35,550 nt of DNA, taken from positions 1 through 35,550 of the IMG/VR virus record IMGVR_UViG_3300049783_001966; one strand, given 5' to 3'. The DNA is from a virus. The notes beneath the pieces are model-generated. The model saw nothing but the letters and a program-made list of their open reading frames with translations, did no database searches and was not told the origin of the DNA. Shown here in pieces: positions 1 through 35,550 of this stretch (positions are counted from its first letter, which is position 1; each line of letters opens with the position of its first letter). The position numbers and the translations under genes were made by a program.

Positions 1-181
1 TTTGCAGGTAATCCCCTTTGCCGTATAAGATAGCGCCAGTTGTTACCATCTCGCTATACAGTAAAGTGTTTTTACTCATGACTCGATGAAAGTATCGGCA
101 GTGCCTGTCGGTCCAATCGAGCATCGGTGCTATGGAGAAGCGGTTTGAAGGGTAAATGCAGGTTGTATCTAGGTTTGTCAT
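1..181 (-). CDS. dusA: tRNA-dihydrouridine synthase DusA, 5' part, cut by window edge
   Basis: DusA reduces uridine in the tRNA D-loop using FMN. Reading the minus strand from the ATG at 181 gives an open frame through the left edge with the typical DusA N-terminus: [20 protein letters not shown] followed by [15 protein letters not shown]. Only about 60 residues are in the window. The prophage lies upstream of this copy, and the first codons and any promoter now come from phage-side DNA, so integration rebuilds rather than breaks the gene. The displaced old 5' end lies at 35164-35244. DusA is a recognised integration target of tyrosine-integrase elements. Confidence 0.9.
112..127. other. Left attachment-site core in dusA
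   Basis: The 16 bases TCCAATCGAGCATCGG occur here and again at 35175-35190 in the same orientation. Left of the core the two copies differ completely (dusA coding here, phage DNA there). Right of it they stay similar for over 100 bp, because the right flank is a related element. The core codes for residues of the DusA 'APMLDWT' segment. This marks the left prophage boundary; the exact crossover point within the repeat is inferred. Confidence 0.85.
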
Positions 182-252
182 TGGTTTTGCTCGTTTTTAT
201 ATGTGCTAGTTTTACGCTTAATTGCGTTGAATTACTTCCAATTTCGTTCTAC

Positions 253-274
253 AGTACGCCTTAAGTACGCCTCA
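253..274. repeat. Tandem 11-bp repeats, probable integrase arm-type sites
   Basis: Two adjacent 11-mers, AGTACGCCTTA and AGTACGCCTCA, lie just upstream of the integrase start. The same word recurs at the other prophage end (35077-35139). Repeats at both ends of an integrated element, outside the core, are expected of arm-type integrase binding sites in attP. Assignment is by position and repetition only. Confidence 0.65.
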
Positions 275-288
275 ATGGAGTAGGACAA

Positions 289-1359
289 ATGGCATCATTT
301 TCAATACAAACACGCAAGTTAGCAAATGGTGAATTCCGTTTTAAAGCAAGCGTGGTTGTAAAAAAGAACGGGGTGATCATACACCGCGAATCCAAGACTT
401 TCAAAAAGAAAGAATTAGCTCGAACTTGGGGAAAAAACAAAACATCTGAATTGGAAGAGCTTGGAGTTAACAGATATAAAACATGCTCGATTGGCCAGCT
501 GCTTGACCAGTTTATTAATGATCGCAATTTATGGGATAACACCGGACGAACAAAGCAATACGTTATCAAAATGCTCCGCGATTGTGACATTGCCAACATC
601 ATGAGTGATTCGCTCAGAACCAGCGATATTATTGATCACTGTAAAAACAGAAATACGGCAGGCACTAAACCACAAACTATTTACCATGATATTGCCTACT
701 TGCGTTCTGTGATGAGAAAAGCGCTTCCTGTATTTAATATCAAAGCAAACTTTGAAATATTTGAAGAAGCGGTTCCCGTGCTTATTGATATGAAATTAAT
801 CGGCAAAAGTGACAAACGCACCAGACGGCCCACAGAAAATGAAATTGAACGCTTGAAAGAGGGATTGCTGAAACGTCAAAATGTTCGTTCTAATGGCAAA
901 ATACGTATTCCGTTTATTGATATTTTGGATTTTAGCATTTTAACGTGCATGCGAATTGGAGAGGTATGCGCACTGCGTTGGGAGGACTTAAACGAAGATC
1001 ATAAAACTATTATTGTGCGCGACAGAAAAGACCCACGAAAAAAAGAGGGGAATCATATGATAGCCCCCCTTTTAGCAGGATCTTTCGATATTGCAAAAAA
1101 ACAGCCACAAACAAGCGAGCTGATTTTCCCTTATAACTCGCGCAGTGTGACAGCAGGTTTTCAGCGCGTTCGTAATGAGTTAGGGATTGAGGACTTGCGT
1201 TATCATGATTTAAGGCGTGAAGGTGCAAGCCGCTTATTTGAGAAAGGCTATTCAATAGAAGAAGTTGCTCAGGTAACAGGTCACCGTAATTTGAATATTT
1301 TATGGCAGGTTTATACGCAGTTATTTCCGCATAAATTGCATGATAAGTTTGATGAGTAA
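289..1359 (+). CDS. int: Phage tyrosine integrase (dusA-specific)
   Basis: This site-specific recombinase integrates and excises the prophage. The 356 residues show an N-terminal arm-binding region, a SAM-like core-binding region at about 65-150, and a C-terminal catalytic domain. The catalytic set is visible: R222 in TCMRIGEV, H306 and R309 in YHDLRR, H332 in TGHRN and the nucleophile Y342 in WQVYTQLF. The ATG at 289 follows a GGAG ribosome site. The gene sits next to the left attachment core and points into the prophage. A decayed relative starts at 35351. Confidence 0.95.
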   Translation: MASFSIQTRKLANGEFRFKASVVVKKNGVIIHRESKTFKKKELARTWGKNKTSELEELGVNRYKTCSIGQLLDQFINDRNLWDNTGRTKQYVIKMLRDCDIANIMSDSLRTSDIIDHCKNRNTAGTKPQTIYHDIAYLRSVMRKALPVFNIKANFEIFEEAVPVLIDMKLIGKSDKRTRRPTENEIERLKEGLLKRQNVRSNGKIRIPFIDILDFSILTCMRIGEVCALRWEDLNEDHKTIIVRDRKDPRKKEGNHMIAPLLAGSFDIAKKQPQTSELIFPYNSRSVTAGFQRVRNELGIEDLRYHDLRREGASRLFEKGYSIEEVAQVTGHRNLNILWQVYTQLFPHKLHDKFDE

Positions 1360-1377
1360 ATATTTTCTTTGACGCAT

Positions 1378-1407
1378 AAAAAAGACCGTTTGGAAACGCC
1401 CTTTTTA
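1378..1407 (+). terminator. Possible terminator after the integrase
   Basis: An A-run, a short inverted repeat CGTTT/AAACG and a T-run follow the integrase stop. The stem has mismatches, so it is only a moderate candidate. It also lies between two convergent transcripts (integrase and tape measure) and could serve both. Confidence 0.4.
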
Positions 1408-1520
1408 TTAATGTTAAGGTTACTGAGATTGCTCCCTTAACGGGTTCTACCCAATTGCTAATCCACAAAATGATCATAGCAAGTGGGTAGAATTTAATCA
1501 AATTCAATCTTTCCTTTTCT

Positions 1521-3494
1521 CTAAAACCCCATTCCCAATAAATTAAACGTATCCACCTTCATTTCAGTATATTTATCTGACTCGGCTTTTACTATTTCAA
1601 CTGGCTTATCGGATTTGATACGCACATCAACCTGGGCTTTGCTTTGTACCGTTGGATGACGCAGCATGCCACCATAACCACCCGTTTGTTTTATTGGTGC
1701 GCTACCAGGATATGAAGTTGATTGGTCTCCTGGTTTGTCAGACTGCGAGGTTTTTATCTTTTGTCTTACCGTTTCAAGTTTATTGTGGGTTTCTTTAAAC
1801 TCGCCATTAATCGCATAGTTAATACTTTGATTACCAAACTCCCCGATTGATTTATTAAACCCCTCCAAATCTTTCTGGGCCGATTTGATGCTTTCGCCCC
1901 AACCATTGGGTAACAAACTGTCTGGGATTAAGGAGATAGCTTTTATAATCGCGCGCGGGATCAGTAAAAAATTCTGTATTATTGCGCCAATAATAGCTCC
2001 AATACCTGCCCCTATTCGTTTAAATACCGCCCATAACCCATTAAGCACCGGCATCAGTACCCCGGTTTTATTCATCAGATAAATAATGCCAACCGCCAAG
2101 GCGGCGATGCCCGCCACAATCAAGCCAACGGGATTCACAAACATGGCGGCGTTTAACGCAAACATCGCTATTTTGAACAATATTAATCCGGCAATCACTT
2201 CCGGTATGTTTTGAGATAAAAAGTACAGTCCTTTACCCAGGGCTTTGAATCCATTAAATAATGAGATAACCACCTTTTTCACTTTTTCAATTACCTCGGT
2301 TCGCCACTGTGCATTTTTGAATTTATTGGAAAAATCAGTAAATATTACCGTCAATTTTTCCATAATGGGGGCCAATGCGGCAAATTTAATAGATCGGAAT
2401 GACTCCTTAATTTTTTGCATGGCATCGTTATAGGCCTCCGCTTTTTTGGCATCTTCGGTTTTGACGCCACCACCGAGATCATTAAACTCTTTGCGTGCAC
2501 TGCTTAAACCCGTTGTACCCTCACGCAGCATGATCAGCATTTTGCGGCCGTCTTGGCCGAAAGCCGCATCGGCAAAGGCCATCTGTTCCTGATTTGTTTT
2601 TAACTTTGAAAATGATTTTAACACTTGCCCGTAGGCCTGCTCGGTATCCCCGGCGGTTTTTAATTCTTTATATAATGGATTTCTACCTTTTTTAAGAAAT
2701 GAGCCCAATGCGCCCTTGCCAGTGGTTTGCAGCACACCGAGGCGTTTGGTAAATCGGATCATTGACTTCGACATGGTGTCGGCGCTTACACCTGCATGCT
2801 CGGCTTGTGACTGCATGGCCTGTAATTCTTCGACGGGCATATCAAGATTTTGCGCCGCTTTGGAGAGTTTATCCATTTCCGCGGCGGAGCTGTTAACCCC
2901 GGCAAATAAGCCGGCAAAACTTAAACCGCCCAGTAATGCGCCACCTTTGGCCATGGCAGCGCCGCCAATGCTGGGCAGCTTAAAGCGTGCCAGTCTGGCG
3001 CGAATACGCTGCAGCCGTTCCTCTTTTTTAGCGAGTTTGCCCATAATGGCAATACGCTGCTCATATTCTTTAGACAAGCGTTTTTCTTCAACACTTAAGC
3101 GTTTAACATTAATGCCGGCGGTTTTCATTCTGCTCTGCGTTTTACTCAATGCTTGAATATAACCACTTTGAGTTTTTTTCAGGTTTTTCACAATCTCCTG
3201 CTGTTTTTTCATCTGCAGCTGCAGAGCTTCCGAGGGCTTTTTGGCCGACTTCATTTTTTCATTCAGCTTGCCAAGCTTTTGCTGCGCCGCATTAAACTTA
3301 TCGGTGGTTTTAGCCGTTTCTTTGGCTGTTTTACGGTACAAGCCAATCAATGCCTGGCTGCTGGCCAGTTTATCGCTCTGCGCTTTGACCTGGGCAATTT
3401 CTTTACTGTACTTGCTGTGGGTTGAGGTTATTTTTTTGAGTGGTGCACTCATTTTATCAATGGTCTGCATCACCACGGAGAGGTTCATTTTCAT
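1521..3494 (-). CDS. T: Tail tape measure protein (P2 gpT role, TP901 family)
   Basis: This protein sets tail length and occupies the tube lumen before DNA ejection. Of 657 residues, about 1-170 are charged and coiled-coil rich (repeated K/E/Q heptads). A TP901-type core follows, with the LDMPVEELQAMQSQAEHAGVS segment typical of the family, then hydrophobic helices around 430-560 (for example VNPVGLIVAGIAALAVGIIY). It is shorter than P2 gpT. The ATG at 3494 has an AAGGA site. It is the last gene of the head-tail operon and follows the gpE/E' chaperone pair, the usual order in contractile-tailed phages. Confidence 0.9.
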   Translation of the reverse strand: MKMNLSVVMQTIDKMSAPLKKITSTHSKYSKEIAQVKAQSDKLASSQALIGLYRKTAKETAKTTDKFNAAQQKLGKLNEKMKSAKKPSEALQLQMKKQQEIVKNLKKTQSGYIQALSKTQSRMKTAGINVKRLSVEEKRLSKEYEQRIAIMGKLAKKEERLQRIRARLARFKLPSIGGAAMAKGGALLGGLSFAGLFAGVNSSAAEMDKLSKAAQNLDMPVEELQAMQSQAEHAGVSADTMSKSMIRFTKRLGVLQTTGKGALGSFLKKGRNPLYKELKTAGDTEQAYGQVLKSFSKLKTNQEQMAFADAAFGQDGRKMLIMLREGTTGLSSARKEFNDLGGGVKTEDAKKAEAYNDAMQKIKESFRSIKFAALAPIMEKLTVIFTDFSNKFKNAQWRTEVIEKVKKVVISLFNGFKALGKGLYFLSQNIPEVIAGLILFKIAMFALNAAMFVNPVGLIVAGIAALAVGIIYLMNKTGVLMPVLNGLWAVFKRIGAGIGAIIGAIIQNFLLIPRAIIKAISLIPDSLLPNGWGESIKSAQKDLEGFNKSIGEFGNQSINYAINGEFKETHNKLETVRQKIKTSQSDKPGDQSTSYPGSAPIKQTGGYGGMLRHPTVQSKAQVDVRIKSDKPVEIVKAESDKYTEMKVDTFNLLGMGF

Positions 3495-3518
3495 GAGACG
3501 GTCCTTATTGATGGCATT

Positions 3519-3547
3519 AAAAAAGAGGCTAAAAAAGCCCCTTTTTT
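3519..3547 (-). terminator. Hairpin between gpE' and the tape measure gene
   Basis: On the minus strand a 12-base arm (AAAAAAGGGGCT), a T5 loop and a matching arm (AGCCTCTTTTTT, one G-U pair) form a terminator-like hairpin ending in T6. The gpE+E' stop codon is on its edge and the tape measure starts 25 bases further on. It could attenuate transcription between the chaperones and the tape measure. Confidence 0.6.
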
Positions 3548-3952
3548 ATTCTTCCGTTTTACTGCGCTTGTCGGCTTCTTCCCGGAACAACAGTAAATCA
3601 TCCAAACTAAGCTTATCTATCTCACTGGGTTGCCAATGAAAGATGATCGCCAAATCTGCATAAATCGACTCTATTCTATCGGGGAGTCGATACGCACGAA
3701 AAAACTGGCCACCACGGTAAACAAAGGCGCCATATTAATCGGATCCAGATTAATCATTTGCCGCTCAGTTAATTCACTGATCCGTGGAATTAAGCTGACC
3801 ATGCTATCAACGTCTAACTGCATGATGTCTGAGAAAGATAAACCACGCATTTCACCGGCAAAGGGTTTGCGCAAAGTGACTTCGGTAATGGTTTTGCCGT
3901 CGGTGACTTCAATCGGCTCAGCCAATAAGGCGGTTTTAGTTTGCTTGTGCAT
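3546..3952 (-). CDS. E+E': gpE+E' made by programmed -1 ribosomal frameshift
   Basis: The heptamer T TTT TTC lies in the gpE zero frame at 3704-3698 (minus strand), nine codons before the gpE stop. Slipping back one base opens a frame to the TAA at 3546-3548 that encodes RAYRLPDRIESIYADLAIIF and then HWQPSEIDKLSLDDLLLFRE. This matches the P2 GpE' extension family ('YADxAxxFHWxPS...L..WRE'). The fused product is about 135 residues; P2 E+E' is about 142 and uses TTTTTTG. The E' segment has no good start of its own, which supports the frameshift. Homologous P2 biology is established; use of this site here is inferred. Confidence 0.85.
3671..3952 (-). CDS. E: Tail assembly chaperone gpE (unshifted product)
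   Basis: This is the short tail assembly chaperone that, with its frameshifted form, loads the tape measure during tail assembly. It has 93 residues from the ATG at 3952 (MHKQTKTALL), chosen because an AGGGGA site precedes it; a longer frame runs back into the gpM gene. The central part, TLRKPFAGEMRGLSFSDIMQ, is typical of the Mu gp41/P2 gpE chaperone group. The start overlaps the end of the upstream gpM gene by 17 bases. Its 3' end carries the frameshift signal described in the next entry. Confidence 0.85.
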   Translation of the reverse strand: MHKQTKTALLAEPIEVTDGKTITEVTLRKPFAGEMRGLSFSDIMQLDVDSMVSLIPRISELTERQMINLDPINMAPLFTVVASFFVRIDSPIE

Positions 3953-4682
3953 GGTCTTCCCCTGTTTCGATTTTTTCTGATTCCACCGATTCAAGCACGG
4001 CTTCACATTCAAGTAATAACTTTTTAACACCCACTTTGTCATTTAAAGCCAGTGCCATTTTAAAGGCTTTGATGGCTGTTTCGGTTTGCGTTAAGCGCAT
4101 ACAAATTTTGCCGTACACCGCAAACAGTTTTGCTTTAAGCGGGATATTAATAATAATGTCACCGTTAATAATATCCGCGACTAATTTACTGAGGCATAAC
4201 TCATCCCCGCTTTTATCCACTTTCAGATTTTCATCAAAATAAAGAAAAACCAGATCCGCATAAAAGGTTTGCCAATCACGTTCAAACCCTTTAATGGGCG
4301 TGGTTAAACCATGTTGTACCGCGCTGTAAAGATCGCCTTCAATGTCGCTAAAGGTTTCAATATCACTGCGCCAGATTAACCACCAAAACAGGCAATCTAA
4401 GCGCGCCCAGTCATCATAGTTAGCCATAAAGTATTCACACAACGGGCGGTATTTTTCAATCAGCTCTTTTTTAAAGGGGGTGCGCTGCTCATCACCATTT
4501 AATAATTTAAGGGTTTGCCGGTCACCGTCAAAGCCGTCTTTTAACTTTTTAAGGGCTTCGGGCAGTGCGCCCAGGGGTTTTTTACCTATTGACTCAGCCG
4601 GGTTTAAAACAGGTTGAGCAGTTATCGATTGCTGCGCCTGCTTTTGTTGCGCGCGGGCTTTGTGTTTTCTTGCCAGGCTCAT
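3936..4682 (-). CDS. M: Terminase small/endonuclease subunit, P2 gpM-like, relocated
   Basis: P2 gpM works with the ATPase gpP to cut cos and start packaging. These 248 residues match the length of P2 gpM (247) and carry its recognisable segments: DRQTLK near the N-terminus, WWLIWRSDIETFSDIEGDLY, AVQHGLTTPIKGFERD, and near the C-terminus ALNDKVGVKKLLLECE. In P2-like phages gpM lies between capsid N and completion protein L. Here that place is an empty 141-bp gap, and this gene sits between the tail tube and gpE. Assignment is from remembered family similarity. Confidence 0.75.
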   Translation of the reverse strand: MSLARKHKARAQQKQAQQSITAQPVLNPAESIGKKPLGALPEALKKLKDGFDGDRQTLKLLNGDEQRTPFKKELIEKYRPLCEYFMANYDDWARLDCLFWWLIWRSDIETFSDIEGDLYSAVQHGLTTPIKGFERDWQTFYADLVFLYFDENLKVDKSGDELCLSKLVADIINGDIIINIPLKAKLFAVYGKICMRLTQTETAIKAFKMALALNDKVGVKKLLLECEAVLESVESEKIETGEDHAQAN

Positions 4683-4696
4683 AATGTCTTCCTATT

Positions 4697-5059
4697 TTAT
4701 TTTTGAATGAGTTTAGTGCCGTAAAATTCGACTTCTAAGGTGCCCTCTTTGACATTTAACTCGAGTACATTGCCCACCCAGGCATCGGCCAAAGAGAATT
4801 TTTGTCCGTTATTGGTTGAATAAAGCACGGTTTGCCCGACAAAGTTTTCCAGCGCTTCTTTATCCAGTGCCGTGGAATCGGCCAGAGTGACTTTAATAAA
4901 GGGCGCGCCTTCAAAGGTTTCCGTGTGCCCAAGCACGCCATCGTCACCCATCACGGCTTCACGTTTTAAATTACCAAAGTTTACCGTGCCCCCTTCTTTA
5001 GTGGGTAAGCGCCCTACATTGCCGGCATCGAGAAAACCACGCGAGGTAATAATTGCCAT
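4697..5059 (-). CDS. Tail tube protein, Mu gpM type
   Basis: This protein should form the inner tube of the contractile tail. The 120 residues have the beta-rich pattern of the Mu-type tube family, including a 'GGTVNFGNLKREAVMGDDGV' segment near the N-terminus and an acidic C-terminal strand TLEVEFYGTKLIQK. It is shorter than P2 FII (172) and about the size of Mu gpM (118). It directly follows the sheath gene, as tube genes do. Confidence 0.8.
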   Translation of the reverse strand: MAIITSRGFLDAGNVGRLPTKEGGTVNFGNLKREAVMGDDGVLGHTETFEGAPFIKVTLADSTALDKEALENFVGQTVLYSTNNGQKFSLADAWVGNVLELNVKEGTLEVEFYGTKLIQK

Positions 5060-5116
5060 TTGTTTTTCCTTAAATTGGGTGATGAGTTGATTGGTGACCA
5101 GAGACCACCAATCCCC

Positions 5117-6253
5117 TTATTTTCTAAACTGTACTTTGCCGGCATAGATGATCATGCCGTTGACAAACTGCGGGCTATCTTGAATGTTAATACGCGACGG
5201 ATTATCCGCATCGAGCTCTACAATCAGGCTTTTTTTATAGCCGGCAAAGTCCTGCACAATGGCGCGATATTCCAAGGCTAAATACAGCGATAACAATTCC
5301 GCTTCGATAATGGCCGGGGTGACAACTGCCTGCCCGGGTGCAAAGCGGGTCCCATCTTTGGCGAGCTTATGGCGCGCAAATTTACTTAAGATATACGAAC
5401 GCTGTTTTTGGCGAAAGAACATGGCCGTTGCCGGCACGGTAATATCTAAATAACTGTCGTCTGCCGTACCGGCTGCATTTTCTTTGTAAGTGGTCACCGG
5501 GCGTTCAATAAAAACTTGCTGGGCATTGTTACAACGGTAGGTACCAATACCGGAATACAGCAGCAGGTTACGCTCAGAGAATTCCCATTCACTCAGCGCA
5601 TTACTGTAAACCTTGTTTAGCGGCAAGGTCTGCAATGGCCGGCAAGGGTCAATCGCCAGGCTGGCTGAAATCTGCCCCGCCCAGGCACTGGCTAACTCTT
5701 CTTCGGTGAGCTCAACGTCGGCACTATCAGCCAACGCATTCACCGGCATTACGCTGATAAAGGGGCTGTTAAATAACTCGCCATAGGTGACTAAAGCCGC
5801 ATGGGTCTCTTTTTTAGCAATGTAAGCAAGGCCCGGTATCTGCTGCAGCGCGTGGTAACGCTCCTGTAAAAAATCAGCTAACACGCGGACATTGGGCTCA
5901 TCATTAAAGGCACAAACAATATGATGATATTGCGCGTCCCCGGTGGCCGCTAAGGCGCTAGCAACATCATCCACCAAGACCGACACGGCATACATTGGCA
6001 GGGAAATGTTTTGTGCATAAAAGGCGCTGACCATCTTATGAATTTGGCTACCCTCGCCAAAACGGTCAGCGGCGGCGTCTGGCGTGACGGTTAAGACAAC
6101 GGTATTATCATTTGTATCACCACCGGTTTTTGTGCCGACAATCAGCACACGCTGCAAATCTTCGGCGTTATTCGCCAGGCTGTTATCTATTTCGATATAA
6201 ACACCCGGTACCCGAATATTGGCGGGGACTTCATTAAAGCTGATACTGCTCAT
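5117..6253 (-). CDS. Contractile tail sheath protein, Mu gpL-like start
   Basis: The sheath subunit contracts to drive the tube through the envelope. Its N-terminus, SFNEVPANIRVPGVYIEIDN, carries the P-x-x-x-R-V-P-G-x-Y-I-E signature of Mu-type sheaths. The C-terminus ends in a beta segment (NPSRINIQDSPQFVNGMIIY). At 378 residues it is nearer P2 FI (396) than Mu gpL (495), so the inserted outer domain may be reduced. It lies immediately downstream of the DUF2635 gene, the Mu order (gp38 then L). Confidence 0.9.
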   Translation of the reverse strand: MSSISFNEVPANIRVPGVYIEIDNSLANNAEDLQRVLIVGTKTGGDTNDNTVVLTVTPDAAADRFGEGSQIHKMVSAFYAQNISLPMYAVSVLVDDVASALAATGDAQYHHIVCAFNDEPNVRVLADFLQERYHALQQIPGLAYIAKKETHAALVTYGELFNSPFISVMPVNALADSADVELTEEELASAWAGQISASLAIDPCRPLQTLPLNKVYSNALSEWEFSERNLLLYSGIGTYRCNNAQQVFIERPVTTYKENAAGTADDSYLDITVPATAMFFRQKQRSYILSKFARHKLAKDGTRFAPGQAVVTPAIIEAELLSLYLALEYRAIVQDFAGYKKSLIVELDADNPSRINIQDSPQFVNGMIIYAGKVQFRK

Positions 6254-6439
6254 TTACGACTCCTTTTTTTGTACGGCGGTGGATGCTTCAATCACATCAC
6301 CATCACTCACTCGGCGCAGCCAATAACTGTTGCGCGGTTTAGTTTCCCCAGCAACCTTCAGCGCTTGATAGGTAACGGGATCACGTACCATTTTCACGAC
6401 CTTCCCTTTGACGGTAGGTTTGATTTTAAATGTCTGCAT
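6254..6439 (-). CDS. DUF2635 protein, Mu gp38-like
   Basis: A 61-residue basic protein, MQTFKIKPTVKGKVVKMVRD...NSYWLRRVSDGDVIEA, matching the DUF2635 pattern found directly before the sheath gene in Mu-like phages. Its function is not established. Its stop abuts the sheath start, indicating translational coupling. It is one of the markers that the tail module is Mu-like. Confidence 0.8.
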   Translation of the reverse strand: MQTFKIKPTVKGKVVKMVRDPVTYQALKVAGETKPRNSYWLRRVSDGDVIEASTAVQKKES

Positions 6440-6447
6440 AACGTCCT

Positions 6448-6948
6448 CTACTTAGGTTGTATTTCTTTAAATATGATCTGAACCAGCTCTCTTTCTAAGG
6501 TTTTATTCCAGCCAATCATGTCGCGTTTGGGCATGCTATACGCGGCTTTTTGTTGCGTGCCACCTTCCCAACGGTTGGTTTTACTGTTAAAGAAAGCATC
6601 TATTTTGCGCGTATAAACAACGGATTTACCTTCATTGTGTATTTGCGCAATATGTCCCTCAAGGCCCGCTAATCCGACGCTAAATTGATCACGACTGACC
6701 GCGGTTTTAAGATTCCGACTAAAGCCCATCAGCATATTTTTCCGGCTGGGCTGGTTGTTTTTTAGCGCTTTTTTATTACGTGGGGCATAACTTTTCCCGG
6801 TACTAATAGAGCGCTGCGCTTTGACCTGCTGTCTAAACTCTCGGCGCGTGTGATTGGCCAATTTTTTATTAAGCTCAAACTTTGCTTTATCGTCTAATGA
6901 AAGGCTTTTAAGCAGCGTAGTGAGGTGCTCAGGCGTTTTTATCTCCAT
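6448..6948 (-). CDS. S: Tail completion / virion morphogenesis protein gpS
   Basis: P2 gpS belongs to the tail-completion family and is needed to finish the tail terminus. The 166 residues show the family arrangement: an N-terminal helix, then NHTRREFRQQVKAQRSISTG and YAPRN, then a GLAGLEGHIAQIHNEGK segment, typical of virion morphogenesis proteins. Its ATG overlaps the stop of the gpR gene. It keeps the P2 order R-S. Confidence 0.85.
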   Translation of the reverse strand: MEIKTPEHLTTLLKSLSLDDKAKFELNKKLANHTRREFRQQVKAQRSISTGKSYAPRNKKALKNNQPSRKNMLMGFSRNLKTAVSRDQFSVGLAGLEGHIAQIHNEGKSVVYTRKIDAFFNSKTNRWEGGTQQKAAYSMPKRDMIGWNKTLERELVQIIFKEIQPK

Positions 6949-7421
6949 CAGTTTTGCAGGCTGTTATCTTGTGAATGGCCATCGAAAATAATCAGCTCAG
7001 CGGCATGTTCAACATCAAAGGGGGGCTGAAAATCACTTTGCAGTGCCATCTTTTCACCATCCACTAACCATTCACCCTGTGCATCTGCGACAAATTGCAT
7101 CTGCTCAATAAAGTCTATTTTTATGCCCAGGTCATAACGGTTATTGGCCAGCCGTTCGACAAAAAATAATGGCGCCTGTAAACCTTGAGTTTCTCGGTCT
7201 GGGTTAGTCTGTTGCACCCAGTTGGCAATCAGCATAAATAAACGCGTCGGTTTAATGTCCACATCGGACAGTTCAAATTTGCAGGTATAGCGCAGCTCAT
7301 AACCCTGCTCGACAACACTGGGGCTAAATAACACTTCACCGTCTTCCGCCCAGGCGGCTAAATCGGCTTTACTGACGAGGTGCTTAATCAAGTAGTCACT
7401 GAGACTTTGCAAATATTCCAT
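6948..7421 (-). CDS. R: Tail completion protein gpR
   Basis: The 157-residue protein matches P2 gpR (155) in length and pattern: an N-terminal LIKHLVSKADLAAWAEDGEV, a central YTCKFELSDVDIKPTRLFML and IANWVQQTNPDRE, and a C-terminal 'WLVDGEKMALQSDFQPPFDV' strand. gpR acts with gpS to complete the tail. Its start overlaps the gpL stop and its stop overlaps the gpS start, so the three genes are translationally coupled. Confidence 0.85.
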   Translation of the reverse strand: MEYLQSLSDYLIKHLVSKADLAAWAEDGEVLFSPSVVEQGYELRYTCKFELSDVDIKPTRLFMLIANWVQQTNPDRETQGLQAPLFFVERLANNRYDLGIKIDFIEQMQFVADAQGEWLVDGEKMALQSDFQPPFDVEHAAELIIFDGHSQDNSLQN

Positions 7422-7873
7422 TAGATCATCTCAAAGGTATAACCGCTGTTGCTCAGCAATAACTGGTCAATGGCGTTACGGTAATTGTTCAGTAAGTTAT
7501 CAACCCGCGCTTCTAACGCTTCTTGCCTATCTGCCGCTTCTTTGGTGGCATCGGTTGCCAGACGATTGCCAATCAGTGCCGCGGCGGTTTTACAAAAAAC
7601 AGCCTGCTTATAAAGATGCCCTGCGGTCACTTCATCATCAAATAGGGCGACCGATAACGCCGGCAGATTTTCAACCTGCTCGGTTAAGGGTTTTAACTGG
7701 CGGTGAACGCTAATGCGCTCAATGGTGGCGTTATGCACAATGGCAGCTTCTGTTTCATCTTCTAAAAAATGAAACAGAGCCTGAAACTCAGACAGTTTAA
7801 GGGCAGGATAAAACGCGGTAGCGGCTAATTCACTGCTATAGGCTTCTGATTTATTTGATATAAGTTGTGCCAT
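7421..7873 (-). CDS. L: Head completion/stabilisation protein gpL
   Basis: The P2 gpL family closes the portal vertex after packaging. The 150 residues show the family features: FYPALKLSEFQALFHFLEDE early, 'LYKQAVFCKTAAALIGNRLA' in the middle, and a helix EALEARVDNLLNNYRNAIDQ at the end. An AAGGA site precedes the ATG at 7873. In P2, gpM precedes gpL; here the N-L gap has no gene. Confidence 0.85.
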   Translation of the reverse strand: MAQLISNKSEAYSSELAATAFYPALKLSEFQALFHFLEDETEAAIVHNATIERISVHRQLKPLTEQVENLPALSVALFDDEVTAGHLYKQAVFCKTAAALIGNRLATDATKEAADRQEALEARVDNLLNNYRNAIDQLLLSNSGYTFEMI

Positions 7874-7908
7874 GGTTAATCCTTAATGAGATAGGCTAAG
7901 CGCTTTTT

Positions 7909-7998
7909 TTATTGTAATAAGTCGAGTATTCAACTCTTCATTAACAATAAATCAGCGCCGCCTATGGGGGGTGAACTTTTAGTCCTCATTTAATGAGG
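7909..7998. other. Structured intergenic region between capsid N and gpL
   Basis: The 141-bp gap where gpM would lie in P2 holds an outer inverted repeat TTATTGT/ACAATAA (7909-7915 and 7944-7950) with an inner GAGT/ACTC pairing. It also has a separate palindrome CCTCATTTAATGAGG (7984-7998) just after the capsid stop, and two copies of TTCACCCC. A transcription attenuator or mRNA-stability element after the capsid gene fits, but no T-run makes it a clear terminator. Confidence 0.5.
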
Positions 7999-8014
7999 GG
8001 TGAATTTTTGGCTA

Positions 8015-9049
8015 TTACGCCCAGGTTGTGCCGCCATCATCGGTCAGTTTGACGTTGGCAAAGTTAAGCGCGGCAATCTTGCCTAGTTCTTCAATCACGT
8101 AATCCATTTCTTGAGACTGATAAGTTTCATAGCGATCACGTTTGGCATTGTCCTGCATAGAGCGGCGCACGCTGTCTTTTTGAATGTAGATAGACAGATT
8201 CTTAAACGAGGTCACCATGATCCCGCGCGCAGGGAAAAAAGGCACTTTATAGGCCGCTAAACCGCCATAGGTGGCAATAATCTGCTTATCTTCAATACGG
8301 GATTTTTCAGACGGGGTATTACCGTGCAGGTCGTAGAATTTGGCTTTATCATTGGCCAGCAGTTCAGAGCCGATAATCGCAACCAAGTCGCCATCATCTT
8401 CAAATTCAGGCTCAATAAGCTGTTTAATATCATTTACTGCGGCATCAAGGTTAACGTAATCCCCCTTTTCGCCGATCCGGATTTCACCCGTGGTTTCCCC
8501 TTCCATTAAGAAGTTTTCGGCATTTTGCTCTTCTAACTTTTTAAACCAGCCTTTAGCAACGTCTTCGCCTTTCGGGCTAGTGACCGAGTTTGATGTTGCC
8601 GCGCGCGATTGGCCATAAAAACCGATTTGAATCTGATTCGTTGAAATTTGTTTGCGGGTCTGCACGGCCACTAAGGTTTTAAACTTAGGATCATGCGCCC
8701 AGGCATCCAGGGTCACGTATTTAATCAAGGTATCAAAATTAACTTGCTGGCAGTGATAGGTCGTGCCACCTTTTGAATGCGGATCTTTAGGCGCACGGTC
8801 TTGGCTTGTGGTGTCCGTTGTGCCGGCAATCATGCCCGTTGCATCAATGCGGATTGCTTCGCCTTGCTGGTTTTTCACCAACACCACATTAATGCGGTTT
8901 AAAAAGGTATTTTCTAAGCGCGCTTGGGCAATGATTTTCTGCGCTTTATTGGGCGTGATACTGAAGGTTTGCGCCACATTTTCAGTGTCATATTGCTGCG
9001 CCACCGCAAGCTCTAATGCGGTGATTTTTTTACGGGTAAATTTATCCAT
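8015..9049 (-). CDS. N: Major capsid protein gpN
   Basis: P2-family major capsid precursor with an HK97-type fold. The 344 residues (P2: 357) begin MDKFTRKKITALELAVAQQY and contain the typical IAGTTDT motif after residue 70, then DLVAIIGSELLANDKAKFYD and a C-terminal YVIEELGKIAALNF segment. It directly follows the gpO scaffold-protease, which would cleave its N-terminus. The stop is followed by the hairpin region at 7909-7998. Confidence 0.92.
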   Translation of the reverse strand: MDKFTRKKITALELAVAQQYDTENVAQTFSITPNKAQKIIAQARLENTFLNRINVVLVKNQQGEAIRIDATGMIAGTTDTTSQDRAPKDPHSKGGTTYHCQQVNFDTLIKYVTLDAWAHDPKFKTLVAVQTRKQISTNQIQIGFYGQSRAATSNSVTSPKGEDVAKGWFKKLEEQNAENFLMEGETTGEIRIGEKGDYVNLDAAVNDIKQLIEPEFEDDGDLVAIIGSELLANDKAKFYDLHGNTPSEKSRIEDKQIIATYGGLAAYKVPFFPARGIMVTSFKNLSIYIQKDSVRRSMQDNAKRDRYETYQSQEMDYVIEELGKIAALNFANVKLTDDGGTTWA

Positions 9050-9091
9050 TTTATTACTCTCTCTACTATTTTTTAAAAGGTCAGCCAGCGG

Positions 9092-9907
9092 TTATAAAAC
9101 ATCGTCCAGGTTGTCGCCACCACCGCCTGTTGCCTGATTGCGTTCCGGTTCATCGCTGACTTTTGATAATTTTTCCGTTAAACCGGCGATGGTGGTTTGC
9201 TGCTCGGCAAACTTATCGGTTAAGGTCGATAGCTTGTCAGTAACTGCCTGCAGTGCTGTTTTTTCAGTCTCTTCAACTGACGGTGGCTTATCAGCTTCGG
9301 GTGCTTTCGCCGTCAATTTAACGGTCAGACTGGTGATGCCCGTTGATAAAGCCGTCAAGGCGGTGACTTGCGCGGCATTGGTTTCTTGCATCTGAGTGAG
9401 CATTTCTAACGTGGCTTTATCCGTCATTTCGGGATCATCCTTTTTATTGAATAGTTTGTTTAATAGGGTAGGTTTTTCGGGCGTAATGGCCTCGGAGGTG
9501 CAATACAGCTCAGCGCCTGTTTGGGTTTGCTGCGCAGATAAATGCAGCTCAGTGGTCCCCAAACTGGCTGGCTCATCGGTTACCGCCAATCCGGTTAAAT
9601 AGGCTTTGCCGGTTTTAGCAAAATCACCGACTATTTCACAGGAGGTATGCAGGTATTGCCCTTGTTGAATCAAATATAAAAACAAATCATTGGGCTTTAA
9701 CTGCGCCAGTAACTTGGCGCCATCTACTTTGACCGCCAGCACGCTGCCAAGCTTTGAGCTGTACAGGCTATGGTTCACATTAATGCGCGCATTGTATTTT
9801 TCTGGGTCGTAGGTTTCGGCGATTTCATTGAGCGTTTGCTGCGAGACTTCCCGACCATCTACCGTATGCCCTGCGGTTAAAATACAAATAAATTCAGTTT
9901 TAAACAT
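9092..9907 (-). CDS. O: Capsid scaffold and maturation protease gpO
   Basis: gpO is both the internal scaffold and the serine protease that matures P2-type capsids. The N-terminal protease part shows D17 (HTVDGREV), H46 (RINVNHSL) and S89 (LHTSCEI), in the spacing of the P2 catalytic triad, followed by TGLAVTDEPASLGTTEL. After residue 140 comes a helical scaffold region (LTDKFAEQQTTIAGLTEKLS). The C-terminus, ATGGGGDNLDDVL, resembles the conserved ATGGGGD tail of P2 gpO. It is divergently oriented to the terminase gene. Confidence 0.92.
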   Translation of the reverse strand: MFKTEFICILTAGHTVDGREVSQQTLNEIAETYDPEKYNARINVNHSLYSSKLGSVLAVKVDGAKLLAQLKPNDLFLYLIQQGQYLHTSCEIVGDFAKTGKAYLTGLAVTDEPASLGTTELHLSAQQTQTGAELYCTSEAITPEKPTLLNKLFNKKDDPEMTDKATLEMLTQMQETNAAQVTALTALSTGITSLTVKLTAKAPEADKPPSVEETEKTALQAVTDKLSTLTDKFAEQQTTIAGLTEKLSKVSDEPERNQATGGGGDNLDDVL

Positions 9908-10056
9908 CAGTCAATACCTTTGGGTTGGCGGTTTACGCTTTAATAGAACGCCATCCTAGTAAGTTTTTTGCACTGTTTATATCTCCATCCTTTTTAGTTA
10001 GCCCATATAAAACGGGCTTTTATGCAGCGTGCCGGTGTTCCTTGCATACTTTGCCC

Positions 10057-11796
10057 ATGCCAGAACTCAACCCCACAAACGACAATGGAAATATCCTCTA
10101 TACAACGCAGCAAACAAAAGCGTTGGGCTTATACCTGTGCCAACGAACGGCCAGCGAAATAGCCCAAAAAATTAAAATCACCGATCGCACGGTGCAAAGT
10201 TGGATTGCTAAATTTGATTGGAAAACACTGCGCGATGATGCGCCCCCGGAGCAGGTAACCCGGCAACGTATTGCCTATTTAACCTGGGTCGATGAAAAAA
10301 CCGATAAGCAGTTACGCGAACTGGAAGTGTTGCTTAAATTTCACATGGGCGACCCGAAACGCAAGTTCAGTAGCGGCGATGCAAAAGACGGCTCTAACCG
10401 CGGCCGCCGCCCGAACAAAATTAAAAATGATATTTCAGGGATTACTCAAGACCTGCTTGATAATTTCCGGGATAAAACCTTTTTCAAATATCAAACCGAT
10501 ATACTCAATACCAAAGCCAATCCCGCCCTGAACTGGATGCGCTTTTATCTTAAATCGCGCCAGATTGGTTTAACCTATTTATTTGCTTATGAAGCTTTTG
10601 AAGATGCGATTTTAACCGGTGATAACCAAGTGTTTTTATCGGCCTCTAAAAGGCAATCGGAGATATTTAAAAACTACATTCGTATGTTTGCGCTGCAGAT
10701 AGGCGAAGTGGATTTAAAAGGCAAAGATGAAATTGAGCTCAGTAACGGCGCGATTTTTTACTTTTTATCCACCAACTCCCGCACGGCGCAGGGTTTTCAC
10801 GGCCATCTGTATATTGATGAAGTGTTTTGGATCCCTAAATTTAAAACCCTGGATGATTTAGCCGGCGGCATGTCGATGCACGATAAGTGGCGGACCACTT
10901 ATCTTTCCACCCCGTCATCGATTGCCCATGAAGCTTATCCAAAATGGGCCGGCAGTAAAAAAGACAAGATTGATATCAGTCACAAGGCACTTAAACACGG
11001 TGCATTAGGACCGGATGGTATCTACCGTCAGGTGATCACCGTGGATGATGCCATTGAGGGCGGCGCTAATTTCTTTAATATGGAAAAACTGCACCGTAAA
11101 TATCCCGATAAAGAGGTCTTTGATAACTTACTGCGCTGTGTCTTCCTGGATGATTCGCACTCGGTCTTTGATTTAAAACAGCTAATGGCCTGTAAGGTTG
11201 ATTCTATTGACTGGAAAGATGTGGATATGGAGGCGACGCGCCCGGTGGGCAATGCCCCGGTTTGGATTGGTTATGATCCCAGTGGCCAAGGTGATGAAGC
11301 GGCCGTGGTAGTAGCACTGCCGCCAAAACGTAAAGGCGGTGCATTCCGCTTGATTGAAAAATTACGCCTGCAGGGATTGTCCTATCAGCATCAAGCCGAC
11401 CAGCTGCAAGAGCTCACCGACAAATACAACGTGGTTGAAATCGCCATGGATATATCCGGAATTGGTGCCGTGGTGGCGGAGTTGGTCGAAGTGTTTTTCC
11501 CGCAGCTGACGCGCATTGTTTACAGCATTAATACCAAAACACACATGGTTTATAAGGCCCGGGAAGTGATTGGCGCGAACCGCCTACTCTTTGATGGCCT
11601 GTGGGATGACATTATCCACGCCTTTTTAATGATCAAACGCAGCACCACCAAAAACAGCGGGCAAGTGACCTTCACCGCCGCCCGGACTAAAGAAACCTCA
11701 CACGCAGACGTCGCCATGGCAACCATGCACCTGCTCAGTTTAGAAGGGGTCAATATTAAAGAAGACCTCGCACCCACTATTTCAATTGGAGATTAA
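10057..11796 (+). CDS. P: Terminase large subunit (ATPase) gpP
   Basis: This is the motor and nuclease for DNA packaging. The frame extends upstream to 9925, but I place the start at the ATG at 10057 (MPELNPTNDNG), giving 579 residues (P2: 590) and an N-terminal HTH with a 'TVQSWIAKFDW' end as in P2; no strong ribosome site was seen for either start. A Walker-A-like SRQIGLT (about 167-173), Walker B LYIDEVF (about 251-257) and a nuclease motif GYDPSGQGDEAAV with D407 are visible. It is transcribed with portal Q, away from the head operon. Confidence 0.93.
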   Translation: MPELNPTNDNGNILYTTQQTKALGLYLCQRTASEIAQKIKITDRTVQSWIAKFDWKTLRDDAPPEQVTRQRIAYLTWVDEKTDKQLRELEVLLKFHMGDPKRKFSSGDAKDGSNRGRRPNKIKNDISGITQDLLDNFRDKTFFKYQTDILNTKANPALNWMRFYLKSRQIGLTYLFAYEAFEDAILTGDNQVFLSASKRQSEIFKNYIRMFALQIGEVDLKGKDEIELSNGAIFYFLSTNSRTAQGFHGHLYIDEVFWIPKFKTLDDLAGGMSMHDKWRTTYLSTPSSIAHEAYPKWAGSKKDKIDISHKALKHGALGPDGIYRQVITVDDAIEGGANFFNMEKLHRKYPDKEVFDNLLRCVFLDDSHSVFDLKQLMACKVDSIDWKDVDMEATRPVGNAPVWIGYDPSGQGDEAAVVVALPPKRKGGAFRLIEKLRLQGLSYQHQADQLQELTDKYNVVEIAMDISGIGAVVAELVEVFFPQLTRIVYSINTKTHMVYKAREVIGANRLLFDGLWDDIIHAFLMIKRSTTKNSGQVTFTAARTKETSHADVAMATMHLLSLEGVNIKEDLAPTISIGD

Positions 11797-11799
11797 ACA

Positions 11800-12756
11800 A
11801 TGTTTGTAGAATTTGGCGAACCGGAATCCGTGTTAAACAGTGATATATCGGACTACGTAGAAACCTATCTGATTGATGGTTACTTTGAGCCGCCGGTCTC
11901 TTTTGAGGGATTGGCAAAAACCTTGCGCGCCAATGCGATGCATTCCTCGGCTATTTACGCCAAACGTAATATGGTCAGTGCGGCCGTTGAATTAACCGGC
12001 AAACTTTCCAAACGGGATTTTAACCGTTTTCTGTTTGATTTTGGGGTGTTCGGCAATGCCTACTTGCTCAAAGTAACCAATGGCCTGGGTGAAGTCAGTT
12101 TTAAACATCTGCCGGCCATGTATATCCGCCGGCGTGAAAAAGAAAATTGCTACTCCTACAAAACAGAAAATCAAACCATCGACTATAAAGAAAATACTGT
12201 CTTTCATCTAATGGAATATGACGTTACTCAGGAGGTTTACGGCATCCCGCAATATTTTGCGTCACTCTCGAGTGTTTGGCTAAATGAAGACGCCACCCTT
12301 TTTCGCCGTAAATATTATTTAAACGGCGCTCATTCGGGCTTTTTGCTGTACATGAACAACCCGAATCTGACCGATGCCCAGGAGCAAGAGATTAAAGTCA
12401 AACTCAACAGCGCCAAAGGCCTGGGGAATTTTAAAAATATGTTCGTCAACGGCAAAGGCAAAGACAAAGAAAAACCGGAACTGATCCCCGTTGGTCAGCT
12501 CGATGCTAAAGATGAATTCAGCAAGATGAAAAACGTCACCACCGGCGATATTCTTTCAGCCCACCGTATTCCCCTGGATTTAATGAGTATTGTGCGTGAA
12601 GGTTTTAGCCCGGTGGGTGATCTGAATAAAGTGGATAAAATGTTCCATAAAAACGAAATTAAACCGATCGGAGAAATCTTATTGGAGCTGAATGATTTTG
12701 CAGGCTTTGAAGTGCTTAAAATGAAGGAGTATGAGGTGCTGGAAACCGGAAACTAA
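11800..12756 (+). CDS. Q: Portal protein gpQ
   Basis: The portal forms the DNA entry vertex and docks the terminase. The 318 residues (P2: 344) show the PBSX-type portal pattern: FEPPVSFEGLAKTLRANAMH near the N-terminus, LFDFGVFGNAYL, YGIPQYFASLSSVWLNEDAT and a C-terminal IPLDLMSIVREGFSPVGDLN. It begins 4 bases after the terminase stop. In P2 the cos site lies beyond the 3' end of Q, which makes the following gap a candidate packaging region. Confidence 0.93.
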   Translation: MFVEFGEPESVLNSDISDYVETYLIDGYFEPPVSFEGLAKTLRANAMHSSAIYAKRNMVSAAVELTGKLSKRDFNRFLFDFGVFGNAYLLKVTNGLGEVSFKHLPAMYIRRREKENCYSYKTENQTIDYKENTVFHLMEYDVTQEVYGIPQYFASLSSVWLNEDATLFRRKYYLNGAHSGFLLYMNNPNLTDAQEQEIKVKLNSAKGLGNFKNMFVNGKGKDKEKPELIPVGQLDAKDEFSKMKNVTTGDILSAHRIPLDLMSIVREGFSPVGDLNKVDKMFHKNEIKPIGEILLELNDFAGFEVLKMKEYEVLETGN

Positions 12757-13046
12757 AGAAAATCAGAAAGTAAAAATCGGTAATTTGTGGGGGGTACAAT
12801 AATGAACAATAAAGATTGATTGGATTATTTCTAAGTAGCTCTCCAAATAATTTAGAAATTCTCAAATGTACGTGCTACTCGGATTTGGTCTATATCCTAT
12901 GGCTTTTATCTATTTTATAAAAAATGTAGTCAATATTACTGAAAAAAACTTTTATTATTAATAATAAAATTTGCTGATATATCTATTATTTATGGTTTAA
13001 AATAAAGGTTGCATTTCATTCATATCAGTCCTTTGTTTAAGCTATT

Positions 13047-13075
13047 TGTTAGTTATTACTAACAGGTCTTTTTTT
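13047..13075 (+). terminator. Terminator candidate for the P-Q operon
   Basis: A 7-bp stem TGTTAGT/ACTAACA with a TATT loop is followed four bases later by a run of seven T on the plus strand, about 290 bp after the portal stop. Orientation fits the end of the rightward terminase-portal transcript. Confidence 0.55.
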
Positions 13076-13541
13076 GGTAAAGTTATCCACTATTTTACCC
13101 ACAGGGGAGCTAAAACATTTGCTTGAAAAAAACTAAAAAAGCTTTATCTTGTACTTTGCAGGTGCGGCACACACTAGATATAGTGTTTTTAATGTGCTTA
13201 AACTCTACATTTTGATATAGAAGCAACTGTAATTAGAACATATAACTGAACAATTAACTGCTCAGTTATATAAATTGATGTGGTGTTGATTTTTGGGCAA
13301 ACAAAAATTAACGGTTTTACACGAGAAGGACTCAAGCCAATTATTAACGTGAACCATTTTTCTTAGACACATAATACACGTTAATAATTTCCAATCAATA
13401 TGCCAGAGAATCTTCTTAACAAAGATAAGGTATATAAAACAAATGAAGTTATCATTTTCTTTTGAAATTGAAGCGGTTGTAGTAATTAAAGTATTCACAC
13501 TTATTAGTATCGTTTGCTCATTAATTTAATTGTAGTAGCTT

Positions 13542-13581
13542 AAATGTTCAAGGGTTTAACTATAGATACCCTTGAACATTT
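13542..13581. repeat. Perfect 14-bp inverted repeat hairpin
   Basis: AAATGTTCAAGGGT (13542-13555) and its exact reverse complement ACCCTTGAACATTT (13568-13581) flank a 12-base loop. On the minus strand it is preceded by CATAACAA, similar to an attC R'' box, but no matching R' GTT follows the second arm. It may be an attC relic, an insertion-sequence relic or a terminator without a T-run. Confidence 0.6.
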
Positions 13582-13666
13582 GTTATGTTTATAAACTTTC
13601 TGTTTTTTAAATTGGTTACACAGAAGTAACATAAGCAAACTGATTAAAATCAATGGTAATTCTAAA

Positions 13667-13744
13667 TTAGGCAGTTTCTACTTTGCTAGGCTTGGTAGTG
13701 AAAACAGGAAAATTGTGTACGATTTCTTGAGCGTTAATTACCAT
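13667..13744 (-). CDS. Possible 25-residue cassette ORF or remnant
   Basis: The minus strand reads MVINAQEIVHNFPVFTTKPS and five more residues to a TAA. Its ATG overlaps GTTATGG, which resembles an attC R' box, so it could be the 5' part of a cassette gene or a truncated antitoxin-like gene. The ribosome site is weak. I do not recognise the product, and the frame is short enough to be chance. Confidence 0.3.
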   Translation of the reverse strand: MVINAQEIVHNFPVFTTKPSKVETA

Positions 13745-13769
13745 AACCCTTTTTTCGCGAATGCCATTC

Positions 13770-13950
13770 GGGTCAGGTCTTTCGTTTTGCACAGTTAAAG
13801 AATTGGAATGAGGCTATCATCAAATCTTATCAATCCGATGGTTACACAATGAAAGAGATTGGCGGTGATTTTAAAATACATTATTCATCAGTAAGTCATA
13901 TTGTAGCTGCTTGTAGAAAATAAAATAATGCAAAATGAAAGACTTGATCC
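13770..13950 (+). mobile_element. 180-bp element with transposase remnant, copy 1
   Basis: A unit bounded by imperfect inverted ends: GGGTCAGGTCTTTCG at the left and TGAAAGACTTGATCC at the right. Inside, the plus strand keeps the last 38 codons of a REP-associated (Y1/TnpA-REP) type transposase, EAIIKSYQSDGYTMKEIGGD then FKIHYSSVSHIVAACRK and a stop. It is a deletion derivative (MITE-like). A second copy is at 14869-15048. It has separated the attC remnant at 13951-13978 from whatever followed. Confidence 0.75.
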
Positions 13951-13978
13951 TGGGCCCTGAAATGCCTTGTTGTTAGCA
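13951..13978 (-). other. attC remnant after the 205-aa gene, cut by the mobile element
   Basis: On the minus strand, just after the stop of the 205-residue gene, comes TGCTAAC (R''-like), the spacer AACAA and then GGCATTTCAGGG, after which the mobile element begins. Only the R''-L'' half is seen. The intact attC sites in the window share this layout relative to their upstream gene. Confidence 0.5.
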
Positions 13979-13982
13979 AGCA

Positions 13983-14600
13983 TTAGCGACATCGATACTC
14001 TCGAAGGTCATTTTTTATGCTTAGTTTGAGATCTAGAATATCCTTTCTAACCCTAAGTAAGTTTTGAAACCGTTCTTCTCCTTCTAGACTCTTATAGGAA
14101 TTACCAACGCGATTTAGGATGCTGTTTATTTGCGTATCAAAATGAGGATAAGAATATTTAAAGGACTTTAACTCCACTTCAGTCAACAGAGACTGTACAA
14201 AGTCTACATTTACTTGATAATATTCTTTAGATTTCCAAAATGCATCTAAATATTTACTCTTCGCTTCAGTATGATTTTTATAGTAAAAATTTGTATTAAA
14301 AGTGAAATGTTCATCTTCAAAAACTCCCCAATAGCGTTCAACAGCACCTATGCATTCAAAAGCAATTTTTTCCAGTTCCTTGAAAGCCTTAAAACGCTCC
14401 GTATGATTAAATTGAACTTTCCAAGCGGTTAACGCTCGACTCGCAATAATTACTGCTAATAAAGTTCCAATACTCGAAATAACACCAAAAACTTTATACA
14501 ACGCATCTAATGTCATTGAATTGCTATCTATGTTTATACCCACAATCATACCAATGGCAAGCAAAGCAAAACAGCAAAACCATATAATTCTATCACTCAA
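13983..14600 (-). CDS. Two-helix membrane protein, cassette-borne, unknown function
   Basis: The 205 residues have two N-terminal membrane helices (about 5-24, IIWFCCFALLAIGMIVGINI; about 35-58, VFGVISSIGTLLAVIIASRA). A cytoplasmic helical and acidic domain follows, with EKIAFECIGAVERYWGVFED. The start is TTG at 14600, after a strong GAGGAG site 8 bases upstream. It begins 21 bases after the R' box of the attC at 14621-14729 and ends at an attC remnant, the layout of an integron cassette. I do not recognise the family; a membrane-anchored accessory or defence role is only a guess from location. Confidence 0.75.
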   Translation of the reverse strand: MSDRIIWFCCFALLAIGMIVGINIDSNSMTLDALYKVFGVISSIGTLLAVIIASRALTAWKVQFNHTERFKAFKELEKIAFECIGAVERYWGVFEDEHFTFNTNFYYKNHTEAKSKYLDAFWKSKEYYQVNVDFVQSLLTEVELKSFKYSYPHFDTQINSILNRVGNSYKSLEGEERFQNLLRVRKDILDLKLSIKNDLREYRCR

Positions 14601-14620
14601 GTGTAAAACTCCTCTTTGCT

Positions 14621-14729
14621 TGCTAACAGCGCAATAAACGGCGCCTAGGTTAGCGCTGTTTTTTCTTTTTTTTTATCTTTAGAAAAAACAGCGGCAGGTG
14701 TACTGCGTCCGATTTAATTGCCCTTATAC
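14621..14729 (-). other. attC recombination site B (integron cassette end)
   Basis: Read on the minus strand: a degenerate R'' (GTATAAGG) overlapping the stop of the upstream gene remnant; L'' GCAATTAAATCGGACGC; a 12-bp inverted repeat CGCTGTTTTTTC/GAAAAAACAGCG as the variable terminal structure; L' GCGCCGTTTATTGC, complementary to L'' with a few extrahelical bases; and R' GTTAGCA at 14627-14621. GGAC follows the L'' pairing, as in the other sites here. This is the R''-L''-loop-L'-R' layout known for attC. Confidence 0.7.
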
Positions 14730-14855
14730 CTGTTCTTCGGTGTATTTATCGTCTATTTCTTTTGCTATTTTTATAAACCTTTTATTGTGTTTTTCAATAA
14801 AATGTAAATATATGCGAGCATCAAAATCAATGAAATTAGATTCTTTATTATTAAA
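14724..14855 (-). pseudogene. 3' remnant of a cassette gene truncated by the mobile element
   Basis: A minus-strand frame without a start encodes 43 residues, FNNKESNFIDFDARIYLHFI then EKHNKRFIKIAKEIDDKYTE and EQV, stopping inside the R'' end of attC B. The 5' part is missing where the 180-bp element (copy 2) begins. I do not recognise the family. Position and composition fit the tail of a cassette ORF. Confidence 0.5.
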
Positions 14856-14868
14856 ATATTAACCATTC

Positions 14869-15048
14869 GGGTCAGGTCTTTCGTTTTGCACAGTTAAAGA
14901 CTCGGGATGAGGCTATCATCAAATCTTATCAACTGGTAGTTACACAATGAAAGAGATTGGCGGTGATTTTAAAATCCATTATTCATCAGTAAGTCGTATT
15001 GTAGCTGCTTGTAAAAAATAAAATAATGCAAAATGAAAGATTTGACCC
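14869..15048 (+). mobile_element. 180-bp element with transposase remnant, copy 2
   Basis: A second copy of the element at 13770-13950, in the same orientation and highly similar. Its ends, GGGTCAGGTCTTTCG and TGAAAGATTTGACCC, match each other better than in copy 1. A one-base deletion after SYQ shifts the transposase remnant out of frame (stop soon after). It inserted 13 bases beyond the R' box of attC C. Both copies are preceded by CCATTC, which may belong to the element. Confidence 0.75.
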
Positions 15049-15061
15049 TCAGCCCTTTTAA

Positions 15062-15160
15062 CCTCAACGCCACCTTAAGCGGCAAAAAATTTTTTGCTAA
15101 AATGTTGAACGAAGTGAAAACAGCAAACTGTTTTTTTGTCCGTTTAAAGGTCTTGTATGT
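15062..15160 (-). other. attC recombination site C after the DUF2971 gene
   Basis: On the minus strand: a degenerate R'' (ACATACAAG); L'' CCTTTAAACGG followed by AC (GGAC at 15138-15141); a long imperfect arm pair around CAGTTTGCTG...TTTTAGCAAAAAATT; L' CCGCTTAAGG, complementary to L'' with one mismatch and one extra base; a TGGC spacer; and R' GTTGAGG at 15068-15062. It starts right after the DUF2971 stop. Confidence 0.65.
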
Positions 15161-15162
15161 GC

Positions 15163-16029
15163 CTACCACTCCCGATACGGAATTTGGCAATTAGTTAATT
15201 TTGGCGATATTCCTTGATTGCTCATGAACATAGATAAGCCTGACATATTTAAATTTTGATGCTGTGATGGCCCTAAAATTATGTTGCTAAAAAATGGTCG
15301 TGAGCCTAATGGTAATTCAATGTACGGTATTAGCATTGATGCACCTTCTCGAAATTTTAATCTAGGGTCTTTAAATTTTGGAATGTTTGCAGAGATTAAA
15401 CGCCATTCGCATTCTTCTTGGAATGCACTATGTTTTAGGATTGCAAGAACCTGAAATATCTCACTAGTATACTGATTGATAAAACTGTAATAACACTGCG
15501 TGAGCGGTTTATTACTTATATCCATGGTTGGTAATTCTTTCCTAAAGTTCACTAGTAGTTTTTCTATTAAAATACCAATTACTTTTTCTTGTTCAACTGT
15601 TTCATATATACACCTAGCAATTTTCATTTCAAAAGTGCGTGCAATTTCATTAACTTTGCTAGGATTAAATTCAAGACTGACACCTTTACCATGAGGCGTA
15701 TAACTTCTCCACTGACTTAATAAACTCGGTTTTTCTGATAAAGAAAACACAAAGATTGTATGTGCAACTTTTGAACAAGATGTTGTCCATTCTAGTAGTT
15801 GGTTAAGAAACCGAAGTTCTTCATTTTTTTCACCAAAAACTAACCTAGCTCTTAATACGTTTTCTACTGTTTCGCAGGCATGTACAATTTCTTTTGAGTC
15901 ATTCATGTAAGAAATGCTACTCGCCCAAAGAGAATCCCCCGAAGCAATACCAAGAAGAGAGCCTATACCTGTGTAATGGTACAAAGGGATTGTAACCTCA
16001 GTCACAAAGATACTATCAATTGTTCTCAT
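15163..16029 (-). CDS. DUF2971 family protein, cassette-borne
   Basis: The 288 residues match the DUF2971 pattern: LYHYTGIGSLLGIASGDSLW and ASSISYMNDSKEI near residues 15-48, then IFVFSLSEKPSLLSQWRSYT with HGKGVSLEF. There is no signal peptide or membrane segment. The family is uncharacterised but common in accessory and mobile regions. The gene starts 25 bases after the R' box of attC D and ends at attC C, so it is the clearest complete cassette of the array. A role in defence or stress is speculative. Confidence 0.85.
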   Translation of the reverse strand: MRTIDSIFVTEVTIPLYHYTGIGSLLGIASGDSLWASSISYMNDSKEIVHACETVENVLRARLVFGEKNEELRFLNQLLEWTTSCSKVAHTIFVFSLSEKPSLLSQWRSYTPHGKGVSLEFNPSKVNEIARTFEMKIARCIYETVEQEKVIGILIEKLLVNFRKELPTMDISNKPLTQCYYSFINQYTSEIFQVLAILKHSAFQEECEWRLISANIPKFKDPRLKFREGASMLIPYIELPLGSRPFFSNIILGPSQHQNLNMSGLSMFMSNQGISPKLTNCQIPYREW

Positions 16030-16053
16030 TTATTGACTCATACTCCATTTGGC

Positions 16054-16160
16054 ACATAACGCCACAAACACTGGCGCGTAGATTGGTATTATTTTTGCGT
16101 TTTTTGTTTTGCAAAAATGATTACAGCCGTTATGCGTCCAAGTTTAACGACTTGTTAAAC
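16054..16160 (-). other. attC recombination site D after the 198-aa gene
   Basis: On the minus strand: R'' GTTTAAC (a perfect RYYYAAC), overlapping the stop codon of the upstream gene; spacer AAGTCGTT; L'' AAACTTGG followed by AC (GGAC); a terminal structure with ATTTTTGC/GCAAAAAT; L' CCAGTGTTT, complementary to L'' with unpaired bases; spacer GTGGC; and R' GTTATGT at 16060-16054. R'' overlapping the stop and the next gene starting shortly after R' are classic for cassettes. Confidence 0.75.
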
Positions 16161-16751
16161 TGTGGCGTACGCAATTAAAGCCTGAACGACAGGCATTCCA
16201 AGGGTAACCGTACTCGAAGCTATACCTAACCACTCAATTAATGAAGACTTTGCAATGCAACTAAGTTGTTTTTCAGTATTTTCGCTTTTCTTAATTTCTT
16301 TGAGCAAGTCTAATAAAAATTCTTGTGGTGTATCTTTTGGCAAACCTAGTTCTAATAACTTATGTTCGGGAAGATAAATGTCAAACGCAACGTCTACTTT
16401 TTTAAACTTTGTTTTTTTAGCTTTAATATCGAAAGTATTAGGTGCAACAACTGCCTTTTTAACTTCTTCAAATTCACATTCATCTAAGTCTAATGCCATA
16501 TCTTTATTCCCTATCCTTTTACTTGATTGAGTTACATTGATACCTTTATTACAATTATTAAGATCAACATTTTTTGCAATTACGGAACAATTTGTATCCA
16601 TATCGACAGCTTTTCCGAAACCACTAAGACGAACATTATTTAAAGAAAGCTGACTATTTCCAAGTTTGAACCCTGTAGGTGTGCTTTGTTTTTTTTCTGT
16701 AAAATGTTGAGCTAGCACCAACGGAGAAATACCTTGATTGTAATAGTCCAT
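16155..16751 (-). CDS. Unknown protein with repeat-like beta segment, cassette-borne
   Basis: I start this at the ATG at 16751 (MDYYNQGISP), giving 198 residues. The open frame continues upstream to 16856, but that part reads as low-quality sequence crossing a possible attC R' box (GTTATAC at 16764-16758). Residues about 25-110 have short repeating LxxxNVxLxGFGKAV / AKNVDLNNCNKGI segments reminiscent of a small right-handed beta-helix. The C-terminus ends in a hydrophobic stretch, WLGIASSTVTLGMPVVQALI. Its stop codon lies within the attC D R'' box. Family not recognised. Confidence 0.7.
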   Translation of the reverse strand: MDYYNQGISPLVLAQHFTEKKQSTPTGFKLGNSQLSLNNVRLSGFGKAVDMDTNCSVIAKNVDLNNCNKGINVTQSSKRIGNKDMALDLDECEFEEVKKAVVAPNTFDIKAKKTKFKKVDVAFDIYLPEHKLLELGLPKDTPQEFLLDLLKEIKKSENTEKQLSCIAKSSLIEWLGIASSTVTLGMPVVQALIAYATV

Positions 16752-17023
16752 AATATTGTATAACGATCCCGCTGGCGGGCGACATTTAACAAAGTACCAT
16801 ATACACATATAGCACTTTACCAAATAACATGTTTTAGTTAATTTTGTCATAATCACCTAGTAGCAGTTTAACAGTGTATTAATCTACATTCTCACCAATA
16901 CACATTTATAATTTAATTATTTTATAAAAACCATATCACAACAAACTTATAAAACAATCAGACAGATCCAATGTTTGATTGTAAATTGACCTTTCATTTT
17001 GAGATGTATTTATGGGGGTTGTG

Positions 17024-17051
17024 AAAAAGGGGCTATTCAGCCCCCTTTTTT
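17024..17051. terminator. Bidirectional terminator after the lysis operon
   Basis: AAAAAGGGGCT, an ATTC loop, then AGCCCCCTTTTTT form a strong stem with T-runs on both strands. It ends the leftward lysis transcript; the Rz1 stop lies in the stem. It insulates the lysis genes from the cassette block downstream. Confidence 0.85.
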
Positions 17052-17318
17052 ATCTCCTACCACCTCTACCAGTGCGTTGTGCCTTGCCCGGCATTCTCCG
17101 TATAACAAGATCAGATTTTTCTTCCAGAGTAGGTGCGTGCTTTTGTTTTTTGCGCTGGGTATCGGCAGTTCGCTGCAGGGTTGGGTTAATGCCAGGTCAA
17201 TGTTCGGCTTGGGGAGTAGATGCATTGGCAATGGCAACGAGGTCTTGGAGGATGAACAGCTCATTATCATCAAGCTGGCAGCGAGTATCATCAGGGTCTT
17301 GAGCTTGCACATATTCAA
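17037..17318 (-). CDS. o-spanin (Rz1-like outer-membrane lipoprotein)
   Basis: The outer-membrane half of the spanin complex that fuses the envelope membranes at the end of lysis. The 93 residues begin with a signal peptide, MNMCKLKTLMILAASLMIMS, followed by the lipobox cysteine C21. A Pro/Leu-rich mature part follows. The gene starts inside the Rz gene in another frame and runs past its end, the standard Rz/Rz1 overlap. Its stop is within the terminator hairpin. Confidence 0.85.
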   Translation of the reverse strand: MNMCKLKTLMILAASLMIMSCSSSKTSLPLPMHLLPKPNIDLALTQPCSELPIPSAKNKSTHLLWKKNLILLYGECRARHNALVEVVGDKKGG

Positions 17319-17622
17319 TTATCCTTTTTTCAATCGTCTGTATTTTGGGTTTCTTGGCCAGTTCGTTTTTCCAATAGGTTTCGGCTATTTGTTGGTTACT
17401 TTGATTTTTCTGTTTTACGGCTTTGATGGCAGCGGCCACCGCCTGGTCTTTCTCTTTTAAAAATTGCTGCTCGGCAACGGTATAACCGTGTTCATAACCC
17501 TGCTGTTTTACGTAAAAGTAACCGGTCGTTAAACCCAGTAGAACAAGGGCCATTACCAAGGCAATCAATAATGGCTTTTTAGCCTTGCCGGTCAATAAAC
17601 TAAGGATCATTGTTATTGGCAT
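17197..17622 (-). CDS. i-spanin (Rz-like)
   Basis: The inner-membrane spanin. The start at 17622 (MPITMILSLLTGKAKKPLLI) is set by a perfect AGGAGG site five bases upstream; the longer frame to 17715 is not supported. The 141 residues have one N-terminal membrane helix (PLLIALVMALVLLGLTTGYF) and a periplasmic coiled coil (EQQFLKEKDQAVAAAIKAVK). The gene overlaps the holin end by 23 bases and the Rz1 gene by 122 bases. Confidence 0.85.
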   Translation of the reverse strand: MPITMILSLLTGKAKKPLLIALVMALVLLGLTTGYFYVKQQGYEHGYTVAEQQFLKEKDQAVAAAIKAVKQKNQSNQQIAETYWKNELAKKPKIQTIEKRIIEYVQAQDPDDTRCQLDDNELFILQDLVAIANASTPQAEH

Positions 17623-17827
17623 TCTGGCCTCCTGTTTCCATGTAAAATTTAGCGAAACCGACAAAAGTGGCGGTGATAATACCGTACTGCACCAGTGCCC
17701 ATTCAGACTGTTCAATCATCGGTATCGAGAAAAAGTAGTGATTAAACTGCATCCACATATAAGCCATAAAGAAAGCAATAAGGCGCGGAAAAATACGCCA
17801 TTGATTAAACTGTTTGGCGCTTAACAT
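17600..17827 (-). CDS. Probable holin, two membrane helices
   Basis: The 75 residues begin MLSAKQFNQWRIFPRLIAFF; the start ATG overlaps the endolysin stop as TAATG and has GGAG six bases before it. Two hydrophobic segments (about residues 13-33 and 45-64) and a polar C-terminus fit a small holin. The position between endolysin and Rz supports lysis function. No sequence family was recognised. Confidence 0.6.
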   Translation of the reverse strand: MLSAKQFNQWRIFPRLIAFFMAYMWMQFNHYFFSIPMIEQSEWALVQYGIITATFVGFAKFYMETGGQNANNNDP

Positions 17828-18234
17828 TAATAACTCCAAATCCAAGGACGCGGACGGTTGGGCTGGTTGTCCATATCATCGAGGTGAACAAAGCGAGTTC
17901 GCCCCTTTTGGCTGATGCCTATGCCAGTAAAACCATGTTGATGCGCTTTGGTCACCAGTATTAACGCATTTTCACCCGCGACGGTAATATCTTCACCCTG
18001 CCCATGACCATGCGCACCGGGCTCCTTTTTCTTCTTTTCGGCCAGGTGCTTAGGACAGCGGTAACCACTGCTGATTGAGAAAGCAAAGCCACAATCCAAG
18101 CGTAATGCCTGCAGTTTATCCAGGTTAGTGGCTTTCATCAGCAGACCGGTGCCCGGCCCGCATTTTCCGCAACGACACATAAACTCTTCGGGTTTAAAGT
18201 TTGGCCAGCGGGTTATAAATTCTTGACGGTTCAT
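17827..18234 (-). CDS. Endolysin, M15 zinc peptidase (D-Ala-D-Ala carboxypeptidase type)
   Basis: Cleaves peptide cross-links of peptidoglycan. The 135 residues show the M15A layout: N-terminal FKPEEFMCRCGKCG, SSGYRCPKH at about 55-63, the zinc motif H75-x-x-G-x-G-x-D82 in HGHGQGED, a GIGI strand, the third zinc ligand H117 in RFVHLDD, and an RPWIWSY end. There is no signal peptide, so export needs the holin. It begins 10 bases after the upstream coiled-coil gene. Confidence 0.9.
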   Translation of the reverse strand: MNRQEFITRWPNFKPEEFMCRCGKCGPGTGLLMKATNLDKLQALRLDCGFAFSISSGYRCPKHLAEKKKKEPGAHGHGQGEDITVAGENALILVTKAHQHGFTGIGISQKGRTRFVHLDDMDNQPNRPRPWIWSY

Positions 18235-18243
18235 ATTAGCCTC

Positions 18244-18540
18244 CTAAGCATAAATTAATGACAGTACCTGGAGGGTAATAGCGGCCAACACGAGGCGCAC
18301 AAACCAGGTGTGGATTGTTTCAATTTTGGTGATACGGGTATGAGCCCGGGCGGTTTCGAGTTTTTCAGCGGTTAACTCGCCACGCACTTCAGCATGAAAT
18401 ATCTCGTGTTTTTTTTGCATTGCCACTAATTCGCTTAATGAAGCGGACATTTCGTTTAAGGCTTTAGTGCCGTTTTCCTGGTGCATCTCTAAGCGCTGAA
18501 TCGCCAATTTTGAGCTGATTGCGTCATTATCTTGAGCCAT
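18244..18540 (-). CDS. Coiled-coil protein with C-terminal membrane anchor, lysis cluster
   Basis: 98 residues with a predicted coiled coil over about 1-75 (SKLAIQRLEMHQENGTKALN) and a single C-terminal helix (WFVRLVLAAITLQVLSLIYA). The arrangement resembles XhlA-type holin-associated proteins. It is the first gene of the lysis cluster, immediately before the endolysin. Function is inferred from layout only. Confidence 0.65.
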   Translation of the reverse strand: MAQDNDAISSKLAIQRLEMHQENGTKALNEMSASLSELVAMQKKHEIFHAEVRGELTAEKLETARAHTRITKIETIHTWFVRLVLAAITLQVLSLIYA

Positions 18541-18652
18541 TTTTTATCCCACATAAGTCACTTAATAATTAATATGAATAAGATAACCAAGTGTTAGCGG
18601 TGATGCGAGGCGTTGATGTTTTAGGGGCGGGATATAAAAGCGGGTTAAGTAC

Positions 18653-18673
18653 AAAGCGGCAAAATACCGCTTT
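18653..18673 (-). terminator. Hairpin between tail-fibre and lysis genes
   Basis: AAAGCGG/CCGCTTT with a 7-base loop follows the fibre assembly gene. There is only a weak T-tract, so it may be a partial terminator separating fibre and lysis expression. The rest of 18541-18683 holds no gene. Confidence 0.45.
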
Positions 18674-18683
18674 AATGGGACAA

Positions 18684-19364
18684 TTAGACAGGCCAACCTA
18701 TCATATAATCATTAACGGCGGCGCAGCTTGTTAACGCGGCTATCTCGGTTTTCATAACACGTTGACGGGCGTGAACAATAAAACCAAGTTCAACAATCGC
18801 CGTATGCACGGCTTGCAGTTGTTCACGGATAATAGGTTGATCAATATTATCTGCATCGGTCCAAAATGGGGGAATAAACGCCGATTGCAGCGTTGATAAT
18901 ATTCTGTCGCGTGATGTTGGATCGGCATTCCAATTAATACTAGCAACAATCACTGTTTTTTCAGCGCTGCTCTCTTGTGCATTTCGCCAACTGTTTACGT
19001 CACTGTGCTTTGCCTGTTGCAGTAAATATAACTGCTGTACCCATTGATTATTCTCATAAATGGAAAATGGCAGCGGCTTCGCTAATGTCCAACCTGCTTC
19101 AATTTCGCCCAGTTCAGAGCGTGTTTTTGTTTGCATGACATCGGCGGTGCTGTAAATAATTTTGCCGCGATGATCGCTAATATATTCAGTGCCGCTTAAA
19201 TCTGCTTTGGCAATAACAGCAAAACCAATCTTTTCAGCAAGCGGCTTTTCCCGTAGTGCATTTGATGGGATGTGTGCCATACCGCCGCGAACCAATGCTT
19301 CAATGGCGGTTTGCTCTGCTTCGCCGGTAATGGCATCAACGGGGTAATAATATTGTTTGGTCAT
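18684..19364 (-). CDS. Tail fibre assembly protein
   Basis: Chaperone that folds or attaches the tail fibre. The 226 residues start MTKQYYYPVDAITGE and have the central YENNQWVQQLYLLQQA-type segment. The C-terminal helical domain (IVASINWNADPTSRDRILST, then FWTDADN) resembles the DUF4376 domain often fused to fibre-assembly proteins. It lies directly after the fibre gene. Confidence 0.75.
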   Translation of the reverse strand: MTKQYYYPVDAITGEAEQTAIEALVRGGMAHIPSNALREKPLAEKIGFAVIAKADLSGTEYISDHRGKIIYSTADVMQTKTRSELGEIEAGWTLAKPLPFSIYENNQWVQQLYLLQQAKHSDVNSWRNAQESSAEKTVIVASINWNADPTSRDRILSTLQSAFIPPFWTDADNIDQPIIREQLQAVHTAIVELGFIVHARQRVMKTEIAALTSCAAVNDYMIGWPV

Positions 19365-19373
19365 TATTATTCC

Positions 19374-20552
19374 TTAAATAGTAATTGCCATCGCACGCGC
19401 AATGTTGCGAGGGCGGGTTTCACCTCCACCGGTGTATTCTGTGTACTTAGCAAGATTGTTGTTGTTATTCCCACCATAACGGGAGTCCCCATAACCGCTG
19501 CTTGCATTAGAGAACGTGACGCTGTGCCGGTGCGATTTTATAGCGTCTAATTGAGAACTGGATAATACTCGACCAGAATCAACACCCCTGCCCTGGTCTA
19601 AAACCCGTAAAAACTCGCCGCGAATTTCACCCGTATTAATAAAGTCACCGGAGATTAACGCAGGGTATCTGCGTGCTAGACGCCAGTAAACTGCGGTAGG
19701 CAGGTTGGCATTAACTTCCATTACTGCGGATTCTGGCGGCGTGGTATCTAACCACCAAAAAGGCATGCCCACTTCGGTGCCGGTATAGGGTATCCACCAA
19801 AAAGGATTTGCTGCATCTGCCCATTGTTCATGGCGGTTTGTTAAGTCGGCAGGGTCTTTATTAATACAAGTTAAATAAGGGCCGGCATACATCTGCATGG
19901 CGATCACTTCACCGGCGACTTCAATAGTACAAACCTCGCCGGTTTTGTAGGTGCGTGTTGCAATCCACGGCAAGAATTGTGCTTTAGCTTCTGATGCCAA
20001 TATTTTTTTATTCATACCTCGCCAATATTGCGGCAACTTAACATGTTTGGCGGCAGTTGATGCTGCATCAATATCACTATTTGAGGCGTTATTGTTGGCA
20101 AACTCATATTGCGGATGTGGGTTGGCGTTGTCTTCGTGGAAGCTCAAGTCGCCATTAAGTGTGACAGTCACCGTGTCCGGGGGTACTGAATCTAACACTA
20201 AATCAAAGGTTTCTAGTGCTTGCGAGCCTTGTGAGGCTGATTTATAAGTGATGATATTGTTCGGATGGCTATCAATGGCAAAGAGGGTGCCATCATTCAG
20301 GTAAAAGCCAACCTCTCGACCAACAATTTCCCCTTCATCATCAATCAGTACCTGCAGTTGAATTTGATTCGATGAGACGGTCTTACCACCGGTCAATGCT
20401 TTGCGTAGGATTTCATTTTGCAAAGCGGTCATGGTCTTATTGGGTGTATAACCATTTGTACCAATCCCCACTTCAGCAACGACCAAACTAATGCCGGATA
20501 TGTCTGCCTGTATCGCTTTATCTAGTCCGGCTTGTGTGACAATTAGGGTCAT
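19374..20552 (-). CDS. Tail fibre protein with P2 gpH-like N-terminus and collar-type tip
   Basis: Receptor-binding fibre. Of 392 residues, the first 150 match the P2-type fibre N-terminus that binds the baseplate (MTLIVTQAGLDKAIQADISG, then FDLVLDSVPPDTVTVTLNGD). The C-terminal 100 have a collar-like pattern: RGEFLRVLDQGRGVDSGR, SHRHSVTF and ETRPRNIARAMAITI. It overlaps the gp48-like gene by one base. The middle, more variable part is the likely host-range determinant. Confidence 0.85.
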   Translation of the reverse strand: MTLIVTQAGLDKAIQADISGISLVVAEVGIGTNGYTPNKTMTALQNEILRKALTGGKTVSSNQIQLQVLIDDEGEIVGREVGFYLNDGTLFAIDSHPNNIITYKSASQGSQALETFDLVLDSVPPDTVTVTLNGDLSFHEDNANPHPQYEFANNNASNSDIDAASTAAKHVKLPQYWRGMNKKILASEAKAQFLPWIATRTYKTGEVCTIEVAGEVIAMQMYAGPYLTCINKDPADLTNRHEQWADAANPFWWIPYTGTEVGMPFWWLDTTPPESAVMEVNANLPTAVYWRLARRYPALISGDFINTGEIRGEFLRVLDQGRGVDSGRVLSSSQLDAIKSHRHSVTFSNASSGYGDSRYGGNNNNNLAKYTEYTGGGETRPRNIARAMAITI

Positions 20553-21010
20553 TAAACAGTCCTCATTATATGGTGGTTAATTTGCAGGTTATGATGAACG
20601 ACGGCTACATACAGCGATGATTTGTTGTTATAGATAAAACAAAAAGCGGTATGCGGTAATCGATAATCATCTAACGTCTGCATTAAATTACCGGCGGCTT
20701 GGGAATGAGCAATATCAATGTAAATCAGGTTTGGTGTACTGCTATTATCATAAACCGTGCCAGCCATTTCATGCTCGGCTAATATTCGTTGATAGTCCGC
20801 CAGCTTCCAACCTGAGTTAGTATTATTCTCTTGGTATAAAGGATTAATCTTGGTTTCATCGTGAATGGTTTTAAATTCAGCAGACAAACCCTCTAATATA
20901 CCGTCGAGTTGATCACCTTGTTCATATTGCCAATATTGACCAGGCGGCAACAAAGCTGATACTGCTTGTTTAAAATCCTCCTGGGTATAAAGCTGCTCTG
21001 TTACTGCCAT
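20552..21010 (-). CDS. Baseplate/tail protein, Mu gp48-like (DUF2313)
   Basis: 152 residues with the family opening LYTQEDFKQAVSALLPPGQY and WQYEQGDQLDGILEGLSAEF. It occupies the position of P2 gpI between the J-type protein and the fibre, and likely links baseplate wedge and fibre. It overlaps the upstream gene by 10 bases. Confidence 0.8.
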   Translation of the reverse strand: MAVTEQLYTQEDFKQAVSALLPPGQYWQYEQGDQLDGILEGLSAEFKTIHDETKINPLYQENNTNSGWKLADYQRILAEHEMAGTVYDNSSTPNLIYIDIAHSQAAGNLMQTLDDYRLPHTAFCFIYNNKSSLYVAVVHHNLQINHHIMRTV

Positions 21011-22017
21011 GTCACACCGCCGTAGGTTAACAATTCATTATCTAAAAATGAGGTAGGCGCATTGGGTAAAGCTAAGGTGAATTGATTGGTTATGCCGCTG
21101 ATCACAGTTGAAATTTCATTGGCCATCAATTGGCCGCGCTTATCTAATCGAAGGTTAAAGAAGGTTTGTAATGCCGCCTCAACATTATTACGCACCGTAA
21201 TATCTGCCACATTAGCAATAGTGATAGGTACCGGGTTAAGTGTCGGCAGCTGCACAAACACATGGCAACCCGCCAAACGATTAGCATCAATGTAGTCTTG
21301 CGCAGCCACTTTGATTTGCTCAACGAGTAGTGGATTATTATCTCGTCGCCCAATATAGACGGTAACATTGCCTAATGCCGGGGTGTTATCGAGCGACCAG
21401 GCATAATCAATATCCACATGAGACGACTTAGCCCAAAACACATAATCATTAAGCCGCCCCACTGCATTTTTAACATTAAAGGCCAGCACAATTCTGTCCC
21501 GCCAATGTTCAACGTCTTCAATATCTGAGCCGCCATTAATTTCATTACTGCTGATACTTTCCGGGTGCAACCCGGTCACCGCCGAAACCAGATACAAGGT
21601 TTCACCTGCAGGTAAATTGCCCTGAATATTGGGCAACAGCGCTTTAACCGCGACGGGGAGGTTGGAATTAGTCGCATTAGTGACCTGGTATTCTTTATTA
21701 TCCGATGTTTTAACCATAACGCCCGAGGGGATCAACACCACGCCGCTGGTTTGCAAAAAGTTGATGGTGCCAACCGCAAAAAAATACGCAATACGTTCAA
21801 CATTATAACGCTCCGCATGTAAATATAACCACGCTTCGTCAGCCGTTTCCGGGTGCATCTGTTTATACAAATAATCCGCATAACCATATTGCCCAAAGGC
21901 CACGCCTGCAATGGCTGCCGCGATGGCATCAATCGCGGGGTTATCAACCCCAGTTTTATTTTTAAGGGTGGTTTTTGCACGATAAATTAAGGATTGTAAG
22001 CTGGGAGTATTGCTCAT
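21001..22017 (-). CDS. Baseplate wedge protein J, Mu gp47-like
   Basis: The 338 residues match the baseplate J family: an early LIYRAKTTLKNKTGVDNPAI, then GVVLIPSGVMVKTSDNKEYQ and ISSNEINGGSDIEDVEHWRD followed by R. Basic C-terminal strands contain LRLDKRGQLMANEISTVISG. It forms the baseplate wedge together with gp46 and gp48. Its start overlaps the gp46-like stop by 4 bases. Confidence 0.9.
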   Translation of the reverse strand: MSNTPSLQSLIYRAKTTLKNKTGVDNPAIDAIAAAIAGVAFGQYGYADYLYKQMHPETADEAWLYLHAERYNVERIAYFFAVGTINFLQTSGVVLIPSGVMVKTSDNKEYQVTNATNSNLPVAVKALLPNIQGNLPAGETLYLVSAVTGLHPESISSNEINGGSDIEDVEHWRDRIVLAFNVKNAVGRLNDYVFWAKSSHVDIDYAWSLDNTPALGNVTVYIGRRDNNPLLVEQIKVAAQDYIDANRLAGCHVFVQLPTLNPVPITIANVADITVRNNVEAALQTFFNLRLDKRGQLMANEISTVISGITNQFTLALPNAPTSFLDNELLTYGGVTWQ

Positions 22018-22394
22018 AGGGTAACCTGCTGTTGGCTGTTGTCGGGTAGCGTAATATCGATAACGCGGATCAACCGGCTACCTTCAAATAATGTTGTCAC
22101 CTCGATGTGAATGGCGATTTTTTCATCAATTAACCATTGCAACGCCTGTTTGGTATAACGGTTGGCGCGGTTAAGGGTATCGGTGGTTTGTTTGGCCCGG
22201 GCTAAGGTCCAATCGCGGCAACCCACGGCGCGCACAAACTCACCAGCCCACCAACCCTGTTTATCCTGACTGGCCTCTAAGGGATCGTTTTTCTGTGCTT
22301 TTGCCCAGTTTAATAAGCTTTGCAATACTGCCTGCTCTAATCCGTTCGCACTGCTTAACGGATCGCTTAAGGCGCTTAATTCAAAATAACTCAT
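22014..22394 (-). CDS. Baseplate protein, Mu gp46-like (W-type)
   Basis: 126 residues with the gp46 pattern: DKQGWWAGEFVRAVGCRDWT, LARAKQTTDTLNRANRYTKQ and ALQWLIDEKIA, followed by beta strands. It is related to the gp25-like wedge proteins. Order spike-gp46-J is that of Mu. Confidence 0.85.
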   Translation of the reverse strand: MSYFELSALSDPLSSANGLEQAVLQSLLNWAKAQKNDPLEASQDKQGWWAGEFVRAVGCRDWTLARAKQTTDTLNRANRYTKQALQWLIDEKIAIHIEVTTLFEGSRLIRVIDITLPDNSQQQVTL

Positions 22395-22402
22395 CTTTAT
22401 CC

Positions 22403-23002
22403 TTAATTTGGTGCATTGGTGACATTGCCTGTTTCCTTATGGGTATGTTGCTTAACGCTAATACCATCAACGCTAATGTCCCCTTCCGTCATGGCCATGC
22501 CACCGGTTGCCGGCACCGCACCGCCACCAACTTTAGCTAATCCGCCAACAGCACAAATGCCGGTAACATTGGCATTCGCATTAATAGTGGTTTCCCCGTT
22601 GATAGTGGTTTTACCGTTGAAGGTGGTTTCTGAATTAATGATGCTCTTAGGTGCGGTTAGCTCAAAGGTTTGTTTGGCGATCACTTTAATGCCGCCGCGA
22701 TGAAAATGAATTAAATTGCCCTTATCATCGAGCATTGCTACATCACCGGGGGCCAGTTCCATTTCATGGCGTTCGTCTTCAATACACACCGCAATACCGC
22801 GCGAGGTATCACCGCCCACAAACAGGGTGTAACCTTTTGCCCCGGGTAAAGGCCGGCTCATAAAACCGTAGTTATGCACCCGTTTAATGCGATCGTTAAT
22901 AATGCCGGTTGCTAATTTAAGCTGCACTATTTTGGTTTCAACGCGCGTCACCAATCCGGTACCAAAGAGGTTTTTGACCCGGTTCATTATTGTTTCAAAC
23001 AC
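22403..23002 (-). CDS. Baseplate spike protein, Mu gp45-like
   Basis: The membrane-piercing spike at the tail tip. The 199 residues contain an N-terminal OB-like region (IIQR-type strands, VHNYGFMSRPLPGAKGYTLF), then a repeating beta-helix (ETTFNGKTTINGETTINANA). Near the C-terminus, H186-T-H188 in VKQHTHKETG matches the iron-binding apex motif of P2 gpV/Mu gp45 spikes. It lies next to the hub gene. Confidence 0.9.
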   Translation of the reverse strand: MFETIMNRVKNLFGTGLVTRVETKIVQLKLATGIINDRIKRVHNYGFMSRPLPGAKGYTLFVGGDTSRGIAVCIEDERHEMELAPGDVAMLDDKGNLIHFHRGGIKVIAKQTFELTAPKSIINSETTFNGKTTINGETTINANANVTGICAVGGLAKVGGGAVPATGGMAMTEGDISVDGISVKQHTHKETGNVTNAPN

Positions 23003-23005
23003 ACT

Positions 23006-23935
23006 TTATCCTCCAAATGGCCTGAACAGTTCAACCTGAGTACTTTCAGATGTGTCACTGACGCTGATATTGACCGTTTTAATCAGTAAATTTTCTTTAA
23101 AGTTTTTCTTCTCAACGCTGATTAATTTATTTAAAGCCAACCCAGTCAGCTCAGGATAAAGGCCGGGCAAGGTGGCCGAGGCATGCAATCCTTTGGCAAT
23201 CGCGATATTGCGCTCATACAAGGCGCGCGTTCGGCAAGAAGCTTCGTCCTGTAATTTGTCGGCAATAATAATTTTTTTACGGCAGCGGTTAATGTTTTCA
23301 TCGAGCACAATGGCTTCCGCATCATCCCAGGCACCTTGAATTTCGTAATGATAAAACTGATCTGCCCAGTTCTTTTTGATACTCAGGTTTTGCGTATTCA
23401 CTCCCATTTTTAACTGGATGTTTTTTTCTGTAAATTCTCCTGGGCGTTCAATCACAATCACCCCGTTTTGCTCTATTAAAATAAGGTTTTGCTGTTTGGC
23501 TATTTGTGCCAGATTAGCCACCGCCGATTCCGCATTGATTTGAAATTCCGGTACCAGGGGCAAGGGCATCATTGAGGGCAGATTATTTTTTACCGTCAGG
23601 CCAAAGTCACCGACAATATGTTCAAGTAACTGATCAAAACGTTGGTTATAAAGAGCGTCTATTTTGATGCGGCTATCAATTAAGTTGGCGGATTTTGAGC
23701 GACCGCTGATACTCACTTTATCTTCACTGCCTGAAACATCATCACTGGCACTGTCAATCTGCCCGGTAAAAATAAGGGTGTTGTTTAATTTAAATTGTAC
23801 CGGCAACGGATCGTTAATCTCAACATCGGGCACGGTAACACTGAAGGTATGCGCCAGCTGGCCGAGCGAGAAGGACAGCGAGGCGCTTTGAAACGGCACG
23901 TGATGACCATTAATAAACAGGGTTAATTTATGCAT
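23006..23935 (-). CDS. Baseplate hub protein, Mu gpP (gp44)-like
   Basis: Hub that carries the spike and links it to the tube. The 309 residues begin LTLFINGHHVPFQSASLSFS and contain the ISGRSKSANLIDSRIKID segment typical of gp44/gpD-type hubs, then beta-rich domains. It overlaps the upstream gene by 8 bases. P2 gpD has the same role but a different pattern. Confidence 0.85.
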   Translation of the reverse strand: MHKLTLFINGHHVPFQSASLSFSLGQLAHTFSVTVPDVEINDPLPVQFKLNNTLIFTGQIDSASDDVSGSEDKVSISGRSKSANLIDSRIKIDALYNQRFDQLLEHIVGDFGLTVKNNLPSMMPLPLVPEFQINAESAVANLAQIAKQQNLILIEQNGVIVIERPGEFTEKNIQLKMGVNTQNLSIKKNWADQFYHYEIQGAWDDAEAIVLDENINRCRKKIIIADKLQDEASCRTRALYERNIAIAKGLHASATLPGLYPELTGLALNKLISVEKKNFKENLLIKTVNISVSDTSESTQVELFRPFGG

Positions 23936-25133
23936 TCGGCACCCTTAACAATCCGCTCACAAACAACGGGTGGGGAATTGAATTAAGGGCAGATATTTCA
24001 GCACGGCTCTGCGCGTTTGATTGTGCTATGCACAGCAACGGGCGAGGCTTGATGACCTCTATGCGCTTAATCGTCTGCAGCAGCTGGGCTATTTTTTGAC
24101 CTTGATTAATAACGGACTCATGCAGTGCATTGATTGATTCAACCAGGGCAAGGCTTTCATAATCGGCCGACTGCGTGACCTCCTCGATACGTTCCTCAAT
24201 CAAGGTGCGGATGGCATTGATGTTGCGCGCAATATTATCAATGGAGTGACCGACAAACAGCGCCATCGTTGGCTGCTCTGTGGTGCTCAGCAAGGCGAGC
24301 TCTTCACTGATTAGGACAATGGCCACCGTTATTTGAATATTACAATGGGCCGATACAGGGCTCACACTAATACGTTTACGCAGTGAAGTTGAGGCGGTAT
24401 GAAGCGGATTAAGCGCAATATTACTCGATGCATTGCTGTCTTTATCATCGAGCAGCACCCTTGTCAGATTATCGAACATCGCGCTAAGGTGATCAGCGTA
24501 GTTACCCGGCGCGTTAACAATGGTACTCACTGCGCTCATCCCATCTTGAATCTCATGGTGTAAATGGGTCAGTCTCATGCTGTCTTGGCTTGATCTGCTT
24601 GCAATTGATTTCAATGTGCTTAATAGATTATTAAAATCATCCTGGAGCGTACTTATCTCATCGGGTGAAGCCGCTGCCATATCGCGCATAAACTGCTGCT
24701 TTGAGGCGGCCATCAGATCATTGCTTAATTCACTGAGGGGTTTTTCATCAATGCGCACCCGCGTTAAGGCAACTGCTTTACCTTGCTTTAAAAACTTAAG
24801 CGCTAAGGTAACCAGCCCTTTCTTGGTGCTGAATGACTGCGAGACACTCTGATAAACCAGTGACATCTCACCCAAGTACGGGTGCTCAAGCGCGCCAATA
24901 GGATCGCTTTCAAGTTTGGCGACGAAGGCATTGGCATCAGCCAGAGAGTTAACCCCAACGAAAACCGCTTCGAGGTTAATCCCCTTCGCCTTAGCGCCCA
25001 TCACTTTGATATAAGGGTCATCCGCATAGGGCAATTCAACGACCTGTAAGCGCTTGCCATTATCCAAGGTTGTCTGCTGGATATTAAACGCGACACCGTT
25101 CCATTTTGCCGTCTTAACCTTACGTTCCCACAT
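23928..25133 (-). CDS. Tail/DNA circularisation protein, Mu gpN (gp43)-like
   Basis: The N-terminal 110 residues match the DNA-circularisation N-domain found in Mu gpN: WNGVAFNIQQTTLDNGKRLQ, VVELPYADDPYIKVMGAKAK and EHPYLGEMSLVYQSVSQSFS. The rest is helical (IQDGMSAVSTIVNAPGNYAD). I choose the ATG at 25133 (MWERKVKTAKW) because GGAG sits six bases upstream; the frame is open to 25148. In Mu this protein is a tail-tip component. It is the first gene of the baseplate operon. Confidence 0.85.
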   Translation of the reverse strand: MWERKVKTAKWNGVAFNIQQTTLDNGKRLQVVELPYADDPYIKVMGAKAKGINLEAVFVGVNSLADANAFVAKLESDPIGALEHPYLGEMSLVYQSVSQSFSTKKGLVTLALKFLKQGKAVALTRVRIDEKPLSELSNDLMAASKQQFMRDMAAASPDEISTLQDDFNNLLSTLKSIASRSSQDSMRLTHLHHEIQDGMSAVSTIVNAPGNYADHLSAMFDNLTRVLLDDKDSNASSNIALNPLHTASTSLRKRISVSPVSAHCNIQITVAIVLISEELALLSTTEQPTMALFVGHSIDNIARNINAIRTLIEERIEEVTQSADYESLALVESINALHESVINQGQKIAQLLQTIKRIEVIKPRPLLCIAQSNAQSRAEISALNSIPHPLFVSGLLRVPNA

Positions 25134-25272
25134 GCCTATCTCCATCACTCACATTCACCGCCAGACGCCACTAAAACCCAAAGAATTCGCTCACCTCCCC
25201 CTCCGCACTAAAATTGTGCACGAAAAATAGCGATCCTAAAATCATGCAAAAAAGTGTACTGGCAACCACGCC

Positions 25273-25536
25273 TCAAACCCCACACAGCCCGGGCTCAAGG
25301 TCTAATAAATCCAGTTGATTAGGATCCCTCACAAGATCGGGTTGCTTCGTATTGTCGGGTTTAGATGATCCTTGCTTTGGGGAACGTATTATTTCCCCAA
25401 AAGTGAGCGAGGCGTTAAAGGTAGAGCTGCAATTTAAGTTCAAACACTGGCAATAAAGCGTGCGAGTATTATTGGTAATTTGCTCAGATGCAGCAATCCG
25501 AGCCTTAGATAAACATTCAGGGCAACGTACAAGCAT
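25273..25536 (-). CDS. ogr: Ogr/Delta family late transcription activator
   Basis: Small zinc-binding activator that recruits RNA polymerase to P2-type late promoters. The 87 residues show the Ogr layout: C5-x2-C8, then QITNNTRTLYCQCLNLNCSS with C31-x4-C36 and the F40 region. P2 Ogr has 72 residues; the extra C-terminal part is acidic and Pro-rich. It lies just upstream of the baseplate operon, unlike P2 where it is at the operon end. I could not find convincing Ogr boxes upstream of gpO or gpP. Confidence 0.9.
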   Translation of the reverse strand: MLVRCPECLSKARIAASEQITNNTRTLYCQCLNLNCSSTFNASLTFGEIIRSPKQGSSKPDNTKQPDLVRDPNQLDLLDLEPGLCGV

Positions 25537-25733
25537 ATAAACTCCTTTTTCATAAAATCAATATTAAACGGTTCAAATAAAATAGAACCAAAACCATCAT
25601 TTAATTGGTTGATTTAAAATCAATTTAAGCCTGGATGCAGGGCAATAAATAGAAAAAACTGGTTAAAACAACAGGTGTTATTATACACAGTATCTCGTTG
25701 TTTTTCCTCTTGTTTTGAGGGATTTTAGGCAAC

Positions 25734-25760
25734 AAAAAGCCCACGTTTTGTGGGCTCTTT
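25734..25760 (-). terminator. Terminator after the HNH gene
   Basis: On the minus strand AGCCCAC/GTGGGCT with a 5-base loop is followed by TTTTT. It lies about 65 bases after the HNH stop and about 200 bases before the ogr start, so it should separate the early or accessory transcript from ogr. Confidence 0.8.
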
Positions 25761-25786
25761 GAATTTGGATATAAACAAATATTTAA

Positions 25787-25830
25787 TTTTAACCTGACAC
25801 TCTTATTCAGAGTGTCACGACTTGTTATGA
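25787..25830 (-). other. Short attC-like hairpin at the HNH stop codon
   Basis: On the minus strand TCATAAC (the HNH stop TAA is inside), AAGTCG, then a perfect 9-bp hairpin TGACACTCT/AGAGTGTCA with a 5-base loop, then G and GTTAAAA. TAAC and GTTA can pair, giving R''/R'-like ends around the hairpin, and TAACAAGTCGT is shared with attC D. At about 44 bases it is shorter than usual attC sites, so it may be a degenerate or mini attC, or a simple hairpin. Confidence 0.4.
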
Positions 25831-26763
25831 TTGTTTTAGAAAAACCTCATTTCTATGGAATTCCAAATATGATAGATGCTCTTCAACTAAATCTATTGAG
25901 ATATTTTGGGATACTCCTAAAATATTTTGAGTATCCTGATCAAGAGCATTGGCAATAATAATATTCCCTTTATTACAAAAAGAAATGAAGCCTTGATCAA
26001 ATAACAAATCGAAATTTGCCGTGAGTAATAAACCATTAAAATGGTCTAAACGCTCTTTGTTATTGCTAATTTTCCATGGCTTAATATGAGAAGCTCTTAA
26101 TAAAGAGGTATTTTTACAAGCTGTTATGGAACAAGATCCCCAGTACTCAATAAGTGATTCTCGATATTTCCCCTGTCCTTTTCTAGCTTTTATTAATACA
26201 GTTTTTTCCGTTTGTGATAGTGAATCATCATTATTTATAATGTTAATATCATCTTCTAGGTCATCATGATGAGTTTTTCCTGAAGTAAGAACATTAAAAT
26301 TATTCCATTGGATTTTCTCTCTGTGGCTCCCTGCATCTGATTTCCAATAAAATTCATGTGCGGAAATATTACCAACCCAATCCTTTTGGGGGTTAGATAG
26401 CCAAGTAGACCCTTCATGATCGATGTATTTCTTTATAGAATTGTAAATTTGGGCTGATGGAATGAAGCACCACTCATTACATAACTCTGCTCTTTTACCG
26501 TTATCCCCTCTGCCGTAAGCAGGAACGGCAAAAAAATCAACACGTAATGAATTGTATTTAATCTTTTCAATTGAAACGGTTCTAATATCGTTAATTGATT
26601 TTTTAGAACCATTGAATGTTATCTGGTTACCAAAATTAGAAAGGATGTATATATTTGAATCACCATAATTAATCAGACTTTTATGTATATTACTATCTAC
26701 AACCTCTATTCCTTTATATTGCAATATGGATAAAAGTTCTTTCTTACGTTCTTCTAATTTCAT
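25825..26763 (-). CDS. HNH endonuclease, restriction-type, no partner methylase
   Basis: The 312 residues end in an HNH_2-type domain: C211 and C216 in GSCSITACKN, H226 in RASHIKPW, N243 in DHFNGLLLTANFDLLFDQG. This form occurs in standalone restriction-like nucleases. The first 190 residues are a separate domain with 'RVDFFAVPAYGRGDNGKRAE' and NEWCFIPSAQI, perhaps DNA or modified-base recognition. The ATG has AAGGA upstream. No methyltransferase is adjacent, so self-protection would need another route, for example targeting modified or foreign DNA only. It starts 77 bases after an attC R' box. Confidence 0.85.
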   Translation of the reverse strand: MKLEERKKELLSILQYKGIEVVDSNIHKSLINYGDSNIYILSNFGNQITFNGSKKSINDIRTVSIEKIKYNSLRVDFFAVPAYGRGDNGKRAELCNEWCFIPSAQIYNSIKKYIDHEGSTWLSNPQKDWVGNISAHEFYWKSDAGSHREKIQWNNFNVLTSGKTHHDDLEDDINIINNDDSLSQTEKTVLIKARKGQGKYRESLIEYWGSCSITACKNTSLLRASHIKPWKISNNKERLDHFNGLLLTANFDLLFDQGFISFCNKGNIIIANALDQDTQNILGVSQNISIDLVEEHLSYLEFHRNEVFLKQS

Positions 26764-26839
26764 GTGTACGTTCCTTGTGTAATGAAATCGCTCGAATAAG
26801 TTAAATCACGCCCGATTATTGACTGATTGCAGAATAAAT

Positions 26840-26938
26840 TCATAACCCGTTTTCAGCGCTAAAAATAGTTGTCTAAAATGTGTGAGGTACAAACAACAGC
26901 CAACTTTTTTTTGTCCAACTTGAAAACTATTGTTAGAT
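26840..26938 (-). other. attC recombination site between membrane and HNH genes
   Basis: On the minus strand, directly after the stop of the membrane gene: R'' ATCTAAC (a perfect RYYYAAC, 26938-26932), spacer AATAG, L'' TTTTCAAG, TTGGAC (GGAC at 26916-26913). A loop region with GTTGGCTGTTG and TAGACAACT arms follows, then L' GCTGAAAA, complementary to L'', spacer CGG and R' GTTATGA (26846-26840). At 99 bp it has all parts of an attC site in the correct order. It is the cleanest example in the window. Confidence 0.8.
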
Positions 26939-27277
26939 TTACGACCAAATAAGATCGCCATAACCCCATATAATTGTGCCAGTAACCAATAAAATATGGG
27001 CAGCTAATGACACTTTAAGTTTTGATTTAGTTGGCCTTGCTTTATATGGAACTGACATTTTGACTTTTGTTTGCATAAATTGAGCTCGTTGAATGTCATC
27101 GTATATGTGAGACGAAATTTTAAACTCAACAAATGCAGCTAAAAGAACAACTACAGAACCAGAACGAGCAAACCAATTATAATCAGTTGAGTAGTAATCT
27201 GCGACTACAGAAACAACTGCAACCAATATTGAAACACCAATAAGACTCCACTCAACCGTATATTTTCGATGCTTCAT
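26939..27277 (-). CDS. Small membrane protein, cassette-borne, unknown function
   Basis: The ATG at 27277 (MKHRKYTVEW) gives 112 residues; the frame is open to a TTG at 27364. Three hydrophobic segments are seen: LIGVSILVAVVSVVADYY, SGSVVVLLAAFVEFKI and SLAAHILLVTGTIIWGYGDL. A basic linker between the second and third ends in RPTKSK. Similar small proteins with a WFARSGS motif occur in accessory regions, without known function. Its stop abuts an attC site, as for a cassette gene. Confidence 0.7.
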   Translation of the reverse strand: MKHRKYTVEWSLIGVSILVAVVSVVADYYSTDYNWFARSGSVVVLLAAFVEFKISSHIYDDIQRAQFMQTKVKMSVPYKARPTKSKLKVSLAAHILLVTGTIIWGYGDLIWS

Positions 27278-27403
27278 AAAAAGTAAACCTAAAATTTTAT
27301 TAGATGGAAAACTTCCATATTTCCACAGGAAAGGCGCCCATCTATTATTTATGATAAAAAACAAAAGTTACACGCTTTAATACGGTTTATCAAATGGTTA
27401 TGT

Positions 27404-30070
27404 CTATTCATCGTCCCCGTTCACCCACTTCTGTATTGCTTGCTTGTACTCATCAGTTAATGGCACCAACTCTTTTACAAAATCAGCAAATGACTTAACA
27501 CCCTCAATTCCTTCATCTGGATTAAAGCTTCTACGTGTATCCATATAGCCAGCAAATGATTTAGCAATAACGCCCCCTTTTTTGAGCAGGGAATAAACAT
27601 AATCATAAGGAACACTTTTCCTTTCTGGTGCCTGATACTCGCCATTTTCAGCCACATTGTCTTCAAACTCTTCCCAAGTCAGCGGGAACTGCTCTTGGTA
27701 CCAGGCATTGTTGTGCTCTTTCCTTTTGCGCTTTTCGTCTTCACTTATCGGTGTTGTATCAAAAAATGCATTCCTCTTACCGGTTGGATCATGCTTAAAA
27801 CGGTTGGGTAGCGGATCAACATACTTCACATTGCGTTTAATCTTCTCTTCCCAAACCCTAAGCCGGAAATTACCACCGATATTCATCACGTTTTGTTTCA
27901 ATCTTCCCCAGGTAACCCGTTTAACATCACCGACCCAGCGCTCTTCAATGATCACATCGGTGAAGGACAACAACTCAGTAAGAATACGATCAGTAACCTT
28001 TTCACCCCGTTCTCTTAGTAAATTACTAACCTCTTGTTTTTCATCCTCATTTATTGAAACCGTACAGTTAGTGACAGAACTCCAAGGGCGCTGCGCGCCT
28101 GTTTTACCACCAACCTCCTCCGCTAAGTTGGACGTAATAACCCACCCGTCAGAGTGCGTGATCATGGTTTTAAGGTCATTAGTAATACCTTTAACCTTCT
28201 TGGCCACTTCTCCGTACTTACTGCTTGAGTCTTTGTAGGTCATCTTGATGGGGTGATTTTTGCGTGGGCAGAAAATGCCGCCCATCGCGTGAATATACAT
28301 GCTCCAATTGCCTGAATTGGCACTGATACGCGCCACTTCAATTGAGTCATGCTGTTTTTGCAGATCATAAAAAGACTGTATTTTCTTCGATGAAACGTAC
28401 TTCTCACCTTTTTCCTGCGCCTCTTTACGCGCTTTCATTTCAGCGACTTCACTTTCAGTTTGATCAAGTCGTCTAAGCTCTCGCCAAACCGAAACCGGTG
28501 CGCCACCGATTTGCTGAAACTGCCGAATACACCAGGTGCTCGCCCAACCACATACGGCCAGAGCAGTTTCATCTGCAGGTGTACCTGTGTCTTCGTCGTC
28601 CGGCATTTTGTAGCCATCAATATTTTTGGAGATATATTTAGCGATATAGCCCGTTGCACTGCCCTTTTTAGGATCGATTCGCTTGTAATCAAAACGGCGT
28701 TTAATACGCTTACTCACACTAAATATGTGCTTTCTCTCTGGTATTTTCTCAGGAACAAACATATCTTTTGTGCTGAAACCCGCTTTAATTGACTTACCCC
28801 ATGCCTTAAAATCCTGACGTCCCACATGTAACTCGTCTCTATTTTCTTGCGTAAAATAATCAGCAAAAACAAAACGTATTGCTTGCTCATCTTCGGGTTT
28901 AAAAAAGAAAAGCGCATGCCAGTGTGGTGTGCCGTCATGGTGTGGCTCACAAACACGAAAACCAAAGATCTGAATATCCATGCGTTTAAGTTTTGCACGA
29001 GCGCGCGCCCAGACTTTAGAAAGGTATTTTTGTGTCTGCATCGGGTTTACGCCGCAATACTTATTATTGTCGTACGCCCACTTTTGATCTTTTGATGAGT
29101 TGTAAGCATGGAATCGACTCGGCGCGGTAAAGGTGAAAAACCCCCCCATTAAACCGAATTCTTGGGCCAATAACTCAAAACCACTACAGCGCACCATTAG
29201 CTCACAACGACGAATAGCAGGGTTAGCGGTTGAGTTTTTAACCACATCAAGCATCGGTAACTCTTCCCCGGTATCCGTGTTTAACGCTACCAATTTAGCC
29301 AGCGCTAGCACCCCGGCATCTTTACGCGCCTTATAATTTGCACGGCCCGCCATACTCAAATACTGCGAAGCCCCTTTGTGAACACGACCAGCAATTATCT
29401 GGCAATGTTCACAAAATTGCCTATAAGCAACCTCTATTTTCCTTTTCCACCAGGACTCATCAAGCAAACGTTCCAGGTGAAACCACGCCTCATCCTCTTT
29501 AATACGAAACAGATAATCGGCTGTACTCTCATCCTCAAAGAGTTCATTGACCTGTGTAGGGGGTAAAGGCTTAAAGCCCCATTGGTCCGCCAATAACTGC
29601 ACCTGCTGTACAATATCAACCACGGTTAACCCATCGTTGGCACACTCGCGCCCAATCTCAGCACACTTTAAACTCCACACTTGCGCTTCCATGGTGCGCA
29701 CGCCATCACTTTTTAATCGAGCCGTTGAAACAGGGAATAACTTGGCTGATTTTTGGACCATTTTAATACGCTTGCGTAACCAGCGATTAGGGTTTTTATT
29801 CTCCCACTTTATCTTCTCTTTTGAGCTCTCTATCACCATCGGTTTAGCGAGGTAGTATTGCTGCCACCTGCGCACAAAAACAGAAAACAAGGCAATTGCC
29901 ACGTCCTCCACTAAGTTTTCATGCAGCGTAGTGATTGCAAAATGCTGATCAACTTCCCACTGATACGCGCAATTAACCGTCGCCAATGCCTTTTCAGGCA
30001 TGGCGTCAAAATCGGGGTATTTAATAAGAAGTTGATTTTGAAACTTGGACAGTTTTTGGCGGCTGGTCAC
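27404..30070 (-). CDS. A: Rolling-circle replication initiator gpA (P2 type)
   Basis: Nicks the phage origin and stays covalently bound during rolling-circle replication. The 888 residues contain the HUH motif at 377-385 in EPHHDGTPHWHALFFF and the two catalytic tyrosines Y475 and Y479 in TGYIAKYISKN, as P2 gpA (Y450/Y454). The domain starts near residue 270 with a GGFFTFTAPSRFHAYN segment. A GTG start at 30070 follows a GGA about 10 bases upstream. It is the last gene of the early leftward operon. In P2 the origin lies inside A; I could not identify it here. Confidence 0.93.
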   Translation of the reverse strand: MTSRQKLSKFQNQLLIKYPDFDAMPEKALATVNCAYQWEVDQHFAITTLHENLVEDVAIALFSVFVRRWQQYYLAKPMVIESSKEKIKWENKNPNRWLRKRIKMVQKSAKLFPVSTARLKSDGVRTMEAQVWSLKCAEIGRECANDGLTVVDIVQQVQLLADQWGFKPLPPTQVNELFEDESTADYLFRIKEDEAWFHLERLLDESWWKRKIEVAYRQFCEHCQIIAGRVHKGASQYLSMAGRANYKARKDAGVLALAKLVALNTDTGEELPMLDVVKNSTANPAIRRCELMVRCSGFELLAQEFGLMGGFFTFTAPSRFHAYNSSKDQKWAYDNNKYCGVNPMQTQKYLSKVWARARAKLKRMDIQIFGFRVCEPHHDGTPHWHALFFFKPEDEQAIRFVFADYFTQENRDELHVGRQDFKAWGKSIKAGFSTKDMFVPEKIPERKHIFSVSKRIKRRFDYKRIDPKKGSATGYIAKYISKNIDGYKMPDDEDTGTPADETALAVCGWASTWCIRQFQQIGGAPVSVWRELRRLDQTESEVAEMKARKEAQEKGEKYVSSKKIQSFYDLQKQHDSIEVARISANSGNWSMYIHAMGGIFCPRKNHPIKMTYKDSSSKYGEVAKKVKGITNDLKTMITHSDGWVITSNLAEEVGGKTGAQRPWSSVTNCTVSINEDEKQEVSNLLRERGEKVTDRILTELLSFTDVIIEERWVGDVKRVTWGRLKQNVMNIGGNFRLRVWEEKIKRNVKYVDPLPNRFKHDPTGKRNAFFDTTPISEDEKRKRKEHNNAWYQEQFPLTWEEFEDNVAENGEYQAPERKSVPYDYVYSLLKKGGVIAKSFAGYMDTRRSFNPDEGIEGVKSFADFVKELVPLTDEYKQAIQKWVNGDDE

Positions 30071-30116
30071 TGAGCGTCATCCAAAACAAAATGGCTTAAT
30101 CCGTTAGTTAAGCGCA

Positions 30117-30419
30117 TTACTTCTCCCCCTGTGGTCGGTACTTTAAGTTAGGAAGGGAATTGTTTTGGAAGCGGTTAGCCACTTGTCCTACGCGCTTAAT
30201 GGTGACTAAAATACGTCTGCGCGTATCATCCTTTATATCAGCCAATGTTTTATGACTGTTTTTCTCACCCACGCCCGCCAAACGACAAAAGGCGCCGCGC
30301 TCGTAATGACTAAGCGCATTCCACGCCAGTTCATCACGGTTATCTTCGTTGAACATTTGATAGATATTAGAAAGATGCTGACTTGCTACTTCTGGTGACG
30401 CTACATTATTAAATTTCAT
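30117..30419 (-). CDS. Small early phage protein, unknown
   Basis: 100 residues, MKFNNVASPEVASQHLSNIY..., mostly helical and polar with a basic C-terminus (RRRILVTIKRVGQVANRF). A strong GGGAGG site precedes the ATG. It lies in the early operon just upstream of gene A, so a replication or regulatory role is plausible. No family recognised. Confidence 0.75.
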   Translation of the reverse strand: MKFNNVASPEVASQHLSNIYQMFNEDNRDELAWNALSHYERGAFCRLAGVGEKNSHKTLADIKDDTRRRILVTIKRVGQVANRFQNNSLPNLKYRPQGEK

Positions 30420-30436
30420 ATTAACCTCCCTGTTAT

Positions 30437-30589
30437 TTAGGCACGTAAAACTGAGCGTTTAATGGCATCGATTGAATGTGGCGAAACGCGTTCGATAAAA
30501 GTGCGTCTTTCCTCCCGGGTTAACTGCATAATTAAAAATAACGGCGCTTTTGCGCCCATCTCTATTACTGTGCTAAACTGATTTGACAT
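30437..30589 (-). CDS. 50-residue early protein, unknown
   Basis: The minus strand reads MSNQFSTVIEMGAKAPLFLI and then QLTREERRTFIERVSPHS with SIDAIKRSVLRA. An AAGGA site lies 8 bases before the ATG. It fits between neighbours in the same orientation with short gaps, and has the acidic/basic helix pattern of small phage regulators. Function unknown. Confidence 0.65.
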   Translation of the reverse strand: MSNQFSTVIEMGAKAPLFLIMQLTREERRTFIERVSPHSIDAIKRSVLRA

Positions 30590-30670
30590 GATTATTTCCT
30601 TAGTGGTATTGATTTTGTATTAGTGTTAATCAGAGTTACAGCTCTGGTTAACACGCTTTTCTTGCTTCTC

Positions 30671-31108
30671 TCAACATGCGCCCATGGCGTTATCTTTTGC
30701 TTCTGCAATCAAATCAATCAATTTATCTTCCAATGTTTTTAACTGCTCAACCGGGTTATCTCTCTTTAATGAAATGCGCTCTCTGAATATTGGTGCCGGG
30801 TGACCGCGATAGACTGTCTTCCCGGGATAGACTTCAATGGCTAGCGATTGGGTATGCGCTACATAATCAACATGAATATGAATCACGTCATGGTTTAAGA
30901 TGGCAAGGCCGGTAATAGCGCTGACCATTTCACAAATTTTCTGCTGGTCGTCTTTTTTGCATAAAATACTTTCTGCAATGTTTTGAAAATGCCTGAGCTT
31001 ATTGAGTGAACATGTCACTGTTTCATCTAGACTAGTCGCCATATCAACACCATATAAAAACGGTGCGCGGTTAACATTTACGGTGGATTTTTTGGCTAAT
31101 TTATTCAT
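30671..31108 (-). CDS. Early phage protein, unknown
   Basis: 145 residues with a basic N-terminus, MNKLAKKSTVNVNRAPFLYG, a central IHIHVDYVAHTQSLAIEVYP beta segment, and a C-terminal coiled helix (NPVEQLKTLEDKLIDLIAEA). AAGGAG precedes the ATG. It directly follows the CII-type gene. No family recognised; no catalytic motif seen. Confidence 0.7.
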   Translation of the reverse strand: MNKLAKKSTVNVNRAPFLYGVDMATSLDETVTCSLNKLRHFQNIAESILCKKDDQQKICEMVSAITGLAILNHDVIHIHVDYVAHTQSLAIEVYPGKTVYRGHPAPIFRERISLKRDNPVEQLKTLEDKLIDLIAEAKDNAMGAC

Positions 31109-31118
31109 TTTTTTCTCC

Positions 31119-31655
31119 TTAACTTAAACCTGGGATGGGCGCGCCATTGGCAATAAAATCTATCCCCATTGACAAAAAAGGCGTGACGCCGGATGTTTTG
31201 TTTTCTAAATCACTCATTAGCAATACCAAGTTATTGACGCTTCTATGGGCACGCGCTAACAGCTCGTTGCGTTTACTGCGTGGCAGACGTGTTTCGCCGC
31301 CATTCTCTAATGTTAATCGGGCTAGTTCACCGGCGTTTTTACTGTTTTCTAATGTGCGTTTTACGAGGGTTTGATCGGTAGCAGTGCGATCAACGTGAAC
31401 AGCTACCATGTCGAGATTTAACAGCAGGCTATTAACAATGCAGTAGTTACCACTCCATTGAGTGATGCTAATTAAATCGCCCACGGTTAACCGGTGGGGT
31501 TGTGACGGGTTTAATTTATTGCGTAGCAGCTTTGCGTTAATGCCGCTGCCTTTAGCAACCTGCTCTACATTTTCCGATGCAGAAAACGCACAGCACGCAT
31601 TATCAAGCCCTTGTGTATAGTCACGAAAACCACACATTGAAGCAGAACTGTTCAT
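31119..31655 (-). CDS. Phage regulatory protein CII (CP76 family)
   Basis: Matches the CII/CP76 family of P2- and HP1-type phages: an N-terminal AL-type helix region, then 'GINAKLLRNKLNPSQPHRLT' with VGDLISITQWSGNY, the DNA-binding-like core typical of the family. It has 178 residues and is cytoplasmic. It lies in the early operon after Cro, as expected for a regulator of the lysis-lysogeny choice. Confidence 0.85.
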   Translation of the reverse strand: MNSSASMCGFRDYTQGLDNACCAFSASENVEQVAKGSGINAKLLRNKLNPSQPHRLTVGDLISITQWSGNYCIVNSLLLNLDMVAVHVDRTATDQTLVKRTLENSKNAGELARLTLENGGETRLPRSKRNELLARAHRSVNNLVLLMSDLENKTSGVTPFLSMGIDFIANGAPIPGLS

Positions 31656-31727
31656 AGTAGATACTCAACTGACTAAATAAAAAGGATGCGAATCAAAGCG
31701 AATCGCGACTGACTGACAGTGTTCACT

Positions 31728-32012
31728 TTAGTGTGTCTGCACCGATTCCCAGTCTTGCTTTGCCTGACGTCTGGCAGACCAGATCGCACTTGCTAAGTCA
31801 TCAATAGTAACCAACCAGGGCGCGCGGGGTCGGAGGCGGTGGGTAGGAAAAGGCAGGCAGCACTTGGCCGCTTTTTCAGCAGCGGTACGCGGCGATAAAT
31901 CAAGCAGCTCTTTAGAGATGTCTTTCAATTTAACGTCTATCGTTTGAAAGCGTTTAAGCAAAGCTTGTTTGATTTCAGCAACACTTTCTTGCTTGGGGCT
32001 GGGTTTTCTCAT
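31728..32012 (-). CDS. Small regulator, PrtN-like C-terminus
   Basis: I start at the ATG at 32012 (MRKPSPKQESV), six bases after AAGGA; TTG and ATG codons lie just before. The 94 residues end in CCLPFPTHRLRPRAPWLVTI then DDLASAIWSARRQAK, which resembles the HTH-type end of pyocin activator PrtN-like proteins. The N-terminal half is a basic helix. Likely a DNA-binding early protein or excisionase-like factor; similarity is short. Confidence 0.5.
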   Translation of the reverse strand: MRKPSPKQESVAEIKQALLKRFQTIDVKLKDISKELLDLSPRTAAEKAAKCCLPFPTHRLRPRAPWLVTIDDLASAIWSARRQAKQDWESVQTH

Positions 32013-32037
32013 CATCAATCCTTAATAAGTGCCAATA

Positions 32038-32229
32038 TTAATGTTGTGCTGATTGCTGACTGACAGGTTTAAGGGCGGCCTGCTGCAAGCGTTGTAGTTC
32101 GCGGTAAATACTAATGGGAACCCCAGAGTCCAGCTGTTTCAATTCGCATATCTGGCTGGCTGACACGCCGATACTTTTAAGTAATGGATAACCCTTTTTG
32201 CCGAGGTAGATTCTTTTTTGAAGTTGCAT
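32038..32229 (-). CDS. 63-residue early protein, unknown
   Basis: MQLQKRIYLGKKGYPLLKSI then GVSASQICELKQLDSGVPIS; basic N-terminus and a helical C-terminus. A TAAGGA site precedes the ATG. It is the second gene of the early operon, nine bases after Cro. The KSIGVSASQI stretch could be a short HTH-like segment, but this is weak. Confidence 0.65.
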   Translation of the reverse strand: MQLQKRIYLGKKGYPLLKSIGVSASQICELKQLDSGVPISIYRELQRLQQAALKPVSQQSAQH

Positions 32230-32238
32230 AATAATTCC

Positions 32239-32430
32239 TTAATATTGGTTAGTTTGTTTTGGCGCGGTAAAGTCTGCTTTCAGCGCGCCCTCGGTAATGC
32301 TCTCTATTTCAAAGGCGCGGCGCATGGGAACGTCTTCGCCCCATTTGGATACAGACATTCTCGTTAACCCAAGCGCTCGAGCAAGATTGCTTGCTGTTTT
32401 AAAATACGCAATAGCATCTGATTTTTTCAC
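32239..32430 (-). CDS. Cro-like repressor
   Basis: 63-residue HTH protein: IAYFKTASNLARALGLTRMS then VSKWGEDVPMRRAFEIESIT, the YdaS/Cro pattern of N-terminal helix-turn-helix with a 'VP..RA..IE..T' end. The start is GTG at 32430 after AAGGGGA. It is divergent from the CI-type gene and is the first gene of the early leftward operon. Confidence 0.85.
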   Translation of the reverse strand: MKKSDAIAYFKTASNLARALGLTRMSVSKWGEDVPMRRAFEIESITEGALKADFTAPKQTNQY

Positions 32431-32461
32431 TTAATTTCCCCTTAAAAGCTTACGTAATCTT

Positions 32462-32557
32462 TAGTACACACAGATAGTATACTTTAAGAAACAATATGTA
32501 TACTAAAAGATACCCACACTTCAAAGAATGAACAGTACTAGCAACACTTAAAGTGTT
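32462..32557. promoter_or_regulatory. CI/Cro operator-promoter region
   Basis: The divergent intergenic region holds AGTATACT (32476-32483) and TGTATACTA (32497-32505), related palindromes that overlap TATACT -10 hexamers on both strands. It also has a perfect 15-base palindrome AACACTTAAAGTGTT (32543-32557) 13 bases before the CI start. The last sits where it could autoregulate CI. No good -35 was found for either direction; which protein binds which site is unknown. Confidence 0.65.
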
Positions 32558-32570
32558 AAGATTGGTTTAC

Positions 32571-33206
32571 ATGATAAGTAAAAAAGTATCTTCTAGAAGA
32601 AAAGAGCTAGGGCTCAGTCAGGCTGATTTAGCACGTGCCGTAGGTGTTAGCAGAGGTTCTGTTAACAAATGGGAAAAAGGCGATATCTCCATAAAAAGCA
32701 ATAATCTCCCCCCCTTAGCTAAAGCTCTGAAATGTGATGTAAATTGGCTTTTAAATGGCCAAGAATCGCCCGATCCCAAAACCGCCGAACCCAGCAATGT
32801 AGAAAAAGGCCCAAAATTGCAAGGATCTTATCCGGTTATCTCTTGGGTTCAAGCCGGCGACTGGTCACAAATTTTTGAGGCAAACCGTGTAGAAGCGGAT
32901 CACTACCCTTGCCCCGTCAAATGCAGCAAGCAAACTTTTCTTTTAAAAGTGTGCGGCATGAGCATGAGCCCGTTATTTAACGAAGGGGAATTGATTTTTA
33001 TTGATCCCGACGTTGAGCCAACTAACGGTAAATATGTCATTGCCCGATTAGATGGCGAAAACGAAGCCACCTTTAAGCAACTCATTATAGAAAGTGGGCA
33101 TAAGTTTTTAAAAGCCGCAAATCCCAACTGGCCTACCCAAATTCAACCTATCAATGGTGACTGCACCATAGTCGGCGTAGTTATTTCAGCAATGAGATTA
33201 TTTTAA
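32571..33206 (+). CDS. CI-type repressor with S24 autoprotease domain
   Basis: Maintains lysogeny and is inactivated by RecA-stimulated self-cleavage. From the ATG at 32571 (MISKKVSSRRKELGLSQADL) it has 211 residues; an upstream GTG at 32553 is inside the operator palindrome and is not used. The HTH covers about 5-40 (LSQADLARAVGVSRGSVNKW). The cleavage site is A95-G96 in WVQAGDW, the catalytic serine S131 in CGMSMSP and lysine K169 in EATFKQL. So the prophage should be SOS-inducible. Confidence 0.92.
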   Translation: MISKKVSSRRKELGLSQADLARAVGVSRGSVNKWEKGDISIKSNNLPPLAKALKCDVNWLLNGQESPDPKTAEPSNVEKGPKLQGSYPVISWVQAGDWSQIFEANRVEADHYPCPVKCSKQTFLLKVCGMSMSPLFNEGELIFIDPDVEPTNGKYVIARLDGENEATFKQLIIESGHKFLKAANPNWPTQIQPINGDCTIVGVVISAMRLF

Positions 33207-33237
33207 GCGCAGACCAATAACGTTAACCAACAGACAT

Positions 33238-33268
33238 AAAAAAGCCCGCTAATTAAGCGGGCTTTTTT
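33238..33268. terminator. Bidirectional terminator after CI
   Basis: AAAAAAGCCCGCT, an AATTA loop and AGCGGGCTTTTTT: a 13-bp stem with T6 on each strand, just past the CI stop. The unit, including the upstream AACCAACAGA word, is repeated at 34204-34246. Confidence 0.9.
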
Positions 33269-33342
33269 ATGCTAAATGGTAAATTGAACCGATACAAAAT
33301 AGCCAATTAGCTTTTTGCATCCAGAGCTTAGACTTATCAGTC

Positions 33343-33966
33343 CTAGTTGATTACACAATCTTTAGCTAAAACATTCATCATAAGTCCCTCAACCCTGCAA
33401 ATAACAGTCAGTTTTCTGCCCTTTTGTAGTTGGCCAAGTTGGTTGTTCATTGAATCATCAAAGAATGCTTGTATTTGAGGAATTTGGAATTGAGCACCGG
33501 ATCCTAAAGTGACATAAAGGTTATCCATAAAATCTTTTTTAACGCTATTTATGGTTCCTGTAACCTGAATTACATTACCCTTATACTTATTATCAGCACC
33601 AACCTCATTACCTTCATATGCAGACAAAATATCTCTGATATTTACTTGCATGACCTTCTCTGCTGGCGCTGAAATAGGAGCCGAAGCGCTTGAACGACTT
33701 CCTGACAGATCACCTTCTTGCGAGCCAAGGATTGCAAGTGAAAGAGCCAACCATACAAAAGAAATTATTTTAGCTTTTTTCGCATAGCCTTTCCGAAGAG
33801 TGAACCATGCAAAAATTATTGGTATCAATAATATACCAATACCTAAAAGAACACCTACTGACCTTTTATTGGGAGTTACATTTACATTTGGTTTTCCACA
33901 GCTTGGGCAAGCTGTGGCAGAATCTGACATCTCGCTCGAACAGTCAGGACAAGTAATCATTGGCAT
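33343..33966 (-). CDS. Zinc-ribbon membrane protein with OB-like domain (moron)
   Basis: 207 residues. An N-terminal zinc ribbon (CPDCSSEMSDSATACPSCGK, C-x2-C...C-x2-C) is followed by two membrane helices (about 37-55 and 65-80). A C-terminal tRNA_anti-like OB-fold domain follows, in which 'GNVIQVTGTINSVKKDFMDN' and VTLGSGAQFQIPQ are visible. Such proteins are common in bacterial and prophage accessory loci; function unknown. It is flanked by two copies of the same terminator unit, and a palindrome lies upstream. This is the layout of a moron. Confidence 0.8.
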   Translation of the reverse strand: MPMITCPDCSSEMSDSATACPSCGKPNVNVTPNKRSVGVLLGIGILLIPIIFAWFTLRKGYAKKAKIISFVWLALSLAILGSQEGDLSGSRSSASAPISAPAEKVMQVNIRDILSAYEGNEVGADNKYKGNVIQVTGTINSVKKDFMDNLYVTLGSGAQFQIPQIQAFFDDSMNNQLGQLQKGRKLTVICRVEGLMMNVLAKDCVIN

Positions 33967-34048
33967 AGTAACTTTCCTTTATGCTCCAATATTTATTGGA
34001 AATTATATTAACCCAATATGGGCCTCACTAAGACTTTACAGTTTTATA

Positions 34049-34065
34049 TACGTCACAATGACGTA
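34049..34065. promoter_or_regulatory. Perfect palindrome upstream of the zinc-ribbon gene
   Basis: TACGTCA-CAA-TGACGTA, adjacent to TATATA/TATAAA on the minus strand, about 85 bases before the zinc-ribbon start. It could be an operator next to a -10 box. The rest of 33967-34216 holds no supported gene. Confidence 0.5.
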
Positions 34066-34216
34066 ACTTTCCTATTGTATTTCTTACGTTGCTAAAAATA
34101 TCACAACAACAAAAAAAATCAACTAACATCAACAATTTATAATTATTTTTCGATAGGTAATGGAGAGTAAATACTGAGTATGAAAAGCTGAACCCAAAGC
34201 ACCAACCAACAGAGAC

Positions 34217-34246
34217 AAAAAAGCCCACTGAATTAGCGGGCTTTTT
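34217..34246. terminator. Terminator, second copy of the moron-flanking unit
   Basis: AAAAAAGCCC and GGGCTTTTT form the stem around a GAATT loop, with one A-C mismatch. The preceding word AACCAACAGAGAC repeats the one before the terminator at 33238. It ends the leftward transcript of 34260-34786. Confidence 0.75.
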
Positions 34247-34259
34247 GCAGTTTATTTTA

Positions 34260-34604
34260 TTATTGTTCTGTTCGGTTTCTAGACTTGGGAACTAATGAAT
34301 CCACTCCGACAATCACCCCTGTAAACGCACTCAAAATCAACGGGATTAAAATTATATCGCTTCCAAATAATGGATGATTCTTAAAGCCGTGCAATATCAT
34401 AAGCCCAAGCAAGAAAGAACTGGCAGCTGATGCGGCAGTATATAGCTCACTAATTTTATCTTTTAATTTTTTCCAATTATGCGGTGAAGTATGATCACTC
34501 ATTCTATCAAACAGCATATGCAGTAAAAAAAGCATAATAATCCACGAAAAATAGAATTTTATTAACTGTTCAGTGGTTCGAGGATCAAATAGAAATGAAA
34601 GCAC
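34260..34604 (-). CDS. Small multi-helix membrane protein, unknown
   Basis: 114 residues with three hydrophobic segments (FYFSWIIMLFLLHMLF; ASSFLLGLMILHGF; IILIPLILSAFTGVIVGV). The GTG start shares a base with the stop of the upstream gene (TAGTG), indicating coupling. It is a likely inner-membrane moron pair with the 60-residue protein; superinfection exclusion is possible but unproven. Confidence 0.65.
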   Translation of the reverse strand: MLSFLFDPRTTEQLIKFYFSWIIMLFLLHMLFDRMSDHTSPHNWKKLKDKISELYTAASAASSFLLGLMILHGFKNHPLFGSDIILIPLILSAFTGVIVGVDSLVPKSRNRTEQ

Positions 34605-34786
34605 TACGCTTTTAGAAGTGTATAAAAAGATAAACCTAATGAGGTGATTGCCACAGTAGTGAATACCGTAGGTTCAGAAAAGCTAACTGCAGGTAAGAAG
34701 GATAACCCGCCCAAAATAGCAAGACCAAGACCAGCACCACCAACACCAGCTTCCAAGGTATATTTAATTTTATTAATTGTGCTCAT
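34604..34786 (-). CDS. 60-residue membrane protein, unknown
   Basis: The ATG at 34786 (MSTINKIKYTLEAGVGGAGL) follows a strong GGAGG site; the frame upstream runs through the TATAAAATA repeats and is not coding. Two hydrophobic segments, AGVGGAGLGLAILGGLSFLP and FTTVAITSLGLSFYTLL. Coupled to the following 114-residue gene. Confidence 0.7.
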   Translation of the reverse strand: MSTINKIKYTLEAGVGGAGLGLAILGGLSFLPAVSFSEPTVFTTVAITSLGLSFYTLLKA

Positions 34787-34808
34787 GATACCTCCAGTGT
34801 GTGTTATG

Positions 34809-34844
34809 TATAAAATATATAAAATATATAAAATATATAAAATA
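34809..34844. repeat. Four tandem copies of TATAAAATA
   Basis: Four perfect 9-bp repeats lie 23 bases upstream of the 60-residue membrane gene. Each contains a -10-like hexamer. Copy number could change by slippage and alter promoter strength or spacing (a simple-sequence switch). Confidence 0.8.
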
Positions 34845-35174
34845 TGTGCATAGTATACAACGCAATTTAATGTAATTGAAAGCAATCCAACGCAATTAAA
34901 AGTAAAAGTGACGTATTGTAAGCATTTTGATGTTGGTACCGCATAGACAAAATCATCTAGGCTGCAGAGTCGGTCATGTAGAGAATCAATAGAGGTCCGG
35001 GTGGCAAGTCCGGGTGTCCGGGTAGTAGAATTGGTATTACAGATGATTGGAGCGATAACTACAACCGGATCGCCTCAGTACGCCTTTTTGGCTTAAAACT
35101 AAAACACAAGAAACAATGGTACGCCTCAAGTACGCCCTTCTACTTCACCCGCCCCTGTATAGCTTAAAAGTGAG
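34845..35174. other. Right prophage end, non-coding, repeats
   Basis: No gene seen. It holds CAACGCAATT-type words also present near the left end, three copies of GTCCGGGT (34995-35002, 35008-35015, 35016-35023) and the arm-type repeats below. It forms the P' side of attP after excision. Confidence 0.6.
35077..35139. repeat. Arm-type 11-bp repeats at the right prophage end
   Basis: AGTACGCCTTT at 35077-35087, then the tandem pair GGTACGCCTCA and AGTACGCCCTT at 35118-35139, all related to AGTACGCCTYA at the left end (253-274). Likely integrase arm sites. Confidence 0.65.
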
Positions 35175-35244
35175 TCCAATCGAGCATCGGGGCGATGGAA
35201 AAACGGTTTGAAGGGTACATGCAGGCTGTGTCTGGGTTTGTCAT
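35164..35244 (-). pseudogene. dusA: Displaced 5' end of dusA
   Basis: From the ATG at 35244 the minus strand encodes [20 protein letters not shown] then LDWTHF and a stop. The first 24 residues parallel the dusA start at 181 with a few substitutions. Homology to DusA ends at the attachment core, beyond which is prophage DNA. Confidence 0.85.
35175..35190. other. Right attachment-site core
   Basis: Second copy of TCCAATCGAGCATCGG (see 112-127). Excision between the two would release a circle of about 35.06 kb and restore one dusA 5' end. Confidence 0.85.
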
Positions 35245-35313
35245 TGGTATTGCTCACTTTTCTATATACTAGTTTTGCGTTGAATTGCGTTTAATCACTT
35301 CCAGTTTCGTTTT

Positions 35314-35335
35314 ATAGCACCCCTATAGCACCCCT
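35314..35335. repeat. Tandem 11-bp repeats of the second element
   Basis: Two perfect adjacent copies of ATAGCACCCCT upstream of the second integrase remnant, at the place where this prophage has AGTACGCCTYA. Same period and position, different sequence. Confidence 0.65.
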
Positions 35336-35350
35336 CAAAAAATAGGATTT

Positions 35351-35550
35351 ATGGCGGCACTCTCTATGAAACAAGAAAATTATGTAATAGTCATCTGTAC
35401 TTTAAGGCGATTGTTATTGCGAGAAAGAACGGAGCAATGATACACAGAGAAGCCCGAACTTTCAAAAAGAAAGAATGGGCCTGAACCTGAGAGAAAAACA
35501 GCACCCAAGAGCTGGCTATTGAGAAGCATAAAACCTATTTGATGGGAAAG
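35351..35550 (+). pseudogene. Second integrase, degenerate 5' part, cut by window edge
   Basis: Homologous to the start of the integrase at 289. One frame gives FKAIVIARKNGAMIHREART then FKKKEWA and a stop, parallel to FKASVVVKKNGVIIHRESKT of the intact gene. The ATG at 35351 is in another frame that stops early, so frameshift and nonsense changes are present. It indicates an older element sharing the dusA site on the right. Confidence 0.85.

Follow-up and report, generated by a model that had tools for sequence, protein, structure and literature searches.

The marine, P2-like temperate phage represented by the IMG/VR virus record IMGVR_UViG_3300049783_001966 (35,550 nt, analyzed over its whole length and called the window below) almost certainly carries real integron cassette arrays. 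There are two of them, one in a 4.1-kb block with the portal gene on one side and the lysis genes on the other (locus I), and one in the ogr-rep interval (locus II). The integron integrase model TIGR02249 had no match across the whole record, in agreement with a first-pass annotation that had described a cassette cluster lacking this enzyme, and apart from the phage integrase at position 289 no tyrosine recombinase was seen. With no intI gene, the window does not qualify as a complete integron (intI, attI, and cassettes). We consider it probable that both arrays came from host chromosomal integrons and that their cassettes have been exchanged by a host integrase acting in trans.

Phage, probable host, and scoring of attC sites

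The record is linear and possibly a fragment. It encodes a P2-like gene set (integrase, tape measure, sheath, P2-type capsid, terminase, portal, lysis, and baseplate), as well as Ogr, a replication protein, a CII-like protein, and an S24-type repressor. A further protein, encoded at 33343–33966, is related to a PHROG annotated as superinfection exclusion Sie-like. The nearest cellular relative found was a prophage of Psychromonas hadalis, with a portal protein 89% identical to that of the window; IntI is encoded by 22 of the 24 Psychromonadaceae genomes, P. hadalis among them. Taken together, the similarities of prophage, attI, attC, and repeat sequences point to Psychromonas-like bacteria as probable hosts. 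P2-like phages have variable accessory loci at which defense-like and unknown genes are swapped at fixed places between structural modules. Unlike at those loci, the units in the window are integron cassettes, delimited by attC sites.

Candidate attC sites were scored using a covariance model (R1) based on 17 sites adjacent to integron integrase genes, which came from Psychromonadaceae genomes and one Pseudoalteromonas plasmid and in no case from phages; the window was scanned with filters off. This model replaced a strict box-pairing scan, which was dropped as too crude. Site C scored highest (72.4 bits, E 9e-20), followed by E (45.5 bits, E 1.8e-11), D (29.7 bits, E 1.5e-6), and B (15.6 bits, E 0.034). 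R2, a wider model made from 68 matches, three of which are the reverse strand of palindromic sites, ranked the sites in the same order (68 bits for C, 45.8 for E, and 29.0 for D) and, as a positive control, recovered the CALIN already published for Shewanella phage M16-3, with 28–53 bits. Noise under R1 reached 20.3 bits for an unrelated hairpin at 33212 of the window and 18 bits at 16936, and at most 16.5 bits in the other phage loci of the set. The first-pass annotation had proposed that an attC model would match at least two of the three places occupied by B, C, and D, and matches were obtained at C (72 bits) and D (30 bits). Separated by 892 bases and both on the minus strand, these also make up the two or more clustered attC sites by which a CALIN is recognized.

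Single-strand folding gave more support to B and D than to C and E, so sequence boxes make up much of the score of the latter two. There was no match in Rfam at gathering thresholds, and none in plasmids when an aadA-type attC was used as a megablast query. attC-like DNA matches were found in Pseudoalteromonas, Photobacterium, and Pseudomonas plasmids, mostly at intergenic positions. If the elements were transcription terminators or other hairpins, the terminator-like score of site B, which falls within the noise of the attC model, would be readily explained. Sites C, D, and E, however, match a model of integrase-linked attC at 30–72 bits on the cassette strand, and they have GGAC and GGCGTT boxes, which terminators need not have. 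The model scores rule out terminators for these three sites, B excepted, and for the elements as a whole we give that reading almost no credence.

The two cassette arrays

Comparisons at the level of sequence support locus I as a CALIN within a P2-like phage, with at least three cassettes behind a leader and with harm done by two repeats. The annotation's proposal of a cassette array in the phage is upheld, with the corrections that a second, attI-headed array at 25812–27411 had been missed and that the two repeats damage the first. As it had also claimed, the genes at 13983–14600, 15163–16029, and 16155–16751 are open frames that point the same way, all on the minus strand; the same strand carries every other feature described below for the two arrays, apart from the repeats, which are given without strand.

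Going from the lysis side toward the portal, the array begins with a leader (16866–17030; TTAATACACTGTTAAAC) that is common to the phage on contig L001 and has an attI-like R box, GTTAAAC, at its 3' end. The resemblance of this leader to attI is suggestive and, by itself, not significant: the attI motif scored 10.7 bits (14.8 bits in L001), within a range in which shuffled sequences reached up to 15.9. An attI HMM had no match to the leader, and its matches to host attI sequences are short and weak. Gene D (16155–16850), the first cassette, is an open reading frame that probably starts at an ATG near 16850, ~16 nt past the R box, or else at the ATG at 16751. It had no relatives in the viral scan, and attC adjoins two of its three homologues among 395 genomes. 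attC D (16054–16160) is 79% identical over 101 bases to an intergenic site of a Pseudomonas plasmid. Its R'' box (GTTTAAC) includes the TAA stop of the gene at 16155, an overlap that had been read correctly from the start, as had the short distances to the next genes, which begin 25 bases past R' of D and 21 bases past R' of B.

Gene C (15163–16029) encodes a DUF2971 protein (PF11185, Pfam E 8e-12) with a weak match to the PADLOC candidate PDC-S31. Its homologues have attC within ~165 bases at five of 14 places in ~350–395 genomes of the host order, and the genome-contig scan found no relatives. Many plasmid matches are listed, at ~30% identity or below, so the family is not confined to cassettes. 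Occurrence of the same frames in other phages, with unrelated flanks, had been named as evidence against an array; for the DUF2971 gene there were only two distant phage matches. attC C (15062–15162) has DNA matches in Pseudoalteromonas and Photobacterium plasmids.

Beyond attC C lies one copy of an interspersed repeat (copy 2, 14863–15056), related to the C-terminal stub of a REP-type transposase. It cuts off a truncated cassette gene remnant (14724–14855), a 43-residue open frame that runs up to site B and has no significant Pfam match. Site B (14621–14729) is a probable, degenerate attC: its score lies within noise and its DNA had no match in plasmids, and a single-strand fold (z −4.0) and a position between cassettes speak in its favor. 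The last cassette gene, A (13983–14600), encodes a small membrane-type protein whose sole homologue in the 395 genomes (27% identical) belongs to an array with four attC sites, two of which flank it at distances of 11 and 21 bases. Each of A, C, and D thus has homologues that adjoin attC in other genomes, in some cases with the attC 9–11 bases past the gene.

Only the R'' half of attC A is present (13959–13978; TGCTAACAACAAGGCATTTC), namely R'' and ~13 bases, after which the site is cut by repeat copy 1 (13764–13958). The order R''-L''-L'-R' had been described for all four sites, A to D; it is found where described, except that B is weak by score and A is this half site. GGAC does follow L'' in B, C, and D, and the R'' boxes of B and C are degenerate. 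The two repeat copies are 94–96% identical to each other and have imperfect inverted ends. Further copies, up to 88% identical, are dispersed in Psychromonadaceae genomes (23 matches in G013 and 13 in G005), which supports this family as that of the host. The remaining portal side of the block (12757–13760, ~1 kb) has no cassette, no ORF of 80 or more codons, and no similarity to L001.

Locus II (25812–27411) is best explained as a captured integron fragment, made up of an attI, cassette E, attC E, and an HNH-endonuclease cassette with half an attC. The attI site (27288–27411) matches that of a Psychromonadaceae integron (genome G003) with 80% identity over 114 bp (blastn 1e-24), and the matching segment, 27288–27401, stops at the crossover box of that attI. 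Locus II was also the strongest match (E 4.7e-12) of an HMM made from 12 host attI regions. At ~27288–27293 the crossover box reads TTTAGG in place of GTTAGG, and the intact G|TTRRRY core is not present. Gene E (26939–27277), with its ATG ~11 nt past the attI R box, encodes a small apparent membrane protein of 112 aa; a homologue on viral contig L106 (41% identical) is immediately followed by one of the seven attC sites of an array. It is followed by attC E (26840–26938) and by gene F (25825–26763), which encodes a type II restriction-like HNH endonuclease (PF13391, E 4e-9; PADLOC HNH, 7e-23, and REase_II, 8e-14). The R'' half of attC F (25812–25829; CATAACAAGTCG) overlaps the stop of gene F, and a hairpin comes next. 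At the locus II position of the L001 phage, beside ogr, there is a DNA methyltransferase-like gene (L188, 1–1113), and no attC site was found in that interval.

IMG/VR contigs can include host DNA, and many of the attC matches on viral contigs may be of this kind, so the arrays could in principle be bacterial integron sequence wrongly joined to a phage. Collinear P2-like genes, however, flank both arrays on each side, and the independent contig L001 has both flanks of locus I with cassettes of its own. A chimera or host contamination is, given these flanks, very improbable.

Probable cassette turnover at locus I

Apart from the window, L001 was the only one of the phage relatives fetched via the portal protein to have attC sites. 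Its portal is 98% identical to that of the window and both locus I flanks are shared, and its locus I position is occupied by three other genes, which encode a protein of 289 residues (weak PADLOC match to 2TM_IV), an Mrr-STAND NTPase of 903 residues, and a protein of 235 residues. Two attC sites (14666–14765 and 11082–11181) scored 52–55 bits, and there is a short attC-like site at 11916–11960. Homology between the window and L001 is unbroken through the leader. Its end falls precisely at AATACACTGTTAAAC, on the final C of GTTAAAC, beyond which similarity breaks down; the first cassette gene follows that box by ~16 nt in the window and by 25 nt in L001. At the other end, leaving aside a small mobile element in the R' box, the L001 array passes from its last attC into the portal stop at G|TTATTG. 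The two ends of the L001 array look as would be expected if an array had been inserted at a single G|TT site of the phage. In the P. hadalis prophage locus I is empty, with neither leader nor cassettes. The case for cassette turnover comes from this one pair, L001 being the only phage found that is nearly identical to the window and differs in its array.

Several features of the window would also suit a different history, in which illegitimate or homologous recombination brought pieces of a host chromosomal integron into the phage, where they now decay without IntI activity, and differences between blocks reflect ordinary phage mosaicism. Features that speak for it are the half attC sites A and F, the degenerate R'' boxes, the degenerate attI box of locus II, the two repeat insertions, and the gene-free segment at 12757–13760; off-target or illegitimate recombination has moreover been proposed as the source of phage CALINs (Qi et al., 2023; PMC9892861). 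On the other hand, the switch between the window and L001 falls exactly at the GTTAAAC box, with the first gene 16–25 nt on in both, and GTTRRRY is found about once every 800 bases on each strand of the window. The other end of the L001 array likewise joins the portal at G|TT. On balance we regard capture and decay by themselves as unlikely.

It is this comparison with L001 that supports exchange by a host integrase, the explanation we prefer. Both arrays would derive from chromosomal integrons of the probable Psychromonas-like hosts. During the prophage state, or while phage DNA is single-stranded, the host integron integrase would bind the folded attC strand in trans and recombine it at G|TTRRRY, and cassettes, many of them defense-like, could be gained, lost, or replaced at a docking site in the phage. 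IntI, and not homologous or illegitimate recombination, is the likely agent of exchange, judging from where the sequences switch. The attC and attI sites may still be active, and the cassette genes may benefit the phage or the lysogen.

Known systems and other phages

CALINs and integrons are established in phages, with Pseudoalteromonas phage PH101 and Tetrasphaera phage TJE1 as CALIN examples, and IntI1 recombined several phage attC sites with attI1 (Qi et al., 2023; PMC9892861). Integrase-less phage arrays, including that of the P2-like phage M16-3, are already published (Qi et al., 2023). Like the phage CALINs of that study, the cassettes of the window are unidirectional, separated by attC sites, and without an integrase. 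Unlike those, which come from single phages, the window has two arrays in one temperate P2-like phage, and it has a sister phage with other cassettes at the locus I site. A further parallel is Shewanella phage vB_SspM_M16-3 (Peduoviridae), which is also P2-like and has a host-type attI at the head of its CALIN. M16-3, a phage considered cryptic, differs in that it also has a complete integron with IntI, whereas the window has no IntI and its attI is of Psychromonas type. The CALIN of M16-3 lies between the baseplate V and tail-completion genes, in contrast to the portal-lysis and ogr-rep positions of the window arrays. Sedentary chromosomal integrons of Psychromonadaceae share the attC and attI sequence type and the cassette layout, but the window arrays are phage-borne, lack an integrase, and have few cassettes each.

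Earlier phage cassettes were single cases, mostly without evidence of natural array change. The present case adds two near-identical phages that in nature differ in their cassettes, with the switch falling at the integrase box, and a relative with the locus empty. It also adds a phage with two arrays, a host-type attI that no integrase accompanies, and attI-headed arrays that recur among P2-like phages at different sites. The last was seen in two further P2-like phages with Shewanella-type attI and cassettes, directly after the portal in L159 and in the tail-completion/baseplate gene interval, the place used by M16-3, in L142. A tentative generalization, which we think possible and no stronger than that, is that integrase-less platforms are maintained by P2-like phages whose hosts are integron-rich marine bacteria, as docking sites at which host integrases exchange defense-like cassettes. 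The standing platform would then be an attI or attI-like leader with a few cassettes, swapped between infections or lysogenies. This suggests a testable route by which the cassettes of marine bacteria, a large pool with many defense genes in it, could enter phages and pass between hosts.

A pattern scan found an attC-like motif in at least 119 viral stretches; when these were scored with the model, many but not all contained attC, and for most of them host flanks are still possible. Seven viral contigs (L106, L075, L088, L091, L140, L151, and L170) have two to seven strong attC sites each, and these could be prophages beside host integrons. One of them, L091, encodes an integrase 73% identical to the phage integrase of the window.

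In several separate arrays, the GGCGTT of an attC R' box is immediately followed by a mobile element with terminal GAGGCTGTAGAATT (L001, 10958–11085; L057, 1989 and 3822; L044, 3438; L047, 3525; L049, 3105; L075, 1991). It seemingly encodes an IS1182-like transposase in Psychromonas, and the form in L001 is short, ~130 bp. The element may have attC R' boxes as its target, and in L057 a copy of GTT flanks it on each side.
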